Shown here: positions 1-64,000 of the stretch, piece after piece
Numbering within the stretch: position 1 is the stretch's first letter
Layout of the letters: every line of letters starts with the position of its first letter
DNA from: Methanomicrobiales archaeon
GTDB taxonomy: Archaea; Halobacteriota; Methanomicrobia; Methanomicrobiales; Methanospirillaceae
Assembly: GCA_012729535.1 (NCBI GenBank)
Contig: JAAYCY010000009.1
Location: 1 to 64,000, forward strand
Reading direction: 5' to 3'
DNA: 64,000 bases
Position numbers and translations under genes: made by a program
Notes under the pieces: generated by a model
Database searches by the model: none
The model's input: only the letters and a program-made list of their open reading frames with translations
What the model was told of the DNA's origin: nothing

Positions 1-287
1 CGCTCAGAATCCTCTTTATTTTCTGAAAGATGAATATTGAACCAAAAAAAGAGATGAAGATACCATGGAAGTAAAAATTCTGCATAACTGCGCTTGCCGA
101 TTTGTGAATGACGTTTCTGGTTGAGTTTAATCATTATGTAAAAGCAGAAAATGTGTTACTTCATCACCAATTCGTAGTCAATTTTTTGCCAATTAGATAT
201 TAAGATCACTCTGATGGATTAGTACTATTCGATCTTCATCCGGATAGAAAAGGTGAAATTCATGATTGCCAGTCAATGAGAGATATA
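1..287. other. Gene-poor AT-rich left edge
   Basis: I see no reading frame with recognisable content on either strand here. The stretch is AT-rich and lies downstream (on the minus strand) of a truncated pilin-like fragment, so it may be the decayed continuation of that gene, but no frame yields a pilin-like C-terminal part. No repeats or strong hairpins were noticed. Confidence 0.5.
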
Positions 288-434
288 TTACCCTGTCTGT
301 TCAATCTCATTGGTCCGGCCTTCAGATGGAACGATGTACGTGATATAGAGCGACAAAACTACGACTAACAAACCGATAATTAAGATAAAACCAATGACCT
401 CGGAGAGAGTGTCATTACTAACCCTGCCAGACAT
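288..434 (-). pseudogene. Truncated archaeal type IV pilin-like N-terminal fragment
   Basis: The reading frame starting at the ATG at 434 encodes a polar N-terminus followed by SEVIGFILIIGLLVVVLS and then a YIVPSEGRTNEIE segment. This resembles the N-terminal hydrophobic helix of archaeal pilin/flagellin-like proteins (class III signal peptide, DUF1628-like), in which a cleavage region precedes a helix that forms the filament core. The frame stops only about 48 residues in, and no continuation is visible in the next 280 bases in any frame, so this looks like a truncated gene. The frame is open upstream to 572, but that extension has no pilin character. There is no clear ribosome binding site. 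A genuine very short membrane protein cannot be excluded. Confidence 0.45.
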
Positions 435-572
435 TAATACTGGAGGAGTTATCCACCTGGCACTAACTAAACAGATCATGTGGATAATTCCCCCTGAAAA
501 TTCAGCCATAAGATGGGCTTTATCCGGATAAGTATTATTTGTATTCAGAGGCAGATATACCCGCAAAAACAC

Positions 573-1142
573 ATGAAAACGGGAAAAATGAGAAAATATG
601 GCGTTTTTTAAACCTCTTACACAGAGGCACGGAGAGAGGCTCTATCCACCTAAGCCATATAAACCATACCCCCTACATATAAAGGCCAGTACCGTCAATC
701 TACAACATAGGTTTTCTCACCCGGATTTGAAAACCAGAGCCAATTTGAGGGTTTTGCAAAAAGATATGATCAACACACCCAAATAACTATTATTTGGCCC
801 CTAATCCGGAAAACAAGCGAGGGGAAATTTGGGGACCGGAACAGGGATCAGGGATAGCCGGGCGGAGATAATGATTTTTGGACAGCAATATGAGAAACTA
901 AAGCCAAATTAGGAGATTATCGGCGCAAGGAAAATATTCCGAACGTATTTTCGATAATAAAGGCATCTAAATAATCAGGAAATTTTCAGGAGTTTCTTCC
1001 CCTTCCAAAGGAAGAAGTGTAACAGGTATTATTATCCGGGCCTCATTTCAGTTGGACAATATCACAGCATATAATCAAGAACATGTATCACCATGGTGTG
1101 GTTCAGCTCATGATAACTCTGACCTCTATTGAGTTGGTCAAT
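573..1142. other. Long intergenic stretch without recognised genes
   Basis: Only one short frame (598-786, plus strand) exists here and it has no recognisable content. A 7-bp inverted repeat (994-1000 with 1010-1016, TTCTTCC/GGAAGAA) lies in the second half and could fold as a small hairpin. With the decayed genes on either side, the simplest reading is eroding DNA. Confidence 0.5.
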
Positions 1143-1809
1143 TTAACATTTTTGCCCAGTAGAAGAGATATATAATTCATCCCAGAGTTCATCAAGAATT
1201 TTTCGATCTACAATCTTATCTGCTAATATTAAGGTTAATTCCCGGACTTTATTCCGAAGATCCGTCTTCGGAAGTTGTTTTTCGAGTTCAATATCTCCTG
1301 AGCAGCTCACTTGTGGTAAGCCTGCTCTTCATGAGAGGCAAAAAGATAAACTCAAGCTCGTTTATCTGTTCACCTTTTTCCAGAGCAGACCGCATTCGGG
1401 AAAGCAGAGCATCGCCATCACGATCAGCCAGAACAATTTGTAGTACGTTATACTGTAGACTACCGGTATCTAATACCTTTGTTCCACCCGAACCATCTGC
1501 AGGAGTAAGGACTACTGTATGGACAGGAGTATCGGAATATTGAAAAAGACGGAGGTCATAGTGGGCAAACCTGATGAGATCTCTTCTTGAAAGCTGCGTC
1601 TCCTCTTCAAGATGAAGAATAGATCCATCCACGAGACGAAAGTTCAGATCCATCATATCATCAGTTGTCTCTACTTCAGGAATCTCCGTAACCATGAACG
1701 AGGCAATTGAGGGAAGATCAATACCAAGAAATGCTAGAGATTTATTGTTAAAAATTGAAAAGGCTTCCTTGAAGACCAGATCGTAATTATTATGATGTAT
1801 TTTGTGCAT
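1143..1809 (-). pseudogene. Rpn-family (PD-(D/E)XK) nuclease, frameshifted
   Basis: Residues 1-173 read without interruption from the ATG at 1809 to a stop at 1288. They show the layout of Rpn/YhgA-like recombination-promoting nucleases: an N-terminal FKEAF segment, an acidic DDMMDLNFRLVDGS segment and an LHLEEET strand that gives the D...ExE core of a PD-(D/E)XK active site, followed by the R-F-A-H-Y-D helix. In the next frame, directly after the stop, about 50 further residues continue the family (DIELEKQLPK, then LILADKIVDRKILDELWDEL) and end at 1143. A single-base shift near 1290-1300 therefore splits the gene. Either it is a recent pseudogene, or the base call is wrong, or the shortened product is used. 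These nucleases are often found in many copies in methanogen genomes. The gene stands alone, in an AT-rich region. Confidence 0.75.
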
Positions 1810-2406
1810 GCGGGAGTAAAAAATGAGTTGTGAAAATAAGATTAGAAGTATTCGGTTTTATGGTGGAGAGAGCATTGCTGAAGGAACATTGAGATAATAG
1901 GAAATGGGAGAAAAATAACCAGGGTGACATCTTATAACCCACCATCAAAAGTCCGAACAGAAACAAATCTTGTTAAAATGACAAAGATCATAGGCGGAGT
2001 AAATTATAATTTCTATTTAATAATGAGTCTTTTTGAGTTACTCAATAATACTGAAAGGATGCAGAGTCGTATGATCATTCTTAAGACGAAAATCACTAAC
2101 CCGAAAAAATAGGCACTCTGCAAAATTAAAAATAATACCCTTGTTACCGAAATAAGAGAGAATTTGCGGGCAATACAGAAAATGATAATCAATGTTAAAA
2201 AAATTACATTTGATAAATACTTAAATAATGATCATCCCTAAATCAGGTTACTTACAGACAGGACATATGCTAATCGTTTTTAAAAATACTATGAATACCA
2301 GGCATAATCTTATTTTTAAGAATATCATTAACCGGAACGTTAGAAAAGATTCTTTTCAGATAAGGCTCCGGGGAAATATGGAAGCGATACTACCGCTGGT
2401 TTTAAC
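1810..2406. other. AT-rich intergenic region, no gene recognised
   Basis: Short open frames at 1924-2112 and 2228-2500 (plus) are low-complexity, and the second runs antisense into the terminator and 3' end of the next gene, so I do not call them. The segment just above 1809 must hold the promoter of the frameshifted nuclease gene, but I could not fix a TATA box with confidence. Confidence 0.45.
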
Positions 2407-2437
2407 AGAAAAAAAGAAAAATGGGCCAGATGGACCC
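2407..2437 (-). terminator. Hairpin plus T-run terminator
   Basis: On the minus strand a small stem (GGGTC / GGCCC with one G-T pair, loop of five) at 2423-2437 is followed by a long T-rich run at 2408-2422. It lies 10 bases after the stop of the secreted protein gene that ends at 2448. T-runs are the main archaeal termination signal. Confidence 0.6.
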
Positions 2438-2447
2438 GGGTCAACAA

Positions 2448-3269
2448 TTATGTTAGCCGTAACCCTGACTGGTAGTCAAATGCCTTGGAGAATTTTATAA
2501 TCCCGCCACTTACTGTTGCTTTATCTTTCATCTGGTTAGTTGCAGCGGTTTGGTTCCAGTTGGCCCCATCATCCCTCGCTTCCATGATGTTTGCAGAGAA
2601 CTCGGTACTTGCTGTTCCGACTGCGTACCCAAGTCCTGATACCGGGTTTGGAGTCAGGTCAATCTGGTATGACATAGCTGATGGTACCGACCCATCTGCT
2701 GCGACAATTCTCGCCTCTGCCTTTGTTGAGACCTGGGCACTGTTGATGTTCACCAGGGAACTTTTTGCACGAACCGTGTTACAGAACGCTGGCGCTGCAG
2801 CAGAGCTGCCTGATGAGAAAACACACCGCATGATATTATCAGATTCGGTATAATTCCCTCCGGTGCTCATCTCCAAAAGCTCTTCTGCAACCAGGTGACT
2901 ACCTTCGATACTCTCATAACTGTACACCTTTTCGGCTTCAAAATTATGCGCCCCTCTGGCTTTATTACCTGAATCAAAGTCCACAGAACCGCTCAGTGTC
3001 AGGTGACCACCATTCGTCATGAGCGAATCATGATAGAGTAATGAACCAACCTTTTCGTTTGGTCCGAAAACCTTGTTTTGAAGTCTATCTGATGAAATTG
3101 TCCAGTCAAACGTTGTTTCAGTTCTTACAAATCCGATAACGTCGATCAGGGTCGTGATTGCAATACGTTGATTTTCCGGAGTTGCGTTCGGCAAAAAATC
3201 CGCACATATCGGCACCGGTATTAAAAACAGAGCCAGAATTATAACATATAGTATCCGAATACGAAACAT
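2448..3269 (-). CDS. Secreted envelope protein, smaller paralog of the 5923-6999 product
   Basis: This 273-residue protein has a clear signal peptide (MFRIRILYVIILALFLIPVPICA) and no other membrane segment. It is a shorter paralog of the protein encoded at 5923-6999. Shared features are the PENQ...TTLIDV start of the mature chain, DSLMTNGGHLTLSGSVDFDS, the LVNINSAQVSTK block, and a cysteine pair with exactly 13 residues between them (RC...AFCN). Compared with the paralog it lacks an insertion of roughly 80 residues after the first strand. It carries three N-glycosylation sequons (NAT near residue 28, NYT and NQT further on), whereas the larger paralog has none. The repetitive, beta-prone composition and the neighbouring aglB suggest a cell-envelope role. 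A sheath or surface-layer component is a reasonable hypothesis for Methanospirillum, but I cannot confirm it. It is probably co-oriented with aglB rather than strictly co-transcribed, since a gap of 83 bases separates them. Confidence 0.8.
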   Translation of the reverse strand: MFRIRILYVIILALFLIPVPICADFLPNATPENQRIAITTLIDVIGFVRTETTFDWTISSDRLQNKVFGPNEKVGSLLYHDSLMTNGGHLTLSGSVDFDSGNKARGAHNFEAEKVYSYESIEGSHLVAEELLEMSTGGNYTESDNIMRCVFSSGSSAAAPAFCNTVRAKSSLVNINSAQVSTKAEARIVAADGSVPSAMSYQIDLTPNPVSGLGYAVGTASTEFSANIMEARDDGANWNQTAATNQMKDKATVSGGIIKFSKAFDYQSGLRLT

Positions 3270-3352
3270 ACCCCACCCACAGATGCAAAACGTATAGTTG
3301 GTGGTCGAGTATAAGAAGTTACTGAGTGTGTAAAAAGGGGAGAGAAGAGAGA

Positions 3353-5785
3353 TTATATATAATACTTCAAGATCTGTGATTCATCAACATCGAACGTCTT
3401 ATTGGTTTCAATTACCCGGTATGGCCCGGTTGCCCTGACATCGTATGGTGAATTGGTAGTTGAGTATGGAAGGGTAAAGGTGTTGTTGATACTCTGCTGC
3501 CGGTACGTGAAATGACGACCCTGGTTGGAGACAAGGGGAAGTTCTACTGTACCGGTCCCGGGAATTGTATAGCCTTTTACATGCTCGAATATCTTGATGT
3601 TATGAATCTCTGCATAACTCAGGTTTGAAACGATCTGGGGTGATTCATATACTAACCGGTATGAGGTAAGTGCAGGGACATCCACACAGGACCGGGTATA
3701 ATTAAACGAAACTTCATCCTTTTGAAGGTAATGGGAAAGATCTTTCTGAAGTCTTAGCTGTTCTTCGGTTATGATCATAGAAGCATTCACGTTACCGTAT
3801 GGAATATCAACATAAGAAATTTCATTCCTCTCAGTTGCTTCCTGGAACGAGCCGTCGAAATAATGCATCCTGGTAAACATGGACAAGAAGAACGAATCAC
3901 GTAACCCTTTTATCGGGACCAGATTGTCGTTTATTTTCCGGTAATAAGTGTAAATATAAGATTCAATTGGATACTTCATGTGTGACCATAAGGCGACGGT
4001 AGGGTATATAAGACTCAGATCATAATTGGTCACCACGTATTTTCCTTTATATGAAGTTATAATGTTATTAGCTATTGATTCATTAGTTGCAAGCAAAAAT
4101 GATGCAGATACTCTCGCACCCCTATTTTGTTGTGGAGTTCCAAGTGGCATCCGGTTTCCCAGTGTCAGGATATAGTTCCCAAATCCCCACCAGTTAATAG
4201 TATTATATGCCTCCTTCGGGTATGAAAACGTCTCACGGTCATATATCGCATAATAATCAATTCCCGGACTTGTTGTATTCTCTTTTAGCCAGAGTGTGGT
4301 GTCCACCCAGTCACTTTTTATCGATTTTCCATAAAATGTCGGGAGTACATAGAATGCGGTGGAAAGAGAAATAATGTAAAATGCACAGGATATTAGTATC
4401 ACGAGTATAAGTCCGATTTTTTTAGGAGTGAGTGAAGGTTTTTTGGAAGGAATTTTTCGTTTCTCCAGGAATTCTGTTGTTTTCAGGTAAACCATGTCAA
4501 GACATATGGCGGATAAAATGCAGACAATCGGGCCTTCATAGTACTGGTACCTGACCTGCATGATGGATATTATCGAAATAAGAGTAGCCCAGATAAAAAA
4601 GAACAAGAGTAGTCTGTTTTTATTCCGGTACAATGCATGACAGACGATGATAAAACCAATGATTGAAAGAGCGATTGCAATATTATAACTGAGTACTGCC
4701 CGGAGAAGTGATATCGGGCTGAGTTCATCTATCCCTGTTGTATCATATGATATCAGGAAAAAGTTATCAAAGGCATTTGAAAATGAAGTAATTATCGTTG
4801 ATACCGACTGAAAGGCAGCGACAAGACAGATTCCAATGATAATAATAAGACCGGTGAGGATGTACCGGCTGCTTTTGTCCTTGTAAACGACATACCCTTT
4901 TAGTGAATACAGGAGGGCTGATGCAACCATTATTGCAAATGCTACTGCTATGGCTCCATAACTGTACATCTGGATTGAGAAGCCCTCATATGGAATTCCG
5001 GAAATACCGTACAGTATTGAAAATGTTGTGAAGATGATTATCTGTGCTTCTAGCAGCCGGAAAATATTTCCAAGGTCTTTTTCAAGTATCGTAAAAAAGA
5101 GGAAAAAAAGTGAGATGGTTAATGCCACCACCATAATGGTAGGAATGTTCATGTATCCAAGGAAGAAGAGAAATCCGGTCAGAATGCTTAAAAAAACCAT
5201 CTCCTTCGGAATTGATTCTCGAGTACCTGCGGTAACACTCCGGATGATGAAAAGATATACCAGGATACATGCAAATGAGAGGATGACTTCAAGTATGTGG
5301 TGGTCAAGGTTTCCGTACATCGAACGGTATAAAAACTCTCCACAGACAACCGACACAAAAACTGCTGACAATATGCCTACTCTCTGGTTCCAGACTTTTT
5401 TTCCTATAAGGTAGCAGATTGGGATCATTACCAGAAACAGGACCGGTGGGATCCATGAAACAAGCCTGATGATTTCACCCTGGGTGGTAACGCCAAAGAG
5501 AGTGCATAGCGTTGCACAAATGAACGGCAAAAAGGGCCCCCATTGGACATTCTGTCCGTATGGGTAATTCACCATGGGATCAAACCATGCATATGCCGGG
5601 TAATTGTGGACGACCTGTTCTATCTGCCTTATCGTATACCAGGGATCCTCGTGCATAACAATAGGAGCTGCTAATGAAGAAAAATCAAGCAGAGTTTGGA
5701 GACGGAAAAAAAAGCCAATTGCAGCGGATAATATAACACAGAATAAAATGAGAATAAAACTATTCTTTCTATTCAGGGAAAACAT
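3353..5785 (-). CDS. aglB: AglB/STT3-type oligosaccharyltransferase
   Basis: This 810-residue integral membrane enzyme transfers a lipid-linked oligosaccharide to asparagine in N-X-S/T sequons of exported proteins at the outer face of the membrane. The N-terminal part has many membrane helices. The first external loop carries the metal-binding acidic motif (MHEDPWYTIRQIE, about residue 45), and a DHH...E motif (LDHHILEV) follows near residue 160. A TGIDELSP segment fits the T-I-x-E-type motif of loop EL5. After the last helix a soluble C-terminal domain begins near residue 480. It contains WWGFGNYI where the family signature is WWDYG, so the acidic residue of the signature is replaced by glycine. 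Length is normal for archaeal AglB. The gene sits between two paralogous secreted-protein genes on the same strand, which suggests these or other envelope proteins as substrates. A pseudo-enzyme is possible given the signature change, but the metal-site residues look intact. Confidence 0.9.
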   Translation of the reverse strand: MFSLNRKNSFILILFCVILSAAIGFFFRLQTLLDFSSLAAPIVMHEDPWYTIRQIEQVVHNYPAYAWFDPMVNYPYGQNVQWGPFLPFICATLCTLFGVTTQGEIIRLVSWIPPVLFLVMIPICYLIGKKVWNQRVGILSAVFVSVVCGEFLYRSMYGNLDHHILEVILSFACILVYLFIIRSVTAGTRESIPKEMVFLSILTGFLFFLGYMNIPTIMVVALTISLFFLFFTILEKDLGNIFRLLEAQIIIFTTFSILYGISGIPYEGFSIQMYSYGAIAVAFAIMVASALLYSLKGYVVYKDKSSRYILTGLIIIIGICLVAAFQSVSTIITSFSNAFDNFFLISYDTTGIDELSPISLLRAVLSYNIAIALSIIGFIIVCHALYRNKNRLLLFFFIWATLISIISIMQVRYQYYEGPIVCILSAICLDMVYLKTTEFLEKRKIPSKKPSLTPKKIGLILVILISCAFYIISLSTAFYVLPTFYGKSIKSDWVDTTLWLKENTTSPGIDYYAIYDRETFSYPKEAYNTINWWGFGNYILTLGNRMPLGTPQQNRGARVSASFLLATNESIANNIITSYKGKYVVTNYDLSLIYPTVALWSHMKYPIESYIYTYYRKINDNLVPIKGLRDSFFLSMFTRMHYFDGSFQEATERNEISYVDIPYGNVNASMIITEEQLRLQKDLSHYLQKDEVSFNYTRSCVDVPALTSYRLVYESPQIVSNLSYAEIHNIKIFEHVKGYTIPGTGTVELPLVSNQGRHFTYRQQSINNTFTLPYSTTNSPYDVRATGPYRVIETNKTFDVDESQILKYYI

Positions 5786-5888
5786 ACCCAGTATTTGTTT
5801 CTAAAGACACATAACAGTGTATCTTCATATTCGAGTATCAACAAAGAAACGGGAAAAAAAACAAACTTATTAACATTAATGGGAAAGA

Positions 5889-5907
5889 ACTCAAAAAAAA
5901 ATTAAAA
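5889..5907 (-). terminator. T-run terminator
   Basis: Nine consecutive Ts on the minus strand (5893-5901) lie about 20 bases past the stop of the gene ending at 5923. There is no strong stem. This fits archaeal poly-T termination. Confidence 0.5.
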
Positions 5908-5922
5908 TCAGAGATTTAAGGA

Positions 5923-6999
5923 TTAGAACTTAAATCCTGATTCGTAGTTGAAGGTCTTCTGGAAGTTCTTGATACCGCCAGTGACGGATGCAGAGTCCTT
6001 CCAGTTATTGGTTGCAGATTGTTCCTGGTTCTTTCCACGTGCTTCCATGATGGAGCCGCCGAAGAGAGTCTTTACAGTTCCGTCTGCAAATCCACTGCCA
6101 GAGTTGCTGTCAGGGGTGACTGCTATCTGGTAGTTCAGCATTGCCGGAATGTCACCGGAGCTTGCAACACTACGTGCTGCTCCCTTGGTGGAGACCTGTG
6201 CACTGTTGATGTTTACAAGTTCGCTCTTTGCCTTGACAACATTACAGAATGCTGGGAAGATCGGGCTCTTTGCTGCTGCGAAGACACAGCGGATGGTATT
6301 AGCGGTTGATTCCCAGTTGCCTGCAACATCAAGAGTCCACTCTTCTGCACCAACAAGGTGTGCACCTTCGGTGCTTGCATAGGTCAGAACTTTCTCAACT
6401 TCGAGGTTGGAAAGGCCCTTGCCCTTGTTCTGTGAGTCAAAGTCAATGTTCTTGTTGAGTGACAGCTTGCCACCGTTGGTCCGGAGTGAGTCAGTCCAGG
6501 TGAGGATCATGATCTCTTCGGTTGGAAGGAGTGCACTGTTGTGGATTGCACTTAACTTCTTAGTTGCAGTGGAGACATAGTTGACTGTATCATCAGCTAA
6601 TGCTTCATAAAGTTCACCCCATGTTAAGGTACCGATATTGCTGTTGATTTTATCGTTTTCCATCCATGATGGGAATGAAATTGAGCTGATTGCTCCATCG
6701 TCAGTAATAGTTCCAGTTACAGGGCCTTTGGTAATTGCTGCATTAATTGCTGCTGCATAATCTGCATAATCAGCGGTTGCAGCTCCTACAGCAGTTGAAG
6801 TATACTGAGTGTACTCGCCATCCATAAGGGTCCACTGCATTTCGCTCTCTTCGCTGACTGCACCAGTGACATCGATAAGGGTGTCAATGGTAAAAATCTG
6901 GTTCTCTGGAACCTGTGACGGGAGACGGTCTGCTGATGCAAACCCGCTGACCGCAACAAGTGCAACCAGTGCTAAAACAATTGCGTATCCGAACTTCAC
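5923..6999 (-). CDS. Abundant-type secreted envelope protein, candidate sheath/surface component
   Basis: This 358-residue protein starts at a GTG (6999), chosen because a near-perfect Shine-Dalgarno (GGAGG) lies 8 bases upstream and the signal peptide MKFGYAIVLALVALVAVSGFASA begins there. The mature chain is rich in Thr, Ser, Ala, Asn and Gly and looks beta-strand-rich. It shares the blocks PENQ...DTLIDV, DSLRTNGGKLSLNKNIDFDS, LVNINSAQVSTK and a conserved C-x13-C pair with the paralog at 2448-3269. It has an extra central segment of about 80 residues (AATADYADYAAAINAAIT onward). It has no N-X-S/T sequon at all. The strong ribosome binding site, a clear TATA box and a hairpin in the short leader suggest high expression. 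I recognise no named domain. A structural protein of the Methanospirillum sheath, which is built of beta-rich, disulfide-containing subunits, is an attractive but untested assignment. Confidence 0.8.
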   Translation of the reverse strand: MKFGYAIVLALVALVAVSGFASADRLPSQVPENQIFTIDTLIDVTGAVSEESEMQWTLMDGEYTQYTSTAVGAATADYADYAAAINAAITKGPVTGTITDDGAISSISFPSWMENDKINSNIGTLTWGELYEALADDTVNYVSTATKKLSAIHNSALLPTEEIMILTWTDSLRTNGGKLSLNKNIDFDSQNKGKGLSNLEVEKVLTYASTEGAHLVGAEEWTLDVAGNWESTANTIRCVFAAAKSPIFPAFCNVVKAKSELVNINSAQVSTKGAARSVASSGDIPAMLNYQIAVTPDSNSGSGFADGTVKTLFGGSIMEARGKNQEQSATNNWKDSASVTGGIKNFQKTFNYESGFKF

Positions 7000-7020
7000 G
7001 TAAATTTCCTCCTACATTTC

Positions 7021-7073
7021 ATGCTGATACTCTCAGCATCAACAAAACAAGGTTGTGAGTATCCTAATAAATA
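7021..7073 (-). promoter_or_regulatory. TATA box and leader hairpin of the secreted protein gene
   Basis: On the minus strand a TATA-like CTATTTATTA lies at 7065-7074. Archaeal spacing would put the transcription start near 7040, giving a leader of about 40 bases. That leader begins with a perfect 7-bp inverted repeat, ATGCTGA / TCAGCAT with a 5-base loop (7021-7039), which ends 9 bases before the GGAGG. A hairpin so close to the 5' end may stabilise the mRNA. The start site itself is inferred. Confidence 0.55.
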
Positions 7074-7305
7074 GTTTCCCAAGAAAAAATTCGACAGATG
7101 TCGTAATCCCCCCTCTCTAAGAGCATGCCGGGAATGAAAAACAAGGTACGAAATTGCAGGTAACTCACGTAATCCATGGGTTTTTCGTGACGAATAATAC
7201 CGGTAAGAGTTGAATCCTTACCGGCTGAAGTCATCGGCATTTTGTATGTACCACATATCTGCCTTCGCAGAATATAATTGCATCAATATTTCGATATCCA
7301 TGACT

Positions 7306-7606
7306 ATTACCTCAAAAGGAAGAGGTCGGTATATTTTCGGTATTATTGCAGTCAATGGCTATGAAATTGTTGTAGTTGAGGTAAAAACAACCCTGAAATC
7401 AGACAATATCACTCATTTCATCTCAAAACTTAAGTCATGTAAGGGAATGGCTTCCTGAATTTCATGACAAAAATATCTACGGACCAGTCGCATATATACC
7501 AAGCAACATGTGATAACCCTTGCACTAAACTGCGGACTTCTTGATCAGGGCAACCGGAAACAAGGCATGTATTTTGTATGATGAAAGTTTTAAGCCAAAA
7601 CCCTTT
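7306..7606 (+). pseudogene. Decayed PD-(D/E)XK nuclease-like gene (DUF3782-type)
   Basis: Three pieces of one protein lie in successive frames. The first (from about 7306) reads RGRYIFGIIAVNGYEIVVVEVKTTL and contains the E-x-K of a PD-(D/E)XK fold. Near 7436 the frame shifts, and REWLPEFHDKNIYGPVAYIP follows. After two stops and another shift near 7546 comes ATGNKACILYDESFKPKPF, which ends at 7606 against the 3' end of the minus-strand methyltransferase gene. This order matches the common restriction-endonuclease-like family of DUF3782/DUF1626 type. At least two shifts and in-frame stops mean it is not functional. The aspartate usually present before IIAVNG is also missing. Confidence 0.7.
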
Positions 7607-8331
7607 TATTTTCTCGCAACCGTCAGGTACCCGCTGTGACACACCTTCGTTGACGGCCTGGTGCCACGAAAACTCCGGTCCATCTCCCGCATAATGCTCT
7701 CGTGGGCACAAACTTCTGAAAATAATTCTGAGGCAGTATCATATACCATTCCCATCTGCTCAAAGAACGGAGTGTAACAGACCAGGTAACCACCGGGCCG
7801 AATCAGCCGGTGGGCATGAACTACATGTTCACGGGTGATCCCAAGATCAAGGTGCACAATATCAAATGTGCCTGAAACTTCCAGCACATCCTTGTTCACA
7901 GCTTCAATGTTTGAGAGACCAGTCTCACGAATGTTCTCCGCAGCCAGCCTGAAAAACTCCTCTCTCCGCTCACAGGTGAGAACCTTCCCGGCCACTCCGG
8001 CAAAAAAAACTGCTGCAACTCCGCTCCCGGTCCCGGCGTCAAGCACATGATCATGTTTGTTCATTCCTGTAAGCCCGATAACAAGCCCGATATCCCGGGG
8101 AAGCATCGGTGCCCCGCTCCGTTTCGCCTGCTCAAAAAAGTCAGTTGCCCGGGGAAGACGGATCACCAGTTCTTTCCCAGCCCTGGTCACAAGAACATCT
8201 CCCGGCTCTTTCCCACAAAGGTGGGACAGGTCAACCATCCCAAGGTCGGTTCCCAGAGAACCTTCGCCCGCCCGGACCAGGTAGGACTTCCCCTTCCCAG
8301 ACAGAATAACCCGGTCACCTGCCGATATCAT
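7606..8331 (-). CDS. trmI: tRNA (adenine-N1)-methyltransferase TrmI
   Basis: This 241-residue enzyme methylates N1 of adenine in tRNA (positions 57/58 in archaea) with S-adenosylmethionine. An N-terminal beta-rich domain (residues 1-75) precedes a class I methyltransferase domain with the SAM loop DAGTGSGVAAVF near residue 100, an acidic residue after strand 2 (TCERREEF) and the HLDLG motif IV region near residue 160. It is the last gene of a minus-strand run. Its ATG overlaps the stop of the NAC gene by four bases (ATGA), so the two are translationally coupled. Length is slightly below the usual 250-280. Confidence 0.88.
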   Translation of the reverse strand: MISAGDRVILSGKGKSYLVRAGEGSLGTDLGMVDLSHLCGKEPGDVLVTRAGKELVIRLPRATDFFEQAKRSGAPMLPRDIGLVIGLTGMNKHDHVLDAGTGSGVAAVFFAGVAGKVLTCERREEFFRLAAENIRETGLSNIEAVNKDVLEVSGTFDIVHLDLGITREHVVHAHRLIRPGGYLVCYTPFFEQMGMVYDTASELFSEVCAHESIMREMDRSFRGTRPSTKVCHSGYLTVARK

Positions 8332-8663
8332 GACGAAAGACGAAGAATAGCTTCTGCGATATCTCCCTTCGTCTCGATAAGAGCAGCCTTTGCCGCTTCT
8401 GGAGTAACTCCGGCCTGCTCTGCAACAAGGGTAACATCTTCGTCAGGGATCACCGCTTCCGCTTCTTCAAACCTGGGTTCTCCGGTAATCTGCCAGGTCA
8501 CCGTTCCCTGCATCTTCATAATGGCAACCTCGGCCTGGTCAAATACGTACCGCCCCTTTGGAGTGGTAATAACAATTTCCTGAACATCCTCAATAGGCTT
8601 AATATCCATACCGAGTTGTTTCATCATCTGTTTCATCTTGCGGGGGTTCATTCCAGGTAACAT
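8328..8663 (-). CDS. nac: Nascent polypeptide-associated complex protein (NAC alpha type)
   Basis: This 111-residue protein is the archaeal homodimeric NAC that binds nascent chains at the ribosomal exit tunnel. The N-terminal basic MLPGMNPRKMKQMMKQLGM segment is typical. It is followed by the NAC beta-barrel (VQEIVITTPKGRYVFDQAEV) and a C-terminal UBA domain of about 40 residues (VAEQAGVTPEAAKAALIETKGDIAEAI, split here as two motifs). It lies two bases downstream of the PUA-protein gene and overlaps trmI, so all three should be co-transcribed. Confidence 0.92.
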   Translation of the reverse strand: MLPGMNPRKMKQMMKQLGMDIKPIEDVQEIVITTPKGRYVFDQAEVAIMKMQGTVTWQITGEPRFEEAEAVIPDEDVTLVAEQAGVTPEAAKAALIETKGDIAEAILRLSS

Positions 8664-8665
8664 AA

Positions 8666-9124
8666 TTATTCCTCTTTTTGTATGCCATGCCGTACCGATA
8701 CAGCCATGCCAGACTCAAATGCCAGCATCTCTTCTCCGGAGATCATCGCCTCTCCAATAGCGATAAACCGGCCTTTTTCATCCACTACCATAACCTCGTC
8801 ACCTGCATGGATACCAGGATCAGCAGAAGTGACATGTCGGCAAAACAGGTTTTTTCCGGCTGCAATGAAAGATACCACGTCATCTCGCAGCACCACCCGC
8901 CCGGATGGTGCAGAAAGGGCATCAAACAGACGTTTTCCTCCGGCAAGACCAAGAGTCAGACGTCCGTCATGGGCACGAAGGGTAGCAAGACGTTTTCCGT
9001 CAAGTAAAACCTGGCGGACTCCTCCCCTCCGGGAAGTGATAAACCTGCAGGAATCCGGAAAAACAGAGATTCCGACACCCCTGCCAAACTGGAGATTGGC
9101 GATGGTCCTGACACGACTAAGCAT
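8666..9124 (-). CDS. PUA-domain RNA-binding protein
   Basis: This 152-residue protein has a short N-terminal domain and a C-terminal PUA domain (about residues 75-150: GRVVLRDDVVSF, then AGDEVMVVDEKGRFIAIGEA). The domain is of the kind found at the C-terminus of archaeal tRNA-guanine transglycosylase and pseudouridine synthases. No catalytic domain is present, so it probably acts as a stand-alone RNA-binding factor in tRNA or rRNA modification. Its start overlaps the recJ-like stop by 8 bases and it is followed two bases later by the NAC gene. Confidence 0.8.
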   Translation of the reverse strand: MLSRVRTIANLQFGRGVGISVFPDSCRFITSRRGGVRQVLLDGKRLATLRAHDGRLTLGLAGGKRLFDALSAPSGRVVLRDDVVSFIAAGKNLFCRHVTSADPGIHAGDEVMVVDEKGRFIAIGEAMISGEEMLAFESGMAVSVRHGIQKEE

Positions 9125-10502
9125 ATTGCTGCGCTAATATTCGGTTCACATCTTCGATAAATGCACGCTCATGTTCACGGGGGATAAATGCACCGGCAGC
9201 TATCCGGTGGCCCCCTCCTGAGCATCCTTCACGACCCTCGCATGCCAGGGTAAGCGCCTGCTGAAGATCAACTCCCCTGCTGACCACTTCCGGCCTGGTC
9301 CGCATTGAAATCTTTGTCATCGAAGGGTCAAGCGAGTCCTCGCACATGATAAGGATCGGTTTTTCAGGGTTAAGACGGGAGAGAGCCATCCCGGCACCAA
9401 TACCCACGATAGTATCCGGAAAGCGACCACCCACATGAATGTAAAGCATGTGCGAGAGCTCGGTAACTCCGGTGTCAGTAATATAGATCATGACCTCCCG
9501 GATCTTGCTCCGGTGATTTCTTAGCATGTGCTCAGCTTCCCGGTATGAAGCGACCCGGTCACCCCGACAGATTGCCCCTCCAAGCTCGGGACGCTGCCAC
9601 CGTCCGCAGGAGTTGAGCATGGTTGCAAACTCTGAGGCATTCCGGAGAGAAGCCTGGTGACGATTCTCGTCAGGAAACAGGTAGTGGTCAGCAAAGAGTC
9701 GGCTGGTATCCGAACCGTGAGCCACCATCTGCTCAATGACAGCACTTGATACCAGTTGTTTCTGGTCAAACGAGAGATCTTCCCATACCGGCCACCGGTT
9801 TGGCTGAAAAGGAGTAATTCCAATCCGCTCCAAAAACTTTCCAGCACCTTCCGGGTCACGACTGACACCAGGGATCTCCATGTCATCTGAATAAGCGAGT
9901 GACTGGGGGAGGGGTCGTGTGGATATTCCATAGATATTGAGGTCATGCTCCCACAGTTCAACACTACCCTGCCTAATCCCATCCTGGAGTATTTCCCGTG
10001 CAGGACCGGTCAGACAAAGGTGCTCCCGGTCCATCATGTCTCCCACATTCCCGATGATAGCAAGCTTTGCAAGATCGGTATTCGCAGCATCAAGTTCACG
10101 GGCAAGAAGATATGAAACCCCGGCTGCACTCATCTTTTCATATCCGTGATTGAGACAGTTCACCTCGATGAAGGGATCACCATCTTCTGCCTGCTGGCTG
10201 ACATGGTGATCAATAATTACTGTTTTTGAAGGATCAAGCCCTTTTTCAATTAGCATCTGCTGCTGTCCTGATCCAAGGTCAGAGAATATCTTAAGAGATG
10301 AATCAGCAGGGATCTGGTCAAGAGTCAGGGGATCCAGCTGGCGGACAAAAGTAGTGGATACCCGGATACCTTCACGAATAAGTGCCTGGGCCAGTATTGA
10401 TTCACTACTGATACCGTCTGCATCAATATGTGAGATAATGGTTACATTCTCACATGACCTGACCGCATCAGCAGCCGCTCTGATATCCTTCTCCAGACTC
10501 AT
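9117..10502 (-). CDS. recJ: DHH-family single-strand exonuclease (archaeal RecJ/GAN type)
   Basis: This 461-residue phosphoesterase has the DHH domain motifs ISHIDADGISS (about residue 25), FSDLG (about residue 75) and IIDHH (about residue 97), and a C-terminal DHHA1 domain with GGGHRIAAGAF near residue 435. Archaeal RecJ-like proteins such as GAN associate with GINS at the replication fork, or act as RNA/DNA 5'- or 3'-exonucleases. The length and motif order fit this group. The gene heads the minus-strand run recJ-PUA-NAC-trmI and shares a 75-base divergent promoter region with nnr. Which RecJ-like subgroup it belongs to cannot be settled by eye. Confidence 0.85.
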   Translation of the reverse strand: MSLEKDIRAAADAVRSCENVTIISHIDADGISSESILAQALIREGIRVSTTFVRQLDPLTLDQIPADSSLKIFSDLGSGQQQMLIEKGLDPSKTVIIDHHVSQQAEDGDPFIEVNCLNHGYEKMSAAGVSYLLARELDAANTDLAKLAIIGNVGDMMDREHLCLTGPAREILQDGIRQGSVELWEHDLNIYGISTRPLPQSLAYSDDMEIPGVSRDPEGAGKFLERIGITPFQPNRWPVWEDLSFDQKQLVSSAVIEQMVAHGSDTSRLFADHYLFPDENRHQASLRNASEFATMLNSCGRWQRPELGGAICRGDRVASYREAEHMLRNHRSKIREVMIYITDTGVTELSHMLYIHVGGRFPDTIVGIGAGMALSRLNPEKPILIMCEDSLDPSMTKISMRTRPEVVSRGVDLQQALTLACEGREGCSGGGHRIAAGAFIPREHERAFIEDVNRILAQQYA

Positions 10503-10577
10503 TCATGTACTTGCTACGGCAAAGAAGAAGAGGAATGGGTATCGTGCACATGATATAATGTATCAGAAGGCGACCCT

Positions 10578-12017
10578 ATGACAATCAATATGCAAAGGCT
10601 GCAGTTTCCAGGTGACATGACCAGGTATAAAGAATTCATCAAAACAGGTCTAATCACCGCTGAAGAGATGGAGAGGGTCGACCATAACGCGCAAGCCATC
10701 GGGGTGAGCGGGCTGGAACTGATGGAATCTGCAGGAACGGCCCTGGCAATGGCAGCACGGGGAGCTGGTGCAGAAAAAATCCTGATCCTGTGTGGCAGCG
10801 GAAACAACGGAGGGGATGGGATGGTAGCAGCACGTCACCTGGCAGGAGAATCAGATGTAACTGTCCTTTGGTATGATTCCGGGAGACTGACAAAGTCAAC
10901 AGCCCTCCAGGCACAAAGACTCATGCACTGTAGCCTCCACAATATCAGATTCAGGTGCAGAGATGACCTAAACGTTCATGCCAACCTCTTTTATGATACT
11001 GACCTGATAGTAGATGCAATACTAGGAACCGGAGGGACCGGACCTGTCAGAGAGCCGCTAAAGACCTGTATTGATCTTGCCAACCAGTCCCCGGCACCGG
11101 TTCTTTCTGCCGATATTCCCTCTCCGGGCATTATTCCAAAACAGATCTGTGCATTTCACCGGGCAAAGACAGAAGGGTCAGATGTTTTTGAGATAGGAAT
11201 CCCAATCCTTGCGGAGATCGGAACCGGACCTGGAGATCTTCTCCTGCTCCATGACCGTAAAGCAGATTCTCATAAAGGAGTCGGCGGGGAAATACTCGTA
11301 ATTGGAGGCGGGCCATACCAGGGAGCACCCTGGCTTTCAGGACTTGCAGCACTGAGGGCAGGTGCAGACATTGTCAGGATAATCACTCCCCATTACCTGC
11401 CTGAACCAGACCTCATTCATATCCCGGTTATGGGAAACCGGATTAGCATATCTGACCTTGACACGATTATTCCCCTGTGCGAACGATCTGATGTCGTCAT
11501 CTGTGGTCCGGGTCTTGGCACCCGGTCACATGATGTGGTAACTGCCCTGGCGCCGTATGCAAAAAAAGGAGTCTTTGATGCTGATAGTCTTCGGGCACCT
11601 CTTCCTCATGCAGAGGACTCATTGTATACTCCCCATACCGGAGAATTTACCCGGATAACCGGGTCAGACCCGGGGATCACCCCATATGACCGTGCAAAAG
11701 CGATACAAAAAGCAGGGGTACACGGAACTATCCTGCTTAAGGGACAGGTCGACGTTATCAGTGATGGGACCAGGGTGCGGTTTAACCAGACCGGAACACC
11801 AGCCATGACCACCGGTGGAACAGGGGATGTACTTGCCGGAGTATGTGCAGCCCTGATGGTAAGTCTCCTGGCTTTTGAAACAGCCTGCATCGGTGCATAT
11901 GCAACCGGGCGCGCCGGAGAGATAGTTACCCGGAGATTTGGATATGGCCTTACTGCCCGGGACCTGCTCACGGCAATACCTCAAGTATTGTTCGGGAGAA
12001 CCCTTGAGGGAGAATAA
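10578..12017 (+). CDS. nnr: Bifunctional NAD(P)H-hydrate epimerase / ADP-dependent dehydratase
   Basis: This 479-residue enzyme repairs hydrated NAD(P)H. The N-terminal YjeF_N epimerase domain (to about residue 210) shows ILCGSGNNGGDGMVAARHL and DAILGTG. The C-terminal ribokinase-like YjeF_C dehydratase domain shows HKGVGGEILVIGGG, VICGPGLG near residue 310 and the signature TTGGTGDVLAG near residue 415. The start is uncertain: the ATG at 10578 has a modest AAGG upstream, but the conserved part starts at the internal ATG near 10617 (MTRYKEFIKTGLITAEEM). It overlaps moaC by one base (TAATG), which indicates coupling. Confidence 0.9.
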   Translation: MTINMQRLQFPGDMTRYKEFIKTGLITAEEMERVDHNAQAIGVSGLELMESAGTALAMAARGAGAEKILILCGSGNNGGDGMVAARHLAGESDVTVLWYDSGRLTKSTALQAQRLMHCSLHNIRFRCRDDLNVHANLFYDTDLIVDAILGTGGTGPVREPLKTCIDLANQSPAPVLSADIPSPGIIPKQICAFHRAKTEGSDVFEIGIPILAEIGTGPGDLLLLHDRKADSHKGVGGEILVIGGGPYQGAPWLSGLAALRAGADIVRIITPHYLPEPDLIHIPVMGNRISISDLDTIIPLCERSDVVICGPGLGTRSHDVVTALAPYAKKGVFDADSLRAPLPHAEDSLYTPHTGEFTRITGSDPGITPYDRAKAIQKAGVHGTILLKGQVDVISDGTRVRFNQTGTPAMTTGGTGDVLAGVCAALMVSLLAFETACIGAYATGRAGEIVTRRFGYGLTARDLLTAIPQVLFGRTLEGE

Positions 12018-12487
12018 TGCCAGTCTTTACCCATCTTGATGATGACCGAGCCAGAATGGTTGACGTATCGGCAAAAGGAGAGGTCTACCGGAGGGCAGTA
12101 GCAGAGGGAACAATTAACCTCCGGCCAGATACCCTGAAAGCCATCCGTGACGGAACGGTCATAAAAGGAAATGTTCTTGCAACCGCACGCGTTGCCGCAA
12201 CCCTTGCAGTCAAGGACACGCCACGTATCATTCCGATGTGTCATGCAATCCCGGTTCATGGAATTGATATCACCTTTGATTTTACCAAAACCGGTATATC
12301 GGCACAGGTCACGGTAATTTCTGCAGGAAAAACCGGGGTTGAGATGGAAGCCCTGGTCGGAGTCAGCACAGCACTTCTAACCATCTGGGACATGGTAAAA
12401 TCAGCAGAGAAAGATGAAAAAGGCCAGTACCCGGTCACTGGAATAACAGATATCAGGGTTCTGGAAAAAGTGAAACAGGACCTGTAA
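12017..12487 (+). CDS. moaC: Cyclic pyranopterin monophosphate synthase MoaC
   Basis: This 156-residue enzyme converts the MoaA product to cyclic pyranopterin monophosphate in molybdopterin (or tungstopterin) synthesis, needed for formylmethanofuran dehydrogenase and formate dehydrogenase. Visible family motifs are MVDVSAKGEVYRRA near residue 15, IPMCHAIPVHG near residue 75 and the KTGVEMEALVGVS block near residue 115. Length is standard. The ATG overlaps the nnr stop. No other moa genes are in the window. Confidence 0.95.
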   Translation: MPVFTHLDDDRARMVDVSAKGEVYRRAVAEGTINLRPDTLKAIRDGTVIKGNVLATARVAATLAVKDTPRIIPMCHAIPVHGIDITFDFTKTGISAQVTVISAGKTGVEMEALVGVSTALLTIWDMVKSAEKDEKGQYPVTGITDIRVLEKVKQDL

Positions 12488-12504
12488 GTGAAGTCTAAGG
12501 CAGG

Positions 12505-12595
12505 TATTTATCCTCTCTGACCGACCTGTAATGGACTTTCGGGATCAGTCCCGTTAGGAATGTAGCCTGATTTCAGGCTGAACCTGGTGAACAGT
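12505..12595 (+). promoter_or_regulatory. Promoter and two-hairpin leader of the L15e superoperon
   Basis: A TATA-like TATTTA lies at 12505-12510, which would put transcription start near 12532. The resulting leader of about 60 bases holds two perfect small hairpins in a row: CGGGA-TCAG-TCCCG at 12540-12553 and AGCCTG-ATTT-CAGGCT at 12564-12579. The second ends 6 bases before the GGTGA ribosome binding site of the L15e gene. The layout suits control of translation, perhaps by a ribosomal protein, but that is inference. Confidence 0.5.
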
Positions 12596-13186
12596 ATGAC
12601 TAAATCGATGTATGCATATGTCAGGGATGCATGGAAATCTCCTGACGAGACCGGCGTAAAAAGTCTCCTCTGGGACCGGATGCAGGTCTGGCGCCGTGAG
12701 GGCAGTATTGTCCGTATTCGCAGACCGACCCGTATCGACCGTGCACGTGCCCTGGGATACAAGGCAAAGCAGGGTATTGTCGTTGTCCGTGTATCTGTCC
12801 GTCGTGGTGGACGCAGAACCGGCAGGTACACCCGTGGAAGGAGAACTGCACGCATGGGCGTAAACCGCAAAACCATGGGAAAGAGTATCCAGCGTATCGC
12901 AGAAGAGCGGGCCTGCCGGAAATACCCGAACATGGAAGCCCTGAACTCATACTGGGTCGGTGAAGACGGACGCCAGAAATGGTATGAAGTCATCCTTGTT
13001 GATCCGCACCACCCGTCCATTATCAATGATGATAGCCTTGGCTGGATTTCCAAACCAGGACATCGTGGCCGGAGTGAGCGTGGACTTACCAGTGCTGGTG
13101 TCAAGGGCCGTGGTATGCGCAGACGCGGAATCGGAACTGAAAAGTGCCGTCCGTCTGTCCGGGCTAATGCAAACCGGGCAAAATAA
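12596..13186 (+). CDS. rpl15e: Large ribosomal subunit protein eL15 (L15e)
   Basis: This is a basic 196-residue ribosomal protein with the family start [16 protein letters not shown], an [19 protein letters not shown]-like core and the C-terminal [17 protein letters not shown] chose the ATG at 12596 rather than the in-frame GTG at 12587. The GGTGA at 12586-12590 can serve as ribosome binding site only for the ATG, and the archaeal family starts at this Met. It is the first gene of the superoperon and is followed by an 11-base gap to rnp3. Confidence 0.96.
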
Positions 13187-13197
13187 CTTTTTTTTAA

Positions 13198-13842
13198 ATG
13201 CAGCTCTTTGATGGTTGCGTCATTCCATATCCATCCGGAACAGTCAGTATCTCACGATATGCGCGTGAACTTCGCAGCCTTGGTTTCTCCGGATGTGTTG
13301 TAAACGGGAGAGTCCCACAGACAGCAGAATATGACATTCAAATCCTGTCTGCACGATATCTGATCGATATCCCGGCCCGTATACTGGCACGCGAAGCTGA
13401 TAAACCGGCGGGAATGAATGAGGTAGTTTATGTAAGGGCAGGAGATGCCGGTTTTTGCCGCACTGCCATCCAGACACCTGGTGTTCATGTCCTCATGGAT
13501 ATTGAAACCGCACCAAAAGATGCATTTGACAGGTATTGTGCCCATCTTGCAGCCGAAAAAGGAGTGGGGATTGGTTTGTCTACCCTCCCCCTCATCCAGC
13601 TTCGTGATGTGTCAAGACAAAAAGTAATCCGGCGGTACGAAGAGATTTTCACCCTCCAAAACAGGTATGAATTCCCACTGGTGGTATCCAGTCATGCCTC
13701 GGATATCACACATCTAAAAAGCCCAAGAGAAATGATCCGGCTTTTTTCACTTGTCTGTGAAGATGAAGACTTATTATACTCATCAATGACATCCGTAGGG
13801 CAGATAAAAAACCGTCAGGGTCCGGTGAGAGAGGTGAGATAA
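13198..13842 (+). CDS. rnp3: RNase P protein component 3 (Rpp30/p30)
   Basis: This 214-residue subunit of archaeal RNase P has the PHP-like TIM-barrel fold and works with Rnp2 (Pop5) in processing the 5' ends of pre-tRNA. It begins MQLFDGCVIPYPSG and contains DIETAPKDAFDRY and LVVSSHASDITHLKSPREM near residue 170, as in other archaeal Rpp30. Its stop overlaps the ATG of rnp2 (TAATG), as expected for partners made in equal amounts. Confidence 0.9.
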   Translation: MQLFDGCVIPYPSGTVSISRYARELRSLGFSGCVVNGRVPQTAEYDIQILSARYLIDIPARILAREADKPAGMNEVVYVRAGDAGFCRTAIQTPGVHVLMDIETAPKDAFDRYCAHLAAEKGVGIGLSTLPLIQLRDVSRQKVIRRYEEIFTLQNRYEFPLVVSSHASDITHLKSPREMIRLFSLVCEDEDLLYSSMTSVGQIKNRQGPVREVR

Positions 13843-14327
13843 TGCGTCTTCGGCCATCTATGCGTGAAAATTTCAGATATATCCTTGCCCGTATTTCCCC
13901 AATGAATGAATTTGAGTCACGTGATATCTACCGGGCCGTTGCTGAATCGGTAATAACCCTGTATGGTGATGATATTGCTGCACACATGTGGCCGGCTGTC
14001 ATGCAGGTTAAAGGACCATATGTAATTATCAGGTGCAGGCGCGGAACAGAAAAAAAACTGGAAACCGCCCTCTCATCGATAACCTCGGTTCAGGGAACCA
14101 GGTCAGCCCTTCACCCGGTAAGAACATCCGGAACAATAAAAACACTCAGGGAGATTATTCCAAAAGTCATGAGAAACCGCGAGGGAAGAGCAGTTATTGC
14201 AGGGAATACCTATGAGGTTATCATCGCAGGACGCGGAAGGATAGATCTGAAAGATAAGGGAATTTATCTTGACATACCACGGTACATAACAAAAGAAGAT
14301 ACTGAGGACCTGAACTATGATGAATAA
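13842..14327 (+). CDS. rnp2: RNase P protein component 2 (Pop5/Rpp14)
   Basis: This 161-residue Rpp14/Pop5 family protein begins MRLRPSMRENFRYI. It carries the family pattern of two beta-alpha units with YVIIRCRRGTEKKLETAL near residue 60 and the long C-terminal extension common in Methanomicrobia. It pairs with Rnp3 on the catalytic domain of the RNase P RNA. The gene overlaps rnp3 by one base and psmA by 11 bases. Confidence 0.9.
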   Translation: MRLRPSMRENFRYILARISPMNEFESRDIYRAVAESVITLYGDDIAAHMWPAVMQVKGPYVIIRCRRGTEKKLETALSSITSVQGTRSALHPVRTSGTIKTLREIIPKVMRNREGRAVIAGNTYEVIIAGRGRIDLKDKGIYLDIPRYITKEDTEDLNYDE

Positions 14328-15033
14328 TAATCAGGCCGCATATGACCGTGCCATCACCGTTTTCAGCCCGGACGGAAGATTATACCAGGTTGAATACGCA
14401 CGTGAGGCAGTCAAACGCGGCACGACAGCAGTTGGAATAAAATGCCAGGACGGTGTTGTCCTGATTGTTGACAAGCGAATAAACTCCCGTCTTCTTGAAG
14501 CAAACTCCATTGAGAAGATATTCCGGATAGATGAGCATATCGGTGTCGCATCTTCCGGTCTTGTAGGAGATGCTCGCGCCCTGGTCGACCGTGCCAGGAT
14601 CGAGTCACAAATCAACCGTGTAACATATGACGAGCCGATAGATGTTGAATCCCTGTCCAAGAAACTGGGAGACCACATGCAGACCTATACCCAGTTCGGA
14701 GGAGCCAGGCCGTATGGAACTGCCCTTCTCATAACAGGAATATCTGATGGGGAGTTCCGGCTTTTTGAGACCGACCCGAGTGGGACCCTGCTCGAATACA
14801 AGGCAACGGGCATCGGAACCGGAAGGCCTGCGGTCATGAAACTTCTTGAAGAAGAATATACCTACGAATGCACAATTCGTGAGGCCATAACACTCGGACT
14901 GAAAGCTCTGCACGAGGCTACGGAAGGAAAATTTGACGTGAACACCGTTGAGATTGGTGTCATTACAAAAGAAGAAGGAGAATTCCGTAAAATGTCCCGT
15001 GAAGAGGTTGGATCATATATTGATAAGCAATAA
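14317..15033 (+). CDS. psmA: 20S proteasome subunit alpha
   Basis: This 238-residue alpha subunit forms the outer rings of the archaeal 20S proteasome. The signature AYDRAITVFSPDGRLYQVEYAREAVKRG begins at residue 8 (shown only in part here; the YDRAITVFSPDG and QVEYA blocks are the key ones). The N-terminal gate segment is short and the C-terminus ends EEVGSYIDKQ. No beta subunit or PAN gene is in the window. The start overlaps rnp2 and it is followed 20 bases later by the SBDS gene. Confidence 0.96.
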   Translation: MMNNNQAAYDRAITVFSPDGRLYQVEYAREAVKRGTTAVGIKCQDGVVLIVDKRINSRLLEANSIEKIFRIDEHIGVASSGLVGDARALVDRARIESQINRVTYDEPIDVESLSKKLGDHMQTYTQFGGARPYGTALLITGISDGEFRLFETDPSGTLLEYKATGIGTGRPAVMKLLEEEYTYECTIREAITLGLKALHEATEGKFDVNTVEIGVITKEEGEFRKMSREEVGSYIDKQ

Positions 15034-15053
15034 AGAAACAAGGAGGAAAACCG

Positions 15054-15749
15054 GTGATATCACTCGACGATGCAGTGGTTGCAAAACTGGAAAGCCATGG
15101 TGAGCGGTTTGAGATACTGGTAGACCCGGACGTTGCGGCACGTATCAGGCAGGGGGAGGATGTTCCTATCGAAGATGCCGTTGCAGCACTCAATGTTTTT
15201 GAGAATGCATCACAGGCTGAGCGATGCAGCGATGAAGCTCTTAAAAAGGTCTTTAAAACAACTGATTTCGAGCCAATTGCATTGCAGATAATCAGGAAAG
15301 GGGAGATACACCTTACATCAGAACAGCGAAAGGTCCTTACTGCTGAAAAACGCAGGCAGGTCATCACCTTCATCTCCCGTAATGCAGTAAATCCACAAAC
15401 CGGACATCCTCACCCGCCACAACGAATTGACATGGCCATGGATGAAGCAAAGGTGCATATTGATCCCTTCAGGAACCTTGAGGAACTGGTAAAAGACACC
15501 ATGAAGGCACTCCGGCCACTCATTCCTATAAAGTTTGAAGAGATACGGATTGCGATCAGGATTCCTCCCGATTATGCACCCCGTGCCTTTGGAGAAATAT
15601 CAAAGGCTGCCGTGATCGAGAAGGAAGAATGGCAGAAAGACGGGTCATGGATATGTGTGGTAATAATCCCTGCAGGAATTCAAAACGAATTCTATGACCT
15701 GATCAATAAAATCAGTCAGGGGAATGCTGAAACTAAGATCATCAAGTAA
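15054..15749 (+). CDS. sbds: Ribosome assembly factor SBDS
   Basis: This 231-residue protein is the archaeal Shwachman-Bodian-Diamond homologue. It has an N-terminal FYSH domain (to about residue 90), a three-helix middle domain (EQRKVLTAEKRRQVITF, HPHPPQRIDMAMDEA) and a C-terminal ferredoxin-like domain ending in the IPAGIQNEF block. It acts with EF-2 in late maturation of the large subunit. The start is a GTG (15054), supported by GGAGG 7 bases upstream. In many archaea the exosome genes rrp4, rrp41 and rrp42 follow directly, but here the next gene is L37Ae after 51 bases. Confidence 0.93.
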   Translation: MISLDDAVVAKLESHGERFEILVDPDVAARIRQGEDVPIEDAVAALNVFENASQAERCSDEALKKVFKTTDFEPIALQIIRKGEIHLTSEQRKVLTAEKRRQVITFISRNAVNPQTGHPHPPQRIDMAMDEAKVHIDPFRNLEELVKDTMKALRPLIPIKFEEIRIAIRIPPDYAPRAFGEISKAAVIEKEEWQKDGSWICVVIIPAGIQNEFYDLINKISQGNAETKIIK

Positions 15750-15800
15750 GTATAAGTGCATTTAAAGCCAACAAATTAAGACATCTAGGAAGTTTTGAAT

Positions 15801-16088
15801 ATGGCAAGAAAAATGGTAAAAGCAAAGGGGAGGGTATCCGGTTCGACAGGAAGATTCGGCCCGAGATACGGACGGTTTATCCGAAAACGTGTACGTGATG
15901 TTGAAAAAGTTGCAAAAGCTATTCACACCTGTCCCCGCTGTGATACCGTTTCAGTAAAAAGAATAGGAACAGGCATCTGGGAATGTAGAAAATGTTCTTT
16001 CAAGTTTGCAGGCGGCGCATATGTTCCAATCACCCCCAATCTGAAGGTTGCACTCCGTACCATTGAGCGGACAATCAAGGAGGCGTAA
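15801..16088 (+). CDS. rpl37ae: Large ribosomal subunit protein eL43 (L37Ae)
   Basis: This 95-residue zinc-ribbon ribosomal protein starts at the ATG at 15801 ([11 protein letters not shown]), with AGGAAG 8 bases upstream; the frame is open 6 bases further to a TTG that I reject. The zinc ligands are CPRCD and CRKC with 14 residues between the pairs (about residues 38-57). A TATA-like TTTAAA within the 51-base gap upstream could be an internal promoter. GGAGG at its 3' end serves the next gene, rpoP. Confidence 0.94.
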
Positions 16089-16095
16089 AACCAAT

Positions 16096-16230
16096 ATGCC
16101 AGGCTCTTATAAGTGTGCCCGGTGTAAACAAAAGGTTGATATTGATGTCAATGTCCGCTGTCCCTTCTGTGGTCACCGGATCCTTTTTAAAGAACGGGGA
16201 GCAGCGATCAAAGAACTCAAGGCCAGATGA
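16096..16230 (+). CDS. rpoP: DNA-directed RNA polymerase subunit P (Rpo12)
   Basis: This 44-residue zinc protein is the archaeal counterpart of Rpb12. It begins [15 protein letters not shown] and has a second zinc pair, CPFCG, 17 residues after the first. It ends in the basic [11 protein letters not shown] tail that contacts the polymerase core. I start it at the ATG at 16096; the frame is open further upstream, inside L37Ae, but without family similarity. The stop overlaps the next ATG by four bases. Confidence 0.93.
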
Positions 16231-16643
16231 CCCTGGTCACCACTTCCCGCCGTTCAACACCCGTAATCAGATCCATTGCAAAGGATTTTGCATTTGCATC
16301 TGGTTTCACCTATCTTACACGCGGTAAACACGGTCTCAGGGAAATTGCTGGAGATAATGATCTCTTTCTGGTCATAGAATGTCAGAAATCTGAAACCATG
16401 CTTACAGTTTATACAAATGGCATTCCTTCCCTGTGCAGGATCATCAGGGAACATAAGCAGGGCATTCGGGAGGGTCCGCTTTTCAGAGGGGTAAAAACAT
16501 CTGACCAGAAACTTGGATCAGTTCTTGCAGGATCATGCACGGTTGAGTATTTTGACAATGACCAGTTGATCCTCTGCTTTGACGGACCTCAGAAGAGATA
16601 CAAACAACTTGTTCTGATTCCAGGTGTGGCTAATGAAGCATGA
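16227..16643 (+). CDS. Brix-domain ribosome biogenesis protein
   Basis: This 138-residue single-domain protein belongs to the archaeal Brix/IMP4 group, which helps assemble the ribosome. It opens [20 protein letters not shown], a sigma70-like helix found in Brix proteins, and continues with YLTRGKHGL and LVIECQKSE. Its position between rpoP and pcc1 is the normal archaeal arrangement. It overlaps both neighbours by a few bases, which indicates tight coupling. Confidence 0.85.
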
Positions 16644-16893
16644 AGCAGTATTTACATTCCATTCACCGGATGCAGGAGTTATCGCGGCGTCCCTCATACC
16701 GGAATCAGACACAGAACCTGCCCAGAGAACCTTCGGTCAATGTAAAACAATTAATGATTCTGTTTTTACTGTCAATATCGGCGCTGAAGATCTTACTGCA
16801 CTTAGAGCAGCTTTGAACTCATGGCTCAGACTGGTTCAGATTGCTGATGAAATGGTGCAGACAACTAAAAAGGTGGGAACGACAAATGATTAG
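16633..16893 (+). CDS. pcc1: KEOPS complex subunit Pcc1
   Basis: This 86-residue protein is the dimerising subunit of KEOPS, which makes N6-threonylcarbamoyladenosine at position 37 of ANN-decoding tRNAs. The sequence [10 protein letters not shown], then LTALRAALNSWLRLVQIADEM near the C-terminus fits Pcc1. I choose the ATG at 16633 (AGGTG upstream) over the in-frame GTG at 16624. Kae1/Bud32 and Cgi121 are not in this window. It is followed 12 bases later by pfdB. Confidence 0.82.
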   Translation: MKHEAVFTFHSPDAGVIAASLIPESDTEPAQRTFGQCKTINDSVFTVNIGAEDLTALRAALNSWLRLVQIADEMVQTTKKVGTTND

Positions 16894-16905
16894 GAGGAGT
16901 TAACG

Positions 16906-17268
16906 ATGCAGAATATTTCACCAAAAGTGCAGAACCAGATAAATATGCTCCAGCAGATGCAACAGCAGATGCAGACCATCCTTTCACAAAAGAGCCAATA
17001 TGAACTGGCTGCCCAGGAAGCCAGAAAAGCCGTCGAAGAACTGAATGATACTGATGACTCTGCAGCTGTCTACATGAATGTCGGAACTGTTGTCATGCAA
17101 AAACCTAAAGCAGAGGTTATTGCCAAGGTTTCAGAAAAAATCGAAACTCTTGAAATCAGGATCAGATCAATCGAGAAACAGGAGAAGATGCTGCAGGAAA
17201 AATTCGAAAAACTCCAGACACAGGTTCGCTCAGAAATTGAGGGGCGTAAAGCTCCTGAAGCAGCCTGA
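16906..17268 (+). CDS. pfdB: Prefoldin subunit beta
   Basis: This 120-residue protein is the beta subunit of the hexameric archaeal chaperone prefoldin. It is two long coiled-coil helices (about residues 5-45 and 75-115) joined by a short beta hairpin (AAVYMNVGTVVMQKPKAEV). The strong TAGGAGGAG ribosome binding site lies 5-6 bases before the ATG. It ends the superoperon; a T-rich stretch follows, and then tRNA-Leu. Confidence 0.93.
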   Translation: MQNISPKVQNQINMLQQMQQQMQTILSQKSQYELAAQEARKAVEELNDTDDSAAVYMNVGTVVMQKPKAEVIAKVSEKIETLEIRIRSIEKQEKMLQEKFEKLQTQVRSEIEGRKAPEAA

Positions 17269-17287
17269 TCTCTTATTTTTTATTTGG

Positions 17288-17372
17288 GCGAGGATTGCCG
17301 AGCCAGGTCAAAGGCGACGGATTTAGGGTCCGTTCCCGAAGGGGTCCGGGTGTTCAAATCACCCTCCTCGCA
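17288..17372 (+). tRNA. tRNA-Leu (anticodon UAG)
   Basis: A 7-bp acceptor stem GCGAGGA (17288-17294) pairs with TCCTCGC (17365-17371), with A as discriminator. The anticodon stem ACGGA/TCCGT (17317-17333) presents the loop TTTAGGG with anticodon TAG at 17324-17326. A long variable arm (CCC-GAA-GGG) marks it as a type II tRNA, and the T arm is GGGTG-TTCAAAT-CACCC. The 3' CCA is not encoded and no intron is seen. The T-rich stretch at 17270-17286 could act both as pfdB terminator and as a TATA-like element. Confidence 0.95.
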
Positions 17373-17500
17373 TTAAGACAGTTTGTTCAAATCCTAAGTA
17401 ATTTTTAACCTTCAATATTCGTACCATCACGTTTTTTATTGACAAGAATCAATACATCTCCTAACGCTGGTGATGGGTTAACTGGCTCTGGGGGTATTTC

Positions 17501-19420
17501 ATGAAATACAGAGAAAACTTACAAACATATCGGCCTGATAGGTATCGAATATATGGTTTAATGGCTGGATTAATCCTTTTTTTCGCCATGAGCGGAGTTG
17601 TAATTCTACCGGTTATGGCAACAGATACCGGAGAAGAAAAACTCCATTCAGGTCCTGATGTTGCAATAATCGATGCAACAGCAAGACTGGATATTTCTGA
17701 CATCGGGGATATTCCACTTGGGACGGTGGTGGATGAACGACTTATTCTCACGATAACAGTCAAAAATGTGGGCAACCGTGAAGCGCCCGGTTATAAACTC
17801 AAATCATTCCTCGTAAGGGTAGGAAGAGAAGATGAAATTGGAACCCAGATAGGAGGAGATATAACTGACATCCGCCTGGGAGCCGGAGAAACGAGGACAT
17901 ACACCCGGACTGCAATGATTCCATCACACCTGAAAAAAGGACAGTACAGGGTAATGGTGGTCCTTGATACCAGTAATTATTTCATAGAGCCGGAAACCGA
18001 CAATAACCGATTATTAAGCCCTGACACATTATCCCCCGGATCTTCAATGGCCCCTACCGGTTCAATCCCGGTGTACTCACCGGTCAGTATTGAAGAACCG
18101 GGATATTACCTCCTGAAAAGGAATATAGACGGAGGAAATAAAGTCAATATTTTTGAGATAAAAAGTTCGGGAGTGACCTTTGATGGCGGAGGAAACACCA
18201 TCAGAGGAGTAGCTTCAGGGTATGCCACTGGCATCTATATAAATGCAGGATCTGCAGTCAGGGATATTGTCATCAAAAATCTGGTCATTGAGGATGTTGA
18301 TGCCGGTATCTGGATGTACAAGGCGAGTAACGGAAAGATAGAGAACTGTATATTCAGGAACATGAAAAACATGGGCCTCCGGCTTGACCAGTCGCATCAG
18401 AATGACATTACCGGAAACACTTTTGAATATAACACTATGGGAATTGGAGTATTCGAATCTAATAGTAATATAATCTATAACAATCTCTTTAAAAACAAGC
18501 ACAATGCTGTGGTTAATGAAAACCAGAAAAATAAATGGAATACTAATCTGAAAAGTGGCACAAATATCATCGGTGGCAGCCAGATTGGAGGAAATGCCTG
18601 GTTTGATGAGACCGGAGAAGGAGGTTTTTCAACTACTGCACAGGATTATACCCATGACGGGATATCAGATGCACCATACTCCTTAAACCCAAGCAACATT
18701 GACCTGTATCCCCTCACGATATCACCAGGAAAATCTGCGACTACACCCGAACCGGCAAAGGCACCAGAAGAGACTGAATCTGGCATTATACAGGAGGAAC
18801 AAGAAGAAAGCAATGACATGCCGGTAGCCTTGGAAAATATTACAGAGTCAGACCTTACTCATGTAATTGAACCTGAAACGCTGGATATCAAGCCGACAGA
18901 ATTGCCAGAGGAAATAAAAAGTGAGCCTGTTCAGGTAGCAGAAACTGCGACAACCAGCATACAGGAAACTCCTGAAATAACCCCGGAACCAACAGATGAA
19001 CCAACTCTGGAAGAAATTTCAGATGATGAGTCCTCACACGCCATTATCTCTCCTTATGCGGACATCAGTATAAAAGAGATTACAGGCCCTGAGTCAGGAT
19101 GTCCGGGATCAGAATATACTCTCTCTGCAGTCATTGAAAATACCGGCGGATATGATGCAGACATGTTCCAGGCCCGGTTTTATCTATCCGAAGACAGACA
19201 AATAGATTCACGGGATATTACACTTGGAGAAAAAACAATTACCAATCTCCAGTCAGGAACAGAGCAGACAATTGATCTCATTTTTAGTATTCCTGAACTG
19301 ATTGGGCTTAAAAATTATTACCTGGTCATTATAGCAAACACAGATAACGGTGTGTTTGAGGATAAAAAAAGTAATAATACCGGATATTCATCCACCCGGA
19401 TGAGAATCCGTGAATGTTAA
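17501..19420 (+). CDS. Secreted CARDB - beta-helix (NosD-like) - CARDB protein
   Basis: This 639-residue exported protein has a signal/anchor segment near residues 18-40 (YGLMAGLILFFAMSG). A CARDB-like domain follows (about 50-165; ITVKNVGNREAPG, ETDNN), then a right-handed parallel beta-helix of the NosD/periplasmic copper-binding type (about 190-410; FDGGGNTIRG, NDITGNTFEYNTMGIGV). Next comes a Pro/Glu/Thr-rich acidic linker (about 410-530), and a second CARDB domain closes the protein (VIENTGGYDADMFQ, KKSNNTG). Such proteins are typical archaeal surface adhesins or carbohydrate-binding proteins. The ATG at 17501 has GGGGG 6-7 bases upstream. It stands alone and ends at a T-rich terminator. 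Confidence 0.85.
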   Translation: MKYRENLQTYRPDRYRIYGLMAGLILFFAMSGVVILPVMATDTGEEKLHSGPDVAIIDATARLDISDIGDIPLGTVVDERLILTITVKNVGNREAPGYKLKSFLVRVGREDEIGTQIGGDITDIRLGAGETRTYTRTAMIPSHLKKGQYRVMVVLDTSNYFIEPETDNNRLLSPDTLSPGSSMAPTGSIPVYSPVSIEEPGYYLLKRNIDGGNKVNIFEIKSSGVTFDGGGNTIRGVASGYATGIYINAGSAVRDIVIKNLVIEDVDAGIWMYKASNGKIENCIFRNMKNMGLRLDQSHQNDITGNTFEYNTMGIGVFESNSNIIYNNLFKNKHNAVVNENQKNKWNTNLKSGTNIIGGSQIGGNAWFDETGEGGFSTTAQDYTHDGISDAPYSLNPSNIDLYPLTISPGKSATTPEPAKAPEETESGIIQEEQEESNDMPVALENITESDLTHVIEPETLDIKPTELPEEIKSEPVQVAETATTSIQETPEITPEPTDEPTLEEISDDESSHAIISPYADISIKEITGPESGCPGSEYTLSAVIENTGGYDADMFQARFYLSEDRQIDSRDITLGEKTITNLQSGTEQTIDLIFSIPELIGLKNYYLVIIANTDNGVFEDKKSNNTGYSSTRMRIREC

Positions 19421-19432
19421 TTTTTCTTTTTT
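19421..19432 (+). terminator. T-rich terminator
   Basis: Directly after the stop of the CARDB/beta-helix gene comes TTTTTCTTTTTT. The convergent FKBP gene ends in the same spot, so this short stretch must separate the two transcription units. Confidence 0.5.
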
Positions 19433-20054
19433 AGGAATTTTCTGGTTCTTCAATGGTCATTGGAGTGATATTTCTCACAGTGACCTCAAAGGTTAGTGTT
19501 TTCCCGGCAAGTGGACTGTTCAGATCAAAGGATACATTGGTTGCATTCATGTCAGTTATTGTTGCCTGGAAGAGATTTCCACCATCAAACAGAGTAACAC
19601 GGTTACCGATAGTAACATTTTCACCGGCCGGAATAAACTCAATCGGCATTGATACAATCTGTGCCGGATCGTATTCGCCATATGCTTCTTCAGGTGATAG
19701 GGTAAACTTTTTAGTCTCTCCTACTTTCATACAGTGAAGAGCAGAATCAAATCCGGAAATTGCACCACCTGAGCCGAGGATAAGACTAAATGGCTGTCCG
19801 TTCTTGAACGAATTGTCAAACTCTGTACCATCATCAAGTGTTCCGATATAGTCAACCTCTATAACGTCCCCATCCTGGGCTCCATCGACACAGGTTACCG
19901 TTTCCTTTTCTGCTGTAACTACCGTCGTTTCCTGGCCCTGGGGTTCTGTTCCGGTGCATCCACACAGGAATGCTGCCGCAATAAGAAGGATTGAACCGAT
20001 AATGCAAAAACAGGCACTACGGCTATTGATGGTTAAACGATTTACCATTCTCAT
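19431..20054 (-). CDS. Exported FKBP-type peptidyl-prolyl isomerase, lipoprotein
   Basis: This 207-residue protein has an N-terminal hydrophobic segment ending in LCGCTG, which fits a lipobox, so the mature protein is probably anchored by a lipidated Cys near residue 33. A FKBP domain follows from about residue 60: GDVIEVDYIGTLDDGTEFDNS, then GFDSALHCMKVGETKKFTL and PEEAYGEYDP. The insert after the first half is as in SlyD-like archaeal FKBPs. It probably helps fold exported proteins on the outer face of the membrane. Two ATGs (20054 and 20048) are possible and neither has a good ribosome binding site. Confidence 0.88.
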   Translation of the reverse strand: MRMVNRLTINSRSACFCIIGSILLIAAAFLCGCTGTEPQGQETTVVTAEKETVTCVDGAQDGDVIEVDYIGTLDDGTEFDNSFKNGQPFSLILGSGGAISGFDSALHCMKVGETKKFTLSPEEAYGEYDPAQIVSMPIEFIPAGENVTIGNRVTLFDGGNLFQATITDMNATNVSFDLNSPLAGKTLTFEVTVRNITPMTIEEPENS

Positions 20055-20116
20055 ATGTTGGGGACAAAAGGAGGAAAAAGTTCTCTGGTATTACCGGGTT
20101 TAGACCAGAAAAAAAT

Positions 20117-21211
20117 TCAGACCACAGGAGTAATAACAAGGTCTTCCGGGTCATGTGCAAGACCAATGGCAGCAAGAGCACCGATAATTCCTGCTCCACC
20201 AGCAGTAAATGTCCCGCATTTTCCGGCACAGGCGCGCGCCTCATGGCTCGTAACATGTGAACTTCTCACCCGGATACCAAACTCATGCAAGTCACCAGGG
20301 ATGATAAAACCCTTGTGAAATGCGATGCCCCATTCGTCAGAAACACTTTCATCGGCAATAAACCGGAGTACCGCTTTACGGATTAATTCAGTCCTTTCTG
20401 GGATTACAGCGAGTTCTATTGCACTACAGGCATTGCCGGTGGTCTTTTCAGGAAGATCCTGCCATAACATGGCGATGTGATGACCTATAGGAAAGGTTCC
20501 GGATATTTCAGAGAGGTAATCCAGAAGAGCTATCGCCAGGGCAAATGTTGCTCCTCCCTCAATCCCGTCAGTATTGTCAATTCCGATGATGACGTGCTGG
20601 AGTGCCAAAGTCCGGATACATCCTTCGGTTGAATGTTCATGACGAACGGTATCAACCTTCAGCACACCCTCTGCCTGTCCCATCATACCGGTAAGCGAAA
20701 ATGCAGGACCACCTATTGACCTGATACGCTGGACAATCTCGTTTTCTTCCTGCCAGATCCCGGTGACAGCCACTGCCGGGTCTGGCCAGAGTCCCACCTT
20801 TGCATCATACAGCCCCATCTTCACAAATTCCCGAAGGATGGTTCCTTCTCGGATGACCCTGATGGATGGAAGGGCTTTGGAATGGTGTCTTGCACAATAT
20901 GCCGCACAGGCACTTGACAGGCATTCATGCACAATCTCAACCATGTCCCCATCGACAGCAGTAAATATTTTTCTGCAGGCCGTCCGGGGAATAGCATTGG
21001 TTGCAGCATACCTGCTTGGAGCACGCCCGTGAGGTTGTTTTAAAACGGTAAGGCATCCTTCATCAGCAAGCCTGGCAATCCAGTCACGTGCAGTACTCCT
21101 GGGTATTCCAGCAGACACAGCGAGATCATCCACCGTAAAAGAGCCTTTACGCAAGGTAAGTTTGCGCATCAGCTTCAGGTACGAACGGCGTCGCTCAATT
21201 ACCCCCTGCAT
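20117..21211 (-). CDS. Winged-helix protein fused to a methanogenesis-marker-11/TiaS-like domain
   Basis: I start this 364-residue protein at the ATG at 21211, which overlaps the end of the homoserine dehydrogenase gene by 17 bases; the open frame extends another 117 bases into that gene. Residues 1-60 form a winged-helix DNA-binding domain (SFTVDDLAVSAGIPRSTARDWIA). The C-terminal half contains VIIGIDNTDGIEGGATFALA near residue 200. This resembles the GIDDTD motif of methanogenesis marker protein 11 and of tRNA-Ile2 agmatinylcytidine synthetase (TiaS). A cysteine-rich HECLSSACAAYCARHH block lies between. The third gene of the ACT-hom run, it may be a regulator that senses a nucleotide or metabolite. 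The function is unknown to me. Confidence 0.75.
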   Translation of the reverse strand: MQGVIERRRSYLKLMRKLTLRKGSFTVDDLAVSAGIPRSTARDWIARLADEGCLTVLKQPHGRAPSRYAATNAIPRTACRKIFTAVDGDMVEIVHECLSSACAAYCARHHSKALPSIRVIREGTILREFVKMGLYDAKVGLWPDPAVAVTGIWQEENEIVQRIRSIGGPAFSLTGMMGQAEGVLKVDTVRHEHSTEGCIRTLALQHVIIGIDNTDGIEGGATFALAIALLDYLSEISGTFPIGHHIAMLWQDLPEKTTGNACSAIELAVIPERTELIRKAVLRFIADESVSDEWGIAFHKGFIIPGDLHEFGIRVRSSHVTSHEARACAGKCGTFTAGGAGIIGALAAIGLAHDPEDLVITPVV

Positions 21212-22187
21212 ACCTGTCCCGTATTGAAAGAATATCCCCAAGGACCGCACTCGCCGTTTCCAGTGATCCTGCTCCCTTGCCAGAGAACACCAGATCTCCT
21301 GCAAGGTCGGTCCGTACAATAATGACATTCAACGACCCCTGTACAACCAGAGGATGATAACGGGGAATGATCCTAGGTGACAGCCGGTAGAGGTTTTTTT
21401 CTGGAATAATCTCCCCGATTAGCCGTATAGTCGCATCCTGCTCCTCTGCCAGACGGATAGCCTCTTCAGTTAGGAGATCGATACCGGTAATATCAATATC
21501 ATCCAGTGAAATCCGCCGGTTCAGGACGGTGTTGGCAAGGATGACCAGTTTAATTGCTGCATCAATTCCTTTTACATCATACGTGGGATCCGCTTCGGCA
21601 TATCCAAGTGTCCGTGCTTCATCCAGTGCCTGCTTGTATGAAAGCCCCTCTTCTGCCATTCTTGTCAGAATATAATTACAGGTACCATTCAGAACGCCAT
21701 ACAAAGCTTTGATAGTATTACCACCAAGGGACTCCCCCAGTGTGTGCAGAATAGGAATCGCTCCTGCAACCGTTGCCTCAAACCGAAGCGAAACCCCTGC
21801 ATTATCTGCCTCCTGTTTCAGTTCATGGTAATGCAGGGCTACAGGTCCCTTATTTGAAGTAACCACATGACATCCACGTGACAGGGCAGTCCTGATATAT
21901 CCGGTAGCAGGTTCTCCGGTTGTGGCATCTGTTGGAGATACCTCAACCAAAATGTCATATGGTGCATTTTGGACGACATCCTGCGCATGTAGTGAGGGAT
22001 CTCCACAAAGACCCGTCTCTTTCTTACGTTTTAGAAGATCGGACGGGACAATTCCCTCTCCACGGATATCCCCTGATCTCGAATCGGCAACTCCGGTCAG
22101 AACAATTCCAAGATCCTTTTCAGACAGGGCTTTTAGAATACCCTTTCCAACTGCCCCGGTCCCGATTAATGCAATACGAACAGGCAT
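21195..22187 (-). CDS. hom: Homoserine dehydrogenase
   Basis: This 330-residue enzyme reduces aspartate semialdehyde to homoserine for threonine, methionine and related pathways. The NAD(P)-binding IGTGAVGKG lies at residues 8-16, TSNKGPVALHY near residue 115 and the catalytic-domain motif GVLNGTCNYILTRM near residue 165, followed by GYAEADPTYDVKGIDAAIK. It has no aspartokinase fusion and no C-terminal ACT domain; a separate ACT protein gene lies directly upstream, one base away. This split arrangement is common in archaea. Confidence 0.95.
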   Translation of the reverse strand: MPVRIALIGTGAVGKGILKALSEKDLGIVLTGVADSRSGDIRGEGIVPSDLLKRKKETGLCGDPSLHAQDVVQNAPYDILVEVSPTDATTGEPATGYIRTALSRGCHVVTSNKGPVALHYHELKQEADNAGVSLRFEATVAGAIPILHTLGESLGGNTIKALYGVLNGTCNYILTRMAEEGLSYKQALDEARTLGYAEADPTYDVKGIDAAIKLVILANTVLNRRISLDDIDITGIDLLTEEAIRLAEEQDATIRLIGEIIPEKNLYRLSPRIIPRYHPLVVQGSLNVIIVRTDLAGDLVFSGKGAGSLETASAVLGDILSIRDRYAGGN

Positions 22188-22188
22188 A

Positions 22189-22686
22189 TCAGAACTCCAG
22201 CGGCTCGATCATCAGGATATCCTTTTGCCGTGACACTTCACGCAGTATCTCGATAGCCTGTTCCATGTGTTCCCTGCTCAAGGCTTTTATCGTGCATTTG
22301 GCAGAACTTCGTTCATGGATTGCCGGCATGGCAAGACTCATCTTTGTCACCTCTGCAAAACCGGTTTTATCAATCCAATCAACCGTGTCTCCAAGGTTCG
22401 TGTGAACCAGGTGACCGATGAGAATTACGGACTGCTGATAATGCATCCGTTCCTCACCAAACCGGAGTACAGTAATATTCCTCTCCTGGAAGAGGTTCAA
22501 AAGGGAAGTGAGGCGTTCCTGGGGAATTTCAATGACTACTTCTACGCCAAGTGTACCTTTGTCGGTAGAGAAGTCATGTTCATGAATAACAGTCTTGATA
22601 TTTCCTCCAGCATCAGAAATCGGCATCAGTGCAGCTACCAGTTGTCCGGGAGTGTCCCGGATTTCTAGTTTCATTGAAACCTGCAT
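22189..22686 (-). CDS. ACT-domain regulatory protein
   Basis: This 165-residue protein (ATG at 22686, GGAGGG 6 bases upstream; an open extension to 22710 is ignored) starts MQVSMKLEIRDTPGQLVAAL, a typical ACT strand-helix with the ligand-binding loop. A second ACT-like half follows (CTIKALSREHMEQAIEIL). It probably binds an amino acid such as threonine and regulates the homoserine dehydrogenase encoded next to it, acting as the missing regulatory domain in trans. This role is inferred from context. Confidence 0.85.
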   Translation of the reverse strand: MQVSMKLEIRDTPGQLVAALMPISDAGGNIKTVIHEHDFSTDKGTLGVEVVIEIPQERLTSLLNLFQERNITVLRFGEERMHYQQSVILIGHLVHTNLGDTVDWIDKTGFAEVTKMSLAMPAIHERSSAKCTIKALSREHMEQAIEILREVSRQKDILMIEPLEF

Positions 22687-22725
22687 ACATGCCCTCCAGC
22701 ATAATCCCATTCAATCTGCATTATT

Positions 22726-23670
22726 TCACCGGAAAGGAGTGTCATCACTTGTAATTATTACTGACATAGAATATCCGTCACCAAATGGATGTTCGTCATA
22801 GAGTGTCGTTATCCTGGCCTTATTTGTTCCATTCTGGAAAGATTCATTCCCATAGATCTCTACCGACATACCCGCACGGTTGAATGAATATATCGGATCA
22901 CCAGGAGGCATCAGGCTGTCCTCACCATAACTGGTGTTACTGTACACATGAAGACCGGTTGCACTCTCAAATCCTGCATTTGCCAGATTAAGACCTGCAG
23001 GAGGGAGATGAAAGTTAAATGTAGTCTGCCGCTCAGGTGCGATGAAAATTTCCATGGTCTGGTTCTGATACCCGGGACTTCCAATTTCAAGGATATGAGC
23101 TCCCTCACTGATTCCATTCAGGGCCAGAGGGGTTTCCCCGCGCAGTTCACCATCCAGATAAATCTGGGATTTATCTGGTTTTCCGGTGATCATAATGCCA
23201 CCCGTTGCCCGTGACGGATGAACACCGGTCTTATTATGTCCGCTGTTATGGACCATAACAGCATCAGTAAACGAAGCGATATATTCAGTGCTTCCCAGGA
23301 ATGCCACCCTTATATATTCAGTGGGAGTATAATTGCCCCGGTAAAAAGAAAAACTACCTGACCGATCAGTTGAACTCACCATAATCTGTTCAAAAGGATA
23401 TGCAGGGTTTCCGTCTGGTGATGACTGCAGGATTACCCGTTTATTTCCAAGCGGATTTCCCTCTGCACCTGTAAGATTCCCAGTCACCGTAAACGCTGTT
23501 CCCATCGGGGGGTCTTCTGGTTGAACCGTCACAGAAAGATAGGTTTCCTGTTTTTCTCCGGATACTCCCTGGCATAAACATAGCAAAGTCATCAAAATCA
23601 GGATAATTACCAGGTTTTTCCAGCATATGTACCTGCTTTCCTGCACTTTTCTCCCCACATCTGTATTCAT
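22726..23670 (-). CDS. Secreted Ig-like / PEGA-domain protein
   Basis: This 314-residue exported protein has a hydrophobic segment near residues 18-38 (NLVIILILMTLLCLCQG). An Ig-like or CarboxypepD-regulatory-type domain follows (about 40-145; PPMGTAFTVTGNLTGAEG), then a PEGA domain (about 158-215; SQIYLDGELRGETPLALNGISEGAH, split as two motifs) and a C-terminal beta-rich domain of about 100 residues that I do not recognise. PEGA domains are common in surface proteins of methanogens. It is followed by the hom operon but is probably a separate unit. I see nothing odd in its codon use. Confidence 0.8.
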   Translation of the reverse strand: MNTDVGRKVQESRYICWKNLVIILILMTLLCLCQGVSGEKQETYLSVTVQPEDPPMGTAFTVTGNLTGAEGNPLGNKRVILQSSPDGNPAYPFEQIMVSSTDRSGSFSFYRGNYTPTEYIRVAFLGSTEYIASFTDAVMVHNSGHNKTGVHPSRATGGIMITGKPDKSQIYLDGELRGETPLALNGISEGAHILEIGSPGYQNQTMEIFIAPERQTTFNFHLPPAGLNLANAGFESATGLHVYSNTSYGEDSLMPPGDPIYSFNRAGMSVEIYGNESFQNGTNKARITTLYDEHPFGDGYSMSVIITSDDTPFR

Positions 23671-23754
23671 GACTTACTGCTTTGTTTGGTGGGAAAAATC
23701 TTCAACATACCGTTATAGGAACAAGAGGGATATTATCAGTCATCATGGTAAAAA

Positions 23755-24321
23755 TTAAAACGCAAATCCAGCCTTACTACTGGTTGGAGTAAACTCAGGA
23801 TCTTCCTTTTCATACCTGATGAGAATCGATGCAAACTGCTCTGCCACTTCAAATCCAGAGGCAGTGACTATTTTATCCTTATAAACGAGCGGCTTATTCT
23901 GAATGATTGCATCTTCCACCATCATCTCACGAACGGTCTGACCTGGTGCAACGGTTGCAATTTTCTTTTTCAAAATTCCGGCCTTGGCAACTACTATCGG
24001 GGCGTTGTCAATAGCTGCAACCACTTTTTCCTTTTTATGAAAGATCTGGATCAATTCTATAAGATGACGATTGTTCCAGAGATGAACCTGTGTTCCGGGA
24101 CCTCCTACTATCATCAGCGCGTAATAATCATCTATCCCTGATAATAGTACATCTTCAAAAGTCCGGTTTACTTTAGCTTTTTTCCCGAGAACACCCATAA
24201 CTACCCCGGTGTGTGTCGAAGCAAGTTCATACGTCACCCCGGCCTCCTGAAATTTTTTTACCGGTATCAGGAGTTCCTCATCTCTGAACTTTTCAGGAGG
24301 AATCGCGATGAGTACCTTCAT
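23755..24321 (-). CDS. DJ-1/PfpI-like protein lacking the catalytic cysteine
   Basis: This 188-residue single-domain protein has the DJ-1/PfpI fold pattern: MKVLIAIPPEKFRDEELLIP with the conserved Glu, an IVGGPGTQVHLWNN loop, and the nucleophile-elbow segment VVAAIDNAPIVVAKAGIL. The Cys of the usual A-I-C-H-G-P elbow is replaced here by Asp, and the His by Asn. A paralog at 62433-63014 has Ser at the same place. Peptidase, deglycase or glyoxalase activity of the usual kind is therefore unlikely, and a binding or other role is more plausible. Alone on the minus strand, it is divergent from the EF-Tu-like gene. Confidence 0.82.
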   Translation of the reverse strand: MKVLIAIPPEKFRDEELLIPVKKFQEAGVTYELASTHTGVVMGVLGKKAKVNRTFEDVLLSGIDDYYALMIVGGPGTQVHLWNNRHLIELIQIFHKKEKVVAAIDNAPIVVAKAGILKKKIATVAPGQTVREMMVEDAIIQNKPLVYKDKIVTASGFEVAEQFASILIRYEKEDPEFTPTSSKAGFAF

Positions 24322-24408
24322 ATCATTATCACTATTATCAGATGCTTAATAACCATATGGGATTATCGGCCTGATACAATCAAATTCCAAAACAACTCTT
24401 AGATAGTG

Positions 24409-25371
24409 ATGCCAAATCTGAATATTGCATTTCTCGGACCCGAAGAACTTGCCAGGGAACTGGGAAAAAAAGGCACTTCTACAGACATATCATTCTATAA
24501 CCTTAAAAAAGGCGATAATACCCTGACCATTATCGAACCGTCCAGGTACCCGGAAAAACTATCATCACTTTATTACACTGCTTCCCTTGCAGATCTTGCA
24601 ATTCTTGTCATCGACGAGCTAAACGCAAAACTGGGTGAAACCATCCTCATGCTGAATGCTGCAGGAATAACAGAGGGGGTGCTGATTCTCCGTAATTACA
24701 TTGACAGGAATCAGATTGCACCACTGATAAAAGGGACGGTTCTTGAACAGTACTGTGTTCTTCCTGATGACCCGGTAAACCTGCGCGAGTGGCTCCTCAA
24801 TCACGTAGCAGAGAAGCCGTCAAAGTCATCCGAGGAAGACGGTATCGTCCCTATTGACCACCATTTTAATGTAAAGGGGATAGGAACGGTCATATTAGGA
24901 TCTGTCCAGAAAGGGACGATACACCGCCATGACCAGCTCACGGTCCATCCGATAGGAAAACAGGTTCAGGTACGATCTATCCAGATGCATGACGATGACG
25001 CAGAAGAAGCATCTGCAGGTAACCGGGTAGGCCTGGCACTGAAAGGAATCGAAGCTGATGACCTTGACAGGGGGTACGTGTTATCGGCGGATACGAGGAT
25101 AATCTCAGCACTAAAAGTGACTGGAAAAGCAGAAATCATCAAGTACTGGTCAGAACCCCTCAAAAACCAGATGGTTCTGTATGCAGGTCACTGGATGCAG
25201 TTTATTCCATGTCGGGTAACCAGCGTAGTTGATAATGGTGACTTTAGAAAACCGAAGCTGACACTGGAATTTGAACGTGAACTGGTATATCTCCCTGGCT
25301 CCACGATTATCCTCCATTACCTTGAGAGTGAGAAACTCAGGATCGTTGGAACGCTCATGATTCCTGAATAA
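24409..25371 (+). CDS. EF-Tu/SelB-like translation factor paralog without a GTP-binding P-loop
   Basis: This 320-residue protein aligns with the domain layout of EF-Tu/SelB, but the first domain is degenerate. Where GHxDxGKT should be there is AFLGPEELARELGKKG, the DxPGH switch reads IEPSRYPEK, and NKxD reads NYID. Domain 2 (about residues 140-235) is well kept: FNVKGIGTVILGSVQKGTIHRHDQL, given in part, and GNRVGLALKGI. A third beta-barrel domain follows to the C-terminus. It probably cannot hydrolyse GTP, but it could still bind aminoacyl-tRNA or another partner through domains 2 and 3. I choose the ATG at 24409 over the preceding GTG. It is followed 4 bases later by the YgiQ-type gene. Confidence 0.8.
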   Translation: MPNLNIAFLGPEELARELGKKGTSTDISFYNLKKGDNTLTIIEPSRYPEKLSSLYYTASLADLAILVIDELNAKLGETILMLNAAGITEGVLILRNYIDRNQIAPLIKGTVLEQYCVLPDDPVNLREWLLNHVAEKPSKSSEEDGIVPIDHHFNVKGIGTVILGSVQKGTIHRHDQLTVHPIGKQVQVRSIQMHDDDAEEASAGNRVGLALKGIEADDLDRGYVLSADTRIISALKVTGKAEIIKYWSEPLKNQMVLYAGHWMQFIPCRVTSVVDNGDFRKPKLTLEFERELVYLPGSTIILHYLESEKLRIVGTLMIPE

Positions 25372-25375
25372 CGCC

Positions 25376-27208
25376 ATGGAACACATCAGGCAACCTCCTT
25401 TTTTACCAGTCAGCAGGGAAGAACTAACAGCCCTGCAGATCAGCAGGCCGGACATCACCATTGTATCCGGGGATGCTTACGTTGACCATCCTTCTTTTGC
25501 TGCAGCACTCCTGGGAAGATATCTCTGGAATACCGGGTTTACAGTTGCTATAATTCCTCAACCTGACCCGAAAGATCCGGAAACAATCATACATCTTCCT
25601 CCTCCCCGGCTTTTTTTTGCAATTTCAGGTGGAAGCGTGGATTCCATGGTAAGCAACTACACGCCAGCCAGAAAGAGGAGATCAGATGATGCATATTCAC
25701 CAGGAGGAAAACCAAAGAGACCGGATCGGGCGGTTCTTGTATATAGTGATCTTGTTCACCGCTTGTTTCCGGATATACCTCTTGTCATCGGAGGAATAGA
25801 GGCATCACTCCGCCGGTTTGCACATTATGATTACTGGTCTGACCGTATCAGGCAGTCAATTCTTGCCGATGCACCTGTTGATCTCCTGGTTTATGGCATG
25901 GGAGAACTTGCTCTCCATACCCTGGCAGAAAAATTAAGCAATGGGGGAAAAATAAGAGAAATCAGGGACATTCCCGGAACGACCTGGAAAATACCCCCAA
26001 AAGAGTACAGGGATCTGAACCTTCCCGGCTCGATAGAAATTCCTTCGTTTAAAAACGTCAGCGACAATAATAATGATTTTTGTACGGCACACAGGATTAT
26101 TGCAGAAAACCAGGATCCAATATCTGGAAAAACAATTATTCAAAGGCATCCAAAGACCGTTATTGTCCAGAATCATCCGGCACGCCCGCTGACCACACGT
26201 GAAATGGATGCCCTGTATGGACTTCCCTTCAAACGGAGGGAACACCCGTCTTACCCCATGCCGGTTCCTGCACTAAATCCGGTCAGGTTTTCGATCATCT
26301 CCCACCGGGGCTGTTATGGGAACTGTCATTTTTGTGCAATCTCCATGCATCAGGGAAAAATAATTCAAAGCCGTAGTTCAGCATCTGTCCTTGCCGAGAT
26401 AAAAGAGATTGCCGGTATGAAGGAATTTACTGGAACCATTAGTGATATTGGCGGTCCAAGTGCCAACATGTATGATGACCATTGTAACAGGTGGGATAAA
26501 CAGGGAGCCTGCACCGACAGGGAATGCGTAACCTGTCCGTCATTAAAACACAATATCTCATCATACCTTGATCTTCTTGATAAAGCCACAGAAATTGAAA
26601 GAGTCAGACATGTTTTCATCGGTTCCGGACTTCGGTATGATCTCATTCCCATGGATCCGGTTGTCATGAAACGAATATGTGACCATATTTCAGGACAGAT
26701 GAAAGTTGCCCCTGAACACATTGTCCCATCAGTCATGAAACACATGAACAAACCGGACGGCATTGTCTTCGAACAGTTCAGGCAATCATTTGAGGATTCA
26801 CAGGCAGGAAAAAAACGCCGGCAGTACCTGATTCCATACCTCATGTCAGGTCATCCGGGATGCACTATCTATGACATGATTACACTCGCAGAATACCTTC
26901 GTGATACAAAAATGTACCCGGAGCAGGTTCAGGATTTTACTCCGACACCCCTAACCATATCAACGTGTATGTATGCAACCGGCCTTGACCCGGTAACTGG
27001 AAAACCGGTCCATGTTCCTAAAGAACACGAAAAGCGCATTCAGCGGGCAATTTTGCATTGGAAAGACCCTGCGAACCATCATTTTGTATTAGAAGGGATA
27101 CGAGCAGCACAAAGACCGGACCTTATCGGTACAGGTGACAAATGCCTGATATATTCAGAAAAAAAAGAAGAAATCAGACCCTATTTTCGGAAGAACCGTC
27201 ATTCCTGA
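25376..27208 (+). CDS. YgiQ-family (UPF0313) radical SAM protein
   Basis: This 610-residue protein has an N-terminal UPF0313 region (PFLPVSREEL, DAYVDHPSFAAALLGRYL), a central radical SAM core with the 4Fe-4S motif SHRGCYGNCHFCAIS near residue 310, and a cysteine-bearing C-terminal section (CTDRECVTCPS near residue 385). The SPGGKPKRPDRA and GGIEASLRRFAHYDYW blocks are characteristic. The reaction is not known in any detail. The start is an ATG 4 bases after the EF-Tu-like gene, which suggests one transcript. Its last 35 bases overlap the end of a convergent gene. Confidence 0.9.
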   Translation: MEHIRQPPFLPVSREELTALQISRPDITIVSGDAYVDHPSFAAALLGRYLWNTGFTVAIIPQPDPKDPETIIHLPPPRLFFAISGGSVDSMVSNYTPARKRRSDDAYSPGGKPKRPDRAVLVYSDLVHRLFPDIPLVIGGIEASLRRFAHYDYWSDRIRQSILADAPVDLLVYGMGELALHTLAEKLSNGGKIREIRDIPGTTWKIPPKEYRDLNLPGSIEIPSFKNVSDNNNDFCTAHRIIAENQDPISGKTIIQRHPKTVIVQNHPARPLTTREMDALYGLPFKRREHPSYPMPVPALNPVRFSIISHRGCYGNCHFCAISMHQGKIIQSRSSASVLAEIKEIAGMKEFTGTISDIGGPSANMYDDHCNRWDKQGACTDRECVTCPSLKHNISSYLDLLDKATEIERVRHVFIGSGLRYDLIPMDPVVMKRICDHISGQMKVAPEHIVPSVMKHMNKPDGIVFEQFRQSFEDSQAGKKRRQYLIPYLMSGHPGCTIYDMITLAEYLRDTKMYPEQVQDFTPTPLTISTCMYATGLDPVTGKPVHVPKEHEKRIQRAILHWKDPANHHFVLEGIRAAQRPDLIGTGDKCLIYSEKKEEIRPYFRKNRHS

Positions 27209-27650
27209 CAACTTCTGGAATTTTCATACCGCAACTGATACATTCTTCCATAGTATCAGAATATGTTCGATATGCATCCGCCAATACGGTAGACTGGGAA
27301 GTAAGACCAGCAATCATGATAGCTTCCAGGATTTCATCAGGATTTGCACCTTTGCGTAGAGCAGCCTGCACATGATAATCGGTACAGTGATTACACCGTA
27401 ATGCAGCCGAAACGGCAAGACTTATCAGTTCAACAACTTTTGGTTCCAGTGTTCCGGTCTTAAGAACTGAATTTTTATACAGCAGATGAGAAAGAAGCAC
27501 TTCAGGGCGTTCTGCCATTCTCTCGAAGATGAGTGGTGCCCTGCCGTAGTCCTTGCGTATGGCTTCAACCCAGTCTTTTGCAGTTTCAGCGCTCCCTCGC
27601 TCCAGTACTTCCCTGATAATATTTTCAAATCCATTTCTAGGTTTTCCCAT
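27174..27650 (-). CDS. AhpD-like carboxymuconolactone decarboxylase-family protein
   Basis: This 158-residue protein of the CMD/AhpD family starts at the ATG at 27650 (MGKPRNGFEN; the frame is open 12 bases further to a TTG). The redox signature C-x2-C-x3-H is complete: CNHCTDYH near residue 90, followed by AALRKGANPDEILEAI. Such proteins act as alkylhydroperoxidase-type thiol reductants or have unknown oxidative-stress roles. Its 3' end overlaps the convergent radical SAM gene by 35 bases. Confidence 0.86.
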   Translation of the reverse strand: MGKPRNGFENIIREVLERGSAETAKDWVEAIRKDYGRAPLIFERMAERPEVLLSHLLYKNSVLKTGTLEPKVVELISLAVSAALRCNHCTDYHVQAALRKGANPDEILEAIMIAGLTSQSTVLADAYRTYSDTMEECISCGMKIPEVVRNDGSSENRV

Positions 27651-27756
27651 AAGGCAGTCCAATTAATGTCAGTCTGAAAAAGTTCATACTTACCGGTTCA
27701 TGCAGGTCAGCAGGCAGGACAATGCTTTCATGAGATGACGTGGATTCTTAAGTACT

Positions 27757-28626
27757 ATGGATGGAAGAAGAAGTATCGTGCTTCTTGGCATTGTGGTGAC
27801 AGCATTTCTCCTGCTGGCAGGATGTTTGGGGACTAACCCGGAAGAATCAGCCGTAAAAACGGTTACAACAACACCAGATACAACCCTTCCTCCGACCCTG
27901 GCTCCGACCAGTATAACAGAGCCCGTTAAGGAGGAACAAACACAGGTATCGATATTTGACGGACCAGTCACTCAACCACCTGATGAACTCTCTGTATCGG
28001 TATCTGCACAAAAAGATCCGGTTTACAATCAGATTACCGTTGTATTTGATGGTGGAAAAGGACAACAACTGTTAAAAGACATTACAGTCAGGGTGACAGC
28101 TTCTGATGGCACCGTTACCGATCTGCCACTCAACACCAACAGAGGAAGTGAAGCAGAATTTGCAGGAACGAAAGGCACCGACAGGGTGCAGGCAGCAGTA
28201 TCCTATCAAAACGGCCAGTCATACCTGATATTTGACCAGACTCTCGGAACCGTACGGGCACCGGAAGTAACACAGACAAAGGCCCCGACCCCTGTTCCAG
28301 AATCATCTTCCGAAGGCAGATTTGACGGACCGGTCACATTACCACCCAAAAACCTTGATGTATCTGTTGAAGTGGATAAAGATCCTGTATACCGGGTAAT
28401 CACCGCAACTTTCAGAGGTGGTCACGGACAGACGCTTGTAAAGAACATCATCGTTAATACAATACTATCTGATGGAAGGGAGGAGAGCAGAGATCTTGCC
28501 AGCAATATAGGTAGTACAGCAGAGATTCAGGGAACATCTGGCAATGACAAAGTTCAGGTAGTTGTTTATTACAAGAACGGTGAGCAGTACAAAATAAGTG
28601 AGAAAGTATTCGGCCCCAGGGGCTGA
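27757..28626 (+). CDS. Lipoprotein with two tandem copies of an unknown beta-rich domain
   Basis: This 289-residue protein has a signal peptide ending in LLAGC, a good lipobox. A Thr/Pro-rich linker leads to two homologous units of about 100 residues. Each starts FDGPVT.PP and carries KDPVY.-IT-F-GG-GQ-L-K-I-V, ending in VQ-V-Y-NGE/Q-Y. The second copy is as far from the first as separate paralogs would be, so the duplication is old. I do not recognise the domain. It is probably a surface lipoprotein; three PEGA proteins are encoded convergently just downstream. The gap to the convergent gene is only 2 bases. Confidence 0.75.
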   Translation: MDGRRSIVLLGIVVTAFLLLAGCLGTNPEESAVKTVTTTPDTTLPPTLAPTSITEPVKEEQTQVSIFDGPVTQPPDELSVSVSAQKDPVYNQITVVFDGGKGQQLLKDITVRVTASDGTVTDLPLNTNRGSEAEFAGTKGTDRVQAAVSYQNGQSYLIFDQTLGTVRAPEVTQTKAPTPVPESSSEGRFDGPVTLPPKNLDVSVEVDKDPVYRVITATFRGGHGQTLVKNIIVNTILSDGREESRDLASNIGSTAEIQGTSGNDKVQVVVYYKNGEQYKISEKVFGPRG

Positions 28627-28628
28627 AA

Positions 28629-29567
28629 TCATCTCTTTTTCTGATATAAAAGAACCGCAAGGGCGCCTCCGATAGTCAGGAGGGAGAGTGGTGCCTGAGT
28701 CGGTTCGGGTATTGGAGTACTCTGTGGAATATCTTCTACAGGTTCAGGGGTACTCACCACGACAGGTACGAGGGTACCTGATACAGACACCACTTGTCCG
28801 ACATTTACCGATGCCTGTATGTGCAAATCCTGGTACCCGGCAAGCGTGAGAGTAATGTTCATAGGGCCAGGTGACAGATCCGGAATGGTAACCGGAGTGA
28901 TTCCTACCGGTGCACCATTGAGCAGAATGCTTGCAGAAGCAGGCTCTGAAGTAACCTGCAAAGAACCGGTTGTCACCGGGGTGAGGGTAACCCTGACTTT
29001 GTTATTCATGTTTGCTTCAACAAAGACACGTTCAACCCAGGGCTCATACCCGGCGAGAGAAATTTGTACTACCTGATAACCGGCAGGAATATCCCGAAAG
29101 GTAAAGATGCCTGACTGGTCCACAATACCATACGACTTTCCGTCAAGGAATACTTCTCCACCGGGAGGACTGACTGCAATAGACAGTGATCCAATACTTG
29201 GTGGTGGAAGAAGAGTCAGAATCCCCCGGTATACATTACTTTTCCCCGGCTTTGGTGCCTGAAGAATGGTTTCATTGTAAGTAGTATACCCGGGAGCCTC
29301 AATCCGGAGAAGATGATACACAGGTTTATTGCTGGTCTCTGCAGGAACCATCAGGCTTCCTTTGTTAATATTCCCTGCAAAAAGATCATCTAAATAAACT
29401 GAAGCATTTTCAACATTTGACCGGATTTCATAATATGCAGTTTCCGGTTGTTCTTCACCCCATACCGGGAATACCAATATAGAGGACATCAGAATAAAAG
29501 CAAACATTGTGCCGGATATAATAAATAACCCGGATTTTTCATTAGAATTCATAATTTTTTCTCTCAC
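28629..29567 (-). CDS. PEGA-repeat surface protein with C-terminal anchor
   Basis: This 312-residue exported protein has a signal segment (residues 14-37), one divergent PEGA-like unit (YYEIRSNVENASVYLDDLFAG, in part) and two clear PEGA domains (GEVFLDGKSYGIVDQSG; SASILLNGAPVGITPVTI). A Pro/Thr-rich linker and a short hydrophobic tail followed by QKKR form a likely C-terminal membrane anchor of the archaeosortase-like layout. The start may be the GTG at 29567 or the ATG 15 bases inside. It is the third gene of a three-gene PEGA run (31085 to 28629). Confidence 0.83.
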   Translation of the reverse strand: MREKIMNSNEKSGLFIISGTMFAFILMSSILVFPVWGEEQPETAYYEIRSNVENASVYLDDLFAGNINKGSLMVPAETSNKPVYHLLRIEAPGYTTYNETILQAPKPGKSNVYRGILTLLPPPSIGSLSIAVSPPGGEVFLDGKSYGIVDQSGIFTFRDIPAGYQVVQISLAGYEPWVERVFVEANMNNKVRVTLTPVTTGSLQVTSEPASASILLNGAPVGITPVTIPDLSPGPMNITLTLAGYQDLHIQASVNVGQVVSVSGTLVPVVVSTPEPVEDIPQSTPIPEPTQAPLSLLTIGGALAVLLYQKKR

Positions 29568-29581
29568 GAATTGCTACCTGA

Positions 29582-30247
29582 TTAATTTCCCTTTCGCTGC
29601 AAATATGAACCAACGATACAACATACCCCTGTTACCAGAAGAGTGACTAAAATTCCCGGGCCACTACCGGGGGTTGTTTTTGTGCTCGGTGCAATTGGTT
29701 CCATGATGCCTGTTATCTCTGCCGGTTTATCTGCAGTCACCATAACTGGCATAGTAACATCCCTGTATCCGGCAAGCCTGAACAAAACCTGGTGAGAACC
29801 GGTCGGCAGGTCAAGCGTCGCCGGAGTTATACCTTTGTATAGATCATCGACATAGAGCTGCACATTCGGGGGTGTTGACAAAGCAGTCAGTGTACCATAT
29901 ACCTTCTCGTCAAGTTCAACCCTGACCTGGGCAAAAAACCCGTCCGGGACATTTACCACCATTTCTTTTAAAATATAATCAGGGTGTGTCGCGGTCAGAA
30001 CATGTTCACCGACCGGGATATTATCTATAACCAGTACCCCCGAATCATCAACCTGACCCGCTATCACGCCATCAATCGCAATTTCCATGCCAACAGGCTT
30101 TCCATCGACATGAAGTGATCCGGCTTTTTGGAATGCTTCTCCAGTCAGGTCTGGTGCTACAACCCCCAACGCAGGGACCACCAGGCCCATACCAAAAAGA
30201 AGGGAGAAAATCCCCGAAATTCGGATCATGGAATACATAGTTATCAT
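29582..30247 (-). CDS. PEGA-repeat surface protein
   Basis: This 221-residue exported protein is called from the ATG at 30247, because the open frame upstream of it runs antisense-like through the end of the preceding gene and has no signal-peptide character. A signal peptide (residues 8-25) is followed by two PEGA units (AIDGVIAGQVDDSGVLVI; VQLYVDDLYKGITPATLDL), a linker and a C-terminal hydrophobic segment ending QRKGN. It overlaps the 3' end of the upstream PEGA gene by about 15 bases? No: the upstream gene ends at 30261, so the gap is 13 bases. Operon-like with both neighbours. Confidence 0.78.
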   Translation of the reverse strand: MITMYSMIRISGIFSLLFGMGLVVPALGVVAPDLTGEAFQKAGSLHVDGKPVGMEIAIDGVIAGQVDDSGVLVIDNIPVGEHVLTATHPDYILKEMVVNVPDGFFAQVRVELDEKVYGTLTALSTPPNVQLYVDDLYKGITPATLDLPTGSHQVLFRLAGYRDVTMPVMVTADKPAEITGIMEPIAPSTKTTPGSGPGILVTLLVTGVCCIVGSYLQRKGN

Positions 30248-30260
30248 TACAGATTCGGCC

Positions 30261-31085
30261 TCACGGTTTTTTCTGTTCCATGTTATCAGATGGACACACG
30301 CCAGCTTGCGGATTTGTGACAAGGACAGCATCCATGGATTCCACGTAACCACCGATAACAGAGATATTCTTTACATAGTCCAGGAATCCGTCTTTTCTCA
30401 CATCCACTACATGGTCCCCTATAAAAAGATCTGATAATTCAACCGGGGTTATTCCCCTGATAATATTATCAACAAACACCATGGCACCCTCCGGTGTGGA
30501 ATTTACCTGCAGACCACCATAAGGAGACTTGGTAAGGTTTACCAGGTAATTGGTTATCGCACTATTATCAACGTATAACTGATCCGTAATGGTTGTATTC
30601 CCGGGTCTGCGCGTTGTAACCGTGTATAATCCCCGCGGGACGGTATAATAGATGAGTGTTCCCGAGTCAGGAGTAATTCCCATACTTTCATTGTTCAGGA
30701 TAAATTCAGCCCCGGCAGGTTCACTCGAGAAGGTCACAATGCCGGTGTTATAATAGGTATCCTTACCTAAGTCGATCTTATAAGCGGTAGTCATACCGGC
30801 CTTTGTCTGAACAAAAGGCCCTGCATAGGGGGTATAATTACTATACTCCATACGCACGTTTTTCCAGGATGCCGGCACGGAAGTATCAATAGGGATAGTA
30901 AGGTTACCCCCCCACACATACCCCATGTACAAGGTATCAAAATAAACCCGTGCACCATCAATATCCGAACGAATTTCTATAAATCCTATTCCTGGTGCGG
31001 AATATTGCTTTTCATCTGCTACTGTTGTGCAGGATAACCCCGCAAAAAGAAGCAGAAGACTCATAAGTACGATATGCCATTGCAT
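30261..31085 (-). CDS. PEGA-repeat surface protein, first gene of the run
   Basis: This 274-residue exported protein has a signal peptide (LLLLFAGLSCTTVA) and three PEGA-like units: a divergent one starting FIEIRSDIDGARVYFDTLYMG that matches the first unit of the 28629-29567 product, a middle one (AGAEFILNNESMGITP) and a clear third one (GAMVFVDNIIRGITPVEL). Unlike the two genes after it, it has no C-terminal membrane anchor and ends in a short polar tail. It may therefore be released or bound non-covalently. A TATA-like element lies about 85 bases upstream. Confidence 0.82.
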   Translation of the reverse strand: MQWHIVLMSLLLLFAGLSCTTVADEKQYSAPGIGFIEIRSDIDGARVYFDTLYMGYVWGGNLTIPIDTSVPASWKNVRMEYSNYTPYAGPFVQTKAGMTTAYKIDLGKDTYYNTGIVTFSSEPAGAEFILNNESMGITPDSGTLIYYTVPRGLYTVTTRRPGNTTITDQLYVDNSAITNYLVNLTKSPYGGLQVNSTPEGAMVFVDNIIRGITPVELSDLFIGDHVVDVRKDGFLDYVKNISVIGGYVESMDAVLVTNPQAGVCPSDNMEQKKP

Positions 31086-31167
31086 ACTTCACATCAACCC
31101 CTATATGTGAGAATGGGCTATGAACGCTCATAATCTTTTGGAATACATCTCCCTCATGGAAAAAAGT

Positions 31168-31176
31168 GTATAAAAA
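31168..31176 (-). promoter_or_regulatory. TATA box of the PEGA gene run
   Basis: TTTTTATAC on the minus strand lies 83-91 bases before the ATG at 31085 and about 40 bases after the stop of the upstream gene. Archaeal spacing would give a start site near 31143 and a leader of about 55 bases. It is inferred from sequence only. Confidence 0.45.
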
Positions 31177-31216
31177 TTTCTGAATCGGAAGTTAAATCAT
31201 GGAATTGAGGATATTA

Positions 31217-32758
31217 TCAGACAACTATGTCGTTAACCTTGGAATTTTTTATCCGCATATACGCACCCTCAATGTTTGAGGGATTTTTCTCAACATAATC
31301 CAGTACCTGTTTTATCTTTTCGTAATTAAACCGGACCTTCTTTGCTTCATCTCCTCGTAGTTCCTTCTCCTTATTTAAAAGAAACTGATACTTTTCATAC
31401 AGCCTGACTATGCTCTCAACAACATACATCGAGTAGGTATATCCGTCAAACGAATCAAGGGTTTTTTCTGATCGTAGTAAATGGATCATAAAAGGATCAC
31501 AGGACCTGTACTTTGATGCAAGACCTCCAAAAAATGACAATCCATCAGGATTAATGTACAGATATTCATCACCATTATCATCTTTGTATGTCCTTACAAT
31601 ATCACTGCTGATATGGTTTTTCAGTTTTATTCCTACACCGGCATGAGAAAAACCAGGATATGCAAGGAAAACAACATCATACCCATCCTGAAACAGGAGA
31701 CAATATAACAATAACGCTTTGTCAAAGGAATTCCCTTTTTTATCATGGAGAATTTCTATCGGGTACCGGTTATCCGATTCGTCAGTAAGAGGTATCCGCT
31801 GAACAAAATGGACAATAAATTCAATTTTTTCCCGCTCATTGAAACGACGTGTATTTGCCTCGTTTAAAAGAATCTTATGAGTACTCTGGATAGTATCTCT
31901 GGTGGTCGGATCTGCAATTTCACGAATTAATACAGGCCCCCAGTCTTCAGGATTTTTCGAGGCAATATCGTACCGGTTCCTGCTGATTTTCTGTGCTCCA
32001 AGATAATGGGAACGATCGATCTGCAAAGATAACGGAATTTCTTTATTTGATGATAATACATTAAAAGTCCGCTCAACATAACGTGGGTTTGCCCCGGTTA
32101 CTGACTGAATATACACATCCTGCGTATCAGTAGTTTTATTCCGTAACTCTGGCGGAATTTTGACAACCGGAGAGTTCACAACATCCTGTACAGAAAATCC
32201 CCTGATATAACTTCCACTGGAATTAAAGACCTGGACCCGGTCATTTCCGGTATCACAAATTACTATCTGGTCATCTGCTTTGCCTTGAGAAAGAACAGTA
32301 ATTCCCCCGGGATTATTGAACTGCCCCTGACCTGTCCCAAATCCTCCCCAGGTTCCGAGTAGTACCCCGTTTTTTGAAAACCGGTAGATATGGCTGGTCA
32401 CTTGATCAGATACATACACATTGCCTTTTAAATCAGTACCAATACCGGATATATGCCAGAATCCATATGGTTTTGCTGCTTTCTCGTTAACTACCCATTC
32501 TACTGACCCATCAACGGATATCTTATAAAGGGATTTTCCATCCTGGTCTGAAATAATAAAAGAACCATCTACTGAGGGTACCAGGTCTGATGGACTAACC
32601 ATTGAAGGTTGCTTTGCCGGATATATCGTTTCTTCAGGCGGATCTATACCGGGATCAGAAACAAAATCCGCGAAATTATAAAAAGATCCAAGAAAAATCC
32701 CTGTCAGAATACAGATTCCAGCAACACACACATACGCGATTATTTTGGGATTATTCAT
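31217..32758 (-). CDS. Exported NHL-repeat protein with a transglutaminase-like C-terminal domain
   Basis: This 513-residue protein has an N-terminal hydrophobic anchor (residues 5-28). A beta-propeller of NHL-type repeats covers about 60-215 (GNVYVSDQVTSHIYRFSKNG, in part; QGQFNNPGGITV; VICDTGNDRVQVF). The C-terminal region (about 285-420) has the transglutaminase-like order: FIVHFVQRIPLTDE, then KGNSFDKALLLYCLLFQDGYDVV in two motifs, then FSHAGVGIKL with the His. The catalytic Cys of the usual G-D-C-x-D is Ser here. A non-catalytic surface role is likely. It lies upstream of the PEGA run but has its own stop and a 130-base gap. Confidence 0.72.
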   Translation of the reverse strand: MNNPKIIAYVCVAGICILTGIFLGSFYNFADFVSDPGIDPPEETIYPAKQPSMVSPSDLVPSVDGSFIISDQDGKSLYKISVDGSVEWVVNEKAAKPYGFWHISGIGTDLKGNVYVSDQVTSHIYRFSKNGVLLGTWGGFGTGQGQFNNPGGITVLSQGKADDQIVICDTGNDRVQVFNSSGSYIRGFSVQDVVNSPVVKIPPELRNKTTDTQDVYIQSVTGANPRYVERTFNVLSSNKEIPLSLQIDRSHYLGAQKISRNRYDIASKNPEDWGPVLIREIADPTTRDTIQSTHKILLNEANTRRFNEREKIEFIVHFVQRIPLTDESDNRYPIEILHDKKGNSFDKALLLYCLLFQDGYDVVFLAYPGFSHAGVGIKLKNHISSDIVRTYKDDNGDEYLYINPDGLSFFGGLASKYRSCDPFMIHLLRSEKTLDSFDGYTYSMYVVESIVRLYEKYQFLLNKEKELRGDEAKKVRFNYEKIKQVLDYVEKNPSNIEGAYMRIKNSKVNDIVV

Positions 32759-32877
32759 TTTAAAATCATTTTGATAGAGTTTACATAATTGTTCTTATCC
32801 AAGCTACAGACAATCACCAACCGCAATCATTACAGATAATTAAAAGCGGATATAAGAGAAGGAAAAGATTGTGATAA

Positions 32878-33264
32878 TTAGCGGTCAGAAAAGCTGAGGT
32901 AATGCATTATCTCAAGCAGATCCAGAAACTGATCATCAGACCTTACAAGGTCGGCTATGGCACTGTTATCTTCAGAGTCATGAAGGTCATGAAATTCAGG
33001 TGACATGATTTTTCCGTGGTGATTGTAATTGAAGTGGAGTAATTCAAGGGAGCGATCCTGATCAAATGGTGATATCCTGATGAGCCCAGTGTTTTGTTCA
33101 TCGCTTCGTATACTCCGGAAAGAGAAAGCAGGGCTTAAATGAGAGTATAAGACAGGGGGAAGACATTCAGCATCGGTGTAGGAGGACATGGGTAAATGCA
33201 TGATATTTTCCTTTGTCTGTTTTTTATACGTATCTGAAGACATCGCCGGATGATCCCGATTCAC
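32878..33264 (-). CDS. Small hypothetical protein
   Basis: This 128-residue frame starts at a GTG (33264) with GGATGA just upstream, or at an ATG 21 bases inside. The product is polar, His- and Asp-rich towards the C-terminus, without a signal peptide or membrane segment, and I recognise no domain. The gap on either side and the plausible ribosome binding site are the only support, and it could be a chance frame. Confidence 0.35.
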   Translation of the reverse strand: MNRDHPAMSSDTYKKQTKENIMHLPMSSYTDAECLPPVLYSHLSPAFSFRSIRSDEQNTGLIRISPFDQDRSLELLHFNYNHHGKIMSPEFHDLHDSEDNSAIADLVRSDDQFLDLLEIMHYLSFSDR

Positions 33265-33529
33265 AGGTCATCCTGTGACATCACAGTGTTAGCTGAAACT
33301 GCAGATAAGTATTGGATAAGAAATTAACGCAAATTCGTTCAGACTGATTGGAATCTCTTAATCACAAGCAATGGGATAATAATTTCATAATCCCGGACGG
33401 GATGTGAAAAGCGATGGAGATATCCAGTTAATTTTTTATTGAAACCAGTTGCAACCAGTTGCAATCCTCTGAAAAATGTTTTTTATTGCCTGCTATTATG
33501 CAAAAATACAACAGTCAATAGAGAAGGAA
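33265..33529. other. Intergenic region with a 10-bp tandem repeat
   Basis: This stretch lies between the end of the mmp operon and the small hypothetical gene. It holds two adjacent copies of ACCAGTTGCA (33444-33463). A related 17-base segment (AACCARTTKCAACCAGT) occurs upstream of gpmA at 50517-50533. I see no gene in it. It must contain the terminator of the mmp operon (T-rich near 33431-33438 on the plus strand is the wrong polarity, so the terminator is not identified). Confidence 0.4.
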
Positions 33530-34468
33530 TCAGACCAGAAGCCCGGTCTCAGAAAACGGTTTAACCTTCATGAGAATATAATCCCGCATTCGTGAAGAAT
33601 AAAGATCGCAGATATCTTTGATATGTATACCAGACTCTATTTCAATATCCCTGATTTTGGACGCGTACAGATCATACGGGAGTTTTACCCGGACACCATC
33701 CATCTGAACAACAACGGGAATCGGTGAAGTAACATCATGGATATCAGGTACAGACTCAAGTATCACATCCATCAGGCGTGCAGGAACAACTGACAGGGGA
33801 TCTTTTGAAATGCTTATCCGTTTCTGATCAATTACCCGTGATATTTCTGCAACAACTTCATCAAGCCTTGCTAATTCTTCAGGCTCTTTTGTTCTGTGCA
33901 TGAATCTTCCCATGTTCCCGATGTACCCGGCAACAGGTGGGTCAATAATTTTTTTCAATGCTTCAGTTGAGGGTCCACCACACACAATGATAGGGACTCT
34001 GATCCCCCTCCTGAATGTAGGCATTTTCTGCTCAATACAGGTCTCAAAATTACCAAAGAGGTAAATAACCAGATCATGTTCATTGATAATATCACGTTCT
34101 TCGTCTGATAAAAGACCAATACGCTTACCAAAACCCCGGGCAAGACCAATCATGTTAGTTTTTGCCCCGGCTGTCCGAAGGTATTCTGCAACATCACACG
34201 AAGCATGGGGAAGGTGATGGATCTCAAGAGACATCGACACTACTGCTATTTCAGTCCCTACAAGTGGGGCGGGTTTTACTTCACCTGCCAGTGGACGGGA
34301 AACTGTCCGGATGATCTCAATGTCCTCTTTTGGGACAAGTGCCTGAAGGATTACTTCCTGGGCAATCATATGCTTTTGGATGATGTATCCCCCCATATCC
34401 TCGATGAGATCCAGGATTTCATCGTGCCTGAATACCCCGCCCTTGTAGGTTATCGGAACCAGGATCAT
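33530..34468 (-). CDS. mmp7: Methanogenesis marker protein 7
   Basis: This 312-residue protein opens MILVPITYKGGVFRHDEIL and carries GGYIIQKHMIAQEVILQALV, as marker protein 7 does. Mmp7 is found only in methanogens and their relatives. With McrC, Mmp3, Mmp17 and component A2 it belongs to the ATP-dependent complex that reduces and activates methyl-coenzyme M reductase. No membrane segment is present; a conserved Cys lies in HLPHASCDVAEYL and another in FGNFETCIEQKM. It is the last gene of the run and its ATG overlaps the mmp17 stop by four bases. Confidence 0.9.
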   Translation of the reverse strand: MILVPITYKGGVFRHDEILDLIEDMGGYIIQKHMIAQEVILQALVPKEDIEIIRTVSRPLAGEVKPAPLVGTEIAVVSMSLEIHHLPHASCDVAEYLRTAGAKTNMIGLARGFGKRIGLLSDEERDIINEHDLVIYLFGNFETCIEQKMPTFRRGIRVPIIVCGGPSTEALKKIIDPPVAGYIGNMGRFMHRTKEPEELARLDEVVAEISRVIDQKRISISKDPLSVVPARLMDVILESVPDIHDVTSPIPVVVQMDGVRVKLPYDLYASKIRDIEIESGIHIKDICDLYSSRMRDYILMKVKPFSETGLLV

Positions 34469-35049
34469 GATGATGCCTCCATGATCCTGAATTGTTCTTC
34501 TACCAATGGAGACACATCTTCAGGCAGAGTATTTTCACTGGCCACAAACCAGAACCTCCCTTCATGGAAATTCTGTTTTTTCACCTTGAAACCTTCAGGG
34601 CAGATAACCTGTAGAGAATAAATCAGATCTTTAAATAAGCTCTCCGTTGGATCAGCAACCGCAAGAGTTTCTATGGTTTCCAGACTATTTTCTTCCGAAG
34701 AATTGATTTCAATGGTAAACCGGTCAGGTTGTAAAATCCTGTCCTTTCCATATTTTTTCCACAGGATCAAGAGAAGATCTGCCAGATAAGTCTCATCAGC
34801 GATTGAAAGAATAATTTTTTGTTCATTATATGTCACGCCGGCCAGGTCTGAAACAGTGATTTTACGAGGTACCGTCCGGGTGATCCCAACCGCGATGAAA
34901 ATTGGTACAGCGGGATCGATGAATATCCTGATCTTATCAAGGACTTTGAGCAGGTTATGATCAGTAATAACCGTTGATGCTATCCGACGATATAGTGCCC
35001 CTCCAACAGGTTCAGTTGAGGATACCTCAAAATATTCCAGCGTTGACAT
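34465..35049 (-). CDS. mmp17: Methanogenesis marker protein 17
   Basis: This 194-residue protein shows the marker-17 pattern: PIFIAVGITRTVPRKITVSDLAGV, given in part, and IILSIADETYLADLLLILWKKYGKDRI, of which ADETYLADLLLILW is the core. The family is restricted to methane-cycling archaea and is a component of the methyl-coenzyme M reductase activation complex. It lies 5 bases after the mmp15 stop and overlaps mmp7. The C-terminal half is less conserved and richer in aromatic residues. Confidence 0.88.
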   Translation of the reverse strand: MSTLEYFEVSSTEPVGGALYRRIASTVITDHNLLKVLDKIRIFIDPAVPIFIAVGITRTVPRKITVSDLAGVTYNEQKIILSIADETYLADLLLILWKKYGKDRILQPDRFTIEINSSEENSLETIETLAVADPTESLFKDLIYSLQVICPEGFKVKKQNFHEGRFWFVASENTLPEDVSPLVEEQFRIMEASS

Positions 35050-35054
35050 GCCAA

Positions 35055-36296
35055 TCAGTTCTTCTCCACGTATCCGGATGCTAACAGGGCAGCACCGACT
35101 GATCCGATGTACTGTGAATGGTGTGGAACTACAATTTCAGTCTGGAGCAGGTTACCCATAGCCCTTACCAGCCCCTGAATCAGGGACGTACCACCAACCA
35201 TTACCACCGGCTCTTTGATGTCAATTTCCTGGAGTTGCTGTTCAAAAACCTGCTCAGCAACCGAGTGACAGGCTGCTGCAGCAACATCCTCCTTTGAATG
35301 ACCCTCGGCAAGAGCATTGACTAGACTTTGTGTTCCAAACACGATACAATAACTGTTCATCGGGACATCCTCACCCATACCTTTCATTGCGAGAGGCCCC
35401 AGTTCAGTTATATCCACTCCCAGTCGTTTCGCAGTCATCTCAAGGAATCTTCCCGAAGCACCTGCACAAATGCCACCCATGGTAAAAGTTCCCGGAATTC
35501 CATCCAGAACAGATATCGCCTTGTTGTCCATACCTCCGATATCAATCACCGTGGAAGAACCATGTTGACAATCTGCAAGGAACACCGCTCCTTTGCTGTT
35601 TACGGTCAGTTCTTCCTGGATAAGGTCGGCCTTGGCATGTTCGCCGATAAGAAACCGGCCATAACCGGTTGTACCTATGGCATCAAGATCTTCCCTTTTT
35701 ACTCCGGCTTCTTCAAGAGCCAGGACGATGACATCATCGGCGCTTTGCAGTACCTCGGTTGTCGGACGCCACCCGGTTCCAATAATCTCGTTATCCTGCA
35801 TGATAACCGCCTTTGTCGTGGAAGAACCTGAATCCACTCCCATGGTAAGCCCGGTCTGACGTTCACGGGCAAGAAGGGCACGACGACGAGCGATAGTAGT
35901 CAGGGCTTCCATCCGGGTAAGAAGAGTTCCGGATGTCGTTCGTTCAGTAAAGGAATAACTCACAACCGGTAGTCTTGAATGTTCATGGATGTACCGGCGA
36001 AGTTCATTCCTGACAATGGCTGCTTCTGCACACCTGAAACAGGAGGCGATAAAAACACCATCAGCTTCTGCAACACCCTGTACAAGTGCAACAGCTCTGG
36101 CTATGGCAAGTTTTAGATCACCAGACCTGACATCAAGCCCAAAATCCTTAAAATTTCTCCTGATATCCGCAAGTGACAGGTCAGGGAAGAAAACCTCGGC
36201 ACCTACAGCTTCTGCAGCGGTATAAATTTCCTTCTGAACCCCGGAATACTCAGGCCCACAGGAAAGCTGTGCAATACGAACTGTTTCACCGGTCAT
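35055..36296 (-). CDS. mmp15: Methanogenesis marker protein 15 (BcrA/HgdC-type ATPase)
   Basis: This 413-residue protein has a short N-terminal domain (to about 140; [14 protein letters not shown]) and an ASKHA-fold ATPase domain of the BcrA/BadF/HgdC type. [15 protein letters not shown] near residue 152 is the phosphate loop, and [12 protein letters not shown] near residue 250 is the second. Both cysteines that hold the [4Fe-4S] cluster between two subunits in HgdC-type activators are there: [13 protein letters not shown] and NSYCIVFG. It is therefore likely an ATP-driven electron-donating activator, fitting a role in preparing the reductase or its cofactors. It overlaps mmp5 by four bases. 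Confidence 0.9.
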
Positions 36297-36739
36297 GCTG
36301 CACCTGCAAGTCCTTTTAAGAAATCCCGGACTTTTCTTACAAATATAATCCCTTCTTCCTCATCAGCCGGATAATCCAGTTCAAGAACCGGGATTTCTTT
36401 TTGTTTTACCAGGAACTCCACCAGTTCATCAGTACGTGCACACCCCATGCATCCAAAGGCAAAATCAGGATTATTTACAATAATTGCTGCTTCAGCCCGG
36501 TCAAGAAGCGGGCCAAAAAGGGACATCCTACCCCTGACTCCGGATGGAACTTCTACTGCAGCCCACCTAAGACCCTTCTTCGCATCATCGGGTGTCATCT
36601 GAAGAGGAGGTGAATCAAGTCCGGCAGTCTGGACACGTTCACGAATTGAAAGAGCTGTTCCTAGAGGTTTGTGGCCAAACCGTGCTACAAGGTCTGAAAG
36701 TATAAGGCTGGTAGCAGGATAAATAAACACTTCTGCCAT
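36293..36739 (-). CDS. mmp5: Methanogenesis marker protein 5
   Basis: This 148-residue protein contains the C-x2-C motif [15 protein letters not shown] near residue 95, which may bind a metal or cluster, and [13 protein letters not shown] near residue 120. It matches marker protein 5 of methanogens in size, order and neighbours. The molecular role is not established. It starts directly after mmp6 (adjacent bases) and ends in an ATGA overlap with mmp15. Confidence 0.88.
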
Positions 36740-37195
36740 TCAGGCCTCCTGGTCAATCAATTCCATAAGTCGCTCCACACAAAGTCCATCCGATCCTTTC
36801 TTTTTGGTTTTTTCTGCAGCGGGTTCTGATGAATCATCCAGTTTTTCAATTCCGACTGCAATTCTCCGGATAAATCCCATCTCGTATTCATGTCCAAAAT
36901 AGCCAGGTCGTGCACCCCCAAGATTTGCCCTGCATCTTCGGGGATCTCCGGGGGGAAAACCCCTGTCTTTCACATAGATATGAGCTGGATCGAGTGCTCT
37001 TATATGGGCAACAACCCGCTCAACCTCCTCTTCTGGTCCAGTAACCTGAAGACCAAAACAGGTCTCCTTTATCATAACTCCTCCTGACACTTCATAACCC
37101 CGGGCAGCAATATCATCAGGTGTTGCTTTGTACGATTCCACAAAGACATATTTTGTAACGGTTCCGGCATATAGCGGAGGCAAAATTTCTTTCAC
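36740..37195 (-). CDS. mmp6: Methanogenesis marker protein 6
   Basis: This 151-residue protein shows the marker-6 sequence: YAGTVTKYVFVESYKATPDDI in part, GVMIKETCFGLQVTGP, and the Cys/Arg/Gly-rich PPGDPRRCRANLGGARPGYFG near residue 85. Its function is not known; its constant position in this cluster links it to methyl-coenzyme M reductase maturation. It overlaps the mmp3 stop by four bases. The last 20 residues are polar and may be disordered. Confidence 0.9.
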   Translation of the reverse strand: MKEILPPLYAGTVTKYVFVESYKATPDDIAARGYEVSGGVMIKETCFGLQVTGPEEEVERVVAHIRALDPAHIYVKDRGFPPGDPRRCRANLGGARPGYFGHEYEMGFIRRIAVGIEKLDDSSEPAAEKTKKKGSDGLCVERLMELIDQEA

Positions 37196-38715
37196 TGCCT
37201 CACCTCCTTGAAATACACCATTTCTCCTTCTTCAAGACCTGCAATTTTATCCATTTCAAGTACAGTTCCTATCATGTTTGTCCCTGAAAATGGTTCAGAA
37301 GTCGGGCCAAATTCTGATGATGCTACTGATCTGACTCCCACAATTCCAACTCCCTTACATGAATCATTGGTCATCGCCAGGACTGCCCCATCAACTCCTA
37401 AAACAGGAATATTTTCAGGCATTACATTAACGGTCTTTGGAATATTAGTTTTGAAAAGAGTCACCTCATCAAAGGAAAAGAGCATCGGAATTTTACCGAT
37501 AGCATGGTACTTCAAACCGGTAACCTCCCGGAATATCCTGCAGGTACTGGGTGCTTTTTCATCATCCAGAGTTATCGCAATCACCTGATTATCAGGAATA
37601 GTACATACATTCACCGAACCATTTGCCAGCACCTCAAGGGTATGAACAGGTTTTTGTGCGATAACAATCCGGTTCTGTTCATCGACATCAGGAATCAGGG
37701 TAATTTTTGCACCTTCTGCCTGGCGGCGGGCATCTGCCAGGGACAATCCGACCAGATCAAACCTGGCCGGTTCAATCTTTGTCAGCAGGCGATCCCCTTC
37801 CCTGGCAATTCTGCATAGTTCAATGCCGGAAACGACATTTCCAACAACAGTATGACCAAGACTTCGGGGAAGGTCCTGAATATAGATATAAATAGATCCG
37901 CGTTTTTTACCAGAAGTTCGCATCAGGACTGTTCCTTCTTTTCTGGCATCACACAGTTCGTTTGGAACATCAGTCCCGGCAAGAACATCACACCTGATAT
38001 GATTGCTCAGTCTTTTATCCACGGTGTACACAGAATTCTGGAGAGCAAGAAGCATCAGATCAACACTCTCTGCAGTGTGGGGATCATACTTTTCTACCAT
38101 GACCCCCTCTGCCAGGATGTGAACATACGTCACCAGGTGCATTCCTTCTTCAAGAAGGAGAGACCCATCAGTGGTTGTCTGCACATCTGATGACTCTGCA
38201 AAGGATATTACCGGCTCAACAGAGATAATATGGTCATTTTCAGAAAGCCGGTCCATTACTCCCATTCCAGAAATGATCCGTGCAATAACCCCTCCTTCCT
38301 TTGGCCCCCCATGATCAGCTACATGGGTTTTCCTGCAGAGTACCAGAAATGATCTGTCAGGATCATACCCACCGCAACCGAGTGCAACATCCCCCCGGTC
38401 ATATCGGGATGATCTTCTGGATGGGGCAAAAGAAGAAGAGAAAGGACCAAAACTTGCTGCCTGCACATCAATCCATCCGGATTTTATTCCGGAAAGACCT
38501 GATAAAATTTCATTAGCTTTTGTATCTGGAACCGTTTCAACAACAATCTCGCCAGCAGATGTTTTTAACAGGAATTCTCTCGTTTCTGAACGGCTGACGG
38601 TAACCGGACGGATAATACCTATTGAAAGATCAGGATTCCGATCAGGAAGAACATCGTCAACAGTCGAACCATCAGGAGTTGTGATTATTTTTCCATCTAT
38701 ATGGATTGTGGGCAT
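37192..38715 (-). CDS. mmp3: Methanogenesis marker protein 3
   Basis: This 507-residue protein begins MPTIHIDGKIITTPDGSTVDD and has VALGCGGYDPDRSFLVLCRK near residue 110. A long middle part is peptidyl-prolyl-isomerase-like (GSIYIYIQDLPRSLGHTVVGNV, shown here as its two halves in one motif region). Cyclophilin-like domains are known in Mmp3. It is a subunit of the methyl-coenzyme M reductase activation complex. I choose the ATG at 38715 over a GTG 6 bases upstream because AGGGG lies at the right distance for the ATG. It follows atwA after 12 bases. Confidence 0.9.
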   Translation of the reverse strand: MPTIHIDGKIITTPDGSTVDDVLPDRNPDLSIGIIRPVTVSRSETREFLLKTSAGEIVVETVPDTKANEILSGLSGIKSGWIDVQAASFGPFSSSFAPSRRSSRYDRGDVALGCGGYDPDRSFLVLCRKTHVADHGGPKEGGVIARIISGMGVMDRLSENDHIISVEPVISFAESSDVQTTTDGSLLLEEGMHLVTYVHILAEGVMVEKYDPHTAESVDLMLLALQNSVYTVDKRLSNHIRCDVLAGTDVPNELCDARKEGTVLMRTSGKKRGSIYIYIQDLPRSLGHTVVGNVVSGIELCRIAREGDRLLTKIEPARFDLVGLSLADARRQAEGAKITLIPDVDEQNRIVIAQKPVHTLEVLANGSVNVCTIPDNQVIAITLDDEKAPSTCRIFREVTGLKYHAIGKIPMLFSFDEVTLFKTNIPKTVNVMPENIPVLGVDGAVLAMTNDSCKGVGIVGVRSVASSEFGPTSEPFSGTNMIGTVLEMDKIAGLEEGEMVYFKEVRQ

Positions 38716-38727
38716 CTCCACCCCTTT

Positions 38728-40332
38728 TTATTCGTTAGCCATTCGTTCCCGTTCCTGCTCGGTTACTTCTTCGAGCACCTCGGCAGTGGGCCCGATTTTT
38801 ACAATCTTTCCAAACCGCATCAGGGCACATCTGTCACAGATGTCCCTGACAAAGTCCATGTCATGGGAGACGACAATGAAAGTCTCTTCCATCTCTTCCC
38901 GTGCATGCATAATAGAATGCTTGACATCAACCTTTGTTATCGGATCCATTGTCCCAGTCGGTTCATCTAATACAACAATATGTGGTTCACGAATAAGAAC
39001 CTGGGCAAGAGCTACCCGGTGGCGTTCTCCTTCACTTAAGGTGGAGGGCAGCCGTTCAAGAACCTCCCGTGCTTTTTCCTCTGTAAATCCTGCCATCTTA
39101 AGAGTTATTATGGCTTTTCTCATCGCCAGTTCTTTTGGATATTCAAGACCAATGGCATCAGTCAGGTTATCAAGAATGGTCCGGTGGGGAAAGAGATCAT
39201 ATTCCTGATGTAAAAGTCCAATATATTGTTTGGCACGTCCACGGAGATCAAAACCTGGTTTCGTCATATCCACAAAGTCTTCACCCACCAAAACTACCAG
39301 ATCTCCACTGGTAGGTTCTATTATTCCAGCTATCATCTTTGAAAGGGTAGTTTTTCCTGCCCCTGAAGTTCCGATAATCCCAAAAATCTCTTTATGGTAA
39401 ACCTCAAAACTAACCAGATCGACAGCTTTGATAAGACCCCTGTCTACGGAGATATAACGCTTTGTAAGTTCCCTTGTCTTGAGAATCTCTTTTCCAAGTT
39501 CGACTTCACAAAACTTCTCAAGATCTGAGAAACCCTCCATAAATACCTGAATAACTTCATCAGGAGTCCCAATCTTTTTTATTTCGCCATTCTCAAGAAG
39601 AACTGCCCGGGTCACAACATCTTCAAGAATTTGGGTGAAGTGAGAAGTCACCACCATGGACATTTCAGTATTTTTTGCTGCTTCCTCAAGCATCTGGTGA
39701 ACCAGATTCGCTGTTTTTGGATCAAGTGTACCAGTCGGCTCGTCGGCAAACAGACAAAATGGTTCCTTTGCAAGTTGTCGTGCCAGGACAACACGCTGTT
39801 TTTCACCCCCTGAAAGGTCGCGTGCAATATGCATCATCCGGTGTGAAAGATGAACCTGATCGATAAGATCGGCAGCACGCCCAATGGCTTTTCCAGCGGG
39901 GTATCCTACATCATCAAGTGCGCGGAGCACATTATCAATAACCCGGTCATTTCCATACAATGCAAACGTCCGCTGAAACATGATAGCATTCCGCTTCATG
40001 ATCCGTCGTTTAAGCGCTTCATTTTCCGGAGCCCAGAAATCTATGTCCCGGGCTGACATCTTTGCTCCACATACAGGACAGGCCTCACCTGCATGACTTT
40101 GAACAGTCACATATTCACATGAATCGCATACTGCCATATGATAGATTATTTTCCCTGAAGTTGGTGGTTCATCCACACCCCGGAGAAGATGCATAAAAAC
40201 AGTTTTCCCGGCACCGCTTCTGCCAATGATACCAAGTATTTCTCCTTCCTTAAGTGTGAAGGAAATATTTTTCAGGACCTCCTTTCCGTTAAAGGCCATC
40301 GTTAGGTTATCAACCGTGATCAGGGGTTTCAT
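38728..40332 (-). CDS. atwA: Methyl-coenzyme M reductase system component A2 (ABC ATPase)
   Basis: This 534-residue soluble protein is a tandem ABC ATPase without membrane segments. The first domain has Walker A GRSGAGKT near residue 38, a zinc-ribbon insert with CDSC and CPVC (about 68-87), and the signature [15 protein letters not shown] near residue 200 with FADEPTG. The second has Walker [10 protein letters not shown] near residue 325 and [15 protein letters not shown] with [11 protein letters not shown]. Component A2 hydrolyses ATP in the reductive activation of Ni(I) in methyl-coenzyme M reductase. It is the first gene of the mmp run and should set transcription of the whole block. Confidence 0.93.
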
Positions 40333-40430
40333 CTTACAAACACCTTTCGTAAGGTATTGTTAGCACTGCTGCCTTTTACATGTTTATTTCTAAAGACGAA
40401 ATTTCACGATCGGCAATCCAATTAGACTAA

Positions 40431-41246
40431 TCAGATGTTTTCTATGGCAGAATGAATTATATCCAGTACTTCACGAAGGTCTCTGATCCGGTATCCGGCT
40501 GCCCGAACCAGTTCTGCAGGCTTATCTGATGACTGCTGATCAGAAAGAATTGCTATGTCTGATGCCCTCATTGCCCTAAGATCATTAATTGAATCTCCGA
40601 CCATTATTACGAGATCATACTGACCTTTTAAATCCCTGACTATCTGCTCCTTTACTGTGGGTGTCGCAACACCAAACACTCTGTTCCGGGGAATTCCCAG
40701 ATAGTCAGCCATCCTCTCCAACTTTGTTTCACGGTCCCCGGAAGCGATGTATGCAAAAATACCTTTCTGATGCAGGGCACTTATTGTCTCTTTTGCACCA
40801 GGAAAAGGTGTTCCCCCTGCAGTAACCGTAAATTCTATCATCCGAAGACCGGTGTGGACAATAATTCCGTTATTAAGGGCAACAATCTCTTCGCTCTTTA
40901 TCTTGTTCCAGATTACCCGCATACATTCCTGGATATCGAGGATCTTCGCGTTCTGATCATCCTCAAGAATTTGTCTTATTGTATCCTTTTCAATAACTTT
41001 CCTCGTGCAGGAGATACCAAATCCAATCTTCATCGTGCGCAAATATTCAGATAACAGCCGGTCAGGATCTGTTTTGATAAAATCCCAGGAATGACCATGA
41101 AGAACACACAAAACCCTGTCAGGGTCTTCAAAAGTAAGCATTGTTGTCTCTACTTCATCGAGTAATTCTCCATTGAGAACGTTTTTTGCCATACGGAATG
41201 TATGAAGCAGTGTTCCGGCGCTATCAAAAACTACGGCGGTTGCCAT
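40431..41246 (-). CDS. HAD-superfamily protein with DxA in motif I
   Basis: This 271-residue protein has HAD motif I as VVFDSAGTLLHTF at residues 5-17, so the second acidic residue of DxD is Ala. Motif II is YIASGDRETK near residue 180 and motif III/IV VIMVGDSINDLRAMRASDIAIL near residue 220, shown in part (GDSINDLRAM). An unusual cap of about 130 residues with several Cys lies between motifs I and II. DxA occurs in phosphonatases, whereas normal phosphatases use DxD. The divergent position next to the RuBisCO genes hints at phosphosugar metabolism, but this is weak. It might be non-catalytic or a phosphonatase-type enzyme. Confidence 0.75.
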   Translation of the reverse strand: MATAVVFDSAGTLLHTFRMAKNVLNGELLDEVETTMLTFEDPDRVLCVLHGHSWDFIKTDPDRLLSEYLRTMKIGFGISCTRKVIEKDTIRQILEDDQNAKILDIQECMRVIWNKIKSEEIVALNNGIIVHTGLRMIEFTVTAGGTPFPGAKETISALHQKGIFAYIASGDRETKLERMADYLGIPRNRVFGVATPTVKEQIVRDLKGQYDLVIMVGDSINDLRAMRASDIAILSDQQSSDKPAELVRAAGYRIRDLREVLDIIHSAIENI

Positions 41247-41357
41247 TGAAGATCATACCAGTTATATCTTAAAATATTAGATATGATTACCCTTTGCCAG
41301 AGTCTTGTTTTTTTATGAACCAAGAGTTATTTTGGATGGAAAAAAAGAGAGTGAATT

Positions 41358-42314
41358 ATGATTGTTGAGGAGACTGCACAGAAGATCCGGACAATGGAGA
41401 TACGTGGAGCAGGCAGAATTGCCCGTGCTGCAGCTCAGGCACTTCTTGAGTATTCACGAAATCTCCATGATAGAGATCTTGCAGGGTACTGCCGGGAGAT
41501 CCAAAGAGCAGCAGATCTTCTGGTATCCACGCGCCCAACAGCGGTATCCCTCCCAAATGCAATAAACCTCGTAATAAAACCACTTATGAACGAATCAGTG
41601 GTTGAGGTAGCATGGAAAAATCTTGAAGAACGTGCATCAGGGTTTATCAAACGTTCTGAAGATGCGGTGTCCATAATCGGGGCATTAGGAGCCAGGAATA
41701 TCAGGGACGGAGATATTATTTTGACTCATTGTAATTCAGAAGCAGCTCTTGCATGTATTCTGAATGCTCACCAGCAGGGAATGAATATCGAAGTCTATGC
41801 GACAGAAGTTAGGCCCAGGAACCAGGGACATATCACCATTAAAACCTTGTCAGATGCAGGAATAAAAACGAATTTTATCGTAGATTCAGCAGCCCGCCAT
41901 TTCATGAAGGAAGTGGACCTTTGTATAACCGGTGCTGATGCCATCACTGTTAACGGCTCTGTTATCAATAAAATCGGGACTTCACAGATTGCCCTTGCAG
42001 CCCATGAATCGCGGGTTAGCTTTATTGTTGCAGCAGAGACCTACAAGTTTGCACCCCGCACCATTCTGGGAGAAAGAATACTGATTGAAGAACGCACACC
42101 AGATGAGATCCTGCCACCAGAAATGAGATCAGAACTAAGGAATGTAACCGTTAGAAACCCTACTTTTGATGTCACTCCTGCCGATTATGTTGACCTTATC
42201 ATCACCGAAGCAGGAGTTTATCCTCCTGAAATGGCATACACGGTAATAAAGGAACAACTCAACTGGGACAACGCTGATTTGAGTACAGATTACCCCTATT
42301 GTGAGGAAGAATAA
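41358..42314 (+). CDS. Ribose-1,5-bisphosphate isomerase
   Basis: This 318-residue member of the eIF-2B alpha/MTNA family converts ribose 1,5-bisphosphate to ribulose 1,5-bisphosphate. Conserved features are EIRGAGRIARAAAQALLEYS in the N-terminal helical domain, ILTHCNSEAAL with the catalytic Cys near residue 132, EVRPRNQGHITIKTL near residue 155 and DLCITGADAITVNG with the acidic residue near residue 195. It lies one base before rbcL in an evident operon, exactly as expected for the archaeal AMP salvage route. Confidence 0.93.
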   Translation: MIVEETAQKIRTMEIRGAGRIARAAAQALLEYSRNLHDRDLAGYCREIQRAADLLVSTRPTAVSLPNAINLVIKPLMNESVVEVAWKNLEERASGFIKRSEDAVSIIGALGARNIRDGDIILTHCNSEAALACILNAHQQGMNIEVYATEVRPRNQGHITIKTLSDAGIKTNFIVDSAARHFMKEVDLCITGADAITVNGSVINKIGTSQIALAAHESRVSFIVAAETYKFAPRTILGERILIEERTPDEILPPEMRSELRNVTVRNPTFDVTPADYVDLIITEAGVYPPEMAYTVIKEQLNWDNADLSTDYPYCEEE

Positions 42315-42315
42315 G

Positions 42316-43518
42316 ATGACAGACGTAACTGCGACCTACTATTTCAGACCAAAAGAGGGCATAAGCCCTGAATGGGCTGCACAAGCAATTGTAGAAGAGC
42401 AAACCACCGGTACCTGGACAGATATCGCTACCAGGCAGAATTATGTCAGGTATCTTGACGGAAAAATCGGACCGATAGTACCGTCAGGACAAGGATATAC
42501 CTGCACTATTTCTTATCCATCGGAAATATTTGAGCCTGGCAATATCCCCCAGTATCTCTCTGTCATTGCAGGCAATCTCTTTGGACTGTCAAAAATTGCA
42601 GCAGTACGGCTTCTTGATGTAGAATTTTCCCGCGATATTGTGCCCTATAAAGGTCCAAAATTCGGCATTGAGGGAGTTAGAAAACTGGTGGGAACCACTG
42701 ACAGGCCACATGTAGGGACAATCATAAAACCTAAAGTCGGGCTGAATCCCAGGGATACCGCCGAAGTAGCCTACGAAGCAGCGATTGGAGGAGTTGACCT
42801 TATAAAAGATGATGAGACCCTCACTGACCAGAAATTCTGCCCTTTGCAGGAGAGACTCCCACTTGTTATGGAGCAAATGGATCGGGTACGAAATGAGACC
42901 GGAAGGAAAGTACTCTATGCAGTGAACATTTCATCAGCAGGAGATCGGATCATAGAACGGGCACGGGCGGCAGTCAGAGCAGGGGCAAATATGCTTATGA
43001 TAGACGTACTGGTGTGCGGATTAGATGCTGTACGAGTGGTTGCCGAGGATCCGGGGATCAACCTGCCTATCCATGTCCACCGGACCATGCATGCCGCCAT
43101 GACCCGGAATAGCGAACATGGAATTGCAATGAGACCATTCTGCCGTATGGTCAGGATGCTTGGAGGCGATCAGCTTCATACCGGAACAGTATCAGGAAAA
43201 ATGGAACACGATGTATCTGAACTCAGGGGGGACAATCTTTCGCTGACTGAACCGTTTTTTGACCTGAAAGCTACATTCCCGGTTGCAAGCGGAGGACTTC
43301 ATCCGGGAGGAGCAGGAAAGGAGATCAAAATGCTCGGTCGTGATATCATCCTTCAGGCAGGGGGTGGAATCCATGGTCACCCGGATGGCACACGGGCTGG
43401 AGCAACAGCGATGAGACAGGCTGTTGACGCAGCGCTTGCCGGGATTGCCCCGGCAGATTATGCACAGGACCACCCGGAGCTGAAACGGGCACTGGATAAA
43501 TGGGGAATTGCAAACTGA
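42316..43518 (+). CDS. rbcL: Form III ribulose-1,5-bisphosphate carboxylase
   Basis: This 400-residue archaeal RuBisCO carboxylates ribulose 1,5-bisphosphate to two 3-phosphoglycerates, in nucleoside salvage rather than in a full Calvin cycle. Catalytic parts are visible: GTIIKPKVGL with Lys, VDLIKDDETLTDQ with the carbamylated Lys and the metal-binding Asp-Glu, HVHRTMH, loop 6 GTVSGKMEHD with Lys, and SGGLHPGG. Length is about 70 residues short of plant enzymes, as is usual for form III. The ATG at 42316 has GAGGAA upstream; an open extension to 42301 overlaps the isomerase gene and is rejected. It lies 5 bases before dapF. Confidence 0.95.
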   Translation: MTDVTATYYFRPKEGISPEWAAQAIVEEQTTGTWTDIATRQNYVRYLDGKIGPIVPSGQGYTCTISYPSEIFEPGNIPQYLSVIAGNLFGLSKIAAVRLLDVEFSRDIVPYKGPKFGIEGVRKLVGTTDRPHVGTIIKPKVGLNPRDTAEVAYEAAIGGVDLIKDDETLTDQKFCPLQERLPLVMEQMDRVRNETGRKVLYAVNISSAGDRIIERARAAVRAGANMLMIDVLVCGLDAVRVVAEDPGINLPIHVHRTMHAAMTRNSEHGIAMRPFCRMVRMLGGDQLHTGTVSGKMEHDVSELRGDNLSLTEPFFDLKATFPVASGGLHPGGAGKEIKMLGRDIILQAGGGIHGHPDGTRAGATAMRQAVDAALAGIAPADYAQDHPELKRALDKWGIAN

Positions 43519-43523
43519 TATAC

Positions 43524-44348
43524 ATGGAATTACCATTCGTAAAACTTCATGGAAATGGGAATGATTTCATCCTGATCGACGAATATTCCGGAGAGTTTAT
43601 ACCAGGCGAGATGAAGGCTCATTTTGCGGCCCTCTATTGTGACCGGAAATTCGGGATCGGGGGTGACGGAGTCCTGTTCCTTTTAAAAACAGAAGAGGGC
43701 ATAAGAATGCGCCTTTTTCAACCGGACGAAAGTGAAGCAGAGATGTGTGGGAACGGGATCAGATGTCTTGCCAAATATGCCTTTGATAAAGGATACATTA
43801 CAAGTCCATGCACAATTGAAACCATGGCAGGACCGGTAACCGTGAAGATGGAATATGATGAGGATGGAGACTTCATGGCCGAAGTAGAGATGACACCACC
43901 CATCTTTGAATCATCCGGTGTCCCTGCAAAAGGATCGGGAGACTTTCATGAAATTATTAGCGGATACGAAGTATATGCCGTTAATACCGGAGTTCCCCAT
44001 GCAGTAATATTTGTCCGTGATCTTGAAATGGTGGATATCGGAAAGGTTGCACCACCAATTCGGTCAAGCACATTCTTCCCACAGGGTGCAAATGTAAACT
44101 TTGTTCAGATTACAGAACAGAACACAATAAAAATCCGGACCTTTGAGCGAGGAGTTGAGGGTGAAACACTCTCATGCGGAACCGGGGCTACTGCTTCTGC
44201 AGCCATTGCCAACCGGTTGAAAAAGACCGGCGATATTATCGAGGTTGAGACTATAGGCGGGCCACTTACTATTACCATAAAAGAAGGAACATACATGAAG
44301 GGACCTGCAGAAACTGTTTTTTCCGGGATTTTAAAACTAGAAAGCTAA
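43524..44348 (+). CDS. dapF: Diaminopimelate epimerase
   Basis: This 274-residue enzyme interconverts LL- and meso-diaminopimelate for lysine synthesis. The two catalytic cysteines are in EMCGNGIRCLAKY near residue 73 and LSCGTGATAS near residue 217, and the start MELPFVKLHGNGNDFILID is typical. I start at the ATG at 43524 because the frame upstream runs into the end of rbcL without similarity. It follows rbcL after 5 bases although the two pathways are unrelated. No other lysine gene is in the window. Confidence 0.93.
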   Translation: MELPFVKLHGNGNDFILIDEYSGEFIPGEMKAHFAALYCDRKFGIGGDGVLFLLKTEEGIRMRLFQPDESEAEMCGNGIRCLAKYAFDKGYITSPCTIETMAGPVTVKMEYDEDGDFMAEVEMTPPIFESSGVPAKGSGDFHEIISGYEVYAVNTGVPHAVIFVRDLEMVDIGKVAPPIRSSTFFPQGANVNFVQITEQNTIKIRTFERGVEGETLSCGTGATASAAIANRLKKTGDIIEVETIGGPLTITIKEGTYMKGPAETVFSGILKLES

Positions 44349-44349
44349 T

Positions 44350-45054
44350 TTATTCCTTCTCTTCTTTTCCGAGACAATATTTCACATAATATCCTGCCAC
44401 CTTTCCTGCTGATACTACCAGGAGGACAAATCCAGCAATTGCTCCTGTCATCCGGATAACCATGACAAGTGGCATATTCCCAAATGAGCCTGCACTTCCC
44501 ATGAGAAGCAATATGATCCCTTCAGGAATTGCCGTAGCAAAACTGGTATGAATCAACAGAGGATCATACATCGTTGCTCTGCTAAGCCATGAGGACAGAT
44601 GAAGACCTGTTCCAAGCATAATGCCCCCTGTAAAAATCAATGCAGTGATTAATCCTAAAATATCCACTAGCGTTCCTTTTGAAAACAAGAGCCCCTTAAA
44701 GAGATAGCCGGCCAGGTATACCAGAAATATCAGAAGGAAGAACTCTGCCAGAAGAAAAAGGGATGAAGCAGCAGGAAAAGTTGAAACCCAGAATGCTTCT
44801 GTTGCAACGAGGGCCAGGATACATGACATCAGAAATCTCCGCCGGTTTTTTCGCATAGAGTAAATGCCTGCAATAAAAAGCAGAGTGAGGAAAAAGACAA
44901 TTACGATTCGTGAAGAAAAACCAATAGGAAGAACAGGCACAATTATCACAATGGGTATGAGGGCAAGGAACAATATCGGGAGATCATCTTCAGGTTTTTC
45001 TGACCGATCTGATGACGTACCTCCATGAAATGCAATGTTCCTGATGATATCCAT
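44350..45054 (-). CDS. Multi-pass membrane protein of unknown function
   Basis: This 234-residue protein (ATG at 45054 with GGGGAG upstream; the frame opens further to a TTG) has about six membrane segments, the first pair near residues 25-62 (LPILFLALIPIVIIVPVLP). A long amphipathic middle and a charged C-terminal tail LGKEEKE follow. I recognise no family and see no transport signature. It is convergent with dapF with only one base between them, and it diverges from the TPR gene at 45159. Confidence 0.7.
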   Translation of the reverse strand: MDIIRNIAFHGGTSSDRSEKPEDDLPILFLALIPIVIIVPVLPIGFSSRIVIVFFLTLLFIAGIYSMRKNRRRFLMSCILALVATEAFWVSTFPAASSLFLLAEFFLLIFLVYLAGYLFKGLLFSKGTLVDILGLITALIFTGGIMLGTGLHLSSWLSRATMYDPLLIHTSFATAIPEGIILLLMGSAGSFGNMPLVMVIRMTGAIAGFVLLVVSAGKVAGYYVKYCLGKEEKE

Positions 45055-45158
45055 AAGTATTTTTTTCTCTCCCCAGAGATGAAACAAATGGATACAGATT
45101 GATGAATATCTTTAATGCACTCTGCGGGCAATGTTGAGATATCGGAAACAGGATTTTT

Positions 45159-45896
45159 ATGGCTGATAGCATCAATGACAAGGAAGCAGAACGCTGGAAA
45201 AAAGAAGGAAACCAGCATTCTGCAAATCAAAAGTTTGAGGAAGCAATTAGATGTTATGAAAAGGCCTCTTCGTTAAACCCGGTTGATGAAGAGATATATT
45301 TTCAAAAAGGCCTGGCTTTCATGAACCTTATCCGATACCAGGAAGCAGTTGAATCATTTGAAGAAGCCCTCCGCTTCAATGACAAAGAAGCCAGGTACTG
45401 GCTGTACATGGGTATTAATTACTTTTTCATGGGGAGATACAGCAAAGCAATCCCCTGTTTTAATATGGTAATTGAAATTGAACCGGGTAATCTTCATGCG
45501 CTTAGTAACAAAGGATCTGCACTTGCAGAAATCAACCGGCATGATGAATCTATCCAGTGTTTTGATAAAATCCTTGAATTGATACCTGGAGATGTTAACG
45601 CTCTTTTTAATAAAGGGATCAGTCTGCAGAAATTAAAGGATTACAAAACTGCAGTTGGTTGCTTTAAAGACATTCTAAAGATAGATCCACAAGATGCGGA
45701 TGCATGGTTTGAGCTTGGTAACTGCCTGGCAAGGACAGATAACTGTAAAGAGGCGGTAAAATGTTTTGACCGGGTTATCAGGATCGAACCAAACCATGCA
45801 GAAGTATATGATGCAAAAGTTGAATGTCTGCGAAGTCTTGGTCTGAATGACGAAGCAGATGAACTGATTGCGAAGCGTGAAATGGATGAATGGTGA
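45159..45896 (+). CDS. Tetratricopeptide-repeat protein
   Basis: This 245-residue soluble protein is made almost entirely of about seven TPR units, with no signal peptide. The repeats start at residue 10 (KEGNQHSANQKFEEAIRCYE) and recur every 34 residues: GLAFMNLIRYQEAVESFEEA, GINYFFMGRYSKAIPCF, GSALAEINRHDESIQCF and so on. It is a protein-protein interaction scaffold whose partner is unknown. TPR genes of this size are very common in Methanospirillum-like genomes. It is a relative of the protein at the right edge. Confidence 0.85.
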   Translation: MADSINDKEAERWKKEGNQHSANQKFEEAIRCYEKASSLNPVDEEIYFQKGLAFMNLIRYQEAVESFEEALRFNDKEARYWLYMGINYFFMGRYSKAIPCFNMVIEIEPGNLHALSNKGSALAEINRHDESIQCFDKILELIPGDVNALFNKGISLQKLKDYKTAVGCFKDILKIDPQDADAWFELGNCLARTDNCKEAVKCFDRVIRIEPNHAEVYDAKVECLRSLGLNDEADELIAKREMDEW

Positions 45897-45959
45897 TCAT
45901 GACCAGTCACCAGTACATCTAAATCTTTATTTCCCCCGGTCTCCTATGCCATAGGTTGG

Positions 45960-46973
45960 ATGAGTTGTACAATAATCGTGGGTGGAAACTTTGGTGACGA
46001 AGGAAAGGGAAAGATTGTTTCCCATGTTGCTCATCAGGACTGCCCCACAATAATAACCCGGGGGGGAGTAGGACCAAATGCCGGTCATACTGTAATCGTC
46101 GGAGAAAAAAAATTCGGTGTTCGTATGTGCCCATCAGGATTTGTTTACCCTGATGCCCGGCTGATGATTGGAACCGGTGTGTTAGTTGATCCACACGTTT
46201 TTCAGCATGAGGTCGAGGTTCTTGGTGTAAAAGGCAGGATCTTCCTTGATAAACGATGTGCGATTATTGAAGATTCGCATATTCAGGAAGATAAAACAAA
46301 TACCCACCTTTCGAAGAAAGTGGGATCCACCGGTACCGGGTGTGGACCGGCAAACCGTGACCGTGCCATGCGGATTGCCCGACTTGCGCGCGACATCCCC
46401 GAACTAAGTGAATATTTGGTTGATGTTCCACTTGAAGTAAATACAGCCCTGGATAAGGGAGAGAATGTTGTTATTGAAGGCACCCAGGGTTTTGGAATAT
46501 CATTATATTTTGGTTCTTACCCCTTTGTTACCAGCAAGGACACCTGTGCAGCCCAGATGGCTGCAGACAATGGTGTAGGTCCGACCAGGATTGATGATGT
46601 TATTGTTGTCTTTAAAGCCTTCCCAACCAGGGTGGGAGAGGGACCATTTTTAACGGAAATGTCAAGCCAGAGTGCACATGAAAAAGGCATCCAGGAGTTT
46701 GGAACGGTTACCGGCCGTGAACGCCGAATAGGAAGCTGGGATGGAGAAATGGCACGGTATGCAGCCATGGTAAACGGCTGCACTCAGGCGGCAATAACCG
46801 GAATTGATCATGTGGATCCATCCTGTTTTGGTGCAACGAAATATTCACAGCTTTCAAAGACTGCAAAAGATTTCCTCAAACAGGCTGAAGATGACATAGG
46901 TGCACCGGTAACACTTATCTCTACCGGACCCGAACTTTCACAGATAATTGATATCAGGGCGGAATATGCATGA
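45960..46973 (+). CDS. purA: Adenylosuccinate synthetase, short archaeal form
   Basis: This 337-residue enzyme makes adenylosuccinate from IMP and aspartate with GTP. It has the P-loop-like GGNFGDEGKGKIVS at residues 8-21, RGGVGPNAGHTV near residue 35, KKVGSTGTGCGPANRDRAMR near residue 120 and EGTQGFGISLYFGSYPFVTS in two parts near residue 175. It is roughly 90 residues shorter than the bacterial enzyme (about 430), a feature known for several archaea. It is the first gene of a five-gene operon and ends in an ATGA overlap with the next. Confidence 0.94.
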   Translation: MSCTIIVGGNFGDEGKGKIVSHVAHQDCPTIITRGGVGPNAGHTVIVGEKKFGVRMCPSGFVYPDARLMIGTGVLVDPHVFQHEVEVLGVKGRIFLDKRCAIIEDSHIQEDKTNTHLSKKVGSTGTGCGPANRDRAMRIARLARDIPELSEYLVDVPLEVNTALDKGENVVIEGTQGFGISLYFGSYPFVTSKDTCAAQMAADNGVGPTRIDDVIVVFKAFPTRVGEGPFLTEMSSQSAHEKGIQEFGTVTGRERRIGSWDGEMARYAAMVNGCTQAAITGIDHVDPSCFGATKYSQLSKTAKDFLKQAEDDIGAPVTLISTGPELSQIIDIRAEYA

Positions 46974-47152
46974 AACGAGAGTTATATGACATCCTCTGTT
47001 GTCCAGTCTGTAAAGGCGACCTGGAGCTTGTGGTTACAGAAGAAAATGACGTGGAGATCATAACCGGATCACTGATCTGCCATGCCTGCTCCGTAACCTA
47101 TCCAATAGACGAGGGTATTCCAAACCTTCTCCCCCAGAATACTAGTTCCTGA
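46970..47152 (+). CDS. Trm112-family zinc protein
   Basis: This 60-residue protein has two pairs of cysteines, CCPVCKG near residue 10 and CHAC near residue 44, and the PIDEGIPNLLP end of Trm112/YcaR proteins. In archaea and eukaryotes Trm112 activates and stabilises several methyltransferases that modify tRNA, rRNA and release factor. Partners here are not visible. It overlaps purA by four bases and cbiB by one base. Confidence 0.9.
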   Translation: MKRELYDILCCPVCKGDLELVVTEENDVEIITGSLICHACSVTYPIDEGIPNLLPQNTSS

Positions 47153-48069
47153 TGATAATCCAGGTTGTCCTTTTTTTATCAGTAATTATTGACAGGGTTT
47201 TCGGGGATCCAAAAACATCTCTGCACCCGGTTGCCCTGATTGGCAGATTCATCGGGTGGTGGGCAAGACCCTCTATTTACCCTGCACATTTACAGAGGAT
47301 TACCGGAATTGTCGGATGGATACTCACGATGGGATTGTTTGTGACACCATTTCTCTTTTTCCAGGTCTTCGCCCCCTGGTACGTATACCTCATATTCGCC
47401 CCGTTCCTGCTGAAGATCTGCTTTGCCTGGAGAGCGTTGGACGAACATGTACAGGAGGTTTCAGACGCTGTTACAAAGCAGGAAAGAGCCAGAAAGGCAT
47501 CAATGCTTGTGTCCCGTGACACATCAGAACTGGACGAGGAACAGGTCCTCAGTGCAGCTTATGAATCCATGGCAGAAAATCTAAACGACAGCATCATTGC
47601 ACCATTATTCTGGTTCATCATTCTGGGCCTTCCTGGTGCAGCAATGTACCGGGCAGTCAACACTATGGATGCCATGGTCGGGTACCGGGATGAGAGGTTG
47701 CTGCTCGGCTGGTGGGCAGCACGGATGGACGATATCCTCTCGTTCATTCCTGCACGAATATGCGGACTTATCCTCACCGGTATCTATGCATGGAGAAAGA
47801 GGCTTGGGCCAGCAATGGAAACATTTCGAAATGACCGGATGAAAAGACCGGGATTTAACGGAGGTATCCCCATGTCATTGATTGCGGGGGGTGAAGGGGT
47901 TATGTTTGAAAAACCCGGAATATACCGAATAGGAAAACAGGAAAAAACGCTTCTTGATGCCGGACCTTCCATTGTCAGGACTGTCGGTTATTCAACCATT
48001 CTTTTCTGCCTGTTTGCCTCAGTCACACTATTATTATGGGGCGGTATTAACAACATATACGGGATATGA
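47152..48069 (+). CDS. cbiB: Adenosylcobinamide-phosphate synthase CbiB
   Basis: This 305-residue membrane enzyme attaches aminopropanol to cobyric acid in the synthesis of the corrinoid cofactors used by methyltransferases in methanogenesis. Family blocks are [21 protein letters not shown] near residue 12 (the core is GDP..LHPV), [23 protein letters not shown] near residue 115 (split region) and the [14 protein letters not shown] segment near residue 200. Four or five membrane segments are seen. It overlaps trm112 by one base and pdxS by four. Confidence 0.93.
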
Positions 48070-48962
48070 TACTTGAAGACCTCCGGTTCGGTACCGAACT
48101 AATAAAACGGGGATTTGCTTCCATGCAAAAAGGAGGCGTAATCATGGATGTGGTATCAGCCGACCAGGCAGGTATCGCTGAAGACGCAGGAGCTGTTGCA
48201 GTAATGGCCCTTGAACGGGTTCCTGCAGATATCAGATCTGCAGGCGGGGTTGCCCGGATGGCTGACCCGAAAAAGATTGTCGAGATAATGGATGCAGTGT
48301 CCATTCCGGTCATGGCTAAGGCAAGAATTGGTCACTTCGTTGAAGCCCAGGTGCTCGAATCACTGGGCGTTGATATGATTGATGAATCAGAAGTGCTCAC
48401 ACCGGCAGACGAAGAATACCATATTGATAAGACAAAGTTCACTGTTCCCTTCGTATGTGGTGCACGCAACCTCGGAGAAGCCCTGAGAAGAATAAACGAA
48501 GGAGCAGCTATGATCCGGACCAAGGGAGAAGCAGGAACCGGAAATGTTGTTGAAGCGGTCAGGCATAACCGGACCATTCTTAGTGAGATCAGAAGGCTTA
48601 AGGGAATGGATGACATCGAACTGGTAAAGCGGGCCCGTGAACTGGAAGCACCTGCAGATCTTCTTATTGAAACTGCACAGCGTCAGCGGATACCAGTAGT
48701 GAACTTCTCTGCGGGAGGAATCGCAACACCTTCTGATGCAGCACTCATGATGCAGCTTGGTAGTGATGGTGTCTTTGTCGGATCAGGCATTTTCAAGTCA
48801 GAACAGCCAGAACTTATGGCAAAAGCAATAGTCGAAGCAGTGAACCACTGGAATGAACCTTCAGTCATCGCAGAAGTGTCAAAGGGACTTGGGGATGCCA
48901 TGCCGGGACTGGACATCCATGCCCTTCCACCAGAACAGGTGCTGCAGACCCGTGGCTGGTAA
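48066..48962 (+). CDS. pdxS: Pyridoxal 5'-phosphate synthase lyase subunit PdxS
   Basis: This 298-residue subunit builds pyridoxal phosphate from ribose 5-phosphate, glyceraldehyde 3-phosphate and ammonia. Both essential lysines are present: [14 protein letters not shown] near residue 80 and [17 protein letters not shown] near residue 148. The [12 protein letters not shown]-type phosphate loop reads [14 protein letters not shown] near residue 235. It overlaps cbiB by four bases, and its 3' end overlaps the start of pdxT by 11 bases, so the two subunits are coupled. Confidence 0.97.
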
Positions 48963-49539
48963 TGGACCAATAGGGGTACTGGCACTCCAGGGCAATGTTT
49001 CTGAACATATCGAAGCATTTGAGTCAGCGGTTAATAATCTGGGTCTTGGGATTCCGGTAATTCCCGTAAAAAGAGCGGATGAAATTCCCGGACTCCTTGC
49101 CCTTGCAATACCCGGTGGTGAATCAACTACCATCATGCGACTTATTGACCAGAATGGGATGAGAGAGACCATTCAGACCTTTCCAGGGGGTATTTTTGCC
49201 ACCTGTGCAGGTATGGTAATTGCAGCACGGGAACTTACCGGTGAGACCAGGTTTACTCCTCTTGACCTGGTTGACATAACCGTGAATCGGAATGCATTTG
49301 GTAGACAAAGAGAGTCCTTTGAATCAGATCTTGCGATTGAAGGGATGAACCCTCCGTTTCATGCGATATTTATCAGAGCCCCGGTTATCACCAGAGCCGG
49401 ACCTGATGTTTGTGTCCTTGCTACCATAAAGCAGGGAATCGTTGCGGTACGGAGCGGAAAAAAACTGATATTATCTTTTCATCCGGAAATCAGCAATGAC
49501 CTCCGGATGCACCAGTACTTCCTGACAGAAGTATTATAA
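48952..49539 (+). CDS. pdxT: Pyridoxal 5'-phosphate synthase glutaminase subunit PdxT
   Basis: This 195-residue glutaminase supplies ammonia to PdxS. Motifs are [19 protein letters not shown] at the start, PGGESTT near residue 47, the nucleophile Cys in FATCAGMV near residue 79 and SFHPEISND with His and Glu near residue 170. I choose the GTG at 48952, overlapping pdxS by 11 bases, because the family similarity begins there. The open frame extends upstream to 48853 inside pdxS without similarity. It is the last gene of the operon. Confidence 0.92.
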
Positions 49540-49543
49540 AAAA

Positions 49544-50290
49544 TTATTTTGTTTTTCCCTGGTTTTTTACTGCTTCCATAGCAGCTTTAACCTTTTCTTC
49601 ATCACCGATATAATAATGACGAATCGGTTGTAAGGATGTATCCAGTTCATAAACCAGGGGAATTCCGGTTGGTATATTCAGTTCAGTAATGTCTTTATCA
49701 GAAATGGAATCAAGATGCTTGACCAGGGCACGTATACTGTTACCATGAGCGGTTATCAGCACCCTTTTTCCTGACTTTACAACTGGTACAATCTCTTCTT
49801 TCCAGTACGGGATAAACCGTGCAACGGTATCCTTCAGGCATTCGGTCATGGGCAGTAAGTTCCTCTGGATTTCATCATACCGACGATGATATGATGGATT
49901 ATCCAGGTCTCTGGGTGTAAATGCTGGTGGCTGGATATCATAACTTCTCCGCCAGATATGTACCTGTTCTTCACCATATTTTTCAGCGGTTTCGGTTTTA
50001 TTCAGACCGGTAAGTGCCCCATAATGTCGTTCATTAAGGCGCCAGGACCGGATAACCGGCATCCACATTAGATCCATCTCATCCTGTATGAGCCAGAGCG
50101 TCCGGATAGCACGCTTCAAAACAGAGGTGTATGCCAGATCAAACTCAAATCCTTTTTCTCTGAGGGCTTTTCCAGCTGACCGTGCCTCTTCCATACCCAA
50201 GGGAGAGAGATCAATATCCCGCCATCCGGTAAACCGGTTCTCGCGGTTCCAGAGGCTTTCTCCATGACGAATCAGAACCAGTGTATACAT
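49544..50290 (-). CDS. gpmA: 2,3-bisphosphoglycerate-dependent phosphoglycerate mutase
   Basis: This 248-residue glycolytic enzyme interconverts 3- and 2-phosphoglycerate. It shows the RHG motif [20 protein letters not shown] at residue 6, [20 protein letters not shown] near residue 88 and the second catalytic His in [12 protein letters not shown] near residue 183. Archaea more often use the cofactor-independent enzyme, so this bacterial-type mutase may have been acquired by transfer. It is convergent with pdxT, with 4 bases between them. It could process the 3-phosphoglycerate made by the RuBisCO pathway encoded nearby. Confidence 0.94.
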
Positions 50291-50780
50291 ATAATCACCT
50301 AATCTTTGGTTATCAAACTGGTTAATACTCTGGAAAAAATCCGGAAATATCCTGAGGCCAGAACTATGAGGTTACCGATCATAGCATCCAAGGTCTCAAT
50401 GGTGAAGATGCACTGTCAACATATCTTCCTGCAAACCAGTATCCCTAACATCAGTCAGCCAAAATCCAGGATCAGTCGGATCTCCTGTTGATCATCTCTC
50501 CATCAGTACCTGTTTAAACCAATTTCAACCAGTCCATTAAACGGCTGGTTTTCCCTGTAAAATAGATTCACTACTAATGGACATCAATCAGTAGTATTAT
50601 TACTAAAGATATGATCGCGGCATTTCCAGACAATATATCGCTGTAAGAAATAACATCCAACATATAAGAATAAATCATCTCCTGAATAAGACCGAATAGG
50701 CTGAAAGATCTTAAAAATGTCAGACAAGAGGCCTTAACGTACTGGAAAGGTTTTATGGGAACGGTCTCCAATCATCAGTT
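50291..50780. other. Intergenic region between divergent gpmA and the CARDB gene
   Basis: No gene is recognised in these 490 bases. A 17-base segment AACCAATTTCAACCAGT (50517-50533) resembles one at 33443-33459. Immediately after it, AACCAG (50527-50532) and CTGGTT (50545-50550) can pair around an ATTAAAC-containing loop, and a short T-run follows. A TATA-like CTTAAAAATG near 50708 could drive the CARDB gene. Function of the paired element is unknown. Confidence 0.4.
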
Positions 50781-51653
50781 ATGACCATTCGTACCGGATG
50801 GGTACTGATAGTAGCATTCCTTGTATGTATGATTCCGGCTCATGCTGCAGTGAATATTACATCAGAAGGATTAATTGTAAGCGACAGCGGATATGCGGGG
50901 GGTTCGCTTACTGTGATTGAAGTGGTAAAAAATGCCGGGAATGATGAGAGCGGACCGGTTACGATCTCATATTACCTGGTGAATGAAAGTGAGGGAAGTG
51001 CAACAAAGGTACCTATTGGATCAGCAGACCTGGAATCCATTTCATCTGGTGGAGATTATTCCAGTGTAAAGACATTTCTCCTGCCTCTTGACCTTGCAGA
51101 CGGAGCATACAAGTTTGTAAGGGAGATTATGGGTAAAGAAACCGCACCAGTTCAGCAAAAAACCATCCAGATATCTGACCCGATGCCGGACGGAAGTGAT
51201 GCAGACCTGGTAGGTTCAGGTGTTATTATTCCCAGCAGGGCAGGACCAGGAGACCAGGTCAGAGTAATTGCCGCGGTTGAAAACAGAGGGGGATCAGATG
51301 CCGGAAAATTCTATGTTGATCTGTACCTGACAAACCGGAGTGCTCCTGTATCAGAACCCTTGCTTCTTGGAACATGGGAAGTGGGATCTGTCCCAGCTAC
51401 CGGCCAGGCAAGCACAACCAGAACATTTACTATCCCACGGGAAATCCTTGCTGGAAACTACGGGATTCTCATGGATGTTGATCCTGGCAACCTTGTTCCT
51501 GAACGAAATGAAGATAACAACGACTGGTATCGGGAAGGAGTAATCCACATAATTGCCGGAGGATCTCAAACGATTGCCCCTCCGGTATTCATCAATACCA
51601 CAACCTCCATTGTCGTGGTCACCCAGGACCAGGAACATACGAATAAGACATAA
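50781..51653 (+). CDS. Secreted protein with two CARDB domains
   Basis: This 290-residue exported protein has a signal peptide (residues 1-22, ending PAHAAVN) and two CARDB-like beta-sandwich domains. The first is about 25-125 (IEVVKNAGNDESGPVTISYYLV, in part), and the second about 135-265 (VIAAVENRGGSDAGKFYVDLYL in part; VPERNEDNNDW). A short Thr-rich tail follows without an anchor. CARDB domains bind partners or polysaccharides at the surface. It is related in architecture to the CARDB ends of the protein at 17501-19420. Confidence 0.85.
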   Translation: MTIRTGWVLIVAFLVCMIPAHAAVNITSEGLIVSDSGYAGGSLTVIEVVKNAGNDESGPVTISYYLVNESEGSATKVPIGSADLESISSGGDYSSVKTFLLPLDLADGAYKFVREIMGKETAPVQQKTIQISDPMPDGSDADLVGSGVIIPSRAGPGDQVRVIAAVENRGGSDAGKFYVDLYLTNRSAPVSEPLLLGTWEVGSVPATGQASTTRTFTIPREILAGNYGILMDVDPGNLVPERNEDNNDWYREGVIHIIAGGSQTIAPPVFINTTTSIVVVTQDQEHTNKT

Positions 51654-51684
51654 AATCCATAGGACTTTGGGAATGCACCAGGTT

Positions 51685-51859
51685 AAGCTTTATAGTGAAC
51701 CAAAGCTTACTCTTAAGTGGTAAATTGAATCAACAGTGGATCCTTTCAATTAACAATTCACTTGTATTCTCCTTTTTCTTCGTGTTTAGTTAGGGGGCCG
51801 GCTATTTTCCGGTCCCCGGTATTGTAATTCACTGACAGTTTACCGGAGGTTCGATAAAC
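51685..51859 (+). promoter_or_regulatory. Promoter and structured leader of the symporter genes
   Basis: A TATA-like CTTTATAGT (51688-51696) is flanked by two direct copies of AAGCTT (51685-51690 and 51703-51708), 18 bases apart, which may be an operator. The transcript would start near 51718 and carry a leader of about 140 bases. That leader contains a strong hairpin with a 9-bp stem, GGGGGCCGG / CCGGTCCCC (51793-51801 with 51809-51817; one G-T pair) and loop CTATTTT. GGAGG at 51845-51849 lies 10 bases before the small-protein ATG. Confidence 0.55.
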
Positions 51860-51991
51860 ATGTTCTCAGTATTTGGTATTACAGATCCTGCGATCTGGAT
51901 CGGGTATGTATTAGCGATAGGTCTTGCCCTGGCCTGCATTATTTACGGGGCAGTGAACTGGAACAAGGGGGCCAAAGATCATGGCAGTTGA
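51860..51991 (+). CDS. Symporter small accessory protein, 43 residues
   Basis: This short gene encodes a 43-residue single-span protein beginning MFSVFGITDPAIWIGYVLA, with one hydrophobic helix (about 11-32) and a polar tail NWNKGAKDHGS. It matches the small proteins encoded directly before sodium:solute symporters in archaea and bacteria. GGAGG lies 10 bases upstream. Its last 11 bases overlap the start of the symporter gene, so the two are translationally coupled and probably act together in the membrane. Confidence 0.85.
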   Translation: MFSVFGITDPAIWIGYVLAIGLALACIIYGAVNWNKGAKDHGS

Positions 51992-53537
51992 CCCTCTGAC
52001 AACAGCAATACTTGTTGTAGTTTATGTCGCTATAACCCTGGTCCTGGGGTACCTGGGATATAAGAAGACAGTCCATGCGGAAGACTATCTCCTGGCTGGA
52101 AGGGCTAGTCACCCGGTGGTTATCGCCCTGTCATATGGTGCAACATTCATCTCAACCTCTGCTATCGTTGGTTTTGGAGGAGTTGCTGCAAATCTCGGAA
52201 TGGGCATGATATGGCTGACGGTTTTTAATATTGGTATAGGTATCCTCCTGGCATTCGTAGTATTCGGAAAGAAAACCCGTGAAAAAGGTGCAGAAACCGG
52301 TGCCCTTACCTTCCCAGACCTGATGGGCAAGATCTTTCACACTCCCAAACTACAGCTTATCAGCGGGATAATCATCCTTCTTGGTATGCCTCTTTATACC
52401 GCTGCTGTTCTGATTGGAGGAGCACGGTTTCTTGAGACAACACTTTCAATATCGTATACCACGGCACTTTTGGGTTTTGCTGTCGTAGTTGCAATGTACG
52501 TAATTTATGGCGGGCTGATTGCAGTTATGTACACCGACGCATTCCAGGGAGCGATTATGCTTATTGGAATGACCATCCTCCTGATCCTGACATATATTTA
52601 TGTAGGAGGGGTAACTGCAGGAAACTCTGCTCTTGCTGCCATGTCAGATATGGTTCCTGAGGCCCTCATCGGGCAGGGTATGACAGGCTGGGCATCCATG
52701 CCCGAACTGGGATCACCAATCTGGTACACCCTGATTACAACCCTGGTGCTTGGAGTAGGAATCGGTGTTCTTGCACAGCCCCAACTGGTTGTCAGGTTTA
52801 TGACCGCAAAGGAAAACCGATCCCTGAACCGTGCAGTCCTTGTAGGAGGCCCCTTTATTCTTATGATGACCGGTGTGGCATTTACTGTGGGAGCCCTGAC
52901 TAATGTGTACTTTTACCAGCACACTGGGAAAATTGCGGTTGTAGCAGCGGGAGGAAACGTGGACTCGGTAATCCCGCTCTACATTAACATGGCAATGCCG
53001 GATCTGTTTGTCATCATCTTCATGCTTACTCTCCTGTCAGCTGCTATGTCAACACTCTCCTCACTCTTTCATACTATGGGAAGTGCCCTGGTGTGTGATA
53101 TCTGGGGAAGAGGACAGAAGTGTGCCATATCACTGCGGGCAAACCAGATCGGGTGTGTCATCATGATGGTTATAAGTGTGGTTCTGGCTCTGGCTATGCC
53201 TGAGGGAATTATTGCACGGGCTACCGCGATGTTCATGGGTCTTTGTGCATCTGCATTTCTTCCTGCATTCGCCGTGGGAGTTTATGCAAAAAAGCCTTCG
53301 CGGGCAGGAGCTATGGCAAGCATGATTATCGGAGCGGCTATCTGGTTCTTGTGGACCGTCTTTGTTCATACTGCAGAAGCAAAAGTTCTGGGAATATCGC
53401 AGACGCTGACCGGAGCAGTAACCATCCTCGGTGCACCATGGACGGTCATCGATCCGTTAATTATCGCATTGCCGGTTTCACTGGTGGTAATGATATTGTT
53501 CCAGTTTCAGAGCAGGAATGATGTAAAAACAACCTAA
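51981..53537 (+). CDS. Sodium:solute symporter (SSS family)
   Basis: This 518-residue membrane protein has about 13 membrane segments and the SSS core motifs: ATFISTSAIVGFGGVAANLGMG in the first part (core SAIVGFGG), YGGLIAVMYTDAFQG near residue 175 and VRFMTAKENRSLNRAVLVGG near residue 265 (core RFMTAKE). It imports an unknown organic solute with sodium ions; acetate, proline and pantothenate are all transported by relatives. The start overlaps the small accessory protein gene. A T-run follows the stop at 53537. Confidence 0.9.
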   Translation: MAVDPLTTAILVVVYVAITLVLGYLGYKKTVHAEDYLLAGRASHPVVIALSYGATFISTSAIVGFGGVAANLGMGMIWLTVFNIGIGILLAFVVFGKKTREKGAETGALTFPDLMGKIFHTPKLQLISGIIILLGMPLYTAAVLIGGARFLETTLSISYTTALLGFAVVVAMYVIYGGLIAVMYTDAFQGAIMLIGMTILLILTYIYVGGVTAGNSALAAMSDMVPEALIGQGMTGWASMPELGSPIWYTLITTLVLGVGIGVLAQPQLVVRFMTAKENRSLNRAVLVGGPFILMMTGVAFTVGALTNVYFYQHTGKIAVVAAGGNVDSVIPLYINMAMPDLFVIIFMLTLLSAAMSTLSSLFHTMGSALVCDIWGRGQKCAISLRANQIGCVIMMVISVVLALAMPEGIIARATAMFMGLCASAFLPAFAVGVYAKKPSRAGAMASMIIGAAIWFLWTVFVHTAEAKVLGISQTLTGAVTILGAPWTVIDPLIIALPVSLVVMILFQFQSRNDVKTT

Positions 53538-53636
53538 AATTCTTTTTTTTACCTGTCAGAAAGACACCGCTTCGAAACTTTTTCCAACGGGTCATAAATA
53601 ACATTTTATTCGTTTCTGATCCAGATACTGAAGAGA

Positions 53637-54335
53637 ATGAATAATTCCGGTTTGATAAAAAAACATCTAATCCGGTATTTTTTTCAAAAAAATCCTGTTT
53701 TATCAATAATAATTCAAATTATCCTCATTCTTCTTCCCGTTTTACTTCTCTGGTATACCCAGAGCACAGCCGGATTTTTTGAGATCCTGGGATTATCATT
53801 CCTTTATCTCCTCCCTCCCATTGGAAAAATTACAATTATCACTGCAGGCATGGCCATTGGATTTTCCTGGCCCTATATCTGCCTTATTATAACATACGTT
53901 GATCTCATATCATGTCTGATCATCCTGTGGAATTTTGAACAAATCTCACAGGTATCTCAAATTCGTATCTGGGTCGAATATTTTAATGAGCGGGGGGAGG
54001 ATCTGGTATCCAGGTATCCATGGGTCAGGAGACATTGTTTTTTTGGTCTTTTCACGTTTGTATTCATTCCGGTTCAGGGCACTGGAGCAATTGGAGGGTC
54101 AGTATTAGGAAGGATCCTGAAACTAAATTCACGCTGTATATTCTCTGCAGTCATAATCGGATCAATCCTGCAAAGTATTACACTTGGGTTTCTCGTTTAC
54201 ATTTTTGAGAGATATCTTAATATCAACCTTTGGTACCTGGTTGGAATACTACTGATTGTATTTATTATTCCATCTACTCTTTCTCTGGTAATCCATATGA
54301 GAAAGAGAACAGGATCCAGAATAAAAAAAGATTAA
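53637..54335 (+). CDS. Small multidrug export-type membrane protein (Sm_multidrug_ex)
   Basis: This 232-residue membrane protein has five or six membrane segments. The family signature is [19 protein letters not shown] near residue 142, with [18 protein letters not shown] near residue 60 as another conserved block. COG2426 proteins were named putative small multidrug exporters, but transport has not been well shown. It is convergent with the pyrophosphatase gene with a 4-base overlap of the ends. The start is the first ATG and no strong ribosome binding site is seen. Confidence 0.82.
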
Positions 54336-56350
54336 AGAAAGATTGGTGCAAAGACCACTGCAACTATTGACATCAGCTTAAGCAGAATGTTAAGAGCTGG
54401 CCCTGCTGTATCCTTGAACGGATCTCCGACGGTGTCACCGGTAACCGCTGCCTTGTGGGCAAAGGATCCTTTTCCACCAGAGTGGCCCTGTTCAATATAT
54501 TTCTTGGTGTTGTCCCAGGCTCCACCGGAGTTTGCCATCATAACTGCTAACAGGAATCCGGCAGAGATAGAACCGACAAGAAGACCTGCAAGAGCATGGG
54601 AACCAAGGGCAATTCCAATCAAAATTGGAGCAGCGATTGCCATGACTCCGGGGATTACCATCTCACGGAGTGCTGCATTGGTTGAGATAGTAATACAGGA
54701 TGCATAGTCCGGATCCTGCTTTCCTTCCATGAGACCTGGTATGTCCTTGAACTGGCGACGGACTTCTTCGACAATATATCCTGCTGCCTTTCCGACTGCC
54801 TTCATGGCAAAGGATGAGAACAGGAATGGAAGCATGGCACCAATGAGGATACCAACAAAGACGACCGGTTCAAGCATGTTGACCATCTCAAGCTTTACAG
54901 CCTGGGTATAGGCAGCAAAGAGACCAAGAGCGGTCAGTGCTGCACCACCGATTGCAAAACCCTTTCCGATTGCTGCGGTTGTGTTTCCGACTGAATCAAG
55001 AGTATCAGTGATGGAACGAACTCCGGGTCCCTGATGACTCATCTCGGCAATTCCACCGGCATTGTCAGCAATTGGTCCGTATGCATCAACGGAGAGGGTA
55101 ATACCAAGGGTTGCAAGCATACCGACACCGGCAAGGGCTACACCATAGATACCACCAAAGTAGTTGGCAATCAGGATTGCTACGGCAACAATAAGAACCG
55201 GAACAAAGGTTGACTCCATACCCACTGCAAGACCGGCAATAATATCAGTTGCAGCACCGGTCTCAGCAGATTTGACAATGGACTGAGTTGGTTTATGGTC
55301 ATAAGACGTGTAGTACTCGGTCACAATACCGATGAGGAACCCGCCGACAAGACCGGCAATACAAGCAAAAAAGATACCAATGTTACCCGGAGCAAGCATA
55401 TCAACGAGGAAATAAACTGCAACAACCGTAAGCAGGAGACCTGCAAAAGTTCCCGAGTTGAAAGCCTTGTGGATTGCATGTGCCTCGTTCTTGCTGGTTC
55501 TGACAAAGAAGGAACCTATGACAGATGCAATGATTCCAAGACCGGCGATGAGCATAGGAAGGGCAATCAGGTTCATGGAGGGGACACCAGGGAACTGGCT
55601 TGCCATGCCTGCAGTTGCACCGATAAGCATGGTTGCAATGACAGCACCGACATAGGATTCGTACAGGTCTGCACCCATACCGGCGATATCACCAACATTG
55701 TCTCCGACATTGTCTGCGATAACTGCAGGATTACGGGGATCATCTTCCGGAATGCCTGCTTCTACCTTTCCGACAAGGTCTGCACCAACATCGGCTGCCT
55801 TGGTAAAGATACCACCACCAACACGGGCAAAGAGTGCAATAGATGATGCACCAAGTGAGAAACCGGAAAGGATACTGATAGTTGCCTCATCCGTTGCACC
55901 GGTGATTCCGGTCATCAGGAAGAACATGAGGGAAAGACCCATCATACCTAGTCCGACGACTGTCAGACCCATGACCATACCTGCGGAGAATGAGACCTTA
56001 AAGGCCGATGCCATCCCCTGTTTTGCAGCATTTGCAGTCCTGACATTTGCTTTTGTTGCGGAGAACATGCCGATAAACCCGGCAAGTGCAGAAAGACCTG
56101 CACCAACAACATAACAAACAGCGGTGAGAGGGTTAATGATCAAAGACAGAACTACCGCAAGAACAATAACAAATACCAAAATAGCAGTGTACTGCCTTTT
56201 CAGATATGTCATTGCACCAAGATGAATGGCTGCGGATATCTTCTGCATCAGTTCATCACCCGGAGACTCTTTCTTCATCCGGGTATAGCTGATACCAGCA
56301 AAGATAAGCCCGATAAGGGCACAAACAGGTACAATATATAACATGTCCAT
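54332..56350 (-). CDS. hppA: Membrane-bound ion-translocating pyrophosphatase
   Basis: This 672-residue pump couples pyrophosphate hydrolysis to Na+ or H+ export. It has about 16 membrane segments and the substrate-site motifs [20 protein letters not shown] near residue 195, [19 protein letters not shown] near residue 220 and [11 protein letters not shown] near residue 615. The segment [14 protein letters not shown] has Ala and Gly at the two places that read Lys and Thr in K+-independent pumps, so this is the K+-dependent type. Archaeal members of that type mostly pump Na+. I start at the ATG at 56350, with GGATG upstream, and reject a GTG 9 bases earlier. Confidence 0.94.
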
Positions 56351-56470
56351 TCGTTTCACATCCAGTCAGAGACTGTGTATCGAGACGGTGATCTGTTATT
56401 ATTCGATGATTATACGTAAATAACGATACGAATGGCAATCGGTTGATTTATATAATGGATTGACAGGTGA

Positions 56471-57457
56471 ATGGATGAGTTACCCCAGCGCAGAACAATG
56501 TCCACAAGCCCTTTCTCATCCACATGCATTATGTGTGTGATGCACCTCCGCCTTGTGATTTTGCTTTTGTTGATAGTTCCTGCCCATGCATCGAATATAA
56601 CAGAAAAAACTGAATACGATGATCTTGCTTTTCTGATGTCTGATGAAGAACAGGCCAGGATTCTGATACATTTTGAGTCCGGTGCATTTGACTTTGCAGA
56701 AAGAACAGAAATCATCCCTCACCTGGAATTGCTTTGCCATAATCTGGCAACAGGACTTGCATCAAGGGGAGAATATGAGAAAGCCATAGAGGTTCTCCAT
56801 CTTATTCCACCAGAATCACTTAGTAGGGAAAACCAAATCCTCCTCGCATTTTTATCCTCCCGACTGGGAGATACAAATTCTGCATTAATGTATCTGAATG
56901 AACTCTCTATTCAATATCCATGTGACCCCCTTCTTGACAATGCCCGGTCATACATCCTGGTAACATCCGGGCAACCAGACATGGCACACAGTATCCAGGA
57001 AAAAGTCATAAAACAGATCCCGGATTATGCTCCGGCCCAGGATACCTGGGGAACAATACTCGCTGCAAATGGAAATCTAAAAGAATCAGAACGGTACTTA
57101 TCGTATGCATACCAGGATCTTTCTGATGATGCAGAAGTCCTCACTCACCTTGCCAGTGTTAAGGCAGCTCTTGGAAAAACTGCAGATGCACAGGACCTCT
57201 ACCAAAAAGCAGTTAATTCAGACCCGGCATATGGAGGGGGTCAGAAAGAGTACGCCGGGTTACTTATGAAACTTGGAAGATACCCGGAAGCGAAAAAAGT
57301 AATCCGGACAGCATTAAGGCTTATGCCAGGTGATGCAGAGCTCATTGCCTGGGAGCAGGAACTTGATGCCATCCTGATGTCATGGTATGTCAAACAGGAG
57401 CAGGAGGCAGAAAAACCTCTTCTTAAAAAGCGAGTGGTTCAGGTGAATCATTCATAA
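56471..57457 (+). CDS. Exported tetratricopeptide-repeat protein
   Basis: This 328-residue protein has a hydrophobic signal segment around residues 24-40 (MHLRLVILLLLIVPAHASN). The real start may be the Met at residue 10 or 24 rather than the first ATG. About seven TPR-like units follow from residue 90 (GEYEKAIEVLHLIPPES, GDTNSALMYLNELS, GNLKESERYLSYAY, GRYPEAKKVIRTAL). It probably acts outside the membrane as a scaffold. It overlaps the convergent polB gene by 35 bases at the 3' end. Confidence 0.78.
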   Translation: MDELPQRRTMSTSPFSSTCIMCVMHLRLVILLLLIVPAHASNITEKTEYDDLAFLMSDEEQARILIHFESGAFDFAERTEIIPHLELLCHNLATGLASRGEYEKAIEVLHLIPPESLSRENQILLAFLSSRLGDTNSALMYLNELSIQYPCDPLLDNARSYILVTSGQPDMAHSIQEKVIKQIPDYAPAQDTWGTILAANGNLKESERYLSYAYQDLSDDAEVLTHLASVKAALGKTADAQDLYQKAVNSDPAYGGGQKEYAGLLMKLGRYPEAKKVIRTALRLMPGDAELIAWEQELDAILMSWYVKQEQEAEKPLLKKRVVQVNHS

Positions 57458-58862
57458 AATCATACACTTTTGGTTGTAGTGTCATCAGATCAAGGGCGAT
57501 GGCAATTGCCGGGGTCGGCTGAATGTTCATCTGCTTTTGAAAAGCAGTCTGACTCTGCCATGTTCCGGAATTAATACCGAGGACATTGCGGTACCTGCTG
57601 ATGCCATAAATATGTACATGACCGGTATGCACCACTTCAGGGATGGGATCAATGATGAGCCGGTCAGTTATATCTGCAGCAATGGGAGTCCTCTTTCCAT
57701 AACATGGGGCAAGATGTCTGCGCTTGAGCATTTCAGGGATAATATCATATGCTTTTTCATAACTGGCACCAGGCATAAGCCCGATAAGGTCATCAAATGA
57801 CCTGCCATGATACATCATAACCCTGACACCCTGAAGATTAACAACTGCCGGATTTTCAACAAAAATGCAGTTATCCGGGTAATGATTCCTGAATTTTTCA
57901 GGGATAACCGGCTGAGGTTCTGCACCACGCACTACGTCATGGTTTCCTGGAGCGAGAATTATTTTCAAACGCGATGGCAGGTCTGCAAACATTTTTCCCA
58001 ATATGTCATATTGTTCATAAATATTCGCAATCACGAGTTCTTTCTCCTGGTCAGGGTATATTCCTATCCCATCCACAAGATCTCCGGCAACAAGAAGGTA
58101 TGAGACTTCACTGTCACAAAGCCAGTTTGCAAACCGGTTCCATGCATCTTCCAGGAACGTGTCACTTCCGATATGAATATCTGATATCAGGACTGCAGCT
58201 CCCGGATGATCACTCGTATAGGGAACATATGAAAAGGGAATATCCGGCCTGAATATCTGGTCGGCAAAAATCAGGTTTCCTTCCTGTGAAAGAGAACCAC
58301 GCACACCAATAACCTCATCAGGTACTATCCGTTCAGCCTCAGTAAAATCAGAGCGATCTTTATTAAAGAGCACTGAAACAGACCCTGTCGGATCTTCAAT
58401 CTCCACCAGCCGGTGACCCTTGTTTGTACTGCGGACATCCATTACCATACCACATACTGCAAACTCTTCCTGTCTGAACCGGCTGTTTCTTTTTAATGCT
58501 TCAATTGGAACCGAATTACACCGTCCTTTTATCATTCCGGACAGATGGGTATACCGGTCATGAAAATAAGGAATATAATCTTCAACCCTTCCAACCGGCC
58601 TGCAGGTGCCCGTGCGGCCTGAAATAACATCAACTTCAGGATCACACAGAAACCTCATTCCATCCCGTGAGGGCAATAATCCGGGAATATGCCTGAGTGA
58701 AACGACAACACAATCCTTTGGAACACCTGATATTATCTGGTCAATAAGCCTCTCGTCCTTTTGTTCCCGGATATATCTGACCACATCAGGATGAACCTGG
58801 AGTTTTGTGTCCAGGAAACGTTCCACGATCAAGGTGCTGTCAAGCATTCGCACCAGTACCAT
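57423..58862 (-). CDS. polB: DNA polymerase D small subunit (DP1)
   Basis: This 479-residue subunit carries the 3'-5' exonuclease of archaeal DNA polymerase D. After an N-terminal region (to about 150) comes an OB-fold domain (MVMDVRSTNKGHRLVEIEDP, in part). A calcineurin-like phosphoesterase domain follows, with the metal motifs SDIHIGS near residue 228, VAGDLVDG near residue 258, APGNHDVVRG near residue 305, MYHGRSFDDL near residue 350 and HTGHVHIYG near residue 422. All metal ligands look present. The start may instead be the Met six codons later. The large subunit gene is not in the window. Confidence 0.93.
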   Translation of the reverse strand: MVLVRMLDSTLIVERFLDTKLQVHPDVVRYIREQKDERLIDQIISGVPKDCVVVSLRHIPGLLPSRDGMRFLCDPEVDVISGRTGTCRPVGRVEDYIPYFHDRYTHLSGMIKGRCNSVPIEALKRNSRFRQEEFAVCGMVMDVRSTNKGHRLVEIEDPTGSVSVLFNKDRSDFTEAERIVPDEVIGVRGSLSQEGNLIFADQIFRPDIPFSYVPYTSDHPGAAVLISDIHIGSDTFLEDAWNRFANWLCDSEVSYLLVAGDLVDGIGIYPDQEKELVIANIYEQYDILGKMFADLPSRLKIILAPGNHDVVRGAEPQPVIPEKFRNHYPDNCIFVENPAVVNLQGVRVMMYHGRSFDDLIGLMPGASYEKAYDIIPEMLKRRHLAPCYGKRTPIAADITDRLIIDPIPEVVHTGHVHIYGISRYRNVLGINSGTWQSQTAFQKQMNIQPTPAIAIALDLMTLQPKVYDFMNDSPEPLAF

Positions 58863-58974
58863 CTATCTGATAAGGGAAATACCTCGCCCGGTCCTTACAA
58901 AAAACCAGAATTGATTGTAGTTAACGGATACCAGAACAATTAAGGACACCGTTAAAAAATCTAATACAGACATC

Positions 58975-59688
58975 ATGGCTGATAAAAACACGAAAGGATC
59001 ATTCATCGAAAATATCCGGGCATTCTGGAAGAGTGAGGGACAGATTCCGTCTGCGGTTCGGGAGATAGCATCAGTTCTCATAGCCGTAGGCGCAGTTGTA
59101 GCGGTGCTTCTGATTGTCTGTGGAACATGGCCGGCAATAGTTACTATAGAATCCGAGAGCATGGTCCCGCACATGAATGTTGGTGACCTGGTCCTTGTCG
59201 TTGCAGGAGACAGGTATGGGACACTCCAGAGCCTTGAGGAAGGGAACGTAAGCGGACACGAAAAGTTTGGAATGCCTGGAGACGTCATCATCTACCGGCC
59301 AAATGGGAATACCGAACTACATCCGATAATACACCGGGCGATGATGTGGGTAGATAAAGGTGACCAGATTGTTGTCTCATCAGGTCTGAATACCTTAACG
59401 TATACTGCCCCCCACGAGGGTTACATAACCAAGGGTGACAATAACCCGGTTATCGACCAGGTCGGCTGGTCAAATTACCGTAACCTTGGCGGACCCATTG
59501 AACCGGTTAAAAAAGAATGGATTATTGGAAAGGCAACATATTCAGTCCCTTACATCGGGTATCTTCCACTCAATATTGTACCAGTTATTATTATCGTTGT
59601 ACTTCTGATGGTTCTTCATGAGCTTTACCTGAGAAGGTGCGCAAAACGTGAAGAAGAACAGAATAAACTAAAAAAGGGCAGGTCATGA
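58975..59688 (+). CDS. sipS: Signal peptidase I, archaeal type
   Basis: This 237-residue membrane protease removes signal peptides from exported proteins, of which this window encodes many. An N-terminal membrane segment (about 28-55) leads to the catalytic Ser in IESESMVPHMNVGDLVLV near residue 60. The His of the archaeal Ser-His pair lies in HPIIHRAMMWV near residue 120, and TKGDNNPVIDQ near residue 157 is the third conserved block. A second membrane segment (about 205-225) ends in the basic tail. It overlaps cofH by four bases, a coupling with no obvious functional reason. Confidence 0.92.
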   Translation: MADKNTKGSFIENIRAFWKSEGQIPSAVREIASVLIAVGAVVAVLLIVCGTWPAIVTIESESMVPHMNVGDLVLVVAGDRYGTLQSLEEGNVSGHEKFGMPGDVIIYRPNGNTELHPIIHRAMMWVDKGDQIVVSSGLNTLTYTAPHEGYITKGDNNPVIDQVGWSNYRNLGGPIEPVKKEWIIGKATYSVPYIGYLPLNIVPVIIIVVLLMVLHELYLRRCAKREEEQNKLKKGRS

Positions 59689-60773
59689 CACTAAGAACTC
59701 TTCTTGCAGACACCTTAAACGGTCACCGGCTGACTGAAGAGGAAGCAGCCTTCTTATTTTCCGTGACCGGAACAGATGTCTATGACTTGTTCATAGCAGC
59801 AGATAAAATCTGTAGAAGAAAAAATGGAGATCGCATAACCTTTGTCAGGAACCAGAATATTCATATAACCAATATATGTAAAAACCTCTGTAATTTTTGC
59901 GGATTTGGAAAAGCAAAAAAAAGTCTTGATGCTTATCAATTAGGAGAAGAGGAGATAAAAAAACAGATCCGGGATGCAAAAGAAAGGGGGGTTACTGAGA
60001 TTTGTTTCCTGTCTGGTGTCCATCCTGATTTTACCCTGGAAACATACATACAGTTCATGACGTGGGTGCATGAAATTCATCCTCAAGTCCACATTCATGC
60101 ATTTTCACCAGACGAAGTTGATTACGTTGCCAGGAAAGCAGATATTCCAACAACAAAAGCCCTGAAAATTCTCATGGAGGCAGGTCTTGGAACCCTTCAG
60201 GGGACTGCTGCAGAAATCCTTGTAGATGATGTCAGAAAGACCATCTGCCCTGCAAAAGTGAAGAGTGATGTATGGGAACGTATTGCACGTGAAGCTCATG
60301 GACTGGGGCTTCGTTCAACAGCTACCATCATGTATGGCACAACAGAATCATACCTGGACCGTGCAAATCATCTGAATCGTATCAGGTCTATTCAGGATGA
60401 TACCGGTGGATTTACTGAGATGGTCCTGCTCTCATTCATTCACTATAAAACACCCCTCTTTGAAAGAGGACTCGTTAAAACAGGTCCAACCGGTCGTGAT
60501 GACCTTGTAACAACTGCAGTATGCCGGTTATTTTTGGATAATTTTGATCACATACAGGTTTCCTGGCCAAAACTTGGAATTAAACTAACTCAAATGACCC
60601 TTCTTGCCGGAGCAGATGACCTGGCAGGGACCATGTACCTTGATGATGTTACCGGAGAAGCAGGAGGGGGAGGAACAGAAGAATATCTCGATCCTAGTGA
60701 GATGGAACATATCTGTTCGGATATTGGGAGAACCCTGGTTGAACGGACTACTCTCTATGCCAAATTCGAATGA
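59685..60773 (+). CDS. cofH: F420 precursor (FO) synthase subunit CofH
   Basis: This 362-residue radical SAM enzyme joins tyrosine-derived 4-hydroxybenzyl to 5-amino-6-ribitylaminouracil; CofG then completes the deazaflavin FO of coenzyme F420. The cluster motif is CKNLCNFCGF near residue 66, followed by CFLSGVHPDF and HAFSPDEVDYV near residue 145 and GLGTLQGTAAEILVD near residue 175, which favour CofH over CofG. Length is normal. The ATG overlaps the stop of the signal peptidase gene by four bases. The cofG gene is not seen here. Confidence 0.9.
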   Translation: MTLRTLLADTLNGHRLTEEEAAFLFSVTGTDVYDLFIAADKICRRKNGDRITFVRNQNIHITNICKNLCNFCGFGKAKKSLDAYQLGEEEIKKQIRDAKERGVTEICFLSGVHPDFTLETYIQFMTWVHEIHPQVHIHAFSPDEVDYVARKADIPTTKALKILMEAGLGTLQGTAAEILVDDVRKTICPAKVKSDVWERIAREAHGLGLRSTATIMYGTTESYLDRANHLNRIRSIQDDTGGFTEMVLLSFIHYKTPLFERGLVKTGPTGRDDLVTTAVCRLFLDNFDHIQVSWPKLGIKLTQMTLLAGADDLAGTMYLDDVTGEAGGGGTEEYLDPSEMEHICSDIGRTLVERTTLYAKFE

Positions 60774-61145
60774 TTATAACCCGCGCTTGACCTGCCGGAT
60801 ATCAGCCCCGGCAACATTTGCACCCCTGAAATCAGCCCGGGTGATTGTTGATCCATGTAATCGTGCACCCTGTAAATTGGCATTCAGGAACACGGCATCA
60901 GTAAGATCAGTATTTGAAAGATTAGCCCGGGTCAGATCAGCACCAGCAAAATTTGCTTTTTTCATATGGCAAAATTCAAAATCAACCTCCTGAAGTTTTG
61001 CACCGTTTAAATTTATACCATCCAGTGTAAGACCTGTCAGGTGAGCCCCCCTGAGGTCCGGACGTTTTCTTGGGTTTTCTGCCTTCCATTTATTCCAGGA
61101 AGCCACCCCTCCTTTTATTGCCTCTACCTGCGCTTCGTCTGCCAT
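60774..61145 (-). CDS. Pentapeptide-repeat protein
   Basis: This 123-residue protein (ATG at 61145; the frame opens one codon further to TTG) has about 40 residues of charged N-terminus and then some 14 pentapeptide units of the A(D/N)LxX type (LRGAHLTGLTLDGINLNGA, in part; ADLTRANLSNTDLTDAVFLNA). These make a right-handed quadrilateral beta-helix. Some such proteins mimic DNA and bind gyrase, but no such role can be claimed from sequence. It is convergent with cofH with no gap. Confidence 0.85.
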   Translation of the reverse strand: MADEAQVEAIKGGVASWNKWKAENPRKRPDLRGAHLTGLTLDGINLNGAKLQEVDFEFCHMKKANFAGADLTRANLSNTDLTDAVFLNANLQGARLHGSTITRADFRGANVAGADIRQVKRGL

Positions 61146-61261
61146 CAACCAATCTATGTGTTTATGTGCTGGATACGGGTATATCTGTTATCAGGCGCGG
61201 TGAGTGGAGTATGATTGCTATTGATTACTATCAGGATAGGAAACCTTTTTGAGTTCAGTAC

Positions 61262-62398
61262 ATGATGACTGAGGGTATGAAACGCAGCGTAATTATTATA
61301 TTAACCGGCATCGCTGCATTGGTGCTCAGTGTAAACATTTGTACCGCTGCATTTGCACCTGAATTTGAAATGATGCCCCTCAGCATGAAAACTCCATCCG
61401 ATGCAACACCCTACAATGATGAAGGATTCATAATAGAAGCTGACAGTATGGTAAACAAGATTTCTAACTCGACCATCCCCACCGGGACGAAATTAAGCGA
61501 AGTAACCGATGCTTATTATCGCCTGATAATGGAGAATGTGAGTCCAGAATTTCTTGATACTGCGAATAATATCGTGGGATACCTGTTTTACACATCACAG
61601 GCAGGATCTACTTACAAAGAATACCATGATTACCTAAAGTCTGTATCTAGAACCAGCGACGGTTCAGAGTATTATACGCTTGTAGACCAATACACCCAGG
61701 TAGCTGCTGAGTTCTGGAATCGGATATCAGATCGTTACCCGAACGCAACAATGTATGTCCTGCCCTCAGCTTCTGCCCCAATGCCCACTGATGAAAGTAG
61801 TACTGATGGAAATATTCTAAAAGGACTGGAAACTGGTATACCAATGACACAAAAACTGCCTGATCCCACCGCTCCTGACCAGACAGAGAGTGTTAAAACA
61901 TCTGTCACCCGGTGGTTTGAGGATTATGTTGAAAACGCCGAGCCGGATGAGGTTGATCCCTTAACAAACGAAGTAAAAACTACTGCCGGACACCTGTTTT
62001 TGACCGGTGAAGGACTTCAATGGGCAGACAGTACGTACATGGATCTTATCAGCAAGAATGTGGCCGAGGATTTCTATGAAAAGGCGCAGTATATCAGCGC
62101 ATTCTTTTACCTGATCTCACAGGCCCGGGAATCATACCAGGATTATATTGATGACCGGACCTATGTCTCCTCTGTTTCATATGGAGATGAGAATTACGAA
62201 AAAGCGAAGAAATATTACAATGAAGCAGAAAAATCTATTGAATATTTCAAAGACGTTATGTCCGGAACCAACAACACTCTCCCGGTTTTCCCGCAATTTG
62301 GTGAAGTAGCATTAGCTGGAAGTGAATGGGACAATTATGGTGCCTTTGGATATATTACAGATTCTATGGCTGAGTCTTTGGGATGGAATGCTGAATAA
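61262..62398 (+). CDS. Exported alpha-helical protein with an internal duplication
   Basis: This 378-residue exported protein has a signal peptide (about residues 7-30). Its mature part appears to be two related helical units: about 55-165 (YYRLIMENVSPEFLDTANNI, FYTSQAGSTYKEYHDYL) and about 215-335 (YMDLISKNVAEDFYEKAQYI, FYLISQARESYQDYI). The pattern Y-x2-LI-x-NV-x2-(D/E)F followed by F-Y-x-(S)Q-A-x3-Y-x-(D/E)Y is shared. I recognise no family. The start could be the first ATG or the Met at residue 6. The DJ-1 paralog follows 34 bases later, so the two may be co-transcribed. Confidence 0.75.
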   Translation: MMTEGMKRSVIIILTGIAALVLSVNICTAAFAPEFEMMPLSMKTPSDATPYNDEGFIIEADSMVNKISNSTIPTGTKLSEVTDAYYRLIMENVSPEFLDTANNIVGYLFYTSQAGSTYKEYHDYLKSVSRTSDGSEYYTLVDQYTQVAAEFWNRISDRYPNATMYVLPSASAPMPTDESSTDGNILKGLETGIPMTQKLPDPTAPDQTESVKTSVTRWFEDYVENAEPDEVDPLTNEVKTTAGHLFLTGEGLQWADSTYMDLISKNVAEDFYEKAQYISAFFYLISQARESYQDYIDDRTYVSSVSYGDENYEKAKKYYNEAEKSIEYFKDVMSGTNNTLPVFPQFGEVALAGSEWDNYGAFGYITDSMAESLGWNAE

Positions 62399-62432
62399 TG
62401 AGAAAAAAATCCCGAAAATAACCTCTTTTTTT

Positions 62433-63014
62433 ATGAAGATCCTCATAGCAGTACCCCCGGCCCAGTACCACGACAAAGAGCTTGCACAGGTTTTAGCTGT
62501 TTTCGACCAGAACAAAATGCCATACGATTTCGCCTCGCGTGAAGCAGGCCAGGCAAAGGGCACGTTTGGAGGGAGGGTGTATGTCCAGCTCAGCTTTGAA
62601 GATGTGATACTGACCAGGGAAGAGGAATTTGATGCTCTTACCATTCTTGGAGGACATGGAGCCCAGGCACATTTCTGGAATAATGCAGATCTTCTGGAAC
62701 TGGTCAAGATATTCAGAATTCATAAAAAGGTCATCGGAGGAATCAGTACCGGGCCAGTTGTTATGGCCAGGGCAGGCATTTTGAAAAAAAAGCCGGCAAC
62801 AGTTATCGCAGGACCTTCCATCAGGGAAATGATGAAGATGGATGTAAAGTTCGAAGATAAACCAGTAGTATTCCTCGACCGCCTGGTAACAGCCCGTGAG
62901 CCAGGCGATGCAAAACGGTTTGCAGAGCTGATTGTAGAATACCTTCTTGGAAATCCGGAATTTAATGGACCTCAGGTTGTCCCTGCCCCGAATAAACTGG
63001 GTTTTGATATCTGA
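62433..63014 (+). CDS. DJ-1/PfpI-like protein lacking the catalytic cysteine (second copy)
   Basis: This 193-residue protein is the close paralog of the product of 23755-24321: MKILIAVPPAQYHDKELAQV, LGGHGAQAHFWNN, VIGGISTGPVVMARAGILKKK. The nucleophile elbow has Ser-Thr where DJ-1/PfpI proteins have Cys-His. I start at the ATG at 62433; an open frame of 37 codons upstream lies inside the end of the preceding gene. The conserved Glu near residue 15 is kept. A modified serine nucleophile or a pure binding function are both possible. Confidence 0.82.
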   Translation: MKILIAVPPAQYHDKELAQVLAVFDQNKMPYDFASREAGQAKGTFGGRVYVQLSFEDVILTREEEFDALTILGGHGAQAHFWNNADLLELVKIFRIHKKVIGGISTGPVVMARAGILKKKPATVIAGPSIREMMKMDVKFEDKPVVFLDRLVTAREPGDAKRFAELIVEYLLGNPEFNGPQVVPAPNKLGFDI

Positions 63015-63017
63015 TAT

Positions 63018-64000
63018 TCACCTGGTTGCTAATTTATCCGCCCGTTCAAAGCATCGTTCAGCATCCTTTTGCTGTCCGCGTTTTTGCAAAGCTTTTCCCT
63101 TTGCAAACCATGTCACTGAAGATTCGGGTTTTTTGTCCAGTACCCTGTCAAAATAGGCTATGGCATTTTTATAATCACCACTTTCAAGAAGCAGGTTTCC
63201 AAGTTTGAACATGGCATCAGTGTGGGATGGATCGCACCTGACCGTCTCTACATAACACCGGATTGATTCATCAATATTGCGGGTTTTTTCAAGTATCTGG
63301 GCCATTTCATAATAAGCATGGGCATTTTGGGGATCAATCTCCACTATCCGTAAAAAACAGGCGGTAGCATTCCGGTATGCACCAAGTTTTTTATATGCTA
63401 CTCCTTTGGAGAACCAGGCAGTGACATGATTGGGAATAATCCGGATTGTCTGGTCAAAAAATTCTATTGATGCCCGGTATTCACCATCTTTGTAAAGAGC
63501 TTCTTTACCTTTTACCAGGTATACATCGGCGATGTACTTGCGGTATTTTGTACTTCCAGGGTCATGTTCCATCGCTTCTTCATATGCGTTTATCGCATCA
63601 TCATAATTGTGTAGCACCTTATGCGAATTGCCAAGCAGGAGCCAGGCAGATGAAAATTCAGGCCTGATTTTCAGGCATTTTTTAAAATAATTAATAGCTG
63701 AATGATATCCCCCAATCTTCATCAGTGCCCTGCCCTGTTGAAACATCAAATCAGGATCCTGTGGCTTTTTCTGGAGAGCCTCTTCATAGGCATCAATTGC
63801 TTCGTGGAAAAGCCTTTTTTCAAACAGGTACCGCCCCTTCAAATCAAACGGATAAAGATAATGTGAATCACTTTTTTTCGCCTGATCAAAAAGTACCATT
63901 GCTTCATCACGTTTTCCAAGGGTCCAGAGTGCCATTCCTTTTTCATGCAGGGCAAGACTGGAGTCAGGACTCATTTTCAGGGTCTTATTCAGGAGCTCAA
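63018..64000 (-). CDS. Tetratricopeptide-repeat protein, 5' end outside the window
   Basis: The frame is open past the Met at 63974 to the window edge (the codons read ELLNKTLK before it), so the N-terminus is missing and that Met is probably internal. At least nine TPR units follow (GMALWTLGKRDEAMVLFDQA, GRYLFEKRLFHEAIDAYEEA, GVAYKKLGAYRNATACF, GNLLLESGDYKNAIAYFDRV). The C-terminus is short and basic. No signal peptide can be judged. It is convergent with the DJ-1 gene, with only 3 bases between. Confidence 0.82.
   Translation of the reverse strand, partial: ELLNKTLKMSPDSSLALHEKGMALWTLGKRDEAMVLFDQAKKSDSHYLYPFDLKGRYLFEKRLFHEAIDAYEEALQKKPQDPDLMFQQGRALMKIGGYHSAINYFKKCLKIRPEFSSAWLLLGNSHKVLHNYDDAINAYEEAMEHDPGSTKYRKYIADVYLVKGKEALYKDGEYRASIEFFDQTIRIIPNHVTAWFSKGVAYKKLGAYRNATACFLRIVEIDPQNAHAYYEMAQILEKTRNIDESIRCYVETVRCDPSHTDAMFKLGNLLLESGDYKNAIAYFDRVLDKKPESSVTWFAKGKALQKRGQQKDAERCFERADKLATR

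Follow-up and report, generated by a model that had tools for sequence, protein, structure and literature searches.

Sequon-free capped and sequon-bearing capless SH genes around a divergent aglB at the main sheath locus of a Methanospirillum

Introduction

In the 64,000-nucleotide stretch of archaeal contig JAAYCY010000009.1 analysed here (the window), two genes for homologous exported proteins flank a gene for the oligosaccharyltransferase AglB, and only the smaller protein carries N-X-S/T sequons. This arrangement raises the question of whether the two proteins are sheath subunits, one glycosylated and the other kept free, and whether the enzyme encoded between them marks the pair. The source genome (3.09 Mb) belongs to the genus of M. 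stamsii and M. hungatei JF-1 and is thus assigned to Methanospirillum. The sheath subunit SH/MspA of JF-1 (Mhun_2271, WP_011449234.1) was identified by mass spectrometry, which found it in purified sheaths (PMC6242892), and was fitted into cryoET density (PMC6242892, PMC10593813).

Results and discussion

Identity of the two SH proteins

The open reading frames of both paralogs and of aglB all lie on the minus strand (Table 1), where an earlier note on this DNA had placed them. One related genome was taken as JF-1 on the exact match of its SH residues: the 377-aa protein encoded at its syntenic locus has T86, S144, N157, C257 and C271, as published for JF-1 SH (PMC10593813, PMC6242892). Since the large gene lies at the same locus as this residue-exact match, and its product is similar to JF-1 SH over the full length, we regard it as the SH/MspA ortholog. 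The sheath role that the earlier note had put forward for the large paralog is thus established by orthology, at the level of sequence, with an experimentally known sheath subunit. The large SH and the JF-1 protein have in common their locus, gene neighbours, leader, signal peptide, cysteine pair and capped length class, and differ in that the cap sequence has diverged. The large gene would accordingly be expected to encode the bulk subunit, a ring protein with two amyloid-like sheets, a cap facing outward and a cysteine pair linking the rings; this architecture is experimental for the JF-1 ortholog and predicted, through orthology, for the large SH. A PDB sequence search with the large SH gave no match and Pfam has no family for either SH protein; an Imm10 match (E=0.04) fell below that family's own cut-off and was taken as chance. 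Predicted structures from five-row alignments (pLDDT 36 for the large and 46 for the small SH) were too poor to place the sequons.

Table 1. Positions of the sheath-locus features in the window
Feature	Position	Strand	Basis
Small gene, capless SH paralog, 273 aa, C149/C163	2448..3269	-	homology; one clade with seven relatives
Sequon NQT239-241, small SH	2547..2555	-	N239 is a sequon in 34/37 capless SH with N there
Sequon NYT139-141, small SH	2847..2855	-	NYT/NYS in all seven hungatei-stamsii-group orthologs
Sequon NAT28-30, small SH	3180..3188	-	N28 is a sequon in 30/30 capless SH with N there
aglB, sheath-locus clade, 810 aa	3353..5785	-	Pfam, PDB match, tree
WWGFG replacing WWDYG in AglB, residues 532-536	4178..4192	-	alignments
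Large gene, ortholog of the major sheath subunit SH/MspA, capped, 358 aa, C238/C252, no sequon	5923..6999	-	orthology and synteny with JF-1 SH; low ENC
Cap-domain insert of large SH (approximate), residues 59-152, absent from small SH	6544..6825	-	alignment; cap defined in JF-1 (PMC10593813)
Leader of large SH gene; hairpin 7021-7039, AGGAGG 7008-7013	7000..7061	-	five-species identity, copy number, fold z
GGGAAACTATTTAT, TATA/BRE-like box of large SH gene	7067..7080	-	identical in five species; putative promoter

The small and large SH are 50% identical over 210 residues (E=2e-69), with a separate N-terminal match besides, and both have the C-x13-C pair and the block LVNINSAQVSTK, so that the homology claimed from these features holds. 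With its SH core and cysteine pair the small gene belongs among the SH genes, and in having this core without the cap it resembles the capless or small-cap paralogs that were suggested to connect hoops or support plugs (PMC11576556). Counting genes down from Mhun_2271, its JF-1 counterpart would be Mhun_2269 and that of aglB Mhun_2270.

In JF-1, K363 (in GGIK) was proposed to pair with D43 of the neighbouring subunit and so to help set ring curvature. All eight members of the small-SH clade have I or V at the K363 position and retain D43; the small SH thus lacks the D43/K363 inter-subunit pair, which is a proposed mechanism of one protein and not a curated family criterion. The lysine loss suggests a minor, specialised subunit that ends or interrupts a ring. 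Since D43 is kept without a K363 equivalent, the small SH is probably placed where the regular ring ends, at hoop edges or plugs. This loss and the conserved sequons described below are new observations on the small-gene clade, beyond what was reported for capless and small-cap SH (PMC11576556).

Gene order in related genomes

The order small SH-aglB-large SH was found in five Methanospirillum genomes (the source genome, M. stamsii, JF-1, G001 and G009), so the neighbourhood described from one sequence recurs in relatives. In G011 the two SH genes stand side by side, about 180 bases apart, without aglB. In G008, G004 and G002 the syntenic site adjoins TrmI-like, NAC, PUA and DHH genes; it lacks aglB and is occupied by two capless SH genes, to which G002 adds a third SH that groups with the small-SH clade. 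The main survey of SH genes found no conserved gene context for them (PMC11576556). We interpret the locus as the main one for the sheath in a Methanospirillum. Next to its counterpart in M. stamsii, two near-identical tandem open reading frames (L012, 13726-15689) resemble Rpn/PD-(D/E)XK-type transposase proteins and are candidates for such.

Expression signals of the large gene

Codon use, divergence and the upstream leader agree with the strong expression signals previously noted for the large gene. Its ENC was 41.2, against 54.1 for the small SH and 52.4 for aglB, and in comparisons with G010 and G001 its dS was 0.50-0.56, against 1.4-2.2 for the small SH. The leader is near-invariant: of the 62 bases that precede the large SH start, 61 are identical in five species, and they comprise a 7-bp hairpin beside the AGGAGG ribosome-binding site; in the same species the sequence farther upstream and the stretch before aglB vary freely. 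The region upstream of the small SH is less conserved than this leader.

Nine of 12 genomes contain a single copy of a 28-base part of the leader, exact in eight of them and with 3 mismatches in G005; the reversed control had zero occurrences. The leader always precedes an SH gene, capped or capless; in G008, G004 and G002 this gene encodes a capless SH in which both conserved sites are sequons. Of 200 shuffled versions, 196 folded less well than the leader (z -2.5), whereas RNA structure in the stretch before aglB was no better than in shuffles (z -0.97). The leader had no Rfam match and, judged from its sequence, is a candidate mRNA-stability or translation element. Elsewhere, positions 12540-12589, just upstream of the L15e gene, match the eL15-Euryarchaeota ribosomal protein leader (Rfam RF03144).

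Sequons in capped and capless SH

The count of three sequons in the small protein and none in the large was reproduced: the mature small SH carries NAT28, NYT139 and NQT239, and the large SH has zero against about 4.5 expected by shuffling. Window proteins overall were undepleted, with 36 sequons observed and 39 expected in non-exported proteins and 49 and 46 in those with a signal peptide or TM segment. The contrast between sequon-free and sequon-bearing SH is genus-wide. Thirteen capped SH had 4 sequons against about 53 expected (shuffles 37-75), and their caps alone 2 against 13 (minimum 4 in 500 shuffles); 44 capless SH had 124, slightly below the shuffle range of 135-194, and as all these rows are related and not independent trials, the shuffles overstate independence. 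JF-1 SH has no sequon, its N157, published as a possible glycosylation site, reading N-F-N. Sequon absence is not absolute among orthologs: the M. stamsii large SH has one NVS, in the cap. A family-wide cap/sequon rule was rejected, the contrast not being seen outside Methanospirillum. Sequon depletion of capped SH is not reported in the SH papers covered here (PMC6242892, PMC10593813, PMC11576556).

The sites of the capless proteins are specific. Among their 17 N-rich columns, positions 28 and 239 are sequons almost throughout (Table 1), position 139 in 15/35 and position 102 in 5/25, and the other 13 never; the +2 S/T is retained and the middle residue varies. The published SH topology places D43 and K363 at the inner rim. 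N28 precedes the D43-bearing strand and N239 lies in the loop before the strand ending at K363, which would place both near the outer, cap side. After export, the small SH would probably receive N-glycans at two or three of its loop sites from one of the AglB enzymes of the cell. Capped SH are kept free of sequons, and the probable reason is that glycans would interfere with the assembly of a densely packed ring covered by caps. Differential glycosylation of the SH pair is, on these sequence data, plausible.

The small-SH sequons could also be unused, or the protein a near-silent leftover of an ancestral capless SH, the pattern reflecting descent and not function. Transcription of the JF-1 SH genes other than Mhun_2271 and Mhun_1947 is very low (PMC11576556), the small gene has ordinary codon use without the bias of the large one, and capped and capless SH are largely separate on the SH tree, all in agreement with such a history. 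On the other hand, purifying selection acts on the small SH (dN/dS 0.08-0.12), and the retention of the +2 residue, beside 13 N-rich columns that are never sequons, also speaks against this reading. Moreover, three low-cap proteins nested inside the capped clade have 3-4 sequons, at other positions. We consider this explanation unlikely and retain a minor, probably glycosylated capless SH as the preferred reading.

Capless SH are expanded in G008, G004 and G002 (e.g. L189, L192, L198 and L204), with up to 41 matches per genome, many with both sequons. A viral contig (L205, 6007-6873) encodes a capless SH-like protein with 39% identity to the small SH and an N-terminal NQT sequon; no SH relative was found in phage records. 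Viral counterparts of sheath proteins were reported for other viruses (PMC11576556).

The AglB encoded between the SH genes

The middle gene is an aglB, as named from its sequence at the outset: PF02516, PF22627 and PF18079 all scored above the curated cut-off. Its product is a full-length homolog (E=5e-51) of A. fulgidus AglB-Long (PDB 5gmy/7e9s; PMC8342417), with the AglB core and AglB_L1 domains and the conserved catalytic and metal-site acidic residues, namely the first-DXD Asp (DPWY), DHH and the TIXE Glu. It differs from AglB-Long in WWGFG for WWDYG, in the first T of TIXE, which is G, and in the DK-motif lysine, which aligns with arginine; the WWDYG motif of the Ser/Thr pocket is thus altered. 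The hydroxyl of the +2 Thr is bound by the WWD residues in PglB, an enzyme that loses its activity when the motif is mutated (PMC3527161). From its sequence the sheath-locus enzyme is an AglB homolog, and canonical sequon specificity is not claimed for it.

The motif reads WWGFG in the source genome, WWNFG in M. stamsii, WWTSG in JF-1, SWEYG in G009 and WWDYG in G001. It is altered in four of the five sheath-locus AglBs against 1/29 other AglBs of the genus (Fisher p ~6e-4, run with 27 intact, on rows that are not independent). Outside the genus, WWD[YF]G was present in 59 of 70 AglBs sampled within the order, a sample biased to low scorers and to the same family; in most variants it is the first W that is lost. 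Loss of WWDYG as a unique feature was rejected, since variants also occur in divergent AglB paralogs of the order. JF-1 also encodes a very divergent 768-aa AglB-like protein (L088, 892-3198) with TPWVYG instead of WWDYG. That archaeal AglBs with varied conserved motifs may perform different transfer reactions was already remarked (PMC5131992); an altered-motif AglB at the sheath locus is not described in the published literature covered (PMC6242892, PMC10593813, PMC11576556).

The five sheath-locus AglBs group as a single clade (SH-aLRT 99) in a quick tree that warns of long branches meeting there. Between JF-1 and G009 the sheath-locus aglB gave dN 0.37, dS 1.56 and dN/dS 0.24, whereas dS was 0.17-0.58 in five neighbouring genes, both SH genes among them, and 0.27, 0.35 and 1.0 in other aglB pairs. 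This divergence fits the replacement of one allele, under purifying selection; neutral decay was rejected because the open reading frames are full and dN/dS is about 0.24.

The position of aglB may have no functional tie to the sheath, the gene having been inserted once between tandem SH genes in one clade and then having stayed. The lack of aglB at the syntenic site of G008, G004 and G002 and between the SH genes of G011 would be expected from this, as would the survey result that SH genes have no conserved context (PMC11576556). Against it stands that five genomes retain aglB at this place and that purifying selection has kept the gene intact despite its strong divergence; we judge it improbable.

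More doubtful is that the neighbouring AglB serves specifically to N-glycosylate the sequons of the small SH, the large SH being kept free: the conserved neighbourhood, the intact catalytic acidic residues and the WWDYG of G001 speak for it, but the motif is altered in the other four genomes, the small SH of G011 has four sequons without an aglB between the SH genes, the capless lineages hold sequons with no aglB at the locus, and AglBs with normal WWDYG are encoded in the same genome. Given the divergent clade and the altered motif, this is an unsafe reading, and in its simple version the adjacent enzyme is a poor candidate for glycosylating the small SH. Thus, of the differential glycosylation proposed in the earlier note, the sequon contrast stands, and extends through the genus, whereas the role of the AglB between the paralogs as the enzyme marking the pair is not supported as stated.

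The joint explanation that we prefer, and hold at about even confidence, combines a sequon-free bulk SH, a minor, capless and glycosylated edge SH, and an AglB with changed specificity or role. This AglB is a divergent paralog under purifying selection with an altered +2 Ser/Thr pocket, most likely changed in acceptor specificity or role and not the standard oligosaccharyltransferase for the small SH. A bolder version, in which the pocket was reshaped several times (D to G, N, T or E) towards relaxed or new acceptor specificity on sheath proteins, giving the sheath a glycosylation code of its own beside the canonical N-X-S/T code of the cell, is at present quite speculative.

Conclusions

For the most part the locus adds a further example of known sheath biology, the sheath protein being already known. 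The parts worth testing are the split between sequons and cap, the altered oligosaccharyltransferase and the leader. The analysis yields a locus conserved in one clade and a testable rule, that capped SH avoid N-glycan sites and capless SH keep two. Besides these it offers a candidate subunit for edges or plugs, and a set of natural oligosaccharyltransferases in which the Ser/Thr pocket has changed. Should the sheath-locus AglB prove active, it would illustrate how sequon specificity can shift in nature.
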